Part shown: piece by piece, positions 1-39,661 of the stretch
Numbering within the stretch: the first letter of the stretch is position 1
Layout of the letters: each line of letters starts with the position of its first letter
IMG/VR virus record: IMGVR_UViG_3300032083_003038
Span: 1 to 39,661 of that record
Direction: 5' to 3' (one strand)
DNA: 39,661 nt
Source: a virus
Position numbers and translations under genes: made by a program
Notes under the pieces: generated by a model
Databases searched by the model: none
Seen by the model: the letters and a program-made list of their open reading frames with translations, nothing else
What the model was told of the DNA's origin: nothing

Positions 1-2
1 GC

Positions 3-122
3 GTGCAGTATTTTGTGCGCGAATATAGCTTGACAACGATGTGCGAGGTAGGAATGGAGCGTACAAAAGTTAGAGCGAACAAAAATGCCGAGATCACCGG
101 GGAAAGGCATCGAACGGCATGA
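3..122 (+). CDS. C-terminal end of an upstream gene, possibly small terminase
   Basis: An open frame enters from the left edge and ends in TGA at 120-122, giving 39 residues that end in ITGERHRTA. It overlaps the start of the large terminase gene by 38 bases in another frame. Position directly before terL is where a small terminase subunit normally lies, but the residues left are too few to recognise a family. The call rests on context only; it could also be a chance open frame. Confidence 0.3.
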   Translation: MQYFVREYSLTTMCEVGMERTKVRANKNAEITGERHRTA

Positions 123-1920
123 CGCGAAGAAGTACGCGTCGACGTACGCGCAGCGCGGTGTCCGCGATCGGCAGCGGGCGGAAATCCTTGAGCCGGAAGA
201 GATAAAGAATCGCGGATTAATTCGCAACGCTTCGGATGAATTCTCGATCGAACGCGGTGTTTGGGACGATGGTCTTGGCGAATATCTGCCCTGTCGTTAT
301 TGCGTCTATCGGGCAGAACACATTGTCTTGACGTTCAAAAACAACTTTCGCCTTTGGGAAGGTCGGTTTGCTGGACAGCGAGCGGACCCGGATCGGCTCA
401 AGTGGGCGGGTGATCATCTTAGAGACCTTTTCGGCTGGGTCTATTTCGATCCGCGTCTGAATCGTTGGGTGCGGAGATTCAGGCGGGCGGCCGTTTGGGT
501 CGCCAAAAAAAACGGGAAGTCGCCAATAGCCGCGGGCGTTGGTCTTTATCTTTTGAAGTGGGACGGTGAAAGCGGGCAGAACGTTTTCTCCGCTGCACGG
601 GATTTGAAGCAAGCGGCGATCGTTCATCGGCACGCACGTCTAACCGTCAATTCCTTTGAGACCGAAATCAGGGATCAATTCTCGATCAACAACACGACCG
701 GTGAGATCAGATACCCCCACACGAACTCGGCCTATTCGACGTTGTCAGGCGAGAATTGGAAAAGCCGAGAGGGTATTAACGGGTCGGCGATTATTGACGA
801 GATACACGTCGTCGATGACCGACTGATGCAAGTCCTCGAAGGATTGGACGCCGGGCGGGACGAGCCGCTGATTTACCAGATTTCGACAGCTGGAAAAGGT
901 GCGGATACTTACGGTCGCAAGGAATACGATTACGGAAAGCTGATTGAGAGGGGCCAACCGGGGACGAAACGAAAGGATGTCGGCTACTTCTTCCGATGTT
1001 ATGAAGCGCCTCAGGACGTGGACGATTCAGAGCTTGTGCCGGATTCCGATGGTTCGGTGAGCGAACGAGCGCTGTCGATTATCAAAATGGCGAATCCGTC
1101 CCTTGGTATCACTGTTCAAACGAAAGAGATTTGCGATAAGTTGCGCCGCGCAAGACGCTCAGAAACGGACTGGGTGAACTTCAAGCAGCGTCGCCTCAAC
1201 ATCTGGCAGTCAAGTGAGAACCCATGGTTTAGCGACGCTGGCTTGTGGGGCAAATGTGGAACTAAGCATTCGATTGAATCGCTCGCATGCTTTGGATACA
1301 CGGGTGGAGGGATTGGGCTAGACCTCAGCCGAACTCGTGATATGTGTTCCGCCGTGTGCGTCGTCGGCGACGATGATAAGGTTCGGATCGTCCCTCACTT
1401 TTGGTTGCCTGATAAACAATTCCGTCAGCTTGTGGACCAGATACCGATTAGGGAATGGCAACGCGACGGCTGGTTGACGGTCATTGACGGCGAGGTCATA
1501 AACTTTGGCGTGATAGAAGATTGGTTAGTCCACGCGATTGGCGTCCTCGACACGGTTATTCTGGCTTTCGATCCCAAGTTTGCACAAGACATCTGCGAGC
1601 GAATCGAGAATAGAACCTCCGTACACCTCTTGCCATTTTCTCAAACTCACGACTCATACGCGGCCCCAACGCAGGATTTTGAGCGTCTTGTTTATAGTGG
1701 TAAACTAAGACACGATCGAAACCCGTGCATGACGTGGCAAGTGGGTAACGTCCTGATCAGCGAGCGACAGGGAAGGCGAAAACCAATTAAGGATGATCGC
1801 TATAGATGGCGGACGATTGACGGTGTACAAGCTGCGATCATGGGATTATCCGCGTTCAACGAGTCACCGAAACACCGGAAAGGAAGCGTCTATGATCGGC
1901 GCGACCCCATAATCATATGA
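85..1920 (+). CDS. terL: Terminase large subunit (packaging ATPase and nuclease)
   Basis: The motor that cuts concatemeric DNA and pumps it into the prohead. The 611-residue product has the two expected domains. In the N-terminal ATPase, a Walker A-like AKKNGKS lies at residues 140-146, Walker B SAIIDE at about 234-239, and a coupling motif QISTAG at 265-270. In the C-terminal RNase H-like nuclease the acidic residues are D413 in GLDLS, D496 in LAFDP and D579 in RTIDG. Length and motif order match the HK97-type Terminase_1 family. The ATG at 85 gives a normal basic N terminus. It is followed at once by a small membrane protein gene and the portal. All key residues are present, so it should be active. 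Confidence 0.95.
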   Translation: MPRSPGKGIERHDAKKYASTYAQRGVRDRQRAEILEPEEIKNRGLIRNASDEFSIERGVWDDGLGEYLPCRYCVYRAEHIVLTFKNNFRLWEGRFAGQRADPDRLKWAGDHLRDLFGWVYFDPRLNRWVRRFRRAAVWVAKKNGKSPIAAGVGLYLLKWDGESGQNVFSAARDLKQAAIVHRHARLTVNSFETEIRDQFSINNTTGEIRYPHTNSAYSTLSGENWKSREGINGSAIIDEIHVVDDRLMQVLEGLDAGRDEPLIYQISTAGKGADTYGRKEYDYGKLIERGQPGTKRKDVGYFFRCYEAPQDVDDSELVPDSDGSVSERALSIIKMANPSLGITVQTKEICDKLRRARRSETDWVNFKQRRLNIWQSSENPWFSDAGLWGKCGTKHSIESLACFGYTGGGIGLDLSRTRDMCSAVCVVGDDDKVRIVPHFWLPDKQFRQLVDQIPIREWQRDGWLTVIDGEVINFGVIEDWLVHAIGVLDTVILAFDPKFAQDICERIENRTSVHLLPFSQTHDSYAAPTQDFERLVYSGKLRHDRNPCMTWQVGNVLISERQGRRKPIKDDRYRWRTIDGVQAAIMGLSAFNESPKHRKGSVYDRRDPIII

Positions 1921-2102
1921 CGTTCCGATCCTGGATTTTGATTTTTGGTCTGACGCTGATATCCTCCGGAACGGGGTTCCATTTCGGCGTTCCAATCAGT
2001 CTAATCGTTCTTGGCTCACTGTTCTTGGCGGGGTGGTGTTGGAGCGTGTCAGCGGACGACGGTCGCACAGAAATACAAAACGAGTCTGAAAGTGGCAATT
2101 GA
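1917..2102 (+). CDS. Small membrane protein between terL and portal
   Basis: 61 residues, starting in an ATGA overlap with the terL stop. Two hydrophobic stretches (about residues 5-21 and 24-43) look like a membrane hairpin, followed by a short polar tail. No family was recognised. Tight coupling to terL and an 11-base overlap with the preferred portal start (GTG at 2092) suggest it is real. A role in superinfection or membrane docking is only a guess. Confidence 0.5.
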   Translation: MTFRSWILIFGLTLISSGTGFHFGVPISLIVLGSLFLAGWCWSVSADDGRTEIQNESESGN

Positions 2103-3639
2103 CATCGCGGACAGGCTATTTCCGAAACGTGCTTTGCAGAGTGCTGGCACGCTCACCAGCGGTCGAATCATTGAGCTTCTTCAGGGGCGGCAGTCAAAGG
2201 CCGGTGTGCCCGTCAATGTGGATGGTGCCTTGCGGATTTCTCCGATTTGGCAAGGGGTCACTCTGTTAAGCGGTGACGTGGCGAAGTTGGACTTTAATGT
2301 GTGGGAGCGACTCCAGCCACGAGGACGGCGGATCGCGCTCAATCATCCCACCTATTCGATGCTGACGGGTTCGATTGGTTCGGTGACGTCGAACATCTGG
2401 AAGCAATCGATCATGGCTAACGCGTTGCTGTATGGCAACGGTTATTCACGGATCATCTTTTCCGGGGTTCAACCGGTCGGGATGGAGTTCATTCCGAGTC
2501 GATTCGTAGTTCCCAAGGAAATGGATGACGGCGTTTTGTATTCGGTCAGACGTCCCCCCGATTTCGTCGAACAGCGCGTGATGGATTTCGAGATGTACCA
2601 TTTGAAAGGCCTCACGATAGATGCGTGGGGCGGACTCTCGTTAATCGATTACGCGCGGGACACCATCGGCCGACAGATTGCCCGAAACGATTACAACGAT
2701 GATTTCTTTTTAAACCATGCGGTTCCTGACGGGTGGTTCAGGCATCCGGCAGAGATGGGAGACAAGGCGCTTGAGAGGTTTGTCAAAGCCGTCGAACGCC
2801 GCCACTCAAAGCAGGGCAATCGTCACCGGTTGGGTGTGCTCGAGGAAGGCATGGACTGGGTCGGGATGGGGATCAGTCCCGAGGACATGTTGCTTATAGA
2901 ACAGCTTAAATTCGGTCGTCAAGAAGTTGCAGCACTGTTAAACCTTCCGCCGCACAAACTGGGCGACGAAACACGGGCAGCGTTCAACACGCTGGAGGAA
3001 GAAAACAAGAGCTACCATGATAGCTCCATTGGCGTTTGGCTTTGTCGCAAAGAATCCGAGGCGAACGATAAGCTGTTTACCGAAAAGGAAAAACGGGACC
3101 GCAGATTCTTCACGGAATTCAACCGGAACCAGTTATTCAGGCCGGACTTTAAATCGCGAATGGACGGGCATGCTCGCGTCGTCCTAGCTGGGATCCGGCC
3201 GCCGAACGAGGTCCGCGACGAGGAAGGGTGGAACCCAGTACCAGGCGGTGACGAACGTCTTATACCATTAAACGTGCGCCCTGAGTCTCAGATGCCGGAT
3301 GCCCGGCAACGCGGACACGATACGGAGCGACTCAAAAAGCTGCTAGCACGTGACGTCAAGCGAATGCACGAGCGACTGTCGACGTACATCACGCGATGGG
3401 TGAACAAAGGGGAATTCGTTCGTGCGCTTGAGTTATTGACAGAAAAGCACTCCGACGTGATGCGTGACGCCCTAGCGGATTACTTCGACGACGATCGAAC
3501 GGAGCGTATACTGACCAGCGTCAAGCAGCGTTGGATTGCCGCGGCTAACAAGTCGGACGGCGGGAACATCAACGAGGCCATCGATTCGGCCAACGCGGCC
3601 ATACTGAATGACATAAAGGAAATTTGCGATGTTAGTTGA
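2092..3639 (+). CDS. Portal protein, HK97 family
   Basis: Forms the dodecameric ring at the head vertex through which DNA enters and to which the tail joins. The GTG start at 2092 gives 515 residues; a longer frame begins at a TTG at 2011 but would run through the preceding membrane gene. Family features seen: SPIWQGVTLLSGDVAKL near the N terminus, a MANALLYGNGYSRI segment, GLSLIDYARDTIG, and the typical LKFGRQEVAALLNLPPHKLG with a later ETRAAFNTLEEE stretch, as in PF04860 portals. The C-terminal part is charged and helical. The stop overlaps the protease start by 11 bases, so the two are likely translationally coupled. Confidence 0.93.
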   Translation: MAIDIADRLFPKRALQSAGTLTSGRIIELLQGRQSKAGVPVNVDGALRISPIWQGVTLLSGDVAKLDFNVWERLQPRGRRIALNHPTYSMLTGSIGSVTSNIWKQSIMANALLYGNGYSRIIFSGVQPVGMEFIPSRFVVPKEMDDGVLYSVRRPPDFVEQRVMDFEMYHLKGLTIDAWGGLSLIDYARDTIGRQIARNDYNDDFFLNHAVPDGWFRHPAEMGDKALERFVKAVERRHSKQGNRHRLGVLEEGMDWVGMGISPEDMLLIEQLKFGRQEVAALLNLPPHKLGDETRAAFNTLEEENKSYHDSSIGVWLCRKESEANDKLFTEKEKRDRRFFTEFNRNQLFRPDFKSRMDGHARVVLAGIRPPNEVRDEEGWNPVPGGDERLIPLNVRPESQMPDARQRGHDTERLKKLLARDVKRMHERLSTYITRWVNKGEFVRALELLTEKHSDVMRDALADYFDDDRTERILTSVKQRWIAAANKSDGGNINEAIDSANAAILNDIKEICDVS

Positions 3640-4267
3640 ATCGAAAATGTCGTCGCGTCAGTTCGATACTGAGGTCAAGTTCGCTGACGACTCCAGGACG
3701 ATATTCGGGATTGGCTCGCCATTTTACGATGGAACGTCCCGGACTGAGTTTAGAATATTCAAGGACCTGGTCGAGCGGGTCGATCCAGGGGCTTTTGATA
3801 AAGTCATCGCGGACACGACGGTCGATGTTCTGTCATCGCTGAACCACGACATAGAACGGCAGTTGCTTGGGAGGCGGAGCGCAGGGTCCCTAAAGCTATC
3901 AAAGAATTCCGCTGGTCTCGTGTTCGAAGTCACGCCGGGAGAGACGTCACAAGCCAGGGACACCATAGAACTCATCCAGCGTCGCGAGGTCAAGGGCGCG
4001 TCGATTTGGTTCGGGCGCGCCGATGAGCTATGGACGGAGGAAGACGATCAGACCGTGGTCACGTTGATGTCGATACCCCTCATCGAAGTCGGACCCGTTT
4101 CCCGGCCGGCCTTTGACGCGACGACTGCCGAGGTCCGCAAGCGTGACCTGGACGACTATCGTAAGCGCATGGCAGAGAAGGCAGAGCACATGCGACGACG
4201 GATGGCGACGGAATCGGCAAGGTGCCGTTTGCGTGAGCGTGAAGCGTGGGTGTATCAAGAGGTTTGA
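3629..4267 (+). CDS. Prohead maturation protease, HK97 U35 family
   Basis: Serine protease that trims the delta domain of the capsid protein during prohead maturation. In 212 residues the catalytic elements are visible: H73 in LNHD, S125 in VKGASIWF, and E153 in LIEVGPVSRPAF, the family signature. The C-terminal 45 residues are Arg/Lys/Glu-rich helix. The start overlaps the portal stop. In most HK97-like phages the major capsid gene follows directly. Here it is 2.1 kb further on, because the reverse-strand cassette at 4268-6062 lies between them. Confidence 0.95.
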   Translation: MLVESKMSSRQFDTEVKFADDSRTIFGIGSPFYDGTSRTEFRIFKDLVERVDPGAFDKVIADTTVDVLSSLNHDIERQLLGRRSAGSLKLSKNSAGLVFEVTPGETSQARDTIELIQRREVKGASIWFGRADELWTEEDDQTVVTLMSIPLIEVGPVSRPAFDATTAEVRKRDLDDYRKRMAEKAEHMRRRMATESARCRLREREAWVYQEV

Positions 4268-4445
4268 AGTTGGCAAATCTGCCCGTTGCAACGCTTCACG
4301 GAGCACCGCAACGCCGTGCAGGGCAAAGCCGCTCCTCGCCGCTCATCGCTGGTCGTCTCTTCTCAATTCCGCCAAATCTGGCCGTTGGTAAGGTGTGCCG
4401 CGCTCGGCAATGGTCTGCTTTGCTGCGCTCCGCTTCGCTCTGCTT
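4268..4445. repeat. Intergenic hairpin repeat, copy 1
   Basis: Non-coding module between the protease and the reverse-strand ParB-like gene. It has a small hairpin GGCAAATCTGCC (4272-4283) followed by CGTTG, about 75 bases of GC-rich sequence, a box CTTCTCAATTCC (4359-4370), then a second hairpin GCCAAATCTGGC (4371-4382) again followed by CGTTG, and a tail of imperfect GCTTYGCT-like units up to 4445. The same layout recurs at 5105 and 5903. The two hairpins share the AATC loop but differ in the stem by swapped base pairs. ORFs drawn through it are not credible. Confidence 0.85.
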
Positions 4446-5081
4446 CTAAATCAGCTTTTTCAGCACCTTCAACCGTTCCATCAACTTTTCATTGTCTTTT
4501 TCAAGCAGGTCGTTTTCGATCAGCGTGATCAGCTGGTTGACGTAGAACAGTTGATTCATACCTGACAGGCGTTTGTTCGCGTCGACTTGTTTCTTGCTGA
4601 GCGTCTTCCCAGACATGTGCTTGATTGTCTGTTTAAGTGGAACTTCGCTCCCGTTGTCTTTCGCGACCCTGGTGCGAAGTCTTTCAAGGTCTTCCGGAAG
4701 ACAATTGAGAACGGTGCACAACTGCGATTCGTCCATGCCAAACTTATTGCCGAGTACAACGACTCGTACGCGATCGCATTCCGTTAGCGCCCTGCCGTGA
4801 GTTCCGTTCAATCGCGCGGCTTCGGCAAACATCGCTGATTCGCTCGGGTAAGTCTTCAGAACACATGGTACTTTGCAGTCTGGTCCGTAGACCTTGATAT
4901 GCGCTCGACGGCGATGGAACCCGTCGATGATCTTGTTTGACGTCTTGTCGATCAGCAAAGGTGGCAGTTCAGCGCCCGCTTTTAGTGCTGACGCTAACGT
5001 GCCTACGTGATACCCGCCGACATCGTTTCTCGGGTACAGATCGAAATCCTCTATCAGTTGCGAAGCGTTCATCATTCTCAT
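4446..5081 (-). CDS. ParB/sulfiredoxin-like nuclease-domain protein
   Basis: 211 residues on the reverse strand, opposite to the surrounding structural genes. Residues 1-75 look like a ParB N-terminal domain: a DFDLYPRND segment, LPPLLIDKTSNKIIDG, then GFHRRRAH at 54-61, the usual phosphate-binding box. Residues 80-145 are helical (FAEAARLNGTHGRALTE, then a possible helix-turn-helix around 115-135) and the C terminus is a Lys/Glu-rich coiled coil. It has a good AAGGAG site 8 bases before the ATG. The family includes DNA-binding and nuclease proteins in phages and plasmids; the exact role here is unknown. Position between protease and capsid, bounded by repeats, marks it as an acquired cassette gene. 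Confidence 0.75.
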   Translation of the reverse strand: MRMMNASQLIEDFDLYPRNDVGGYHVGTLASALKAGAELPPLLIDKTSNKIIDGFHRRRAHIKVYGPDCKVPCVLKTYPSESAMFAEAARLNGTHGRALTECDRVRVVVLGNKFGMDESQLCTVLNCLPEDLERLRTRVAKDNGSEVPLKQTIKHMSGKTLSKKQVDANKRLSGMNQLFYVNQLITLIENDLLEKDNEKLMERLKVLKKLI

Positions 5082-5104
5082 TTACGGTTCTCCTTGTGTT
5101 TGTT

Positions 5105-5263
5105 GAGTGGTGGCAAATCTGCCCGTTGGGTTGCTGTGCTTCGCAAGGCAATGCCATGCTTCGCGTTGCAATGCTGTGCTTCTCTTCTCAATTCCGCGCC
5201 AAATCTGGCCGTTGGTGCGCTTAGCTTTGCGTCGCCATGCGGGGCTTCTCGCCGCCTCTGTGG
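5105..5263. repeat. Intergenic hairpin repeat, copy 2
   Basis: Second copy of the module, between the two reverse-strand genes. Hairpin GGCAAATCTGCC at 5112-5123 plus CGTTG, GC-rich spacer with GCTTCGC-type units, the box CTTCTCAATTCC at 5183-5194, hairpin GCCAAATCTGGC at 5198-5209 plus CGTTG, then another GC-rich tail. A two-base insertion (GC) separates the box from the second hairpin. On the reverse strand it lies just upstream of the ribosome-binding site of the ParB-like gene. Confidence 0.85.
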
Positions 5264-5878
5264 TTAATCTCTCAACTCAGCTTCATATTTTCCCATGTGG
5301 ATCGACACCCATTTCATGCCATCACGCCTGGTACGGCCGCAACCGATTCCGTGACGTCCGGCGATATTGAAAGCCTGAGTAAATGCCCCCAGGCTTTTGC
5401 GCGCCAGGACGTCAGTGTCGATTTGAAACGTAGCGATGCCACCCCACGTTCGCCATTTCGGGCGTGATGCAAGTATGCCGCCGCTTTTTTTGTTAACGAC
5501 TCTCCGCGTGTCCACGACCCAGTCCGCTTCGCCTAATTCGCGTGGCTCCTTATTGGTCAAGGTATCTGGATCGAGCAAAATAAATTCCTCTTCCGCAGGT
5601 TCCACCGCTCGGGCAACGATGGTCGTGATGGCCTCACCCCCGATCGTGCGGCCGGTAACCGTCACCAACGACGCCCAAAATGCGTGCATGGGATGGTAGA
5701 ATTTGCCGTCTTCCGTGCGATAAAGCTGATTGGCGGCATCGTCGTATGCTTTGCCTGGCACGGACTTCTTTTTGGCCTCCATGTTGCCGGTATCCTCCTT
5801 GCGCTCCATGACATTGACAAAGTTCGATTGCATGAGCGGTTTCATTCCGCGAATGTTCCAGCTGACGAGTTCTAACAT
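5264..5878 (-). CDS. Conserved phage protein of unknown function
   Basis: 204 residues, reverse strand, with AAAGGAG about 8 bases before the ATG at 5878. The layout recalls a widespread phage family: an N-terminal strand with a short ...RGMKPLMQ motif, a central segment DTRRVVNKKSGGILASRP followed by a Trp-containing strand (KWRTWGGIATFQID), an Ala/Gly-rich helix, then GIGCGRTRRDG near the C terminus. I know this arrangement from uncharacterised phage proteins often found near recombination genes, but cannot name a function. It forms the second gene of the reverse-strand cassette. Confidence 0.6.
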   Translation of the reverse strand: MLELVSWNIRGMKPLMQSNFVNVMERKEDTGNMEAKKKSVPGKAYDDAANQLYRTEDGKFYHPMHAFWASLVTVTGRTIGGEAITTIVARAVEPAEEEFILLDPDTLTNKEPRELGEADWVVDTRRVVNKKSGGILASRPKWRTWGGIATFQIDTDVLARKSLGAFTQAFNIAGRHGIGCGRTRRDGMKWVSIHMGKYEAELRD

Positions 5879-5902
5879 CTGGCGTTCTCCTTTAAAGAAA
5901 AA

Positions 5903-6062
5903 GTGTCAAGTCTGACCGTTGCAACGCTGTGCAGTGCGGAGCAAAGCGGAGGCCCGCAAGGCTACGCCGGGCGCTTCTCTTCTCAATTCCGCCAAATCTG
6001 GCCGTTGCTTTGTTTTGCTTTGCCCGCAACGCTCCGCAACGCCGTGTACACGGCGACCCGGA
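5903..6062. repeat. Intergenic hairpin repeat, copy 3 (variant stem)
   Basis: Third copy of the module, upstream of the 5264-5878 gene on its strand. The first hairpin is GTCAAGTCTGAC (5905-5916), with a third kind of base pair at stem position 2 and a changed loop, followed by CGTTG. The box CTTCTCAATTCC lies at 5979-5990 and the second hairpin GCCAAATCTGGC at 5991-6002, with CGTTG after it. A GC-rich tail with repeated GCAACGC units runs to about 6062. Confidence 0.85.
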
Positions 6063-6404
6063 GAACGCCAATTCAAGAACGGGCCACCGCGTGAAACAAG
6101 TTGTGCGGTGTTCGATGGCGTTCTCTGAGAAACCTGAATTTAGACCATCCAGAGGAAACAAACAAGTGTGTGTTGCACCGATTCCGAAAATAGCCCAGAA
6201 AAATCCGCTCTTGACTTTTCAGTTGACGGCCATCTAAGATATCTCCGTTGGCGCAATTGCCGACTTTTCCCAGTCGAACCTTGACTGCTCTTGTGAGGGC
6301 AACGGTTCACGTAATCGACGTGTGATCTGTTGCCATCTTTGTGCGCTTTCTCGCACGGCGATTTTGACCGTAAAACAGGTTCCTGTAGAAGGTTGCGTAA
6401 TCGC
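6063..6404 (+). other. Non-coding leader of the capsid gene
   Basis: About 340 bases with no convincing gene on either strand. It carries a promoter-like site at 6211-6240 and then about 160 bases of leader before the capsid ATG. The leader has AGAAGG about 9 bases before that ATG as a possible ribosome-binding site. An upstream in-frame extension to 6330 exists but its residues (Cys- and Arg-rich) are unlike a capsid N terminus. Confidence 0.6.
6211..6240 (+). promoter_or_regulatory. sigma70-like promoter for the capsid operon
   Basis: TTGACT at 6211-6216 and TAAGAT at 6235-6240, 18 bases apart, a good match to the consensus. It sits just after the reverse-strand cassette, so it could restore expression of the capsid and downstream genes cut off from the terminase-protease transcript. 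Confidence 0.55.
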
Positions 6405-7841
6405 ATGTCGTACAAAATCAAGGAAATGGCTGAAAAGCGTGCCGAACTTGTCACGCAAATGAAGGAAATCCAGGGGAAGGCGGCCGATGAAAAGCGACCA
6501 ATGGACCCCGACGAATCCAAAAAGTTCGACGATCTGGACGCTGAGGTCATCAAACTGGAGAAAATGATCGAGGAAGCGAAGCGGGTCAAAACCCGTGAAG
6601 GCCTCGAAATCCTGGATCCGGCAGAGCGAAAAGAACGTGAAAAGCTGGAAAAGAGCTTGCAGCGTCAAAACGAGGATGAGCCGTACGTCCCCCTGGACAG
6701 GGCGATTTCTAACTGGATGCGTTACCCGTGCTCCGGTGACCAGCGTCCCAGCTCGGAAGAACTCGAAGCGGGCCGGGATGCCTACGGATTCGACCCGTAC
6801 CGCAAAGAAATCACGATCAGTTTTCGTCCAATGGACGACTGTGAGCGTCCGCGTACCGTCCAGGAAGCCGTAAAACGGCACAGGGAGGTCCGCAGCGAGA
6901 TCAGACGTTCTGTTACCGATGGCAACGGTCGTGCCGTTATGGGGCTACGTGATCGAACACAGCAGCGTGCTCAGGGGACGACCGTCGGAACTGAGGGAGG
7001 TTTCACGGTCGCTGACGAGTTTTCGTCGGCTATCGACGTTGCGCTGTTGCAATTCGGTGGCATGCGACAGGTCGCCACGGTCATGCGTACCGATACGGGA
7101 GCTGATTTTCACCATCCGACGGTGAATGATACCACCAATACGGGGGAATGGGTCGGTGAGAATCCAGCGTCCGCGGTTACGAAGCAAGATGCCGTGTTCA
7201 ACGAACTCGTGCTGAAAGCTCATAACAGCAGCTCAAAAGAAATCCTCGTATCGCTGGAATTACTCCAGGACACGATGATTAATCTACTGGCGCTGCTTGG
7301 CAGATTGCTTGGGGAACGACTCGGGAGACTGCATAACACGGGCTTCACCGTGGGAGATGCAGCTGCGAAACCGATGGGAATCGTCCCCGCAGCGACGTCT
7401 AGCGCAGTTACTACGGCGAGCAACACTGTTTACACCTTCGAGGAACTGCTTGACCTAAAGCACACGGTGGACCCCGCGTATCGTGGCGTCGGCGCCGGAT
7501 TCATGGGCAATGACACGACACTGTCGATCATGAAGAAAATCCAAGATGACCAGAGTCGTCCGATCTGGATGCCAAATCTGATCGACGGAGAGCCGGACAG
7601 ATTCGACGGATCGCCGTTCACGGTCAACCAAGATGTTGCTTCGGGTGCATCCGCGAAGGCCCTGCTGTACGGGCAGTTTACGAAGTACATGATTCGGGAA
7701 GTTTCACAGCTGACGCTGCTGCGGCTGGATGAGCTGTACGCAGAAAAGCATCAGGCCGCTTTCCTGGCGTTCATGCGGGTCGATGGAAATCTGTTGGACG
7801 CGGGAACGAATCCGGTTAAGTTTCTCACGAACGCAGCCTAA
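6405..7841 (+). CDS. Major capsid protein, HK97 fold
   Basis: 478 residues that form the head shell. The first 75 or so residues are a strongly charged coiled coil, the delta (scaffold) domain removed by the prohead protease. The mature region begins around GTTVGTEGGFTVADEF and has HK97-family features: GGMRQVATVMRTDTG, WVGENPASAVTKQDAVF, KEILVSLELLQDTMINL, a GDAAAKPMGIVPAAT segment, and a C-terminal LLYGQFTKYMIREVSQLTLLRLDELY stretch typical of PF05065. The ATG at 6405 is chosen because it starts the coiled coil directly. Neighbours downstream are small virion and joining proteins. Confidence 0.95.
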   Translation: MSYKIKEMAEKRAELVTQMKEIQGKAADEKRPMDPDESKKFDDLDAEVIKLEKMIEEAKRVKTREGLEILDPAERKEREKLEKSLQRQNEDEPYVPLDRAISNWMRYPCSGDQRPSSEELEAGRDAYGFDPYRKEITISFRPMDDCERPRTVQEAVKRHREVRSEIRRSVTDGNGRAVMGLRDRTQQRAQGTTVGTEGGFTVADEFSSAIDVALLQFGGMRQVATVMRTDTGADFHHPTVNDTTNTGEWVGENPASAVTKQDAVFNELVLKAHNSSSKEILVSLELLQDTMINLLALLGRLLGERLGRLHNTGFTVGDAAAKPMGIVPAATSSAVTTASNTVYTFEELLDLKHTVDPAYRGVGAGFMGNDTTLSIMKKIQDDQSRPIWMPNLIDGEPDRFDGSPFTVNQDVASGASAKALLYGQFTKYMIREVSQLTLLRLDELYAEKHQAAFLAFMRVDGNLLDAGTNPVKFLTNAA

Positions 7842-7860
7842 TTTAGGATTTTACTGACCG

Positions 7861-8091
7861 ATGCCTAAAATCAAATTCTTGCGAGAGCACGACACGCCCT
7901 CGCACTTTTACGTCAAGGGCGCGCAGGCCAATCTTCCGCCCGAGGTTTGCGACGGTTACATCTCAAAGGGTTTGGCGGAATACGTCGACCGCAAGGCTGT
8001 GCGTACTGACGGGGCATCGTCGGAAGACAAAAGCCGCAAGGAGAAACGGGCAAAAGAACTCGCCGCTAAATTGGAATCCGCGAAAGCCTGA
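7861..8091 (+). CDS. Small head-region protein
   Basis: 76 residues directly after the capsid gene. The N-terminal half (KIKFLREHDTPSHFYVKGAQ, then LPPEVCDGYISKGLAEYV) resembles the small proteins encoded after capsid genes in many HK97-like phages; the C-terminal third is a Lys/Glu-rich helix. Probably a head or head-tail accessory protein, but no firm family assignment is possible. Confidence 0.65.
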   Translation: MPKIKFLREHDTPSHFYVKGAQANLPPEVCDGYISKGLAEYVDRKAVRTDGASSEDKSRKEKRAKELAAKLESAKA

Positions 8092-8127
8092 TAATCAAAA
8101 CACTCTTCAAGTTTGAGGTAGTTCATC

Positions 8128-8574
8128 ATGTACTCAAGAGTTGCGAATTCAAAAACCGTCCGTCACTCAAACGCTGTTGCTGCCGGGCAAACTACAATTA
8201 CGCCCAGCGCGGGAATCGACACGCAAGGCTACAGCCATTGCCGATTCATCGTTTTATGGGGCACGATCACTGCGACAGGCGTACAGAGCGCCAAAGTGCA
8301 GCAATCGAGCGACGATGGCGTGGCGGACACCTTTGCCGATTTGACAGGAACAAGTGTTTCTGTCGCCGACGATGACGATAACAAAATGACGATCATCGAC
8401 ATAAACAATCCTGCAGAGCGTTATCTGAAGTGCATTATCAGCCGTGCGACTGCGGACTCCGTCGTTGACGGTATCATCGCGATACTGTCACGCCACGACA
8501 CGGCGCCAACTGCCCAAGATTCAACCGTCCAGGGGTGGGAGCAGCACGATCAGCCCGCTGAGGGCACGGCATAA
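8128..8574 (+). CDS. Beta-rich virion protein, possible head decoration
   Basis: 148 residues, with GAGG upstream of the ATG. Composition is rich in Thr, Val, Ser and Asp with alternating strands (FIVLWGTITATGVQSAKVQQ; RYLKCIISRATADSVVDG), as in small decoration proteins or minor head fibres. It lies between the capsid gene and the joining genes and is followed by a terminator. Function inferred from position and composition only. Confidence 0.6.
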   Translation: MYSRVANSKTVRHSNAVAAGQTTITPSAGIDTQGYSHCRFIVLWGTITATGVQSAKVQQSSDDGVADTFADLTGTSVSVADDDDNKMTIIDINNPAERYLKCIISRATADSVVDGIIAILSRHDTAPTAQDSTVQGWEQHDQPAEGTA

Positions 8575-8606
8575 CTGTGAAGCACTAGCGCCTCGGCGCG
8601 TCCTGC

Positions 8607-8647
8607 GACCTAGCTCGGCGAGCACTATCACCAGAGCTAGGTCTTTT
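8607..8647 (+). terminator. Rho-independent terminator
   Basis: A perfect 10-bp stem, GACCTAGCTC at 8607-8616 with GAGCTAGGTC at 8634-8643, a 17-base loop, and TTTT right after. It would reduce transcription after the capsid and decoration genes, giving high capsid output relative to the tail genes. Confidence 0.8.
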
Positions 8648-8660
8648 CGGAGCCAAATAT

Positions 8661-9014
8661 ATGGCCTTACGTAGCACGACGGAGGTTTTTGACACGGTCA
8701 CCAAGCGGACCATAGGTGTCAAAAACAAAACGGTCACGCCTGGTGGAAATAACTACCAGCGGGGACGACTGACAGTTGGAACGTCCGAGGAAACCATCAG
8801 CGTCGATACGGACATTGGAGATTTGGGGATTTGTTCCTTTGTCAATCACGACGCGACGAATTTCGTCAGCATCGGTATCGCGACAGGTTCCTACATGATT
8901 GAGCTTGAGCCGGGGCACGGGGATAAGATTTTTGCCGCTCGTGCCTTGACAGAGTTTTTTGTTCTCGCCGATACCGCGGCCGTCGAGTTGGAATACGAGT
9001 TCAACGAAAGGTAA
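8661..9014 (+). CDS. Small virion protein
   Basis: 117 residues, first gene after the 8607 terminator. It is strand-rich (RLTVGTSEETISVDTDIGDLG, then FVSIGIATGSYMIELEPGHG and a C-terminal VELEYEFNER) and looks like a small structural subunit. No family recognised. It sits between the decoration-like gene and the head-tail connector, which suggests a head or neck role. Confidence 0.6.
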   Translation: MALRSTTEVFDTVTKRTIGVKNKTVTPGGNNYQRGRLTVGTSEETISVDTDIGDLGICSFVNHDATNFVSIGIATGSYMIELEPGHGDKIFAARALTEFFVLADTAAVELEYEFNER

Positions 9015-9021
9015 ATCCGCC

Positions 9022-9687
9022 GTGGTGGTCCTTGAACGTCGCTCAGCATTTGACAGCAGCGTTAGGAGCTACAACGCTACCGTCGTCTGCCCGGCCGACG
9101 TGCTACCGATCCACATGGAAGACGCGCGTTCCGCAATTCGTATGGTATCGTCGGCACACGATGACGAGTTGGAATTGCTCATCGAGGCTGCCAGGGAATA
9201 CATTGAAGGTCGAAACAACATTACGCTCGTTTCGACGCAATACAGTTGGGTCTTGCCAGATTGGGACCAACAGCGTGCGGAAGACGGCGTGATCAGGATC
9301 ATGCTTCCCCGTGGACCAGCGCAGCGTGTTGACTCGGTTGATTACTTTGATACTGACGACGTCGCCGTTGCAAAGGATGCGAACTGGTTTAGCACGAACT
9401 TCGACTTGATCGTTGACGAATACATGCCGGGAATCGTTGTTCAAAAACCAAATGTAACGCTTCCGAGCATATCGCAACGAGACAACGCGATTACGATCAC
9501 GTGGACCGCTGGTTTTGGCGACGACCCGGAAGACGTACCGTCAACTCTGCGTCACGCGATCAGGGTGTTGATTGCACACTGGTTTGAACATCCCGAGGCT
9601 GTGATTACGGGGACCATTAGCAGTGCAATTGAACTGTCGTTGAATTCTCTTTTAGCACGCTACCACACGGGTAAATACATCAACTGA
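9022..9687 (+). CDS. Head-tail connector, gp6-like
   Basis: 221 residues from the GTG at 9022, which has AAAGG about 10 bases before it; no ATG occurs before position 9115. After a short lead the protein follows the HK97 gp6 pattern: an acidic helix (DDELELLIEAAREYIEGRNN), a Trp-rich strand (YSWVLPDW), LPRGPAQRVDSVDYFD, then a helical end (TLRHAIRVLIAHWFEHPE ... LNSLLARYHTG). Such proteins form the ring below the portal. Followed by the head closure gene. Confidence 0.8.
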   Translation: MVVLERRSAFDSSVRSYNATVVCPADVLPIHMEDARSAIRMVSSAHDDELELLIEAAREYIEGRNNITLVSTQYSWVLPDWDQQRAEDGVIRIMLPRGPAQRVDSVDYFDTDDVAVAKDANWFSTNFDLIVDEYMPGIVVQKPNVTLPSISQRDNAITITWTAGFGDDPEDVPSTLRHAIRVLIAHWFEHPEAVITGTISSAIELSLNSLLARYHTGKYIN

Positions 9688-9697
9688 GTAGTCATCG

Positions 9698-10078
9698 ATG
9701 GCAATCGGAAAACGCCGAACATATTTGACGATACAGGAAAAGGACGCTGACGAGGATTTCCCGTTCAATGAAAGTCCGGGACATTGGCGAGACTTTTGGA
9801 ACGTACTATGCAAGCTGGAACCGCTCAGCGGTGTTGAATCACCGATCGCCAACCAAACGACTGAACTCCTTACGCACCGCATCGAAATGACATGGGAACC
9901 AAAACTCGATGAGCTTAGGTCGGACATGAGGGGCATCGTCGCCGGTCCCATCAGTTATCGGATTTTCAATTTCAGATCAGATGCGAATATCGATACGAAA
10001 AACAGAACCGTCATCGTGATGGCCGTCGAAGGTAGACCGGAGGACAGGCGTCGATATGAGCCGCAAACCGTCGCATGA
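9698..10078 (+). CDS. Head closure / head-tail adaptor protein
   Basis: 126 residues with the features of the Phage_H_T_join family (SPP1 gp16-like): a short basic N terminus, WRDFWNVLCKLEPLSG, THRIEMTWEP, and DMRGIVAGPISYRIFNF. These proteins plug the connector after packaging. The stop overlaps the next start by four bases (ATGA). Confidence 0.8.
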   Translation: MAIGKRRTYLTIQEKDADEDFPFNESPGHWRDFWNVLCKLEPLSGVESPIANQTTELLTHRIEMTWEPKLDELRSDMRGIVAGPISYRIFNFRSDANIDTKNRTVIVMAVEGRPEDRRRYEPQTVA

Positions 10079-10506
10079 TCGCGAAAACGTTAATTCAGTT
10101 TTTAAAGGGACAGATACCGAGCGTCGGCGACCGCTGGTACTTTGGACGGAGGCCGGAAACGATTGTCGGTGTTACGGGGACTTTGGAGTATCGACAGAAT
10201 GCGGGGATGTACGACTTGGACGGAGAGGTGGAGGTTGCTGATCCGACTATCGATTTAAGTCTGTGGGCCGTTGGCCCCGATGCCCCGAACGACATCGAAA
10301 ACGCTTACGAAGACTTGAGGATACTACTAAGCGGATTTACGGGTTGCATGGGACAAACGGAAATTTTCGGTTGCACAATCGAATTTGGCTCGCGGCAACA
10401 AAATATACCACCGCAAAACGAAAGCGACTTGTGGACGTTCCGGAAGATAATGGGAATTCGTATCACTCATGAGCAGGAACGGACAACATGGCCGCTGTCG
10501 GCGTGA
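10075..10506 (+). CDS. Probable tail terminator / tail completion protein
   Basis: 143 residues in an ATGA overlap with the head closure gene. The middle is strand-rich (GEVEVADPTIDLSLWAVG) followed by a helix (DIENAYEDLRILLSGF) and a final strand (IMGIRITHEQERTTWPL). Position and layout fit the small protein that caps the tail tube at the head end. No exact family match. Confidence 0.55.
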   Translation: MIAKTLIQFLKGQIPSVGDRWYFGRRPETIVGVTGTLEYRQNAGMYDLDGEVEVADPTIDLSLWAVGPDAPNDIENAYEDLRILLSGFTGCMGQTEIFGCTIEFGSRQQNIPPQNESDLWTFRKIMGIRITHEQERTTWPLSA

Positions 10507-10949
10507 GTATCACGGGAGTCAAGGAGATAGATCGCGCTCTCATGGAATTCGAGCGCAAAGCGAAGAACAAGGCCATACGCACGGCAGCGCGGGAAGCGGC
10601 GCGCGATGTTCAGCGGGAAGCCGTCATACTCGCACCACACCACACCGGTGCACTAGAACGAGCGATACGTGTTCGCGGTGCGAAAAAAAGAGCTGGTCGC
10701 GGTCGGGATGTGATCGGCGCGAGCATAGTAGTCGGCGAAGGATTCTTCGCTGGAGACACGTTCTATGCTGGGTTTTTGGAATTTGGAACGCGAGAGCGAT
10801 TTCACCAGTCTGGGAAAAGCACGGGGCGGATTGAACCTGGAGTGTTTGATTTTTTGCGGCAAGCACTTTTCACGAACACGCAGCGGGTATTGCAGACGTT
10901 CAGGCGGGCCCTGATTCGAATCGTCGTTAACACACGCGGTAAGAGGTAA
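10488..10949 (+). CDS. HK97 gp10-like neck or tail protein
   Basis: 153 residues. The family pattern is clear: VSITGVKEIDRALMEFERKAKNK, a basic helix (AAREAARDVQREAVILAP) and HHTGALERAIRVRGAKK, then FYAGFLEFGTRER, the hallmark of HK97 gp10-type tail-completion proteins. It overlaps the preceding gene by 19 bases. Confidence 0.85.
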   Translation: MAAVGVSITGVKEIDRALMEFERKAKNKAIRTAAREAARDVQREAVILAPHHTGALERAIRVRGAKKRAGRGRDVIGASIVVGEGFFAGDTFYAGFLEFGTRERFHQSGKSTGRIEPGVFDFLRQALFTNTQRVLQTFRRALIRIVVNTRGKR

Positions 10950-10951
10950 GC

Positions 10952-11362
10952 ATGGCCATTCGCACTGGAAATACGGGAACTTTGGTTTTTGCAACCTCCG
11001 CATGGGTCGGCAAGATAACGAGAATCGCTGGATTGAGTCGGCGTTATCAGGCGCTGAATAAGAGCATATTGTCCGACACTGACCACGAAGTGTACGAACG
11101 CGGCGACCTTAAAGACTTCGATGCGATCGAATGCCAAATATTCTGGGATCAGGATGACTTACCGCCTTTTGGGTCTGCCAAGGAAACGGTCACGATAACG
11201 TATCCTCCGTCGTCGCACACAACGGACGGAACGATTGCCGGTGAGGGCTGGATAGAGGAAGAAGTCATGGGACAGATGGCAAACAACGAGATGATGGCGG
11301 GGTCAGTAACGATACGATTCACGGGCGGGACCGATCTGACAGTAACCGAAGGCATACCGTAA
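10952..11362 (+). CDS. Major tail tube protein
   Basis: 136 residues just after the gp10-like gene and just before the tail chaperones, the usual slot for the tube subunit. Features: KITRIAGLSRRYQALNKSILSDTD, FEC-like strand AIECQIFWDQDDLPPF, a segment ETVTITYPP, and GEGWIEEEVMGQMANNEMMAGSVTIRFTG, which matches the common tail tube pattern of a final beta strand on intrinsic polymer contacts. Confident by position, moderate by sequence. Confidence 0.7.
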   Translation: MAIRTGNTGTLVFATSAWVGKITRIAGLSRRYQALNKSILSDTDHEVYERGDLKDFDAIECQIFWDQDDLPPFGSAKETVTITYPPSSHTTDGTIAGEGWIEEEVMGQMANNEMMAGSVTIRFTGGTDLTVTEGIP

Positions 11363-11695
11363 ATGGCAGACGACGTCGTGGAAGTAGTTGTCAAGCGATT
11401 GACAGGAAAGAACAAGGGTTCAAATCATACTGTCGAATACGACGTCTTTCGTGTATTTGTCGTCGAGCTCGTACACGACACAGCCACGCGGCACAACTTG
11501 CGTCAAGAGCGATTCGTCGGTTATGCGTCAGAGAAAAACGAGCTGATCCTGATTCTTGAACCTATCAGCCAGTCGGAAGTCGAGGCCATTAGGTCAGCTG
11601 TTCAGAGAACGCTTGGCGAGCCAAAGCTGCGAGAGATCAAATGGAGAGTTTCAGACACCGAAGATGAACTACGCTTCAAGAAATCAGTTTGTTGA
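11363..11695 (+). CDS. Small tail-region protein
   Basis: 110 residues, start directly after the tube gene stop. Mixed strands and helices (VVEVVVKRLTG; YDVFRVFVVELV; LILILEPISQSEVEAIRSAVQRTLG). No family recognised. Its end overlaps the chaperone gene start at 11664, so it belongs to the tail operon. Confidence 0.6.
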   Translation: MADDVVEVVVKRLTGKNKGSNHTVEYDVFRVFVVELVHDTATRHNLRQERFVGYASEKNELILILEPISQSEVEAIRSAVQRTLGEPKLREIKWRVSDTEDELRFKKSVC

Positions 11696-12044
11696 GATTG
11701 CGGCACGGGACCGACGGTATGAGGATGTCCTGATCGACGGGGTCACGAGTCGTGTACGAAGTCTGACGGAATCGGAATTAGCTGAAGCGTTGGGACAACC
11801 GACGAATGCTGCCGAGCGTGCAACTTTAATACGGCTGATGGTTGTCGACGGGGAAGGCAACACGATATTTCGTGAAGGTGACGAAGAGTCAATCATTGCG
11901 GGAACACCAGCAGAGGTATCGGCGCCGTTATTTGACGCTTGCCAGAAACACCTACTGAACACGATAAAAAAAAAGAACTCGGGGAATGGGACCTTATTAG
12001 GCACGAACTCGCCTACCAATTCGGAGAACCAGATCCCGACGTGA
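11664..12044 (+). CDS. Tail assembly chaperone, gpG-like
   Basis: 126 residues from the ATG at 11664 (a longer frame upstream shadows the preceding gene). Content fits gpG-like chaperones: a short N-terminal region, VRSLTESELAEALG, AAERATLIRLMVVD, and acidic middle. The gene ends in a Lys run followed by a low-complexity Asn/Thr/Ser tail, as expected when a shorter product is made from a slippery site. It sits just before the tape measure gene. Confidence 0.75.
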   Translation: MNYASRNQFVEIAARDRRYEDVLIDGVTSRVRSLTESELAEALGQPTNAAERATLIRLMVVDGEGNTIFREGDEESIIAGTPAEVSAPLFDACQKHLLNTIKKKNSGNGTLLGTNSPTNSENQIPT

Positions 12045-12169
12045 TGATGTCCCGAATGCATGCCGGTCAGCTGTTGCGATGGGTCGAATTTCTCTTCCAG
12101 CGCAAAGAATTACAAAGCGGCAAACGTTGGATGTCTGTGGACGAGCACGCTCGACAGATGTTTTCATGA
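11664..12169 (+). CDS. Tail assembly chaperone, gpGT-like -1 frameshift product
   Basis: If ribosomes slip back one base at the A run at 11966-11974, the gpG frame continues into a second frame to the TGA at 12167-12169, giving about 168 residues. The second frame encodes KKKELGEWDLIRHELAYQFG, then DPDVMMSRMHAGQLLRWVEF, a normal-looking T domain with no start codon of its own in a sensible place. The relation of the frames is exactly -1. This is the classical lambda G/GT arrangement, in which the fusion recruits the tube protein to the tape measure. Confidence 0.75.
11966..11974 (+). promoter_or_regulatory. Slippery site for programmed -1 frameshift
   Basis: Nine A bases followed by G. In the gpG frame they read ATA AAA AAA AAG, which gives an A AAA AAA heptamer at 11966-11972 where both tRNAs can re-pair after slipping one base back. 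The resulting frame is open to 12169. A GGGG run lies 6 bases past the A run; no strong stem was found after it. Confidence 0.7.
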
Positions 12170-12179
12170 AGACTAACCA

Positions 12180-13250
12180 ATGGCGATCATCGGTGAACTC
12201 GCTGTCAACATTGTTGCACGCACCAAGCAACTTTCGGCCGGTCTTAGAAAGACACGTACGGAGTTGGGCGGTATCAGAAAAGGCTTCGGAGACGTCACGA
12301 AATCGATTCGTGCGTTTTCATCGATCGGCCTTGGCATCGGCGGCGGACTCTCCATAGCCGGATTCGCGGCATCAATCAAAGAGAGTTCTGAGCGAATCGA
12401 CCAGCTAGCTAAAACGTCCCAAAAGCTGGGTATCTCTACTCAGGCGTTGGCGGGTTTGCAGGTTGCCGCTGACCGAACGGGGGTCGAGGTCAGGAAGCTG
12501 GAAACCGGCCTGCAACGGATGGTGAGACGCGTTGCCGAGGCTGCACAGGGAACGGGCGAAGCACGCAACGCGATCGCCGAACTAGGCCTCGACGCAAAGC
12601 GCTTGAACGCTTTAAGTCCTGACCAGCAGTTTCAAGAGATTGCAACTGCAATGCAGGGGATTTCTCAGCAATCAGACAAGGTCCGTTTGGCGTTTAAGTT
12701 GTTCGATGCTGAGGGAGTCGACTTGCTCCGTACGCTTTCAGTCGGAGCGACAGGACTCGAGGACTTTCGCAAAGAAGCTGAAAAGTTGGGTCTTGCTGTT
12801 TCCGCTGACGAAGCTGCAAAAGTTGAAAAGTTCAACGATGCCATTTCAGCGTTGCGTCAATCGTTTCAGGGCTTGTCCAGTAGGATACTCATCAGCCTAG
12901 CTCCAGGTGTATCGGAGACTATCGAGGGACTACTGATCGCGATTGATCGGGCGTCCGGGGGACCAGAACAACGCGGCGCAGCACAGAGACAGGGCAGGAC
13001 AATCACGCGCGGGGCACAAGAGGGATTGATACCAAATATTGGTCCGGCTTTAGAAAGAGCGTTTACGAATCTGTTTTTTGGTGGCTTTGGTGGACAGAAT
13101 GCGGCCGGATTAACTGACCGCGAAAGGCAGAGGCAAGCCGCAGCTAACCGACAGGTCATCGACGAGCTACGGCAACAACGACGGATACAACTACAGCAGC
13201 TCGCGCTGATGTCGCAACAACAACCCACAGAAATCGTAGCAATACCATAA
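12180..13250 (+). CDS. Tape measure protein, unusually short
   Basis: 356 residues, mostly helical, directly after the chaperones. The N terminus (MAIIGELAVNIVARTKQLSAGLRKTR) is typical of tape measure proteins, followed by a Gly-rich hydrophobic segment (about residues 46-64), then ERIDQLAKTSQKLGISTQAL, a pattern seen in many of them. The C-terminal quarter is Gln/Arg-rich helix. At roughly 0.15 nm per residue this predicts a tail of about 50 nm. No peptidase domain is seen. Confidence 0.85.
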   Translation: MAIIGELAVNIVARTKQLSAGLRKTRTELGGIRKGFGDVTKSIRAFSSIGLGIGGGLSIAGFAASIKESSERIDQLAKTSQKLGISTQALAGLQVAADRTGVEVRKLETGLQRMVRRVAEAAQGTGEARNAIAELGLDAKRLNALSPDQQFQEIATAMQGISQQSDKVRLAFKLFDAEGVDLLRTLSVGATGLEDFRKEAEKLGLAVSADEAAKVEKFNDAISALRQSFQGLSSRILISLAPGVSETIEGLLIAIDRASGGPEQRGAAQRQGRTITRGAQEGLIPNIGPALERAFTNLFFGGFGGQNAAGLTDRERQRQAAANRQVIDELRQQRRIQLQQLALMSQQQPTEIVAIP

Positions 13251-13255
13251 CGACG

Positions 13256-14131
13256 ATGGCCGTCACTTCATGCAGTTTTCACGTGCGAGACTTCCCCAAG
13301 CGAGCGGTGTTTTCATCGCCAGCATCCTCGGTATACGTGGATTCGTACTTAATTATCACTGACGATCCAACAGACGATCAGTTTACCGTTGCTGGACAGG
13401 CAACTTTCACGGGTCCGAACGAATTACCAGGTGTCGGTGAAGAGTTTCCGACTGATGGCAATTCGTTTGTGCGGCGTATTGAGTTGACGCAGACGCGTGA
13501 AAATTCGACACACTGGATAGCGATTGTCACGTATGAACCGCGTCAACCGGGAGAATTCTTCGACGCCAACCCTCTCGACCGTCCAGTCCGCGATCACTGG
13601 GAATACCGTGAAGTTGAGGAAACCAGAAATCGTGACAAAGACGGGAACATCATTCTCAACAACGCGGGAATGCCGTTTCCTGATCCGATCGTTGTGAATC
13701 GCAGCGAGTCGTTACTCGTACTGAAAAAGAACTACGCGACACGAGCAGAGATCGACACGCTCAACGCGACATTCCACGATACGGTGAATGACGCTACTTG
13801 GTATTCTCAACCCGCGAAGACTTGGAGGTATCTCCACACCACAAGCAGCGAAGTGCAAACGGAAAATGGCTTCGATTTTTACGACGGCGTGACACGTATA
13901 CAGTTCGATCCTGACGGTTGGGACTGGAATCTAACCGAGGAAGGCTTCGAGCACTTGAACGCAGCAGCTGGCGACCTGGTACGCCCGGTCGATAACAATG
14001 GCCTGCAAATGATACAGCCCGTTAAGCTGGCTGCTGACGGAACGCGTGCCGCTGACGGAGCGGCGGCCATAAACACGACCGTCGCGATATTCACTCCAGT
14101 CGATTACACGACGATGGGTCTTGGTGGTTGA
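13256..14131 (+). CDS. Tail-tip or baseplate protein
   Basis: 291 residues right after the tape measure. Mostly strands: TSCSFHVRDFPKRAVF, a PGVGEEFPTDGNSFVRRIEL segment, then a Trp/Tyr-rich middle (RPVRDHWEYREVEE; TWYSQPAKTWRYLHTT) and a C-terminal PVKLAADGTRAADG, which is seen in virion proteins that end in a short loop. Position suggests a distal tail or hub protein. No domain firmly recognised. Confidence 0.6.
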   Translation: MAVTSCSFHVRDFPKRAVFSSPASSVYVDSYLIITDDPTDDQFTVAGQATFTGPNELPGVGEEFPTDGNSFVRRIELTQTRENSTHWIAIVTYEPRQPGEFFDANPLDRPVRDHWEYREVEETRNRDKDGNIILNNAGMPFPDPIVVNRSESLLVLKKNYATRAEIDTLNATFHDTVNDATWYSQPAKTWRYLHTTSSEVQTENGFDFYDGVTRIQFDPDGWDWNLTEEGFEHLNAAAGDLVRPVDNNGLQMIQPVKLAADGTRAADGAAAINTTVAIFTPVDYTTMGLGG

Positions 14132-15990
14132 TGGCAGAGTTTGATACGGAAACAGCCATGAGGATCGGGCGCGCTGCGTTTAACGCAGAGCAACGGATAA
14201 AGTTGCGCCATTTCCGAAAAGAACGCAGGGATATTCCGGGTACTCTCCAGTATCCAACGTTGGGATTTGCTGACGGCAACATTGCCGAGGGGGCGACCGG
14301 CAGCGTGTTTTTGGCGATCGGTTCCACGCCAGGGAGTGAATCCGCCGGCGCGAATACCAGGACGATAGTCAACAGGACGGGGCGCACTATTTGGGACGGT
14401 GCAGCGGTCGTTATCGAACACACGTCGCTCGAAGAGGCTGCGGCTGTGAATTGGTACGCGGTCCGGAGCGACTCGGCGTCCATGGCATTCGGCACCGCCG
14501 CCGGGAACGTCTCGGAAGGTGCAACCGGATCGCTGACGTCCGTCTCAGCGATCGACGGCCACTACAGCCCTACAACGCTGACGTACCGGGTAAAGGAAGG
14601 CTCAACGGAGACATCGCAAAACGTCTTAGTGTTATGGAACGAGGGTGCTAGCGAATGGCAACATTTCTGTTGCGTTGGCGGTTCCCCTTCAATGGACATC
14701 GCTTTTAAAATCAGCGATGCCGATACAACGACCGGTCAATTTGACGATAAGGTCAGTGGTAACGTTGCCGCAAGTACGTTTGTCGCGGCTGAGGACTTGG
14801 GCATCGATTGGGAGATCGTCAACGCAGCTGCCGACGAACAGGCGCAATTCTTTTACGACATGTCTGGAACAGCAAGCTACTCGGCTGGTACGTTTGAATG
14901 GATCGCGAAAGATGCGTCTGACAACGTGCGAATGTTCAGCCCAGCAGACGGTTATACCCATGACGGTGTACGCGATTTGCCGATAGCGGTTGATGCCGCG
15001 TCGACAACTGGAGAAGCACAATTCGGCATCGACGCAAGCGCGATACAAGATTACTCGACGTCAAAATTCCAGTTTCCAGGTCACTACGGCGCAGGGGATT
15101 GGGGATGGTTTGAGTTTGAGACGTCACCGGGAAACCTTGACAGTTCACCGCAAGAGCCCCGCGATACAAGCGAAGATATTTTGATGTCGTGGGAGATAGA
15201 CGCCGCAGATTTCAAAATACAGATATTCCTAGACGCCGACGAAATTGACAACGCAGCCGGATACGAATCCCACACTCCAGCACATCCAGAGAACCTCGCA
15301 CACAATTCAAGCGGTGAGCCCATTTGGCGGAATTACGCTGACTATCAGGAAAGCGAAACCTACAACGCAAGCAACCATATTCCCGTATGGATGACTGAGG
15401 AAGACGGGACGGGGGGATCCGGGAGTGGGTCACAAGCTCGTCTGTATATTGATCCCGACGGAGTACCGGGAACCGATCCGGCTAGCGGCGAGACAACTGC
15501 CGTATCTATCGAATTTCCGTCGAATGCGTTTAAGCAAACGCTGATTGATCCGGCTAGCGGCGGCATCGAGGTAAATGCGACTGTTAGCAGTACAACGATG
15601 GCAGCGGTGAACCTCACGACTGCCCAAGGACCAAGCGAGCACACAAGTCCGGATGGTGTCAATGAACATATTACATTGGAGCGGAACGGTCTGTGGATGG
15701 TCATCTTTTCAGGTACGATTGAATCCGCAGGCGGAACCGGTACCGATAGACACGGAGCAGCTAACATTGAATTGTTTGACGCAACCGGTTCTGTCGTTCT
15801 CGACAGCAAGCAGATTGATCACTTTAGTGTTAACAGTTCCTTCATTCAGCAGGATGCCACGCTGCTTGCGAGAATTGACATTTCAGCCGATACAGACATC
15901 GAGTTGCGGGCACAGAAAAACGCAGGCGGTGATGAGAGCTATACGATTCTTGGTGTACTTCACGCCGTTTGGACGGGCGACCCTGATTAA
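14131..15990 (+). CDS. Large tail protein with C-terminal jelly-roll-like domain
   Basis: 619 residues from the ATG at 14131. Two similar segments occur near the N terminus (GNIAEGATGSVFL and GNVSEGATGSLTS, about 75 residues apart), suggesting a small tandem domain. The middle is strand-rich with many Trp and acidic residues. After a Gly/Ser-rich linker (about 420-440) the last 115 residues (HTSPDGVNEHITLERNGLWM and on to TDIELRAQKNAGG) resemble C1q/TNF-like trimeric tip domains of phage fibres. Likely a baseplate or side-fibre protein. Confidence 0.6.
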   Translation: MAEFDTETAMRIGRAAFNAEQRIKLRHFRKERRDIPGTLQYPTLGFADGNIAEGATGSVFLAIGSTPGSESAGANTRTIVNRTGRTIWDGAAVVIEHTSLEEAAAVNWYAVRSDSASMAFGTAAGNVSEGATGSLTSVSAIDGHYSPTTLTYRVKEGSTETSQNVLVLWNEGASEWQHFCCVGGSPSMDIAFKISDADTTTGQFDDKVSGNVAASTFVAAEDLGIDWEIVNAAADEQAQFFYDMSGTASYSAGTFEWIAKDASDNVRMFSPADGYTHDGVRDLPIAVDAASTTGEAQFGIDASAIQDYSTSKFQFPGHYGAGDWGWFEFETSPGNLDSSPQEPRDTSEDILMSWEIDAADFKIQIFLDADEIDNAAGYESHTPAHPENLAHNSSGEPIWRNYADYQESETYNASNHIPVWMTEEDGTGGSGSGSQARLYIDPDGVPGTDPASGETTAVSIEFPSNAFKQTLIDPASGGIEVNATVSSTTMAAVNLTTAQGPSEHTSPDGVNEHITLERNGLWMVIFSGTIESAGGTGTDRHGAANIELFDATGSVVLDSKQIDHFSVNSSFIQQDATLLARIDISADTDIELRAQKNAGGDESYTILGVLHAVWTGDPD

Positions 15991-16006
15991 ACTGTAGTGG
16001 AAAATT

Positions 16007-16351
16007 ATGACCAATCCAGGTCGACATATCGATATTGACGTCGTGTTCGGCGATGGCTGGACCGACTTTATCCAGCTGTTTGACGAAAACGACGATCCAA
16101 TGAAACTGGTGGCGCTAGGTGCCACATCTCGGATTGTCGTTGTCGACGCCGACGGTGGTCTGGTGGCCGACCTGACGGACGCAAACGGCAAGTTAGTCAT
16201 TACAAACGATGGCAAAATTACGATTGCTCACACGTGGGATCAACGGTTCGTAGAAGCTGATTGGACGTGGTTCGTAACGTTTGGCGGTTTTCGTGATACG
16301 TTGTTTTACGGTCGGGCCATCATGGACCCTGTTGCGGGTGACGATCTCTGA
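16007..16351 (+). CDS. Small baseplate-like protein
   Basis: 114 residues, strand-rich (HIDIDVVFGDGWTDFIQLFD; SRIVVVDADGGLVADL; ADWTWFVTFGGFRDTLFYG). It resembles the Ig-like N-terminal unit of baseplate upper proteins that hold fibres. The stop overlaps the next start by one base, tying it to the fibre gene behind it. Confidence 0.55.
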   Translation: MTNPGRHIDIDVVFGDGWTDFIQLFDENDDPMKLVALGATSRIVVVDADGGLVADLTDANGKLVITNDGKITIAHTWDQRFVEADWTWFVTFGGFRDTLFYGRAIMDPVAGDDL

Positions 16352-17718
16352 TGGGAATAACTCGCGTATCATTTCATAGTCGCAACGGCGCGACAGTTTT
16401 GGCGACTCGCAGAACGATCAGGACTCACTTCGGCGGAACTGTCGTAACGGTTCCGAACATGGACCCGTATTCAGTTCTCTTGAGAAATGCCGCAACGGCC
16501 GGTGTTGGCGCCGGGGTCAAGATCAGTGCGTTAACGGAGGAAGCTTCACCAGCGGCCGGTGATTGGATACTCGGCGAAGACGACTCCGGAGTACTGGTTA
16601 AAATCGATGCCGGTAACATCGCTGGTGGCACTGGTCAGTGGACTCTAAACGGGAGCGACCTTCACCCGAATGCACCAGTGTCGGCAAAAAACGTTCTCGT
16701 TGGCGGCACGACGGCGGCGAACTCCGACATCGTGCTGTTAGCAACGGGTGGAGCAGTCTTCAATGAAACGGGAGCCGATGCCGATTTTAGAATAGAATCC
16801 GACAATCAGCAGAACATGTTTTTTGTCGATGCCTCGAGCGACCGAATCGGTTTATGCACTGCAACGCCCGGTGCTACGGACGCATCCAACCGAACGATGT
16901 TGGACTTGTCGGGAAATGCCATCCTCTTAGGTTCCGACAGCGGCTTGCGCACGCGTACGGATGCCACCAACAAAGTCGGTATATTCATCGGACCGCACTA
17001 CGACAACGCCGAAGAGCCTGTCATGGGGATGTTCCTCTCGAACATCAGTGGAGAAAACCGCGTCATTTACGGCGGTGGTAGCGCTAATTACAACGCTGCA
17101 ACGGATATCAGGTTTTACTCTGCGGCAAATTCTACAACGCTCACCGGTACGGAAGTCGCACGCATCACGTCAACAGGGTTTGGGATAGGTGTCTTCCCGC
17201 CGACCGAGGCGTTAGACGTGTTGGGAAATATCAAGGGCACGGGAACGCTGACCATCCCAGGAACGACGACCTTCAACACGGTTGCCTACACTTGGCCGGC
17301 CGCGGACGGGACAAGCGGCCAGCATTTGAGTACCGACGGTGCGGGCACGTTGTCTTGGGCTTCGGCGCCGGGAACGACGGAGTTTACGGTCACGACGACG
17401 GACGCCACGCAAACCGTCATTGGTAGCATCGCAGTTGCTTCCGGCACGAGTAAGACGTTTACGATCAGGGGGCACGGCCGAGAAGACGCAACGGGAGATA
17501 CGCATTCGATTGTGATTGACGGATGCATTCGGAATCAGGGCGGGACCACGGCGCTCGTGGGGGAATTATGGCGCCGAAAGTCCTATGATTCAGGCGGTTC
17601 TGGTTGGGACATTGACGCGGTTGCCAATGACACGTCTGATGAACTGGATATCCGAGTTACGGGCGAAGCGTCCCATACGATAGACTGGCGGTTGGAGGTA
17701 TCCGCAATCACGATATAG
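16351..17718 (+). CDS. Tail fibre 1
   Basis: 455 residues rich in Thr, Gly, Ala and Ser with repeating strands, as in trimeric fibre shafts. Middle segment DRIGLCTATPGATDASNRTM and GFGIGVFPPTEALDVLGNIK are the common fibre-shaft pattern; a WPAADGTSGQHLSTDGAGTL module lies at about 310. The last 110 residues (from FTVTTTDATQTVIGSI to the ASHTIDWRLEVS end) closely match the end of the next fibre gene, so the two share a tip domain. Confidence 0.75.
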   Translation: MGITRVSFHSRNGATVLATRRTIRTHFGGTVVTVPNMDPYSVLLRNAATAGVGAGVKISALTEEASPAAGDWILGEDDSGVLVKIDAGNIAGGTGQWTLNGSDLHPNAPVSAKNVLVGGTTAANSDIVLLATGGAVFNETGADADFRIESDNQQNMFFVDASSDRIGLCTATPGATDASNRTMLDLSGNAILLGSDSGLRTRTDATNKVGIFIGPHYDNAEEPVMGMFLSNISGENRVIYGGGSANYNAATDIRFYSAANSTTLTGTEVARITSTGFGIGVFPPTEALDVLGNIKGTGTLTIPGTTTFNTVAYTWPAADGTSGQHLSTDGAGTLSWASAPGTTEFTVTTTDATQTVIGSIAVASGTSKTFTIRGHGREDATGDTHSIVIDGCIRNQGGTTALVGELWRRKSYDSGGSGWDIDAVANDTSDELDIRVTGEASHTIDWRLEVSAITI

Positions 17719-17759
17719 GTTTCGGTTGTCTCCGTTGAACTAAAAAAGGAGTTAATCTC

Positions 17760-18851
17760 ATGGGTCTTTTACTCGACGTTTCGAACGAATCTCTGATAGC
17801 GGAAGGTGCCGCGACTGATATTGATATCACATTCACCCCGAAGGGAGCGGGCAATCTCCAGTTCGACGGGTTGCAGTGGCCGAATGCTGACGGTACGGCC
17901 AACCAAGTGTTGCAAACTGACGGCGGTGGCGTGTTGAGTTTCGTCACTGCTGGCGGTCCGACGTTCCTGGACTCTACGTTCCGCGTCCAGGACGACGGTG
18001 ACAACACCAAGCAGATTGCTTTTCAGGCATCAGGAATCACGACGGCGACCACCCGTACCATCACGATGCCGGACCAGGACGTCGACTTGACGCCGACGAC
18101 TGGCACGTTTCAGGGTAGCGATGCGGGACTGACCGACATTGCTGGCCTCGCTGTTACCGATGGCAACTTCATTGTTGCTGACGGTGCAAACTGGGTTGTC
18201 GAATCCGGCAGCACGGTAGCCCAATCGATCGGCGGCATTACCCAGGACTTGGATACGCTGGGTGCTCCAACGGCTGACGGTGAATTCATCGTAGCCACGG
18301 GTGCGGGTGCGTTCGCGTATGAAACGGGTGCGACCGCGAGGGCGTCAATGGGTGCGGGAACGCTCGATAACGTGGTCGAGGACACGACGCCACAGCTCGG
18401 CGGCGCGCTGGATGTGAACGGCCAGATCATTACATCAGCTTCTAACGGTGATGTCACGATTACACCAGACGGAACTGGCGCGGTTGTGTTGCTGACGGAT
18501 TTTCGCATTGAGCGATTCACAACACAAACGACCGACGGAACGCAAACCGTTATCGGTTCTCTGGATTTGGTTGACGATCAATCGATCTTCGCCACACTGC
18601 TGGCGATAGGGCGAGAAAATGCGACGGGCGACACACTGTGCGTCGAGATCAAGATCGGCATCCGACGTGAAGGGGCGACGACTGCACTTGTCGGCGAACC
18701 TATTCGAACAATCATCAACCAAACAGGTTCTTCAAGTTGGGACGTGGATGCGGTTGCTGACGACACCGGCGAACAACTTGATATCCGTGTTACTGGCCAA
18801 GCGTCGCACACGATCGATTGGAAAGTAATCTCGTACGAATTGACGGAGTAA
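17760..18851 (+). CDS. Tail fibre 2, mosaic of fibres 1 and 3
   Basis: 363 residues with a strong AAAAAGGAG site before the ATG. The first 70 residues (MGLLLDVSNESLIAEGAATD ... WPNADGTANQVLQTDGGGVL) are paralogous to the start of fibre 3 at 19837. The last 110 residues (DGTQTVIGSL ... QASHTIDWKV) are paralogous to the end of fibre 1. The middle has the widespread phage fibre pattern LDNVVEDTTPQLGGALDVNG. It therefore looks like a recombinant of its two neighbours, and probably one of several receptor-binding fibres. Confidence 0.75.
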   Translation: MGLLLDVSNESLIAEGAATDIDITFTPKGAGNLQFDGLQWPNADGTANQVLQTDGGGVLSFVTAGGPTFLDSTFRVQDDGDNTKQIAFQASGITTATTRTITMPDQDVDLTPTTGTFQGSDAGLTDIAGLAVTDGNFIVADGANWVVESGSTVAQSIGGITQDLDTLGAPTADGEFIVATGAGAFAYETGATARASMGAGTLDNVVEDTTPQLGGALDVNGQIITSASNGDVTITPDGTGAVVLLTDFRIERFTTQTTDGTQTVIGSLDLVDDQSIFATLLAIGRENATGDTLCVEIKIGIRREGATTALVGEPIRTIINQTGSSSWDVDAVADDTGEQLDIRVTGQASHTIDWKVISYELTE

Positions 18852-18857
18852 GACGAA

Positions 18858-19064
18858 ATGGAGCCGAAGGGCACGAGTGTTCTGAACGACAGCAGCTCAT
18901 GTGCACACTGCTGGCATGGCACAGGGCGGATGCTTACGTCAAATCCCCCGAAAACAGAAGAAGTCTGCTGTCAGTGCGGAGTGAGGCGAACATTTTCAAT
19001 ACTAAGCGATGCGGGTTCTGTGAAAGGTCATGGTCCGTTTCATCCACGTAAGTTGACGGAGTAG
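18858..19064 (+). CDS. Small Cys/His zinc-binding protein
   Basis: 68 residues with four Cys in two pairs (SCAHCWH at about 14-20 and VCCQCG at about 36-41) and a C-terminal HGPFHP. This resembles small zinc-ribbon proteins common in phage genomes of marine and freshwater bacteria. It sits among the fibre genes without an obvious structural link. Function unknown. Confidence 0.6.
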   Translation: MEPKGTSVLNDSSSCAHCWHGTGRMLTSNPPKTEEVCCQCGVRRTFSILSDAGSVKGHGPFHPRKLTE

Positions 19065-19069
19065 CTGAA

Positions 19070-19309
19070 ATGGAGTCATCAAGTGAGCCAGTCTTGAAGT
19101 TTTACGAGAGCAATGAAACATTCGAGTCGTCACACGTCAGCCTGATTCCAGAATGTGAAAAGATGGTTTTTACTGGCGTCGATGGGCAGTCGATTGCTGA
19201 AATTGATTTGCAAGATGGAACAGTGACGATCCATCAAGAAGGCAAACTTCCCGAAGCTGCAAAGTTGTTTTGGGATACTGTTGCGCAGTACATGCCAGGC
19301 GGGGCCTAA
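19070..19309 (+). CDS. Hypothetical protein
   Basis: 79 residues, 6 bases after the previous gene. A strand-rich middle (MVFTGVDGQSIAEIDLQDGT) is followed by a helix (EAAKLFWDTVAQYMPG). No family recognised; acidic and soluble. Spacing within the operon supports it as a real gene. Confidence 0.6.
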   Translation: MESSSEPVLKFYESNETFESSHVSLIPECEKMVFTGVDGQSIAEIDLQDGTVTIHQEGKLPEAAKLFWDTVAQYMPGGA

Positions 19310-19320
19310 GAGGGTAATCA

Positions 19321-19827
19321 ATGGGAACTGAACTACAAGCGGCAGAACAAGTTGACGTGCGAACGATCATTTCGGAGCGTATCAAGAAAGAATTCGTGAC
19401 ACTGCTTCCTCAAGAAACGTGGGACCTTGCCGTCAATCAGGTTATCGACAAGTTCGTCAATGATACTGTCGATAACGAAGGCCGCTACAACGAGAAGCGA
19501 AATCCATCGGAACTAACGACTATCATCAAGACGGCCCTGGGCGAAGCCGTTCAACAGAGAGCACAAGAGGAAGTTGCCAAGGCCATCGAACAACACGAGC
19601 TGCTTGGGGTGGGCAAGCTGATCGAACAGCATTGGCAAGAGGTGCTATTAAAGGCTGTCGGCTCGTTTATCAGTCAGCTTGCAGCAAATCTTGCGCAGGA
19701 TGCTGCGCTGACGGCAGCACGGAATATAAAGATTGTCGACACCTGCCCGTCATGTCATCAATCGCAGTGGCGAATCGCTGCTGATGATCCGGGTTCGTGC
19801 AACCAGTGCGGCCAACAAATGTGGTAA
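19321..19827 (+). CDS. Helical protein with C-terminal zinc ribbon
   Basis: 168 residues. The first 130 are helical with amphipathic segments (TIIKTALGEAVQQRAQEEVAK; LKAVGSFISQLAANLAQ). The C terminus carries a four-Cys ribbon, CPSCH and CNQCG about 19 residues apart. Such a ribbon suggests nucleic acid or protein binding. It lies between two fibre genes; function unknown, perhaps an accessory of fibre assembly. Confidence 0.6.
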   Translation: MGTELQAAEQVDVRTIISERIKKEFVTLLPQETWDLAVNQVIDKFVNDTVDNEGRYNEKRNPSELTTIIKTALGEAVQQRAQEEVAKAIEQHELLGVGKLIEQHWQEVLLKAVGSFISQLAANLAQDAALTAARNIKIVDTCPSCHQSQWRIAADDPGSCNQCGQQMW

Positions 19828-19836
19828 TCAAATAAC

Positions 19837-21069
19837 ATGGGCCTATTAATCGACACCAACAATGAGACGATCCAAGCCGAAGGCGCGGCTGCCAATATCG
19901 ACATCACGATTACTCCCAAGGCGAGCGGCAATATAGTTCTGGACAGTCTAAAATGGCCGAATGCCGATGGCACCGCGAATCAAGTGTTGCAAACGGACGG
20001 CGCCGGCAATCTGTCTTTTGCGACGGCCGGGGGTGGTAGCAGTGAATGGACGGATGGCGGGACGTTTCTGCATCCAACGGACGCGACCACGGAGCACGTT
20101 GTAATCGGTGCAACGACAAACGCAAGTGGCGCTCAGTTGGAAATAAAGAACGCAGCTGGAGACAATGCTGCGAAAATGCTTGTTCTTGACCATGACTCTA
20201 CGTCCAGTAGCAATCAAATAATCGTGGAGATAGATTCCGATCCGGTGCTTGGCACTATAACGGAGTACGATCTTAGAGGCCTAGACATCCACCTGTTTCC
20301 GAATTTGACTCAAGATGTTGAAGGTGAAGTACAGCTGTTCTTGAACAGAAATAGACTTGATTTAGACAATATCACGATAGGTAATTCAGAAGACGGAACA
20401 TTGGCGCAAACAATACGGGGCATCTGGTTTGACGTTGCGGGTAATCCAACGTTAAATGACACCGATGGTACCAACGGGATCGAGATGACGCTTACGGGGG
20501 CTCAGATTAGTACCTCGACTAATCCAACTCTCACATCTGTTGCAGGGTCTTCGACGATCGATTCATATGGGGCTTTCATAACGGCACAAGTGATTAGCGC
20601 CGGAAATTCAAACCTTGATGTAAACGTTGATGGCGTCCGTTTAATTTCCGGTGGAAACTTAACGACGACAGGTACGACTGCGCACCGGGGTGTGTACATA
20701 CTAAGCGTAACAGGCACAGCGGACACGAACTACGGTTTGCAGATTGGTACGGTGTCTGGTGCCACGACGAACTGGGGAGTTCATCAGGCCACGGCGGACA
20801 AAAACTATTTCGGTTCTCAAACCGGTTTCGGAAACGAAACACCGTCGGCCCAGGTGCATGTCGACCAGTCGAGCACAACCGCAGCGATACCCGTCCTGTA
20901 CCTCGACCAAGCAGACATTTCGGAAGAAATGATCGAGTTCAATACGACCATCGGCACGGGTAATGCAATTGAGGCAATCGGCGCCAAAACATTGACGACC
21001 ACGCACTTTATCAAGGTCACCTTACCGGGTGGTCTGACTCGGTACATTCCAGTAGGTACGATCGCGTAG
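19837..21069 (+). CDS. Tail fibre 3
   Basis: 410 residues. The first 70 (MGLLIDTNNETIQAEGAAAN ... WPNADGTANQVLQTDGAGNL) match the N terminus of fibre 2, probably the unit that attaches to the baseplate. The shaft is Thr/Gly/Asn-rich (TQDVEGEVQLFLNRNRLDLD; TTGTTAHRGVYILSVTG) and the C terminus (HFIKVTLPGGLTRYIPVGTI) is a short domain unlike the tips of fibres 1 and 2. Likely an alternative receptor-binding fibre. Confidence 0.75.
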   Translation: MGLLIDTNNETIQAEGAAANIDITITPKASGNIVLDSLKWPNADGTANQVLQTDGAGNLSFATAGGGSSEWTDGGTFLHPTDATTEHVVIGATTNASGAQLEIKNAAGDNAAKMLVLDHDSTSSSNQIIVEIDSDPVLGTITEYDLRGLDIHLFPNLTQDVEGEVQLFLNRNRLDLDNITIGNSEDGTLAQTIRGIWFDVAGNPTLNDTDGTNGIEMTLTGAQISTSTNPTLTSVAGSSTIDSYGAFITAQVISAGNSNLDVNVDGVRLISGGNLTTTGTTAHRGVYILSVTGTADTNYGLQIGTVSGATTNWGVHQATADKNYFGSQTGFGNETPSAQVHVDQSSTTAAIPVLYLDQADISEEMIEFNTTIGTGNAIEAIGAKTLTTTHFIKVTLPGGLTRYIPVGTIA

Positions 21070-21082
21070 TAGCAAAGAGACG

Positions 21083-21325
21083 ATGACGACTAAACCAGAA
21101 AACCGCATCGAGAAGAACGACAAACCGGCTGAGCGTGACCCGTTGGTCGACGCCCGCGCAATGGTCGCCGAGGCGGACAAGAAGAACCGCGAGGCATTTC
21201 TAGCTGGCTTGAATAAGCTACAGCAGCAATATGGGTTAACGGTTGCGATCGATAACGACGTCACCATTCAGTGGGGCAACCAGGTCTTGAAACCCCAGCT
21301 GACGATAAAGAAAATCGATTCGTGA
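21083..21325 (+). CDS. Hypothetical protein
   Basis: 80 residues. Charged helical N-terminal half (DARAMVAEADKKNREAFLAG) and a strand-rich C-terminal half (YGLTVAIDNDVTIQWGNQVL). Resembles small phage proteins found between fibre and lysis genes, but no function is known to me. Confidence 0.6.
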   Translation: MTTKPENRIEKNDKPAERDPLVDARAMVAEADKKNREAFLAGLNKLQQQYGLTVAIDNDVTIQWGNQVLKPQLTIKKIDS

Positions 21326-21386
21326 GAGAGTGGTAATCAGGTCTGTCCAATATCTGATTAGTCGAAATTCAGACGGAGAAACGGAC

Positions 21387-21590
21387 ATGCCTGACGAAGA
21401 AATCAGGAAAATAGTCGATGCCGCCAGTGCCGCGAACGGGTTGAACCCGGTCGATTTCGTTCAGATGACCTTGCAAGGGTGCTTGGCGATCGCCGTGGTC
21501 GCTCTATGGCGTACGCATCTGAAGCTGGTTACAAAGCTGTTCGACATGCATAAGGATTTCGGGAAAGTAAGGGACCACTACGAACGATGA
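21387..21590 (+). CDS. Small single-span membrane protein, possible holin partner
   Basis: 67 residues from the ATG at 21387, which has CGGAG about 8 bases before it. One hydrophobic stretch (LQGCLAIAVVALW, about residues 29-41) with a charged C-terminal tail. The stop overlaps the next membrane protein start by four bases (ATGA), so the pair is translationally coupled. Two small membrane proteins after the tail genes suggest a lysis pair; inferred from position. Confidence 0.55.
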   Translation: MPDEEIRKIVDAASAANGLNPVDFVQMTLQGCLAIAVVALWRTHLKLVTKLFDMHKDFGKVRDHYER

Positions 21591-21943
21591 GCGACACAAC
21601 TGACAGCGGACTCAATTCGTTGCAGGTGAAGATTGACGCGCTCGAGAAGCATCTGAATCTGCATATCGATTATCAACGTCAGGCCGTGGACAAGGCACAG
21701 CATGAGTTGCGAGAGCGGTTGTCTGGCATGAACGAATTCCGCGAAACACTCAAAGATCAGGCGTCACAATTCGTGACGAGACAGGAATTGAGCACCCGGC
21801 TGAACTCTCTACAGGACAAAGTCAGTTTGCATCAGGACATCATATCCAATTGGCAAGGTCGCGGCTGGGCAGTTGGTTTCGCCGTCACCGCTGTCAGTGG
21901 CTCGATTGCCGCCGCTGTTTCTTGGATTATTAAGTCGTTGTAA
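21587..21943 (+). CDS. Coiled-coil protein with C-terminal membrane anchor, holin-like
   Basis: 118 residues. Residues 10-90 are helical with heptads (LQVKIDALEKHLNLHIDYQR; TRQELSTRLNSLQDKVSLHQ), including MNEFRETLKDQASQFVTRQE, a pattern common to a widespread phage family with a C-terminal anchor. The last 25 residues (GWAVGFAVTAVSGSIAAAVS) are one membrane span. Such proteins are often annotated as holin or XhlA-like. Together with the preceding gene it is the best lysis candidate on the late strand. Confidence 0.6.
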   Translation: MSDTTDSGLNSLQVKIDALEKHLNLHIDYQRQAVDKAQHELRERLSGMNEFRETLKDQASQFVTRQELSTRLNSLQDKVSLHQDIISNWQGRGWAVGFAVTAVSGSIAAAVSWIIKSL

Positions 21944-21962
21944 GACGCGGGAGGCATTGGAT

Positions 21963-22187
21963 TTGGATACGGACGTTTACGTTGAGGAAAGTCTATCGCC
22001 GGTCGCAAAGGTCAACTTGTGTAGAAAGCCTGAATGGCTTAGAGTCACATCTGCTGGCTGGATTCGCCGACCACGGATTGGAATAATTGACCGGGGGCGA
22101 TTCGACAGCCGATTTGAACCAAAGCGCCGTAAGGCGTTGCCATGTCAACGATTCAAACCCACGATGGAGGTTTATTCCCATGCTTAA
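21963..22187 (+). CDS. Possible small basic protein
   Basis: A frame of 74 residues from a TTG at 21963, with GGGAGG about 8 bases upstream, fills the gap between the holin-like gene and the secreted-protein gene. Residues are basic and Arg-rich (WIRRPRIGIIDRGRFDSRFE). It could be coding or a non-coding spacer; no family was recognised and the start is non-ATG. Confidence 0.35.
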   Translation: MDTDVYVEESLSPVAKVNLCRKPEWLRVTSAGWIRRPRIGIIDRGRFDSRFEPKRRKALPCQRFKPTMEVYSHA

Positions 22188-22392
22188 CGCACTCATTCTT
22201 GCCGCGGCCATTTCGACAGGTAGCCCGTCAGCATGCACGGGAGCCGCTTGTAGCGTCGCTCCGGCAAAGGCCTACCCACAACAGGTTCAGCGGTCGGATG
22301 GCTTCCTAAGACAGCGGACCGTGTTCAGGCGTGGTTTCCGCTTTAGGTTCCGAGAGCGGCGGATGTTTCTACGTCGCGGCGGCTGCGGTTAA
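22180..22392 (+). CDS. Small secreted Arg-rich protein
   Basis: 70 residues with GGAGG 9 bases before the ATG. The first 20 or so residues (MLNALILAAAISTGSPSACT) look like a signal peptide of planctomycete style, followed by a short region with two Cys and a strongly Arg/Phe-rich tail (RTVFRRGFRFRFRERRMFLR). It is the last gene of the plus-strand late block and overlaps the convergent minus-strand gene by 50 bases. A membrane-active role would fit the basic tail but is a guess. Confidence 0.5.
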   Translation: MLNALILAAAISTGSPSACTGAACSVAPAKAYPQQVQRSDGFLRQRTVFRRGFRFRFRERRMFLRRGGCG

Positions 22393-22678
22393 CGGCAGCT
22401 CGCTTTAGACCCTTGAGCTTTTCTCCCTGGGGACCGAACCACACATTGGCCTCATTCGACGCTTTTATTGTTTTTCGCAAAGCTCGCCGTTCGGTTGTGG
22501 CTTCTTTTAATTTCGCCATCGTTGCAGTCAACTCCGCAACGATGTCGTTGACTGCGCCTTCGACAACCGTTTGGATGACGCCGCATTGAGTATGGCTGTC
22601 TAGGTTGTCCTTGTTTCTTCGACAATGCGACCAGATGTCCCAAATTGCTTGCTCGATTACTTTGCTGGGATTCGACAT
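22343..22678 (-). CDS. Hypothetical helical protein
   Basis: 111 residues, last gene of the minus operon. N-terminal helix (SKVIEQAIWDIWSHCRRNKD), a hydrophobic middle (VIQTVVEGAVNDIVAELTAT) and a basic C-terminal half. No family recognised. Its start overlaps the kinase gene end by 22 bases. Confidence 0.55.
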   Translation of the reverse strand: MSNPSKVIEQAIWDIWSHCRRNKDNLDSHTQCGVIQTVVEGAVNDIVAELTATMAKLKEATTERRALRKTIKASNEANVWFGPQGEKLKGLKRAAVNRSRRDVETSAALGT

Positions 22679-23097
22679 TCGCCTAACTCCTCCGACGTTA
22701 GTGGCTCGAATTTCTCTTGCATGCGATCAATCGCGGCGATCAAACCGTCAGCGTGATCTTGGTCAACGGCCGTCTTTGCTGCGCGTTGCTTACACACCGC
22801 TGGGGGCGCGTCGATTTGCACGAACGATCTAGTCCAGGACTCTGACTTCCATTCATCCCGACGTTTTTTTGTGGTGTTCGTTGCGTCCAGGATCACAGTC
22901 TCATGACCAGCGAGAAACAGTGCTCGTACCATGACGTGAGCGATCGCCCAGACGAATGGCTCGGCAAGTCCAATAAAAGGCTTACCATGCAAAGCAAGGC
23001 GAATTGAATCCGGATTGACGATAGGATCGCCCTGGCTTCTAGTCCATGTAGTTTTACCGGATTGTGGTAGTCCAACGGTCAGAATGAGATTCTTCAC
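22657..23097 (-). CDS. P-loop kinase, polynucleotide-kinase-like
   Basis: 146 residues of the AAA_33/Pnk kinase type. Walker A GLPQSGKT at 9-16, a NPDSIR box at 29-34 (the Asp is at the place of the catalytic Asp in T4 Pnk), and DATNTTKKRR at 71-80, a family signature. Members transfer phosphate to 5-prime ends of RNA or DNA. It starts in an ATGA overlap with the upstream HAD phosphatase gene, and the pair together correspond to the two halves of T4 Pnkp. Substrate not visible from sequence. Confidence 0.75.
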   Translation of the reverse strand: MKNLILTVGLPQSGKTTWTRSQGDPIVNPDSIRLALHGKPFIGLAEPFVWAIAHVMVRALFLAGHETVILDATNTTKKRRDEWKSESWTRSFVQIDAPPAVCKQRAAKTAVDQDHADGLIAAIDRMQEKFEPLTSEELGECRIPAK

Positions 23098-23744
23098 TGT
23101 AGTTTCTCGCTATGCTTTAGGATAAGGCTGGCAAACTCGGCCGCCTCGTGCTTCGGAAGTGCAAGCCAGCCCACGGGCTTGCCAAAATCGACCCGGACGC
23201 AGTTGCGCCATGTCGTTACAATCATCTTCAAGTCACCTTCATCGTCGTCATCGATACGACCTTTCGAATGTGTTCCTTGTAATCCAAGTTCGTGCCTGTC
23301 GACGAATGCGCGACATTCACGGAGAGCTCTGTCGAAGTCATAGTTCTCAACGTCCTTCGTTGGCCGGCAGATCACTGCCCGATCGTCCACATAAGCGACG
23401 GCCATCGGTTTTCCAGGAAGTTTCCAAATGCCGTGATAATCAAACGCATGCTTATCGAGCCACGCAACGACAGGGTCTAACTCCGTGCGGCTGGTATGAA
23501 TCAGCACGCGAGCAAAGTCGCTCAAAGCGCGTATAAATCGGACAGCACCAGAAATAGGTAGTCCGATATGGTTATCGCCTTTCCATCCGTCGTAGTGGGC
23601 TAGAACCCCGTCCAGGTCAACGCATACCGTTTTCCTCATAGTGCTTTCTCCTACAGCCGTCTCCCGCATACGAGCGCGGCGTTCTATCGCATCGTCGAGC
23701 CGAGACTGCTCGGCGTCGTGTTCGAGCTTTTCGAAGTAATCCAT
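23094..23744 (-). CDS. HAD-family phosphatase
   Basis: 216 residues. After a 35-residue helical lead, the HAD core is complete: motif I VDLDGVLA with D43 and D45, motif II LIHTSR with T84/S85, motif III K112 in LPGKPMAVAY, and motif IV VDDRAV with D120/D121. The last 60 residues are an extra domain (RNCVRVDFGKPVGWLALPKH). A second Met at residue 36 could be a later start. Co-translated with the kinase, it probably removes 3-prime or other phosphates as the phosphatase half of an end-healing pair. Confidence 0.75.
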   Translation of the reverse strand: MDYFEKLEHDAEQSRLDDAIERRARMRETAVGESTMRKTVCVDLDGVLAHYDGWKGDNHIGLPISGAVRFIRALSDFARVLIHTSRTELDPVVAWLDKHAFDYHGIWKLPGKPMAVAYVDDRAVICRPTKDVENYDFDRALRECRAFVDRHELGLQGTHSKGRIDDDDEGDLKMIVTTWRNCVRVDFGKPVGWLALPKHEAAEFASLILKHSEKLQ

Positions 23745-23747
23745 ATA

Positions 23748-24989
23748 TCAATCCACCAGCCCCAGCCATTGGAGGCCCTCGTAGCTCCAGTTGTACGTTT
23801 GCTGAAATTGTTTCTGCCCCGGATGTGCGAATCGCAAGGCACTTTCCAATAAGCGAATCGCTTGGTCGAAATACTTCTGCGTGCCCGTCACTTTGTACGC
23901 CCACGCAAATGCCGGCATACACCATCCGGACACGTCTGGAGCTGGTACATCCGCTACGTTCCCGGCTAGGTAGAGGCCCCAGACGGTTCCCAACGAAGCT
24001 GGTAATCGAATCAGTGGCGCGGGCACTTCCCGGTAGCAAGTCCACATCGCATCGCAGAGCACTGGCACCGCTTTCTCAATCCATGCGTTGCGGGTGTCAT
24101 CAAAACCGTTTCGGTGCCAAGCGATGATTCCCTTAGCGCAGTGCGCCAGCATGAACGACTGCCACGGCTGTTGAGGCGTTACGAGCGACATCGGCTCTTG
24201 GTGCGACGCCCAGTTGAACCATTCGACGTGTTTAGGAATGATTGTGTCGAGGATATGGTCCATCATCTTGAGCCGTTTGGTCCACATGTACTCGGGTAAC
24301 GACTTAGCAAATTCGTGTTCGTGATATGGCAGAGCATTGACGAACGCCTGCAACACCAAGCTGAAGGGCCGCGCGTACTCGGCTTTCTCAAAGTTGGTCG
24401 CTCCTGGTTTGACGACATGCGGATGGGCGAAGCCGTTGAGATAAGCCTTGGCAATTAGAGTGTTGATTGCCCGGCGCGTCCAGTCTGCCATTGTCATCCT
24501 AGGAATCATTGCCGCTAACCCGTCCGTGTGATTGCTGAACGCTGCGCCAGCATGTAGTTTGTCAGCGATACCATCGGGCGGCGTTAGACAATGGGAAATC
24601 CATCCGTCGCGAATTAACAGCGCAGCGTGATCGAGGCACTCTCCTCGACTCTCCCCACGTACGGGCAATAAGCGGCTGAACATTTCATACACTTTCGGGC
24701 CGTCGTATCCATTCCCGCAAGCGTAAAGCGCGTTTTCCTGACGGGGCGAGCGTGGGTTGCTACTGCCGGGCACAACCTGATCGCTCTGGCGCGCGTGGCG
24801 ATCGATCCACTTGCGATAGAGCGGCGTTTTGTCGTAGTGGGGTTTATCGTCCACGAGTCGGACAGCGTTATCCCAATATTCCTCGACGATGGGGTGCGGC
24901 GCGGGCGGCGGGTGAGATTGGAGCACGTCGATTGTCACGGGCAAGTCCAAGTCGTGGGACTCTGTCGCGTCGCTGATTCTGATTTTCAT
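23748..24989 (-). CDS. Large alpha-helical protein of unknown function
   Basis: 413 residues, the largest gene of unknown role in the minus operon. Repeating helical segments with many Trp, His and Tyr (MTMADWTRRAINTLIAKAYL; PWQSFMLAHCAKGIIAWHRN; PAFAWAYKVTGTQKYFDQAI; NWSYEGLQWLGL at the end) suggest an alpha/alpha toroid like those of six-hairpin glycosidases and polysaccharide lyases. No catalytic motif can be named and no signal peptide is present. It could act on cell-surface glycans or be an unrelated helical-repeat protein. Confidence 0.5.
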   Translation of the reverse strand: MKIRISDATESHDLDLPVTIDVLQSHPPPAPHPIVEEYWDNAVRLVDDKPHYDKTPLYRKWIDRHARQSDQVVPGSSNPRSPRQENALYACGNGYDGPKVYEMFSRLLPVRGESRGECLDHAALLIRDGWISHCLTPPDGIADKLHAGAAFSNHTDGLAAMIPRMTMADWTRRAINTLIAKAYLNGFAHPHVVKPGATNFEKAEYARPFSLVLQAFVNALPYHEHEFAKSLPEYMWTKRLKMMDHILDTIIPKHVEWFNWASHQEPMSLVTPQQPWQSFMLAHCAKGIIAWHRNGFDDTRNAWIEKAVPVLCDAMWTCYREVPAPLIRLPASLGTVWGLYLAGNVADVPAPDVSGWCMPAFAWAYKVTGTQKYFDQAIRLLESALRFAHPGQKQFQQTYNWSYEGLQWLGLVD

Positions 24990-25195
24990 GGTCGCTCCTC
25001 ACAATTGCCTCGTCTACGTTCTCGTTCGCGGACCATTTGTTCAGCCATGTCGAACGCCCTGAGCGGGACTTCAGACTCGGCGCACACGTCAATAAACGCA
25101 GCCATGGCGTGAGACGCAAACAGGTCGAGCACATCCGGCTCAACATGCGGGTGGCCTTTGTGGTATTTCCAAACGCCCGTTCTTTTCGGCTCCAT
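24986..25195 (-). CDS. Small conserved phage protein
   Basis: 69 residues from the ATG at 25195, which has AAAGGAC about 9 bases upstream; a longer frame starts at 25249 but overlaps other small genes. The sequence (VWKYHKGHPHVEPDVLDLFA, then AMAAFIDVCAES and AFDMAEQMVRERERRR) matches a kind of short helical protein seen in many phages. Stop overlaps the next start (ATGA). Function unknown. Confidence 0.55.
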   Translation of the reverse strand: MEPKRTGVWKYHKGHPHVEPDVLDLFASHAMAAFIDVCAESEVPLRAFDMAEQMVRERERRRGNCEERP

Positions 25196-25199
25196 AGTT

Positions 25200-25268
25200 T
25201 TATCGTCCTTTCTGTATTGGCTGATCGATACGATGCGCGAGTTCATCAATGGTTGCTTTTGGATCCAT
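25200..25268 (-). CDS. Possible 22-residue peptide gene
   Basis: A short frame starting at an ATG at 25268 inside the end of the previous gene and ending at TAA 25200-25202 just before the ribosome-binding site of the next. It encodes MDPKATIDELAHRIDQPIQK plus two residues. It may couple translation between its neighbours, or be chance. Confidence 0.25.
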   Translation of the reverse strand: MDPKATIDELAHRIDQPIQKGR

Positions 25269-25419
25269 TGAGCTTGTCCTTGTTTTGCAGAATGACCGAC
25301 AACGAACGATCCGCCATTGGTTTGACAAAAATGGCTTTCGTCGCGCGGTGTTTGGTCTTCTTTTTGCCGCGACGTGGTCTCACTCGCACCGGAAATTCAC
25401 AGCGTACTTTGTTCATCAT
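25246..25419 (-). CDS. Small basic protein
   Basis: 57 residues, very basic in the first half (VRVRPRRGKKKTKHRATKAI), starting inside the end of the upstream annealing-protein gene. It fills what would otherwise be a gap in a tightly packed operon. Possibly a nucleic-acid-binding accessory; no family recognised. Confidence 0.45.
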   Translation of the reverse strand: MMNKVRCEFPVRVRPRRGKKKTKHRATKAIFVKPMADRSLSVILQNKDKLNGSKSNH

Positions 25420-26641
25420 CGCGCACCCTCGCTTTGTTAAGCTCGTCGAAACGTTCGTGGAGTAAATCCGAAAACTCTTCGTCCGCTTTTAATTCTTCCG
25501 AGACCGTCACGTGTGCGGACCAGATGTCGCTAAGCTTTTCGGGGTTTGTTTCTTCGGATATCTGCTTCCTAATCATCGCTAGAAAGCCGTCCTTGGTTTG
25601 TAGTGGATCAGCAGGCGGACCGCTTTCCGGCACTGGCGGCGGTGCAGATTCGGCTTTCTCCTTTTCGGGTTCCGGCTGCGGCTCCGGTACGGGATTCTTG
25701 CGCGGTCGACCCCGCTTACGCTTTGGCGGCTCGACGGACGGTTCTTCCGCTTTCTTCGACGTCACCGTGGTCGTCTTCGCATCGGTCCGCGGTGCAGTCT
25801 GCTTTTCTCGATCGGGCGGCTCGGCAGCTTTGCGCGGGTCGCTGTCCAATTTCTCAACCGTAACAGCCGGTTCAATCTGGTCCGGTCCGGCCGTTATCTC
25901 GTGGGCGGTAATTTCGTTTGATTCAAGGCCCGCCCAAAGTTGGGCTAGTTTCTTGCGGTCCGCGACGGTCCATCCCGTGGTTAGTTTTTTGCCGATCACG
26001 TGCTTTTCTAAGTCCTGCAACGTGATGCCGTGAGTGGCGAAACTGGCGACGATTTTCTTGACCTTTTCATCTGTTAGAAGTTCCGCGGAACGTTCGTTGC
26101 AGAGTTCCAGATACGCTTGTTTCACGCTCGACGGAATACAACGCAGTATGCATTCGCGAAGTACCTTAGACGTATCGGATGGAACTACCACGTTATTGAA
26201 TCGGTCGTCTGAATGGACCCCAACTGAACCGCGAGCCGTCTTGTACTTCTTGGATACAATACGAGAAATCGACCACGTTCGGCATCGCTGGTAGTCGACG
26301 AAAGTACCGACTATCTTGACGCGGTTCTCATCGACCACCTGCACGTCGCTTGTCACGCGATTGAACCCGAACGCTGAGGCAATTGACTCGGCAGCCCGCA
26401 CGGATAGGTTAGTGGCCACTTTCATATTGCCTTTCTTGTCTTTGCCAACGGGTTTACAATACACGGCCTCACCGGAGAGCGCCGGAAAAGCGTCCAATTC
26501 TTCTTTCAAGTCGTTCATTACTTCAGTCAAGGAACGCTTCTGCTGCGCCGCGACCGACATCATCGAGTCGTTTTCGATCTTCATCAGCATGACGTCGGCG
26601 GGGATGTTTTCCGCGTCCATTAGTTCGTTGAAATTAGGCAT
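25397..26641 (-). CDS. Putative single-strand annealing / recombination protein
   Basis: 414 residues from the ATG at 26641 (AAAGGAAAA upstream, and the start overlaps the previous stop as TAATG). The core, about residues 45-210, has NLSVRAAESIASAFGFNRVT, then ENRVKIVGTFVDYQ, and a segment SDTSKVLRECILRCIPSSVK. This pattern occurs in a large family of phage proteins encoded next to RecE-type nucleases and thought to act like RecT or Rad52. The second half is a long Pro/Lys/Glu-rich linker with an AT-hook-like PKRKRGRPRKNP, then a short helical end. DNA annealing is inferred from family resemblance and the nuclease gene upstream. Confidence 0.6.
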   Translation of the reverse strand: MPNFNELMDAENIPADVMLMKIENDSMMSVAAQQKRSLTEVMNDLKEELDAFPALSGEAVYCKPVGKDKKGNMKVATNLSVRAAESIASAFGFNRVTSDVQVVDENRVKIVGTFVDYQRCRTWSISRIVSKKYKTARGSVGVHSDDRFNNVVVPSDTSKVLRECILRCIPSSVKQAYLELCNERSAELLTDEKVKKIVASFATHGITLQDLEKHVIGKKLTTGWTVADRKKLAQLWAGLESNEITAHEITAGPDQIEPAVTVEKLDSDPRKAAEPPDREKQTAPRTDAKTTTVTSKKAEEPSVEPPKRKRGRPRKNPVPEPQPEPEKEKAESAPPPVPESGPPADPLQTKDGFLAMIRKQISEETNPEKLSDIWSAHVTVSEELKADEEFSDLLHERFDELNKARVRDDEQSTL

Positions 26642-26835
26642 TAGTTTGGTTTTCCTTTCGAGCATGACATGATTTTTAAGTCGCCCGCAGTAACCAGCAC
26701 CGGCGTATCCAGCAACGAAAACCCACATAAAAACCATCGACGTGGTTTACCGCAGGCCTGACCGATGACACGATACAGCTTGCCGTTCTCGTCTTTCACA
26801 ACCTTGCTGTTCTCAATCGTTGGTTTGGTGTTCAT
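26641..26835 (-). CDS. Small protein in the recombination operon
   Basis: 64 residues with AAGG about 5 bases before the ATG. Strand-rich (KLYRVIGQACGKPRRWFLCG; LDTPVLVTAGDLKIMSC) and with three Cys. The TAA stop overlaps the next ATG, so translation is coupled to the annealing protein. No family recognised. Confidence 0.55.
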   Translation of the reverse strand: MNTKPTIENSKVVKDENGKLYRVIGQACGKPRRWFLCGFSLLDTPVLVTAGDLKIMSCSKGKPN

Positions 26836-26836
26836 T

Positions 26837-27001
26837 TCAACCTTGCTTCGTTAGTCGCACCCGCGCTCCGTCACTTCCGTCGACGCGAATAGTAGTCCTT
26901 GATGGGCCTCCTGCTTTTTCTTCAACACCTCCAATTCGGCTTCGAGTCGTAATATTGACGGCCAAGTTCAACGCAAGGCGCTCGTCTTCAGAAATCTTCA
27001 C
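26837..27001 (-). CDS. Small gene, probably frameshifted
   Basis: A GTG at 27001 has a perfect AAGGAG 8 bases before it and begins KISEDERLALNLAVNI, a convincing N terminus. In this frame 54 residues follow to a stop at 26837, but the rest (GGVEEKAGGPSRTTIRVDGS) is less protein-like. Moving one base forward near 26950, the other frame reads RLEAELEVLKKKQEAHQGLL, a clear coiled coil, ending at 26851. Loss of one base would join the two. Either a natural frameshift, a decayed gene or a sequence error. Confidence 0.45.
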   Translation of the reverse strand: MKISEDERLALNLAVNITTRSRIGGVEEKAGGPSRTTIRVDGSDGARVRLTKQG

Positions 27002-27812
27002 TGAATCGTCTCCTTATTCTCTCGGGGCGACTCCGAACGTAAATCAAGTCGTTGCCCTCTGGAGGGTCCCAGTTATCGGCTTTGTAGCGTGCCGATAGGT
27101 CGTCCAGCACATCGTTCAGTTCGGAATACGCAGTGCTCAACCAGTCATCACCGAGGCGTACACAGCGAGTTTGGTGGGGCGGTTCCGGTTGGATGAACAG
27201 CAGAACGCACGCTCTGTCACTATCGCCAGCGATCGCCCGATAAAACGCAAGCTGCCAATCGTAATGCATGTCCACGACGTGTCGCATCAGCTTGTCGAAG
27301 TCGTGAATGTCTTGTCTGAATTTTACGTCAACAATTCTCTTGTCGGCTAGAACGTCTAGCTTCGCTCGCAGTCCGCGCTCTGGGAATCGCGAGTCAGGGG
27401 CAAGTAACGCTATTTCGTGCTCTCCGTCGGCAATTAGCGCCTTGGCTGTTGGGTGTTCTGCCACGGCGCATTTGATGCCCCATAGCTGACGGCTTTCCGA
27501 AACCGATGGAAAATACGTGCCTTCCGGATGGTCGCTAACGAATTCCTTGAACGCTCTGCCCGCTCGTGAACCGCTCTTGGAAAGCACTTCCCGCGGCGGA
27601 ATTACGGTCTGCGTAAACTCGCCGCGAAGGATGAATCCGTGCGCCATTTGTCCGAATTTCATCAGGGCGGTGGAGGGCTTCACAAGCGTGCCTTTATTGT
27701 GGACGGCGTTAAACCACACCGGACCGTATTTGGCGAAGTCGGCGGCCTTTGATTGGCTGATTGCGACGTGACTGTGGTAGTCGACGCCAGCTGGAAATCT
27801 TTTTATTTTCAT
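26988..27812 (-). CDS. RecE-like PD-(D/E)XK exonuclease
   Basis: 274 residues from the ATG at 27812. Features of the RecE C-terminal/YqaJ-like nuclease fold: a start HVAISQSKAADFAKYGPVWF, GQMAHGFILRG with the conserved His (H58), a Glu-containing strand (EHEIALL), the catalytic KLDVLADKRIVDVKF with D153, D162 and K164, and YDWQLAFYRAIAGD with the conserved Gln. The C terminus binds DNA ends. Such enzymes resect 5-prime ends for annealing-type recombination, and the partner gene is downstream. The start is uncertain: the ribosome-binding site is weak and an alternative frame with good coding character lies upstream (27709-27936). Confidence 0.8.
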   Translation of the reverse strand: MKIKRFPAGVDYHSHVAISQSKAADFAKYGPVWFNAVHNKGTLVKPSTALMKFGQMAHGFILRGEFTQTVIPPREVLSKSGSRAGRAFKEFVSDHPEGTYFPSVSESRQLWGIKCAVAEHPTAKALIADGEHEIALLAPDSRFPERGLRAKLDVLADKRIVDVKFRQDIHDFDKLMRHVVDMHYDWQLAFYRAIAGDSDRACVLLFIQPEPPHQTRCVRLGDDWLSTAYSELNDVLDDLSARYKADNWDPPEGNDLIYVRSRPERIRRRFSEDF

Positions 27813-27880
27813 CCTGTTCTGGAATATCCACCCGTGGCGCGGCGACGTCAAGTGGTGTTTCTTTGTTTTTATTGTCCGGC

Positions 27881-27909
27881 TTGCAACGTGGTTCAGAAAA
27901 CCCTAGAAT
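27881..27909 (+). promoter_or_regulatory. sigma70-like promoter, rightward
   Basis: TTGCAA at 27881-27886 and TAGAAT at 27904-27909 with a 17-base spacer, in the gap between the divergent minus and plus operons. The start of transcription would fall about 48 bases before the ATG at 27964, with AAAGGAA as ribosome-binding site. Two similar TTTCTCGAAAAG / TTTTTCCGAAAA elements follow and might bind a regulator. Confidence 0.6.
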
Positions 27910-27963
27910 TTCTCGAAAAGTTTTTCCGAAAACCATCCCAAAAGAGAAAAGGAACTTCGACCC

Positions 27964-28632
27964 ATGGCGACAGCGACACTACCTTCCAAACGGGAGATTT
28001 CGACGGCCCTTAAAAGCGTCGAGGTGCAGCTTGAGTTTGACTACGAGCGGGCGGGAGTCACTAGCGCGGACCAAAAGGCGCTCGAAAAAATCGGCAGCGA
28101 TATTGAAGACAAGACCGTAACGGCTCACGAAGTCAACACCGCCAACTTTCTGGAGGTTGGCGCGTTGTTCTCCGCAGCAAAAACAATTTTCGGCGCGGAC
28201 AACGACGGTCACATAACGGACTTCGGCCGGGCTCACGGTTGGACAGCACAGCGCACGAACGGGGCGATTCTCTGCCATGAGAAGTTCGGCGACAGGCGAG
28301 ATGACGCGATGTTGTTCTCGCCGACGGCGCTCATGCTCATCGCCAAAACGGAGGATGCGAAGTTTATTAAGCGTATGCTTGATGCGGCCGCTCAAAGCGA
28401 CGTCCGGCACGTCTCGGTCGAGCAGGTTCGGGCCATTATGGGCGAGCGCGAACCCGCGTCCCCAGAAAAGACGATAGAGTTTAAGACGAACAATCCCAAG
28501 ACGTTAAAAGAAGCGGCTGAATATTTCACAAAAAAGGCTGAAAACTGCCAAAAACGCTGGGACGGCGAGATAGCGGCGGATGTCCCGAAGGCGCTCATGA
28601 TGGCGGCTAGTGCGCTGAAGTCGAAGGCTTAG
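27964..28632 (+). CDS. DUF3102-like regulatory protein
   Basis: 222 residues, first gene of the rightward operon. The middle (NFLEVGALFSAAKTIFGADN, then FGRAHGWTAQRTNGAILCHE) matches the general pattern of DUF3102-type proteins, in which a helix-turn-helix-like region follows an EVG-L-AK motif; the C-terminal third is helical (LKEAAEYFTKKAENCQKRWD). Position next to a divergent promoter suggests a regulator or replication accessory. Function not established. Confidence 0.55.
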   Translation: MATATLPSKREISTALKSVEVQLEFDYERAGVTSADQKALEKIGSDIEDKTVTAHEVNTANFLEVGALFSAAKTIFGADNDGHITDFGRAHGWTAQRTNGAILCHEKFGDRRDDAMLFSPTALMLIAKTEDAKFIKRMLDAAAQSDVRHVSVEQVRAIMGEREPASPEKTIEFKTNNPKTLKEAAEYFTKKAENCQKRWDGEIAADVPKALMMAASALKSKA

Positions 28633-28640
28633 TGGACGAC

Positions 28641-29075
28641 ATGAACCTAACCGAGTTCCACCGCGACGCGATTTTATTCGCGCTGGCAACGGCTGATTAC
28701 AACCAAATCCGCACGCGATCGTTCCAGACACGGCACGTCAGATACACCAAGGACTTCCTTGTCATGATGACCGTGAACAAGTGACTGACGTTTAACAACG
28801 GCGAGCCGGTCTGGCACGTCTCAGCGAGTCACAAGAGCAAAGAAAATACGCGAGGTTGGCGCAGGAAACGGCTGAAGGCTGCGATGCTCGTCTGCCTACA
28901 CACACTTGGCACGGCCGGCTGCGGCCAAAAATGGGCATTCCTAACCGATCCCCCTGGATTGGCTGTTCATCTTCAGCGGGGAATGACCGACGAAGAACGG
29001 TCTTTGCTTTCCGATGAATGGCTAGAAATTCCTGCTCGCGATGAGCTTGGACCAATAATCAAGGTCGAACTTTGA
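28641..29075 (+). pseudogene. Gene interrupted by an in-frame TGA (possible readthrough)
   Basis: From the ATG at 28641 the frame encodes 47 residues (MNLTEFHRDAILFALATADY ... LVMMTVNK) and stops at TGA 28782-28784. In the same frame, without any shift, coding sequence continues for 96 more residues (LTFNNGEPVWHVSASHKSKE, later EERSLLSDEWLEIPARDELG) to 29075. Both halves look like one protein. The stop is followed by C, a weak termination context. It may be a decayed gene, a sequencing error or a leaky stop. No family recognised. Confidence 0.6.
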
Positions 29076-29130
29076 AGGCTCAAATGGTCGCATTGACACG
29101 GCAAAACGAACCTGCACAATAACGCCCTAT

Positions 29131-29214
29131 CGGATGCCCGCACCACCCGAACAAATAACCCCAAGGGTTTACCTCGTGGCCGCTCTTGCGGGCATCCGCC
29201 ACGAGGGTTTTTTT
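29131..29214 (+). terminator. Terminator with interleaved second stem (attenuator-like)
   Basis: A terminator: CCTCGTGGC at 29172-29180 pairs with GCCACGAGG at 29198-29206, followed by G and seven T. A second perfect 11-bp pairing crosses it: CGGATGCCCGC at 29131-29141 with GCGGGCATCCG at 29188-29198, whose right arm lies in the terminator loop. The two stems can form a pseudoknot or compete. A third small hairpin AACCC-CAA-GGGTT lies at 29157-29169. It sits 11 bases before the replication gene. Confidence 0.75.
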
Positions 29215-29224
29215 GGATTGCGCC

Positions 29225-29632
29225 ATGGATCAAGGATGGCTGAAACTGTGGAGGAAATCAAAGAACTCCGCTGTTTTCAAGGATCCGCTGTTGTGGCACC
29301 TCTGGTCTTGGCTGTTGATGTCCGCAAATTGGGAACGAAAACAGCTTCTAAATGGGTCCGAGCTCGAGATGGGAACCCTGATTTTGTCTTTGGAAGCGGT
29401 CGGTCGAGAATTTGGCTGCGACAAAAGCACAGTGAGTAGGCGACTAAAACGATTGCAAAAACTCGGAAATATCGCAACGGTTGGTGCAACGGCTGGAACT
29501 GTCGTAACTATATGCAACTGGGAGACTTATCAACACGACGATTCAGATGGTGCAACGATTGGTGCAACGACGGTGCAACGACGGTGCAACGACGGTGCAA
29601 ACAGAAGAAGAAAGAAAGAAGGGAAGAAGTAA
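29225..29632 (+). CDS. Replication initiator-like protein, N-terminal part
   Basis: 135 residues from the ATG at 29225. It opens with QGWLKLWRKSKNSAVFKDPL and SWLLMSANWERKQLLNGSEL, then a winged helix (FGCDKSTVSRRLKRLQKLGN) and TVVTICNWETYQHDD. This is the standard N-terminal domain of phage O-like/DnaD-like replisome organisers, which bind the origin. The matching C-terminal domain lies in another frame downstream (29547-30044). The frame is lost just after the 11-bp tandem repeats and ends in a Lys/Arg-rich tail at 29632. Confidence 0.75.
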   Translation: MDQGWLKLWRKSKNSAVFKDPLLWHLWSWLLMSANWERKQLLNGSELEMGTLILSLEAVGREFGCDKSTVSRRLKRLQKLGNIATVGATAGTVVTICNWETYQHDDSDGATIGATTVQRRCNDGANRRRKKEGKK

Positions 29633-30044
29633 AGAAGAAAGAAGTAAAGAAGAAGCGCATCATCAACCTCACCGTAGCGCACATAGCACCGACGAGGTCG
29701 GTGATGCGTTCGACCGTTTTTGGTCGGTGGTACACCACAAGGTGGGGAAGGGGCACGCCAGGAAGGCATTTCAGCGAGCCGTGAAGGGCGGAACACCCGC
29801 CGAGGTGATAATCGCAGCGATGACAGAATTTGCTCAGACGCCCGATGCGTCTCCGAGAGACCGGACACCGATTCACCCCACAACCTGGATCAACGCCGAA
29901 CGCTGGGACGACGACAGAGGAGCGTGGCAAGTGACTGGCGGCCTTTTTCCGACAAATAATAATTCCGACGGGGACGGTGAAGACCCGGTCGAGAAAATGG
30001 TTGCCGATTTAAAAAAATACCGAGCGGAGCAAGCCGAAAAATGA
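29547..30044 (+). CDS. Replication initiator-like protein, C-terminal part in another frame
   Basis: The frame open from 29547 to 30044 encodes, after a charged repeat linker, FDRFWSVVHHKVGKGHARKA, then FQRAVKGGTPAEVIIAAMTE and PIHPTTWINAERWDDD. This is the conserved C-terminal domain of phage O-like replication proteins (FW...K..A...A, then P.TWLN..RW). It lies +1 relative to the N-terminal part. No good ribosome-binding site precedes the ATG at 29547, so it probably depends on fusion with the upstream frame. The ATGA overlap with the next gene suggests it is normally expressed. Confidence 0.7.
   Translation: MVQRLVQRRCNDGATTVQTEEERKKGRSKEERSKEEAHHQPHRSAHSTDEVGDAFDRFWSVVHHKVGKGHARKAFQRAVKGGTPAEVIIAAMTEFAQTPDASPRDRTPIHPTTWINAERWDDDRGAWQVTGGLFPTNNNSDGDGEDPVEKMVADLKKYRAEQAEK
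29549..29600 (+). repeat. 11-bp tandem repeat at the frame break
   Basis: Three perfect copies of GGTGCAACGAC at 29561-29571, 29572-29582 and 29583-29593, preceded by a 12-base variant (GGTGCAACGATT, 29549-29560) and followed by a partial GGTGCAA to 29600. The unit is not a multiple of three, so each gain or loss changes the reading frame. All three frames are open across it. Just beyond, a 15-bp purine repeat (29626-29640 and 29641-29655) does not alter frame. Confidence 0.95.
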
Positions 30045-30829
30045 ATTCCAACGAATTTGACGAGTGGGTGACCTACCACGGAAAACGATTTTCGGTGCTG
30101 CGGGACGTGCCGTCGGAGAAAAAAGAAATCTGGCGTACAGACGTGCTGCAGCGGTTCAGGTTGTCCGAGCTGAAGGCCGCGACGGACGCGATCCTCCGCG
30201 GCGAAGAGACTCACCCGAACCGGTTCGAGGTCGACAACTTGCCCGGCATGCTCGCCAGGATTGTTTACCGGCTGCGGCGCGAGGGGGGCGATCAGTTGCG
30301 GCAGTGGGAGGAAGAAGTTAACCGCCCGATCGAGCCAGCGACCGAGGGCGGCGCCCGCGGCCCAACGATGTGGCAGCTGCTGGAATCGATTCGAGAGGAA
30401 CGGCAACGGTGCATTTTCGAGCAGCTGATGGAGCACATTAGCGGCGGTGGTGACAAGTCAACTTTCCAACCTGACTACTCGCGCGTGACGTCAGAAACGT
30501 TGGCGTCGTTGGATTCGCTTTGCGATGGCAGCACCGACCCGCGCGATCACTACGGATGTCTGCGGTGTCGCGATACGGGTCTCTTGCCGATTTGGTCTTA
30601 CATCACCGTGCGCGATGTCTTCGAGCGACCCGATGCGATTCGTTGGCGAGTCGTGCACTGCGCTTGCGAGTGTTGCCCTCATCCGGACGGCAATGGCTCT
30701 AAAATCAACAAGTGGTCGGAGCATCGAAACGTTCCGCGGTTCAATCCGAAAACGATGGTTCCAGCGGAACCGAAAGACTCACGCGAAAAACTTTTCGAGT
30801 GGTGTCGAGTGAAAGGAGCGACGAATTGA
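30041..30829 (+). CDS. Possible helicase loader or replication accessory protein
   Basis: 262 residues. The N-terminal 75 (FDEWVTYHGKRFSVLRDVPS, then LSELKAATDAILRGEETHPN) look like the helical start of phage replication-loader proteins. A middle zinc-binding region has YGCLRCRDTGLL and HCACECC about 30 residues apart. No Walker motif is present, so it is not a DnaC-type ATPase. It overlaps the upstream replication gene by four bases, which links it to replication. Confidence 0.55.
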   Translation: MNSNEFDEWVTYHGKRFSVLRDVPSEKKEIWRTDVLQRFRLSELKAATDAILRGEETHPNRFEVDNLPGMLARIVYRLRREGGDQLRQWEEEVNRPIEPATEGGARGPTMWQLLESIREERQRCIFEQLMEHISGGGDKSTFQPDYSRVTSETLASLDSLCDGSTDPRDHYGCLRCRDTGLLPIWSYITVRDVFERPDAIRWRVVHCACECCPHPDGNGSKINKWSEHRNVPRFNPKTMVPAEPKDSREKLFEWCRVKGATN

Positions 30830-30936
30830 CTCGTCGCGAAGTTGTCGTGTTGTTGATGGCTCTCAGCGATCGTAAACACGTGCTGAGGGGACATGGTGGA
30901 ATTAAACAGGGCGCTGAACTCGCGAATGAACGATGA
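30826..30936 (+). CDS. Small protein, short member of a repeated gene family
   Basis: 36 residues from a TTG at 30826 with AAAGGAG about 7 bases upstream, overlapping the previous stop. The product (LTRREVVVLLMALSDRKHVL, then RGHGG) matches the first half of the 57-residue protein at 31300-31473 (LTRRDVLVLLLALEDRKQVL). It then diverges and stops early, so it is probably a truncated paralogue. Confidence 0.5.
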   Translation: MTRREVVVLLMALSDRKHVLRGHGGIKQGAELANER

Positions 30937-30937
30937 C

Positions 30938-31023
30938 GCAGGGGTACGCCGTACTGGCCAACGGAAGGCTTGCCGGAATGTGCACATAAAGGCAAGTCAC
31001 GGGTTCGAGTCCCGGCCCCTGTC
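30938..31023 (+). tRNA. tRNA-like element without a normal anticodon loop
   Basis: A 7-bp acceptor stem (GCAGGGG at 30938-30944 with CCCCTGT at 31016-31022, one G-U pair) and a consensus T arm (CGGGTTCGAGTCCCG at about 31000-31014) are present. A D-like arm CCGT/ACGG with GG in its loop lies at 30949-30964. The anticodon region is abnormal: CTTGCC pairs with GGCAAG around a 16-base interior containing ATGTGCACAT. No CCA is encoded. It is a tRNA-like structure or a decayed tRNA rather than a working tRNA. Confidence 0.45.
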
Positions 31024-31028
31024 TCTCC

Positions 31029-31098
31029 GTGGTGTCGAGCGAAAGGCGGTGCGAAGTCGTGTTGCTGATGGCGTTAGAAATGGTAGCGCGCAGGGTTA
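31029..31098 (+). repeat. Degenerate third copy of the small-gene family
   Basis: Starts with an 18-base direct repeat (17 of 18 identical) of 30799-30816, which lies just before the gene at 30826. Then CGAAGTCGTGTTGCTGATGG at about 31051-31070 resembles the start of that gene, encoding a fragment like EVVLLMALE. It is a truncated remnant and holds no complete frame. AAGGAG at 31099-31104 belongs to the next gene. Confidence 0.6.
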
Positions 31099-31111
31099 AG
31101 GAGCAATTAGG

Positions 31112-31303
31112 ATGACCTGTATTTGCGAATTCGACGACGGGTGCCGAGGGACTGGCGTCCGTGTGTGCGTGGGTTGCGGTGGAGACTTCTGTGTTTGCGC
31201 TGAATGCTTCGGTCATGGTGAAACGGACTGCTGGGGCTGCGAGGACTGTGATGGCCCCGACACCGACGATTGGACTTATGAAGACGGGGTGTTGCAGCGA
31301 TGA
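31112..31303 (+). CDS. Small Cys-rich, probably zinc-binding protein
   Basis: 63 residues with AAGGAG about 7 bases before the ATG. Cys pairs are dense (CICE; VCVGCGGDFCVCAECFG; CWGCEDC), 11 or so Cys in all, and the rest is acidic. The layout suggests a RING-like or multi-ribbon metal-binding protein. It overlaps the start of the next gene. Role unknown. Confidence 0.6.
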   Translation: MTCICEFDDGCRGTGVRVCVGCGGDFCVCAECFGHGETDCWGCEDCDGPDTDDWTYEDGVLQR

Positions 31304-31473
31304 ACTTGACTCGGCGCGACGTTCTCGTATTGCTGCTTGCGCTAGAGGATCGAAAACAGGTGTTAAAACAACGCGGCGGCAAAGGGTACTGGTCGTTAAG
31401 GGCCGAGTGCAACGCCTTGGCGCGTAAAATAAATCGTATGGTTCACGCCGGGGAGATCGAACTTGATGAATAA
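31300..31473 (+). CDS. Small helical protein, full-length family member
   Basis: 57 residues, ATG overlapping the previous stop. Helical throughout (LTRRDVLVLLLALEDRKQVL; LRAECNALARKINRMVHAG). It is the intact member of a family with a truncated copy at 30826 and a remnant at 31029. Similar short helical proteins occur in many phage genomes with no known function. Confidence 0.6.
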   Translation: MNLTRRDVLVLLLALEDRKQVLKQRGGKGYWSLRAECNALARKINRMVHAGEIELDE

Positions 31474-31491
31474 CGGTGAGGCGGAATTAAC

Positions 31492-31713
31492 ATGACTTGG
31501 CCCTTCATGAATTGGTCCTGTTGGAAGTGCGAAGCTGCGTGGGAGGGGTGACGCGCAGACGCAACATGCCCCCGGTGCGGGGAATGCAACGAATTTGAAA
31601 CGCCGCACGATGAGTCCCAGTGCTGCGCGACACACAGCGACGGATGGTACGACATGATGAGCGCCCACCAGCAGGTAATGCACGAAGCGACCCATATGCC
31701 GTGGATGCTATGA
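31492..31713 (+). pseudogene. Zinc-ribbon gene with an in-frame TGA
   Basis: From the ATG at 31492 (GAGGCGG upstream) the frame reads WSCWKCEAAWEG, then TGA at 31549-31551, then RADATCPRCGECNEFETPHD on to a stop at 31711. The Cys pairs CWKC and CPRC on the two sides of the TGA would form one zinc ribbon, so the stop splits a single domain. No frame change is needed. The TGA is followed by C. Decay, an error or readthrough are all possible. Confidence 0.65.
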
Positions 31714-31724
31714 GGTGACCAATC

Positions 31725-31859
31725 ATGCATGAGTGCCCAAACTGCGGACAGGCTTGCGATTGCATCGGCGACGATACGTGGTCCGACACGGAAGCGCTCG
31801 AATGCCGATGCGACTGCGTTAAATATTGGTCGTACATTGACGAAGGGTTGGACGGTTGA
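31725..31859 (+). CDS. Very small Cys-rich protein
   Basis: 44 residues with GAGGTGA about 5 bases before the ATG. The sequence (HECPNCGQACDCIGDDTWSD, then ALECRCDCV) is a pattern seen as a small separate gene in many phages, with a CPNCG ribbon start and alternating Cys. It ends in TGATG, overlapping the next start. Function unknown. Confidence 0.7.
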   Translation: MHECPNCGQACDCIGDDTWSDTEALECRCDCVKYWSYIDEGLDG

Positions 31860-32023
31860 TGACGTTGGCCTTTGGAAGCCTGTTCGACTATGACAACTGG
31901 GATAAACCGGGAATGATGATCATTTTATGCAGAGCCGAGTGCCACCCGATAGCTGATGCACTTCGAAGGCGCGGTATACGAAGCGAAGCCAACGGCGAAA
32001 AGTTGCCATTGTTATTTGACTGA
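31859..32023 (+). CDS. Hypothetical small protein
   Basis: 54 residues, start overlapping the previous stop (TGATG). Sequence (FGSLFDYDNWDKPGMMIILC, then HPIADALRRRGIRSEANGEK) is compact and soluble. No family recognised. Coupling to neighbours supports it. Confidence 0.55.
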   Translation: MTLAFGSLFDYDNWDKPGMMIILCRAECHPIADALRRRGIRSEANGEKLPLLFD

Positions 32024-32038
32024 GTGTCCAAGGTGTCC

Positions 32039-32491
32039 ATGAGTAAATCACCAACCGAATTAACGATGGACGCGTGCCGCAAAAAAGGTTGGATCGTGGC
32101 GCGCGCCGAACGATGGAACCCGTTCGCGGGACCGCTTGTAGCGTGCCGCTGTCGATGTTGTCGAGGGCGGCGCATTGGCATTCGCCAAGACTTGTTCGGC
32201 CTGGTCGATGTCGAGGCGATCGACGAAGACGGCACTACGATTTACATCCAAGCGACGACTCGGAATCTGATGAGCGACCACTATCGAAAAATCATGGACG
32301 ACTCGGAGCTACGTCGCACCGTGCGGAGAATGATCAAACACAACCGGGTGTGCATCGTCGGTTGGGATCAACCGGGCGGGCCGCGAGAAAGGCACCGTGG
32401 TAAGTGGCGGTTCTTCACGAACCGGGATTTCGTGGCACACTGGAACAATAAGGCGGCACCGTGGCGAGCGGCCGTTCTTGACGAATCATGA
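32039..32491 (+). CDS. Small PD-(D/E)XK-like nuclease
   Basis: 150 residues from the ATG at 32039 (AAGGTG just upstream; a GTG at 32024 is also possible). The middle reads RRIGIRQDLFGLVDVEAIDE, then GTTIYIQATTRNLMSDHYRK, which matches the RxDLFG-D ... IQxT pattern of a phage family with the restriction-nuclease fold, related to Holliday-junction or VRR-type nucleases. Two Cys pairs (CRCRCC) lie just before. The lysine of the core is replaced by Thr in QAT, a known variation. Role possibly in DNA processing. Confidence 0.6.
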   Translation: MSKSPTELTMDACRKKGWIVARAERWNPFAGPLVACRCRCCRGRRIGIRQDLFGLVDVEAIDEDGTTIYIQATTRNLMSDHYRKIMDDSELRRTVRRMIKHNRVCIVGWDQPGGPRERHRGKWRFFTNRDFVAHWNNKAAPWRAAVLDES

Positions 32492-32510
32492 TTTTCAGGG
32501 GTTGACATGC

Positions 32511-32735
32511 ATGACCATCGTGGTCAAACTGGCAGCCATGCTAGAAAAACCAAAAGTCAGACCGCTTGCAGTGCCTGCTTGGGGCAAGTGCAAGCAACGA
32601 TCGATTTCGCTACCCGAAAAACTCCGCGAGGTCTGCGAGAAGGAAGCCATGAGCCGAAACATGACGTTCAACGCGTTTGTCCGCGATTGCCTCATCCGCG
32701 AGGTTAGCCCGAAGACGCGACGGCGAAAAAAATGA
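32511..32735 (+). CDS. Ribbon-helix-helix-like DNA-binding protein
   Basis: 74 residues from the ATG at 32511, with AGGGG about 8 bases upstream. After a basic lead, KQRSISLPEKLREVCEKEAM and SRNMTFNAFVRDCLIREVSP give one strand and two helices, as in Arc/CopG-type repressors, and the C terminus is Lys/Arg-rich. It overlaps the next gene by four bases. Possible regulator of the secreted-protein block that follows. Confidence 0.55.
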   Translation: MTIVVKLAAMLEKPKVRPLAVPAWGKCKQRSISLPEKLREVCEKEAMSRNMTFNAFVRDCLIREVSPKTRRRKK

Positions 32736-33619
32736 AATCGGTCCTCGCAATCCTGATCACGGCATCCGCATCAACGGCATGCGGCGAGATGATCTTGGTT
32801 GACACGCTCGACCGAGCGGCGAGTTACGCGTTACGGGCAAACGCTTCCGGTCAGTGGCAAATAACACGGGTTCCCTTGGTCGAACCTACGCCTGGAGGAC
32901 CGTCACCCCCAGTCGATCCAGGGGGCCCACCCACACCAATCGGCTTACGTGAGCGAGCCGCTGGAGCCACACGTTTGATCGTCGATCCGAACAAGGAATT
33001 CAACGGGTCGCGTGTAGCCGTCGCGTACCGCGCCATGGCGCAGCGCATGGACAACTTCGCCGACCTGGCTCAATTCACGAAAACGCTCACGGACACGCTA
33101 GCGATTTTGCTTTCAGCGGATGCAATTCAGCTATGGAAGCCGCTCAGTTTGAGCGCGTTTAGAAATGACCTTCCAACCGGTTTCGACAAGGTCAAGTATG
33201 CGTCGGTCTTGAACCAAATCGCGGACGGAATCATCGACGGTTTGGGTGGAGCGCAAGAACTTTCAGAACAGCGAATTGATCTGCTGAAGTTGCTCGAAAT
33301 CATCTTGAAGATCATCGACGCGATCAGTAAGTTTTTCCCGCCACCGGCGCCCAGTCCTGCGCCAGCGGCAGTAAACGCATCGCCAGCAACAACAACCGAA
33401 ATAAACCTCGCCCCGGAAGTCATAAGGATGTTTGAGGGATTACAGGAAAGCATCGCGACACTTCAGCAAGAGATGCAGTCGCGACGCTCTCCGGGGCGAG
33501 ATATTCAACCATCGACATCGGGGAGGGTGGTACTTCCAACTCGCGTACAGACGATCCGAGCCATCACGCGTCGTCCCAACACGTCAAAGCCCGTGCGTCA
33601 AACGATTGAATCCGGCTGA
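32732..33619 (+). CDS. Lipoprotein-like exported protein
   Basis: 295 residues. An N-terminal signal (MKSVLAILITASASTACGEM) contains a possible lipobox STAC around residue 17, though its -3 residue is not ideal. Then a Pro/Gly-rich stretch (about 52-72), a helical domain (AYRAMAQRMDNFADLAQFTK; QRIDLLKLLEIILKIIDAIS) and a Pro/Ala-rich linker (about 203-222), with an Arg/Thr-rich tail. No family recognised. First gene of the envelope-directed block; a role in the periplasm is likely from the signal. Confidence 0.55.
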   Translation: MKSVLAILITASASTACGEMILVDTLDRAASYALRANASGQWQITRVPLVEPTPGGPSPPVDPGGPPTPIGLRERAAGATRLIVDPNKEFNGSRVAVAYRAMAQRMDNFADLAQFTKTLTDTLAILLSADAIQLWKPLSLSAFRNDLPTGFDKVKYASVLNQIADGIIDGLGGAQELSEQRIDLLKLLEIILKIIDAISKFFPPPAPSPAPAAVNASPATTTEINLAPEVIRMFEGLQESIATLQQEMQSRRSPGRDIQPSTSGRVVLPTRVQTIRAITRRPNTSKPVRQTIESG

Positions 33620-33704
33620 GCTGGCGGTGGGTGACGATCACCCGCATCGGGCTCGTGGAGCTCCGGAGGTCGTCGGTTGTCGCTGAGAAGACGATGAACG
33701 GTCT

Positions 33705-34640
33705 ATGCCGACAACGATCACAGAATCGCAGCTCGCTCGCTTGCACACATGGGGTCACGTCGGCTCCGAAGCCGCAGCGATCGACTCGTTTCACGCCTAC
33801 TATGAAGAGCACCTTGACGACCTGTGCAGGTCCACATACGGTCGATCGTTAACCCGCGACGGAGAGGCCGGTAGAGTCACGAGGGCCCTCATCGATTCAC
33901 GGGATTGCGACTATCCGGATAAACCGCGGGACGCGAACGGGCAGCGGGTCGAGGAAGCACGTTGGCCCGATCAATGTGCGGAATTGGTGTTTACGAAGAA
34001 TTTCGAAGCATTGCCAGGGATGGACATACGGCACACAACGGCCGCCTTCAAGCTCGCCATTTACATTTTAAACACGGCATGGGAAGCCTCGACGACGGAC
34101 TACGCAGAACATTTGGGAACGCTCGGCGTCGTGGGGATTCCGATATTGCCCGTCGGAACGATTGCACACGAAATCTTGCATGCTTACGGCTGCCCGCACA
34201 ATCGAACCGATCCCGATTCGCTAATGTGGCCGTCGATGCGCGGACAATATGTTCCGAACGTCACGGACCGGAGGAACTTTGCCGCGCGCGGTTACAACGC
34301 TCTCTCGTGGGTGACTGCGTCTCTGGGTGACTGGTCGGGTCGTGCGGGAAGTCACATCTGGGCGACGCTGGGTGCGCTCGGCGGCGGAACGCTGGCTAGG
34401 TCCGGTCTCGCGAATGGCTCCTGCTCACAGAAAATCGAGCAACGATATGACAGCAGCGGTCGTAATTGGAGCAGCGGCCGGCAGATAGTTGCCAAGCGTC
34501 CGTCACCACCACCGGAACCGCCTGGTCCAACACCGCCACCGCCTGGAACAAGGCACGTACGGTTTCACAACGACATAGCGAAAGGCATCTACGAATTACG
34601 CCCAGTTAATCCTGATCCCGATCCGTTTTGGCCGTCGTAA
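33705..34640 (+). CDS. Metzincin-type zinc metalloprotease
   Basis: 311 residues. The zinc site HEILHAYGCPH at 155-165 is a full HExxHxxGxxH metzincin motif, with a Met-turn-like LMWPSM at 173-178. The N-terminal 150 residues hold helices and an LPVGTIAHE lead into the active site. After about 225 a Gly/Ser-rich part and a Pro-rich linker (PPPEPPGPTPPPPG) precede a short C-terminal strand region. No signal peptide is seen, so it may act inside the host, leave at lysis or be packaged in the virion. Likely cuts host surface or cell-wall proteins; the substrate is unknown. Confidence 0.75.
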   Translation: MPTTITESQLARLHTWGHVGSEAAAIDSFHAYYEEHLDDLCRSTYGRSLTRDGEAGRVTRALIDSRDCDYPDKPRDANGQRVEEARWPDQCAELVFTKNFEALPGMDIRHTTAAFKLAIYILNTAWEASTTDYAEHLGTLGVVGIPILPVGTIAHEILHAYGCPHNRTDPDSLMWPSMRGQYVPNVTDRRNFAARGYNALSWVTASLGDWSGRAGSHIWATLGALGGGTLARSGLANGSCSQKIEQRYDSSGRNWSSGRQIVAKRPSPPPEPPGPTPPPPGTRHVRFHNDIAKGIYELRPVNPDPDPFWPS

Positions 34641-34654
34641 AATAGCGATAAACC

Positions 34655-34885
34655 ATGGCTGAAAAAGTCCAACCGTCTTTCAAACAACCGATGGCAACAA
34701 TATCCCAAAACGAAGCGAGGCGCATCGCGCAAGCGATCTTGGACCGTCCGCCGCGGGAGCAGGACGTTGCGAATGGGGCGTTTCAAGATGAGCTGGCCGA
34801 TCTAGCGTCGTGGGTGCTGGCAATGAATATCACGGACTACATCCCACCTGGTTACCATCGCCCAAACGATAGGAACAAGAAATGA
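34655..34885 (+). CDS. Hypothetical protein
   Basis: 76 residues, helical centre (NEARRIAQAILDRPPREQDV; FQDELADLASWVLAM). No family recognised. The stop overlaps the next start by four bases (ATGA), which couples it to the exported protein. Confidence 0.55.
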   Translation: MAEKVQPSFKQPMATISQNEARRIAQAILDRPPREQDVANGAFQDELADLASWVLAMNITDYIPPGYHRPNDRNKK

Positions 34886-35436
34886 AAGTCAAATCTAGGA
34901 AGTTGCTCGTTAGTCTGGTCATTCTCGCGTCGATTGCTGTTCCGGTTTCATTTGTCTACGCCCAGCTGTCGGCGAGCCAAACCGAACGCCAAGTCATAGC
35001 GGTCACAAACTACACCGTGACGCCCGATGATCCGAACGATTGGATTTCGGTGGCTCCGGGCAATACGTTGGAGTTGGTCGTTGCGAATCAGTATCATTTT
35101 GCACGAGTTGGGATGGCTGAAGTCCGCCAAGCTGTTCCAGCAGGGTCACCGGAAAAATACTTCGGTTATCTTCCGGAGGGCGACAACGCGGAAGGATCAA
35201 CGCTGATTGTCTCTGCCGCTGAAATTGTGGACGAGGCAACGTTTGTAGTCGACATCGACGCCACTAAGACCAAACTGGGCGATAACTTTATCTTGTATTT
35301 CACGACCGTCGGGAAAGCCGTCCCCGATTGGCGTTGGCCAAACTGGCCGGCGCAAGCTGGCACGCCGAGGAGTTTTCAGGTTCACCTGCACATCGGCGAC
35401 TCGATGGAAGACTACGTAAAGTCGTTGAAGAATTAA
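34882..35436 (+). CDS. Secreted protein with signal peptide
   Basis: 184 residues. A classical signal peptide (basic MKVKSRK, then LLVSLVILASIAVPVSFVYA) with likely cleavage after VYA, residue 27. The mature part is strand-rich (VIAVTNYTVTPDDPNDWISV; GNTLELVVANQYHFARVGMA; FILYFTTVGKAVPDWRWPNW) and small, like a periplasmic or surface beta domain. Part of the envelope-directed block; function unknown. Confidence 0.65.
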   Translation: MKVKSRKLLVSLVILASIAVPVSFVYAQLSASQTERQVIAVTNYTVTPDDPNDWISVAPGNTLELVVANQYHFARVGMAEVRQAVPAGSPEKYFGYLPEGDNAEGSTLIVSAAEIVDEATFVVDIDATKTKLGDNFILYFTTVGKAVPDWRWPNWPAQAGTPRSFQVHLHIGDSMEDYVKSLKN

Positions 35437-35477
35437 CACAGACAAGATGCAGGCCCTTATAATCGCGAGTCGTTAAC

Positions 35478-35672
35478 ATGAGCACCGACGAGCTGCGAGC
35501 GTTTGCCGCTTGGATCCGCGACCGGTCGCGCGAACACGACCACGGTTGCTTGACGGGTGACTGCACTCATCGGGACATCGACCGTTGCGCTAATACGGTC
35601 GATGATTGCGCAACGGCGCTTGTAAATGATTTCCGCGAGGAAATGGGTATGAAGGCGACCGCCGATGGCTGA
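35478..35672 (+). CDS. Small hypothetical protein with Cys/His pattern
   Basis: 64 residues: a helix (TDELRAFAAWIRDRSREHDH), then GCLTGDCTHRDIDRCANTVD with three Cys, and a further helix. Possible metal site. Overlaps the next gene by eight bases. No family recognised. Confidence 0.5.
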   Translation: MSTDELRAFAAWIRDRSREHDHGCLTGDCTHRDIDRCANTVDDCATALVNDFREEMGMKATADG

Positions 35673-35874
35673 TTCCGTTGCACGCAAGATTAAAATGGTG
35701 GCGGGGAAGAATGTATCGACGGTGACCGGCGGTGACCGCTCAAAGGTGTTTGAGGTGCCGTTTGGTGGATGTCAATGTCCCACGAGCAGCGAAATAGAAA
35801 CTAGGCTTCTTAAGGCATTGCGGGAAGAACTACGCTCTTGGAACACGATCACTTGTTACACAGTCAATCGATAA
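35665..35874 (+). CDS. Small hypothetical protein
   Basis: 69 residues with GAAGG before the ATG. Mixed content (ARKIKMVAGKNVSTVTGGDR; IETRLLKALREELRSWNTIT) and a CQC pair. No family recognised; its place in a tightly packed run supports it. Confidence 0.45.
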   Translation: MADSVARKIKMVAGKNVSTVTGGDRSKVFEVPFGGCQCPTSSEIETRLLKALREELRSWNTITCYTVNR

Positions 35875-35909
35875 CTGGCAACGACGCCAAGCTTCGTTGC
35901 CGAAACACG

Positions 35910-35924
35910 CGACTTAAGGAGTCG
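35910..35924 (+). promoter_or_regulatory. Ribosome-binding site held in a hairpin
   Basis: CGACT-TAAGG-AGTCG forms a 5-bp stem with the AGG of the ribosome-binding site in or next to the loop, ending two bases before the ATG at 35927. A further stem GGCAACG/CGTTGCC lies at about 35877-35901. Together they could limit translation of the following gene. Confidence 0.4.
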
Positions 35925-35926
35925 TT

Positions 35927-36139
35927 ATGTTCAGTGTAAGACAAAAGAGAAACATCGCAGATCAAATCCAACGGATTCTGGCGGATACGGGGCATCCAGA
36001 ATTACCGCAAGGCGAAATTCAGTTTCATTTACACGTAGACGGGGCAGAAAGTTGGAGTTGGGCGGACATAAGGAATAATGGAGATGTAACAAACGCTTCT
36101 ATAAATCCATGGAATGAGAAACAAGACGCAGTCGGTTGA
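35927..36139 (+). CDS. Hypothetical protein
   Basis: 70 residues: an N-terminal helix (RQKRNIADQIQRILADTGHP) and strands (EIQFHLHVDGAESWSWADIR, then NNG). The motif LHVDG...W..IRNNG is echoed in the next gene (LHRAG...GGIWNNG), so the two may share ancestry. Function unknown. Confidence 0.55.
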   Translation: MFSVRQKRNIADQIQRILADTGHPELPQGEIQFHLHVDGAESWSWADIRNNGDVTNASINPWNEKQDAVG

Positions 36140-36548
36140 GTGGCTATATCCTATGCAAACGGGCGGCGAGACGATCATTGACGACCCACCATTTTCCCTA
36201 GGTGACATTTTGGCGCTAACTGGCCCAGGGGTCGGTCTTCACCTGCATCGCGCCGGAAAGCCTACACAATCGGGCGGCATCTGGAATAATGGGCACCGTC
36301 CTTGGGGCAAGGATCACAAAGGAATCACATTGCGACACGCCACAAAACTCGACGTCATGCGTTTAATGAGAATCGCTTTGGAGGACTTCCAACGACTCGC
36401 TTCCAGAATTGAACAGTTGCGTGAATTTGAAAAACAGATACAAGAGAGAGGCGAGAATGCCCCAATTGGGTCGACCAGCTACCTCTCAACGCGGCGTGCC
36501 GTCGAAAGAGCTAGGCGAAACACTGGTCGACCCAATTGGGGCATTTAG
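36114..36548 (+). CDS. Hypothetical protein ending in a large inverted repeat
   Basis: 144 residues. The first 85 are strand-rich (FSLGDILALTGPGVGLHLHR; GGIWNNGHRPWG), then a helical end (LDVMRLMRIALEDFQRLASR). The last 30 codons contain a perfect 23-bp inverted repeat (36456-36545), whose right arm encodes the final GRPNWGI. The start is uncertain; a Met at 36153 also fits. Function unknown. Confidence 0.5.
   Translation: MRNKTQSVEWLYPMQTGGETIIDDPPFSLGDILALTGPGVGLHLHRAGKPTQSGGIWNNGHRPWGKDHKGITLRHATKLDVMRLMRIALEDFQRLASRIEQLREFEKQIQERGENAPIGSTSYLSTRRAVERARRNTGRPNWGI
36456..36545. repeat. Perfect 23-bp inverted repeat with 44-bp spacer
   Basis: Left arm 36456-36478 and right arm 36523-36545 are exact reverse complements. 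Each arm itself contains the palindromes CCCAATTGGG and GGTCGACC. The spacer is 44 bases. No T run follows, so it is not a simple terminator. It ends 14 bases before the next ATG and just before its ribosome-binding site. Confidence 0.95.
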
Positions 36549-36559
36549 AAAGGCGAGAA

Positions 36560-37252
36560 ATGACAAACCTGGTTCTGGTTCTTGCGTCTCTGGCGCCGAC
36601 AACGACGCTCGATGACGTGATAAACGACCCGCGTAGTTACGCCTACTCCGATTCAACCGCGCCGCAAGTCATTCAGGACGACAACGGTTTAATCTATTTG
36701 CGGAACCACCAGTTCGCGACGGCAAGTCGCTATGATCGTGCAGCCGTTAATCCCAACCTGATGCGACCGTGGTTGACCGCTGGCGGTCTCGATCGCGTGC
36801 GGCATACAGGGGTGAAACTGCTTTGGATCCCCGTTGACGAGTGGGTCAGACTAAGAACGCGCAAGGCCACATTCCGCCGATCGAATAAAACCGTAGTCAG
36901 GACCTTTGGCAAATATCCAGACGGGGCAATCTCTGTTGAGTTTTTGGACGATCACACCGGGCGGTTGTTCGAGATTCGTAGTCGTATCAGACTCGACGCT
37001 AAATGGGATGAACACGAACGAGTGTTCTACGGCGCGCGGCCGGTAGGGTATCAGGAAATCACGGATTGTCGTCAATGTCACCGCGACGTAGCCGGGCATC
37101 GCCAAGGATGGGCGACTACCGTGCGAGGTCTCGAACCGGGCGGCCCGTTTAGTTTTCATCCTTTCGAGACTGACACGCTTGACTCGCGGCCGGGACAAGC
37201 GCCGGTAATTCGGGACGACGTTAAGCACTTCGTTATATGGGAACCTAACTAA
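36560..37252 (+). CDS. Exported protein with a CxxCH heme-binding motif
   Basis: 230 residues from the ATG at 36560 with GGCGAG upstream. A weak signal-like start (MTNLVLVLASLAPTTT) is followed by a Tyr/Asp-rich region and strands (VEFLDDHTGRLFEIRSRIRL). CRQCH at 170-174 is a perfect c-type heme attachment motif, followed by RDVAGHRQGW. Only one such motif is present and no clear Met ligand, so heme attachment is uncertain; single CxxCH proteins with this sort of context are common in planctomycete exported proteins. A zinc role is possible. Confidence 0.5.
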   Translation: MTNLVLVLASLAPTTTLDDVINDPRSYAYSDSTAPQVIQDDNGLIYLRNHQFATASRYDRAAVNPNLMRPWLTAGGLDRVRHTGVKLLWIPVDEWVRLRTRKATFRRSNKTVVRTFGKYPDGAISVEFLDDHTGRLFEIRSRIRLDAKWDEHERVFYGARPVGYQEITDCRQCHRDVAGHRQGWATTVRGLEPGGPFSFHPFETDTLDSRPGQAPVIRDDVKHFVIWEPN

Positions 37253-37263
37253 AAAGGAAATTT

Positions 37264-38823
37264 ATGTTTAAGCCGGAACCCCTAGAGCATCGATTGCTCT
37301 TGTCCGTGGACACTGGATCGCTTTTGGTCCATGTGTCCGATGCGTTCATTGCTGAGGAGCACGCTTCAATTGATGGCATGTCCCTTGGTGTCATTGGCTC
37401 AAGCGGCTACGGCCAGCTGAATCACGCAGGCATCGACCAAAGCAAGGCGAAGTTGGCGGCTCTGAATAGCGGGCTGTTCGATTACGTCGGTCCGAATCCA
37501 ATTCTGACTGTGGACGTAGTCCCCGACGACCCGCTGTTCTCGCGGCTCTGGGGGATGGAAAAGATCGATGCGCCAACCGCATGGGACACGGTTACTGACG
37601 CCAGCGGTGTGGTCGTCGCTTCGATCGATACGGGCGTCGAACTAACGCATCCCGACCTGGCCGCGAACATCTGGACCAATCCGGGCGAAATACCGGGCAA
37701 CGGAATTGATGACGACAATAACGGGTTTATCGATGACGTCCACGGCTGGGATTTCGTCAACAACGACAACGACCCGATTGACGATCATTTCCACGGCAGC
37801 CATACGAGCGGGACGCTGGGAGCTGTCGGGAATAACGCCGAGGGCGTCGTAGGTGTTGCTTGGTCCGTTCAGATCATCGCCTTGAAATCGTTCAGTTCAT
37901 CTGGCTCTGGTAGCCTCGGCAACATCATTCCGGCGATCGATTACGCTGCGGATATGCAATCGCACATCAGCAACAACAGTTGGGGCGGTCGTGCTGTGCC
38001 GACTGATCCCGCTTGGGCACCGCTCCGGGAGAGTATCGAGCGGGCGGGGCAAATCGCTGACCACTTGTTCGTCGCGAGCTCCGGAAACAGCAACACGGAC
38101 AACGATACGTCTCTTCTAAAGAATTTACCGGCCGCTTGGGATTCGCCGAACATCCTGAGCGTGGCAGCCAGCACGCAGACAGACGGAAAAGCAAGTTTTA
38201 GCAGCTATGGCTTGACGACGATCGACCTTGCTGCACCAGGTGTCGCCGTGCATAGCGCAGGGCTGGGCGGAACCTATCGCGATGCCTCGGGAACATCGAT
38301 GTCTTCGCCACACGTTTCGGGTACAGCGGCCCTATTGAAAGCCCAGAATCCTGACTGGGGCTATCAGGAAATTACAGACCGCATCATGGCGACGGTCGAT
38401 CGTGTTGGCCCGTGGGACGGTCTGGTGATCAGCGGTGGACGCTTGAATGCAGCGGCAGCTGTTGGCGATGCACCACCACCCCCACCCCCACCCCCACCTC
38501 CACCACCGCCCCCGCCGCCTGAAAACCGGGCACCAATCGCGGAACCTGATTCCTTCGGGGCGCGAAAGGTCATCAACGCCAATTCCAAATCGTCGATTCT
38601 AAATAACGATACGGACCCGGATGGCGATCCGATTTTCGCGGTACTCGTTGACGGGCAAAGTCATGGCACGATGTCCCTGTCCCTCGACGGGCGTTTCCAC
38701 TACAAAGCAGAGAAGGGCTTTTCAGGCTTGGACAGCTTCAGCTACAAGGCGGTGGACATCCATGGCGCGGAATCCGAGGTTGTGCTTGTGGAATTGGATG
38801 TTTTGGGAACGGGGAAGCGTTGA
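37264..38823 (+). CDS. Subtilisin-like protease with LEPR-type N terminus
   Basis: 519 residues. FKPEPLEHRLLLS at 2-14 is a close variant of the planctomycete LEPR-XLL start motif. The S8 catalytic domain is complete: D122 in ASIDTGVELTHPDL, H177 in FHGSHTSGT, oxyanion N275 in ASSGN, and S345 in GTSMSSPHVSGTAALL. DDDNNGFIDD at 149-158 may bind calcium. A run of 16 Pro follows (about 405-420), then a cadherin-like/VCBS-type domain (NRAPIAEPDSFGARK ... DSFSYKAVD). It should be exported, cut proteins, and bind a surface through the C-terminal domain. Unusual in a phage; probably acquired from the host. Confidence 0.9.
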   Translation: MFKPEPLEHRLLLSVDTGSLLVHVSDAFIAEEHASIDGMSLGVIGSSGYGQLNHAGIDQSKAKLAALNSGLFDYVGPNPILTVDVVPDDPLFSRLWGMEKIDAPTAWDTVTDASGVVVASIDTGVELTHPDLAANIWTNPGEIPGNGIDDDNNGFIDDVHGWDFVNNDNDPIDDHFHGSHTSGTLGAVGNNAEGVVGVAWSVQIIALKSFSSSGSGSLGNIIPAIDYAADMQSHISNNSWGGRAVPTDPAWAPLRESIERAGQIADHLFVASSGNSNTDNDTSLLKNLPAAWDSPNILSVAASTQTDGKASFSSYGLTTIDLAAPGVAVHSAGLGGTYRDASGTSMSSPHVSGTAALLKAQNPDWGYQEITDRIMATVDRVGPWDGLVISGGRLNAAAAVGDAPPPPPPPPPPPPPPPPENRAPIAEPDSFGARKVINANSKSSILNNDTDPDGDPIFAVLVDGQSHGTMSLSLDGRFHYKAEKGFSGLDSFSYKAVDIHGAESEVVLVELDVLGTGKR

Positions 38824-39035
38824 TGTTCGAAGAGGTGCAGACTCAATTTTATTCGTGGGCGCAATGGCCAAAACCCATCCATGAGCTGCCCGCGTCCAGC
38901 GTGCATGTCGTGATCGATGGAGAGACCATCGTTTGGTGTGCGGTGGAGTCGTTTGTTGTCACCGATGACAAGGATTTTGTCAAATACGGCATCCGTTACC
39001 GACCAGTCACAATCGACGAGCTTCCAGAAGCGTAG
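38823..39035 (+). CDS. Hypothetical protein
   Basis: 70 residues, ATG overlapping the protease stop (TGATG). Strand-rich (VQTQFYSWAQWPKPIHELPA; VHVVIDGETIVWCAVESFVV) and acidic at the end. Tight coupling to the protease suggests a partner, but no family was recognised. Confidence 0.55.
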   Translation: MFEEVQTQFYSWAQWPKPIHELPASSVHVVIDGETIVWCAVESFVVTDDKDFVKYGIRYRPVTIDELPEA

Positions 39036-39042
39036 TTTGCAG

Positions 39043-39222
39043 ATGAAAAAACTGATCATCCAGTGGGAAGTCGACCAGGAAGTTGACCTACCCGACGAGG
39101 TCCATCAAAGCGTGATCGTCGCCCGCGACAGCGGCCGCATCGATGAAGCGGCGGACATGTTGCTTAGCCATGCCAAGGCTATTCGCTTGGTTCGGCACAA
39201 GAAGGCGATAATAGCAGCTTAA
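39043..39222 (+). CDS. Hypothetical protein
   Basis: 59 residues from the ATG at 39043. A strand start (KKLIIQWEVDQEVDLPDEVH) and a helical end (DEAADMLLSHAKAIRLVRHK). No family recognised. A longer frame upstream overlaps the previous gene and is rejected. Confidence 0.5.
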   Translation: MKKLIIQWEVDQEVDLPDEVHQSVIVARDSGRIDEAADMLLSHAKAIRLVRHKKAIIAA

Positions 39223-39329
39223 TGGACGGCAAAGATTACCGAAAGCTGACGGACGGCGAAGTCATCCGGGTCGGCGACATGTCTGGCGCAAACGTGAGTT
39301 CATCGAGTGAAACGGCGGGATGCGGTTGA
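39222..39329 (+). CDS. Very small hypothetical protein
   Basis: 35 residues between the previous gene and the HNH gene, overlapping the latter by ten bases. Sequence DGKDYRKLTDGEVIRVGDMS is compact and soluble. It may be a short linker gene; evidence is spacing only. Confidence 0.4.
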   Translation: MDGKDYRKLTDGEVIRVGDMSGANVSSSSETAGCG

Positions 39330-39613
39330 AGCGATGTCCGAACTGCGGGTCAACTGTTTGCGTATGCAAGCCAAGGGACACTAGCGCACAACGCGGCTAT
39401 AACAAGCGATGGATGCGAGCTGCCATAAGGTTCAGGAAAAAACATCCGCTTTGCGTGGCGTGCCTAGCGGGGGGAAAAACAACGCCTAGCCAGTGTGTCG
39501 ACCACATTCTCCCACACAAAGGCGACCACCGCCTGTTCTGGGACCCAACGAACTGGCAAGCTCTTTGCAACTCGTGCCATAGCCGCAAGACAAAAAGTGA
39601 GAATCCACGGTAA
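39320..39613 (+). CDS. HNH endonuclease, terminase-associated type
   Basis: 97 residues. A CPNCG start, then RGYNKRWMRAAIRFRKKHPL, Cys pair CVAC at 45-48, the HNH core VDHILPHKGD with D61-H62, NWQALCNSCHSRKTKS with N78, zinc pair CNSC at 83-86 and H87. This is the standard small HNH enzyme encoded just before terminase genes in HK97-like phages, where it supports genome cutting for packaging. Its place at the right edge agrees with the left edge opening at terL if the genome is permuted. Confidence 0.9.
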   Translation: MRLKRCPNCGSTVCVCKPRDTSAQRGYNKRWMRAAIRFRKKHPLCVACLAGGKTTPSQCVDHILPHKGDHRLFWDPTNWQALCNSCHSRKTKSENPR

Positions 39614-39661
39614 AAAAAGGGTAAGGGGGTTGAAATTGCAAATACTTCGGCTGCCGGAAAC
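39614..39661 (+). other. Right edge, possible start of the next gene
   Basis: AAGGGGG at 39623-39629 lies before TTG codons at 39630 and 39636, which would start a frame running off the window. This is the usual place of the small terminase gene. Too little sequence remains to identify it. Joining this end to the window start does not continue the frame left of terL. Confidence 0.25.

Follow-up and report, generated by a model that had tools for sequence, protein, structure and literature searches.

A very probable VIPR locus with a divergent guide repeat in the genome of a tailed phage

The Viral Interference Programmable Repeat (VIPR), an RNA-guided system of DNA recognition first described in 2026 (PMC13142463), is encoded mainly by phages or prophages and, as outlined in that description, comprises a RAMP-like protein (Vipr), a vap gene and vrRNAs. 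According to the same source, a vrRNA consists of 9-16 GGY/NN pentamers and an invariable structured 3' tail, the consensus being given as GGY/NN 'or a related consensus' with hypervariable positions; Vipr is a RAMP homologue with an RRM core, a G-rich loop and a thumb; and the vap companions have a predicted DNA-related function. Silencing of dsDNA targets is reported to rely on the NN dinucleotides, with one base skipped, and to be directed mostly at competing phages (PMC13142463). VIPR has been proposed as the ancestor of the CRISPR RAMPs. In the type II system of Escherichia phage SUSP1 (PMC13142463; PDB 36pp), the pentamer lattices are reported to give rise to transcripts, to which Vipr binds.

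The window analysed here is the whole stretch of 39,661 nt of the IMG/VR virus record IMGVR_UViG_3300032083_003038. On the minus strand, its region 4268-6053 very probably constitutes a VIPR locus with a divergent guide repeat. The locus belongs to a tailed phage, in which it lies between the gene for the prohead protease and that for the major capsid protein, and is organised on this strand as vrRNA pair - vipr - vrRNA pair - ParB-like gene - vrRNA pair. As this arrangement fits the VIPR plan feature by feature, the hairpins of the locus are interpreted as vrRNA tails and its GC-rich segments as guide tracts, and the locus is not a new class of RNA. In the 5' to 3' direction of the minus strand, the first module includes the guide tract of vrRNA E3b (6007-6041; 3-4/12 pentamers in phase), which was delimited by reading of the pentamers, is short, contains one 4-nt unit and is possibly degenerate; its 3' tail hairpin CAACGGCCAGATTTGGC (5991-6007), which was recognised by pattern and folding and folds alone; a linker GGAATTGAGAAGAGAAG (5974-5990), corresponding to the box of the preliminary description; the GCNNN guide tract of vrRNA E3a (5921-5975; 10/12 in phase, reached by 0/2000 shuffles); and its tail hairpin CAACGGTCAGACTTGAC (5905-5921), located 26 nt upstream of the vipr start codon. 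The vipr gene (5264-5878, minus strand) codes for a RAMP/Cas7-like RNA-binding protein of 204 aa of the phrog_4652 family, assigned on the basis of profile and predicted fold. It is followed by the GCNNN guide tract of vrRNA E2b (5214-5255; 7/10 pentamers in phase) with its tail hairpin (5198-5214), a linker GCGGAATTGAGAAGAG (5181-5197), and the guide tract of vrRNA E2a (5128-5183; ten unbroken GCNNN units, 10/12 in phase) with its tail hairpin (5112-5128). The candidate vap gene (4446-5081, minus strand) codes for a ParB-like protein of 211 aa. The guide tract of vrRNA E1b (4387-4447; 9/12 in phase) begins at the stop codon of this gene and is followed by its tail hairpin (4371-4387), a linker GGAATTGAGAAG (4359-4370), the G(C/A)NNN guide tract of vrRNA E1a (4288-4358; 10/15 in phase) and a last tail hairpin (4272-4288), situated 4 nt past the stop codon of the plus-strand prohead protease gene. 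Furthermore, a perfect palindrome of 12 nt, CCGTGTACACGG (6042-6053), precedes E3b, the first vrRNA, on its 5' side and is possibly an operator or promoter element; in a sigma-70 consensus scan of the locus, no promoter stands out and no transcription start is visible.

GC-rich segments had been reported between paired hairpins, and they are indeed present, but they form a strict lattice of 5 nt, GC followed by NNN, in one phase, which does not stop at the second hairpin of a pair and extends to about 4447, 5255 and 6041. When the dinucleotides of each intergenic region are shuffled 2000 times, the observed lattice count is reached in only 0-1 of the shuffles, and stretches with at least 7/12 pentamers in phase are confined to the three modules across the whole 39.7 kb. 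On the minus strand, which is the strand of both genes between the modules and the sense strand of the arrays, the typical unit is GAGAAGC -> (NNNGC)n -> AACGG -> hairpin. In 40/52 window units GC is followed by a purine, so that GCR/NN is possible, a G precedes GC in 10/52 units, and the broken units show CC, GA or GT in place of GC. The window lattice does not follow the strict GGY/NN motif, its period of five being strict but GC alone being fixed; the GC/NNN lattice, weakly GCR/NN, corresponds to a related consensus with hypervariable positions. The proposal of a processing or regulatory RNA, and that of selection on structure, pointed in the right direction, the hairpins fitting vrRNA 3' tails, but had missed both the lattice and its sense strand.

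The six hairpins in three pairs and the conserved box before every second hairpin, noted in the preliminary description, were all recovered: hairpins of 17 nt (plus-strand form NNCAARTCTGNNCGTTG) occur at 4272, 4371, 5112, 5198, 5905 and 5991, and the box CTTCTCAATTCCGC at 4359, 5184 and 5979. With up to two mismatches, six hairpins are observed versus 0.73 expected from shuffles, none of which reaches six. As vrRNA tails, the six copies have 14/17 invariant columns and all fold the same 4-bp hairpin, which reads on the minus strand as AACGG, then the 4-bp stem with a GATT or GACT loop. All six tails follow their lattice in the 3' direction of the strand that encodes vipr, an order also seen in SUSP1, so that each repeat tract ends in a structured 3' tail, as in the described vrRNAs. 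Covariation of the stems had been taken as a sign of selection on structure. Pairing is kept, the second stem pair being G-C, C-G or T-A and complementary in every copy, but the covariation is weak on its own because it concerns one varying pair, with two compensatory changes, and 92/500 shuffles reach the same; the six copies represent three distinct sequences, in which three of the four stem pairs are invariant. The module with the hairpins had also not been recognised as a known RNA or repeat family, in agreement with Rfam, in which the hairpin region has no match at the gathering threshold or at E up to 0.5.

A scan of viral contigs for ten consecutive GCNNN units, which used no protein information, returned at least 119 viral loci, which hold long pentamer arrays, often several per locus, with hairpins between them. 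A family profile was made from array-adjacent ORFs carrying a G(I/L)G-x-x-R motif. The phrog_4652 family is encoded in 88 lattice sources among the matches listed (at least 119), nearly all at 500 nt or less from the lattice, and no family member was found in 264 kb of control viral loci; a protein-blind lattice scan can thus find VIPR loci. The family gene is also found beside a pentamer lattice in the cultured phages SUSP1, wV8, phiHSIC, UmaThurman and Trine, whose genes score 134-170 bits (134 for SUSP1 Vipr) with a profile built without the window protein. The window protein itself obtains 64.9 bits with this profile (E=1.2e-19) and is the sole match among the 239 window ORFs. It matches phrog_4652, a family of unknown function (E=3.4e-6), and a search of the PDB with the profile of this family identifies entry 36pp, 'SUSP1 Vipr protein' (E=7.5e-38). 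The AlphaFold model of the window Vipr (pLDDT 84.3, pTM 0.81) resembles RAMP subunits of the Csm3/Cas7 kind, with a Foldseek E of 7e-6 and a VIA-align Z of about 12 across some 167 residues, and the predicted fold is Csm3/Cas7-like. On the basis of the profile scores, of the match to 36pp and of this fold, the protein is a RAMP homologue, with an atypical G-loop: GIGCGRTRRDG versus the usual GIGDFRP. It also lacks the usual GDxRP...FGRF residues and forms the longest branch of the Vipr tree, its nearest relative, in the contig L129, sharing 28% identity. Queried alone, it gave no tblastn match in cultured phages and no meaningful phmmer match in the PDB; neither PADLOC nor NCBIfam has a model for Vipr, and no close relatives of the phage were found by portal or Vipr protein. 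The Csm3/Cas7 subunits of type III CRISPR-Cas systems share the fold of the window Vipr, with 7-10% sequence identity, whereas the locus has no CRISPR array. A class 1 CRISPR-Cas system was considered and rejected, the tracts being constrained to a period of five and no second cas-like gene being present among the neighbouring genes tested.

On the sense strand, 61/89 scored loci have the motif GGC/NN, and others have CGC/NN, GCA/NN or GCC/NN. Among these 89 loci, a GC-only motif was found in the window, in L055, in the near-identical group L034/L086/L094/L116 and, as one short run, in L056. When mapped on the Vipr tree, the repeat classes are clustered overall (9 changes versus 14.6 when shuffled, with 0/200 shuffles as low); the GC/NNN class alone shows no clustering. 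The variation of the motif from locus to locus (GGC, CGC, GCA, GCC or GC only) can be seen for example in L020, L035, L049, L111 and L135. In L037 (2120-2460) and L060 (199-508), the pentamer arrays are separated by strong hairpins whose stems are clearly compensatory (GGCAAACACACTGCAYCTC..GAGGTGCAG..TTTGC versus ..CGGCGC..GCGCCG..), and these hairpins are better suited than those of the window to a covariance model of vrRNA tails or spacers. No ribozyme was detected with Rfam in 20 VIPR loci. An uncharacterised protein (MGKPKKMVSATSHDVQWVGVRAALL...) adjoins the pentamer arrays in 16 loci, including L043, L046, L072, L075, L079 and L083, and is possibly the product of an accessory gene. Searches by exact pattern were less productive: the viral contig L003, which matched the exact hairpin and box patterns, is coding sequence without hairpins; the two-hairpin pattern had 0 matches in viral contigs and 7 in genomes, all of them unrelated repeats or genes; and the 4 matches to the hairpin-plus-lattice pattern are all unrelated.

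The possibility had also been raised that the modules are a small mobile element, or a site of recombination through which the two reverse-strand genes arrived. According to such an explanation, they would be recombination or homing sites of a mobile cassette that brought two moron genes between protease and capsid, and it is true that two minus-strand genes interrupt the conserved protease-capsid order, each bounded by a module, and that in the Felixounavirus wV8 the vipr/vap pair likewise lies between annotated direct repeats. The wV8 repeats, though, are vrRNA units of a VIPR locus. The cassette of the window contains no integrase or transposase, its two genes being Vipr and the ParB-like gene, and no recombinase or transposase with its sites, as in an insertion sequence or integron, was found. 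Furthermore, the modules vary in NNN yet keep the GC lattice, a feature for which sites of recombination would have no use, and the association of protein and lattice in 88 loci (among the matches listed) also disfavours a cassette. Both proposals are left unsupported, since other phages carry the same kind of arrays around homologues of the 5264-5878 protein in VIPR systems, and a mobile cassette is a highly improbable explanation. In phage wV8 (L137), the direct repeats DR_4 (2759-2816 and 4152-4209) are parts of vrRNA units and surround gp95 (vipr) and gp94 (vap); the record notes gp96 and gp93 as similar to Felix O1 and gp95 as similar to phiHSIC, which suggests that the presence of vipr/vap in wV8 is cassette-like.

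The ParB-like protein encoded in the window matches phrog_1033 (E=6.6e-12) and has no match in Pfam and none in cultured phages. Among the matches listed for the 120 lattice sources scanned, homologues were found only in L129, L070 and L063 (phmmer E 7e-43 to 2e-33), each of which also matches phrog_1033. Like the window, these three loci carry the ParB-like gene beside Vipr and pentamer arrays, the arrays of the IMG/VR contig L129 being interspersed. Unlike the window, they have GGC/NN repeats and different tails, and in L129 the ParB-like gene precedes Vipr. From its sequence and position, this gene is a candidate vap accessory of the locus, and would add to the candidate accessory genes for VIPR. 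Its presence within the locus could also suggest that the lattice is a protein-binding array in dsDNA, such as a centromere-like site for the ParB-like protein, and not a guide RNA. This is extremely improbable given that the lattice accompanies Vipr in 88 sources (among the matches listed) and the ParB-like gene in only 4, that in the loci read by eye the GGC-type lattices have the same sense as vipr, as expected of an RNA, and that the SUSP1 lattices are reported to be transcribed and Vipr-bound as RNA (PMC13142463).

Compared with the SUSP1 system (PMC13142463), the VIPR locus of the window shares (i) a small phage-encoded RAMP protein, beside which a candidate companion gene is found, and (ii) vrRNAs located upstream and downstream, each consisting of a tract of pentamers and, 3' of it, a constant structured tail, in the same sense as vipr. 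It differs in its repeat (GC+NNN versus GGY/NN), in its tail (a hairpin of 12 nt versus a much longer, pseudoknotted tail), in its candidate companion gene (ParB-like versus vap1, phrog_5926), in its paired vrRNAs in every gap and in its very divergent Vipr. Similarly, the family member ORF22 of the Listonella phage phiHSIC is antisense among virion genes with GC-lattice arrays behind it, as in the window, whereas its repeat resembles GCA/NN and no ParB-like gene is annotated beside it. Judged by sequence, the combination of a GC-only repeat, in which one of three fixed bases has been lost, and a diverged Vipr departs from the VIPR type as described in PMC13142463. The divergence of the window Vipr, the fixation of only 2/5 bases, the broken units and the irregular unit of E3b could be those of a remnant, truly descended from VIPR, in which the guide tracts have drifted and become inactive. 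Such a remnant is improbable, since the vipr and ParB-like reading frames are intact and have ribosome-binding sites, the six tails are near-identical and show compensatory changes, and the lattice of GC has been retained far beyond chance. If GC alone is held by Vipr, three bases of each pentamer would be available for pairing, and the locus could then represent a lineage with a different guide code, read as consecutive triplets with no skipped base and not as two bases plus a skip, which is considered rather unlikely. The locus raises the question of which pentamer bases pair with DNA and is a natural experiment on the co-evolution of a protein and its guide code.

Transcription of the minus strand would yield six vrRNAs, each with about 6-15 pentamers, composed of a fixed GC and a variable NNN, and with a short structured 3' tail. 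Judging from SUSP1, Cas7-like Vipr subunits would polymerise along the vrRNA, one per pentamer, hold the fixed GC and present the variable bases to DNA, and the resulting RNP would bind a gapped DNA target and silence it, the target being probably in a competing phage or satellite. By analogy, the locus probably allows the phage to find and silence the DNA of rival phages. Viral contigs were searched with the guides E2a and E1a, assuming pairing of bases 2-3 of each NNN and a skip of 1 nt. Guide E2a gave 23 stretches, of which the best, in L157, matches all 20 guide bases; about one full match of 20 bases is expected by chance, as estimated from base composition, and the skip base in L157 falls on codon position 1 and not on the wobble position. 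Because of this chance expectation and of the wrong codon phase, L157 is not claimed as a target. Guide E1a gave 1 match, without extension. In the loci from the lattice and target searches, no guide beats shuffled guides except E2a, whose excess is circular, as those loci were retrieved using E2a; the matches in viral contigs and retrieved loci are thus nothing beyond chance.

Elsewhere in the window, a phage phosphoheptose isomerase family protein (23094-23744, minus strand; phrog_1238, E=4e-14) is encoded in a block of minus-strand genes, and a phage subtilase (Peptidase_S8) fused to a bacterial Ig/cadherin-like domain is encoded at 37264-38823.

Follow-up and report, generated by a model that had tools for sequence, protein, structure and literature searches.

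An 11-bp repeat array at the break in a split phage replication initiator gene is very probably an iteron array of an origin embedded in that gene

Why would a tailed phage carry its replication initiator gene in two reading frames, with a short tandem repeat at the point where the frame is lost? The locus that raises this question lies in a 39,661-base IMG/VR virus record, the whole of which was analysed and is referred to here as the window; the head, packaging, and tape-measure genes present confirm that it is from a tailed phage. The N-terminal ORF (29225–29632, + strand) begins with the ATG at 29225 and ends with the stop codon at 29630–29632. The C-terminal domain is encoded in another frame, which is open from 29508 to 30044 and has its first ATG at 29547 (C-terminal ORF, 29547–30044, + strand). 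The gene that follows (30041–30829, + strand) overlaps the C-terminal ORF by 4 bp (ATGA) and matches no known family. A first-pass annotation of the window had described these ORFs as the two domains of an O-like initiator, separated at an array of 11-bp units whose slippage might switch the gene on and off.

The two parts were compared with PHROG profiles. The N part matched PHROG 2514, a DnaD-like helicase loader (E 8e-22), and the C part matched PHROG 270, 9474, and 9327, which are replication initiation/primosomal families (best E 3e-16). The N-terminal ORF consists of a predicted winged-helix DNA-binding domain (approximately residues 1–103), for which the AlphaFold2 model has a winged helix-turn-helix (wHTH) topology with a mean pLDDT of 75, followed by an out-of-frame tail. 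The C-terminal ORF contains a helical initiator C-terminal domain at about 29690–29930, and no convincing PDB match was found for its fold. When the two frames are joined, 86% of the length of the read-through protein is matched by a protein of Vibrio phage 1.133.O that is encoded in one ORF. The two ORFs are thus parts of one initiator gene, as first proposed, but the N domain belongs with DnaD-like/replisome-organizer domains and resembles O-like families only weakly (phrog_391, E 0.009).

The putative iteron array that separates the two domains was recovered by Tandem Repeats Finder (TRF) at 29549–29600 (+ strand) with a period of 11, 4.6 copies, and a score of 88, compared with a top score of 56 among 20 Markov surrogates of the whole window. 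It consists of a 12-nt imperfect unit (29549–29560), three perfect GGTGCAACGAC units (29561–29593), and a partial unit (29594–29600), with five GGTGCAA cores starting at 29549, 29561, 29572, 29583, and 29594. Two joined units had no exact match in IMG/VR or in the GTDB genomes. A likelihood scan based on the window's own codon usage placed the frame change at 29567–29576, within the array. The ORFs, the TRF result, and the codon-usage likelihood therefore agree that the N and C domains lie in different frames and that the break is at the 11-bp array, and the arithmetic given at first annotation also holds: adding 11 bp or removing 22 bp aligns both frames. Two further elements accompany the array on the + strand. 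A candidate upstream iteron copy, TTGGTGCAACG, is located at 29481–29491, where the wing is encoded and 50 bp ahead of the YQ motif, and a copy occurs at a similar position in many relatives. Downstream, an A/G-rich tract at 29603–29654 with a 15-bp periodicity (3.5 copies by TRF) is a candidate unwinding element and holds the N-frame stop codon. This purine tract consists mostly of AAG, AAA, and TAA triplets, which presumably recall DnaA-trio-like unwinding elements.

The sequence around the break bears on two ways in which the gene could work as it stands. Programmed recoding, whether by a +1 or −2 frameshift or by polymerase slippage, would join the frames during expression, and the 83 nt over which they overlap (29547–29629) would leave room for it. 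However, the longest run of A in the overlap is three, no recognised +1 or −2 slippery site is present there, and a −1 shift would enter the third frame, which reaches a stop codon at 29782 without encoding the C domain; we give this explanation almost no credence. Alternatively, the DNA-binding and C-terminal domains could be two independently made proteins, the second translated from an internal start. The ATG at 29547 is in the C frame, and standalone C-domain genes exist in two other phages (L063 and L066), but this ATG lacks a Shine-Dalgarno sequence, no in-frame ATG, GTG, or TTG occurs between 29598 and 29726, and the nearest two-domain relatives (L010 and L092) use a single ORF, making the arrangement very improbable. 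Nor did the relatives turn out to have two separate genes, an outcome that the first-pass annotation had allowed for; they carry one gene. The standalone C-domain genes (L063, 2986–3345; L066, 3064–3465) are each located directly after a RusA-like gene and lack a winged-helix domain.

N-domain relatives were gathered from IMG/VR, GTDB genomes, and phage records, resulting in 104 distinct genes, 100 of which were anchored on the NWxxYQ motif. Because the relatives were found via N-domain motifs, shortened genes would be seen, and the sample is composed of the best-scoring loci only. In exact-peptide scans, IMG/VR yielded nothing close to the N half, and the C domain had only a 43% relative (L002); linker lengths differ widely among the nearest relatives. 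In nearly all relatives, the DNA directly 3' of the NWxxYQ motif is rich in repeats, with local repeats making up 51% of the post-motif bases and 6.5% of the bases in the N domain (first set, n = 53). The spacings of these repeats are spread evenly modulo 3 (78, 68, and 82 pairs, where synonymous shuffling predicts 25, 7.5, and 8), and protein repeats are therefore not their cause. This even spacing and the synonymous-shuffle tests together ruled out an N/Q/T-rich linker peptide of repetitive sequence as the source of the repeats. Among 97 distinct relatives, the autocorrelation of the linker DNA at lag 11 was 0.528, compared with 0.401 in synonymous shuffles (z 17.7), with additional peaks at 22, 33, and 44. 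The best lag was 11 in 60 of the 97 genes and 11, 22, or 33 in 81 of them, and a control stretch within the N domain had no such peak. Intact ORFs with 11-bp arrays were also found in relatives from a 392-genome sample of the phylum, presumed to be Planctomycetota, to which a Phycisphaerae MAG belongs.

Direct repeats between the two domains, inside the gene, are thus conserved across the family as DNA, with units that vary by phage: GGACAACCAAA in L014, CCACCGACAAC in L103, GCGAACACGGC in L095, and ACAACAAATCA in Staphylococcus phage HSA84. As these units are not the same from one phage to the next, pattern and not sequence is the basis for matching them to the protein. The other elements recur as well. 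A wing-coding copy of at least 9 bp was detected in 52 of 98 genes, compared with 5 of 98 in each control stretch, and is mostly located about 45–60 bp ahead of the YQ motif. An A-rich tract (46% A) that follows the array likewise recurs in the family. On the strength of this family-wide pattern and of precedent in other replicons, the array in the window is very probably the iteron array of a replication origin and not a phase-variation tract.

Whether relatives keep the initiator frame was assessed from the length left open past the array, counted from 90 nt after the NWxxYQ motif. The frame stayed open for at least 60 codons in 93 of 97 relatives (median 130), whereas 3 of 194 wrong frames were open that far. 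In the window, 3 codons remain in the initiator's own frame past the array, compared with 140 in the next frame. Frame breaks within the array were absent from all other relatives, and the few short ones among them either terminate elsewhere or have a naturally short protein. Several candidate parallels to the window were accordingly rejected: L251 stops within the C domain, in L269 and L361/L362 the protein is short by nature and the end of its gene is overlapped by a DnaC-like gene, and L295 has tandem paralogues, the first of which has only the N domain and ends before any array. The L295 locus (2501–3500), from a Sphingobacterium genome, contains two tandem initiator-like genes, the first with an N domain only and the second with a linker and tail. 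Length variation was visible among 46 near-identical Staphylococcus phage contigs. Measured from the upstream flank, the array ended at 108 bp in 41 of them; two contigs had the array end at 75 bp, one had it at 96 bp, and two could not be measured. Two of these variants lack exactly three units (33 bp), one lacks 12 bp, and none is out of frame; where variation is visible, unit number changes only in frame-keeping steps. That the relatives stay open and that the visible length changes keep the frame argues that the initiator frame is under selection.

These comparisons weigh against phase variation, in which slippage would deliberately alternate between the complete initiator and a form reduced to the N domain, which would bind iterons but not recruit the helicase. 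The unit arithmetic permits such a switch, the three perfect units could slip, and the N-only product of 135 aa would retain the DNA-binding domain. Phase-variable contingency genes also contain tandem repeats with a unit length not divisible by 3 and have their frame set by the unit count, as does the window gene. However, the window gene is an essential replication gene, its repeat is explained as putative binding sites, and its relatives keep their frame. Out-of-frame alleles do not recur among the relatives, none of which is broken in the array, the Staphylococcus phage arrays differ only by frame-keeping steps, and the array has another, sufficient putative function. The proposal of phase variation by slippage consequently found no support, as the repeat resembles a conserved iteron array with different units in most relatives, and we consider a deliberate switch improbable; switching by slippage is not a family trait of these initiators. 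In a bolder version, single-unit slippage would couple the strength of the origin to which form of initiator is made, because the period of 11 is not divisible by 3 and the array is inside the gene, with the window representing a genome caught "off". In-frame counts would then yield a helicase-recruiting protein; with out-of-frame counts only the N domain would be made, and by binding iterons it could lower the replication of every copy in the cell. We find this coupling similarly hard to credit.

Slippage and miscounting in assembly, both suggested at first annotation, were retained as possible causes of the split. If the break is technical, the assembly or the library lost or gained units, the true genome is in frame, and the origin within the gene is unaffected. 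Every other relative has an array that keeps the frame, perfect tandem units are prone to miscounting, and no other major gene was seen to be broken in the window in a look that was not systematic. The array, however, spans only 52 bp, less than one ordinary short read, and collapse would not be expected at good coverage; a technical break is therefore possible but rather unlikely. We instead favor, as the probable though by no means certain reading, a replisome-organizer gene with the origin in its linker-coding DNA, in which the split most likely reflects a recent frame-breaking change of unit number in the sampled genome. As the C frame is clean for 140 codons past the array, the change is either recent or not real. 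A real frame-breaking unit change ranks as the most likely cause, a technical miscount comes next, and a regulated switch is unlikely. The window gene has the replisome-organizer type of N domain (PHROG 2514) and the intragenic repeats, but its frame is broken in the contig where the relatives are intact and encode a single full-length protein; it is accordingly classed as a broken copy of a replisome organizer with an intragenic origin, not as an intact member.

In the mechanism that we propose for this embedded origin, the N-terminal winged helix would bind the 11-bp iterons, spaced one helical turn apart, as well as the copy in the wing-coding stretch. The A-rich tract beside the iterons would then melt, and the C-terminal domain would recruit the host helicase or primase. 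The iterons would do their work as DNA, and since 11 bp is not a whole number of codons, one or two units more or fewer would put the gene out of frame. The sampled genome would in that case be a variant, either defective or in the minority, and not one state of a purpose-built switch.

Origins of this kind have precedents. In lambda O, the iterons lie inside the initiator gene, between the DNA-binding and partner-binding domains and beside an A-rich stretch. The array in the window is likewise in the gene, between domains, and next to an A-rich stretch, although the lambda iterons are longer than its 11-bp units. Among lactococcal P335 phages, TP901-1 ORF13 and Tuc2009 Rep each bind direct repeats within the gene that encodes them, and these repeat regions function as the ori (PMC8965321); the record of Tuc2009 rep (Rep2009/orf16) is annotated "contains origin of replication". 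In a repeat scan with Tuc2009 rep and its homologue r1t orf11 as positive controls, both genes had an 11-bp repeat (3.6 copies in r1t) with a 15-bp repeat after it, the same order as in the window. TP901-1, whose intragenic origin has been shown experimentally, contained 15-bp repeats only and no 11-bp repeat in the scan. The window N domain has no detectable sequence relation to Tuc2009 or TP901-1, and whereas these two phages have a known intragenic ori, the one in the window is predicted from sequence and its gene is out of frame.

The RepA_N plasmid initiators of pSK41 and pTZ2162 resemble the window gene in having a wHTH N domain, a linker encoded by what in the window is putative origin DNA, and a separate C domain. 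The boxes bound by the N domain of pSK41 Rep are located within the rep gene; Rep can dispense with the linker peptide that the ori encodes, but not with its C domain (PMC5703833). The iteron repeats of pSK41 and pTZ2162 are 8–9 bp (PMC7145576), compared with 11 bp in the window. The window N-domain model aligned to 4pql (Z 8.2) and to the RepA structure 4PT7 (Z 7.9; PMC7145576) over 84 residues with 10% identity, tied with CRP-type wHTH proteins. A search of the window gene with the Pfam RepA_N family (PF06970) gave no hit up to E 0.1, and only generic HTH families matched. As the N domain fits RepA_N no better than other winged helices and the Pfam family was not hit, RepA_N appears here as an analogue, not as a family label.

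Upstream of the initiator gene, two overlapping, mutually exclusive hairpins formed by perfect inverted repeats (29131–29206, in a region extending to 29215, + strand) suggest an attenuator-like leader. The first has 12-bp arms (29131–29142/29187–29198), and the second has 9-bp arms (29172–29180/29198–29206) followed by a run of T. The fold z-score of this leader is only −1.2, a comparable pair of inverted repeats was absent upstream of five relatives, and Rfam gave no match within 28600–30600. Elsewhere in the window, the overlapping ORFs at 11363–11695 and 11556–12044 are positioned just ahead of the tape-measure gene, the usual site of a frameshifted tail-assembly chaperone pair. The product of the gene at 37264–38823 is a subtilase (Peptidase_S8, 5e-48) that also contains Ig/cadherin-like domains and has LEHRLLLS as an N-terminal motif. 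We take this motif to be typical of Planctomycetota proteins, and the subtilase suggests a planctomycete host or a host-derived flank.

No report of a family-wide 11-bp rule was found in the literature searched, which did not extend to subscription papers such as the r1t paper. The kind of system is already known, and the useful part is the rule itself across the family. With it, the origin could be located from sequence alone in this initiator family, as an 11-bp array just after the NWxxYQ motif together with the copy in the wing-coding stretch, and this would apply to phages and prophages of several bacterial phyla. The rule also predicts that unit number can shift only by threes (33 bp) without breaking the initiator.
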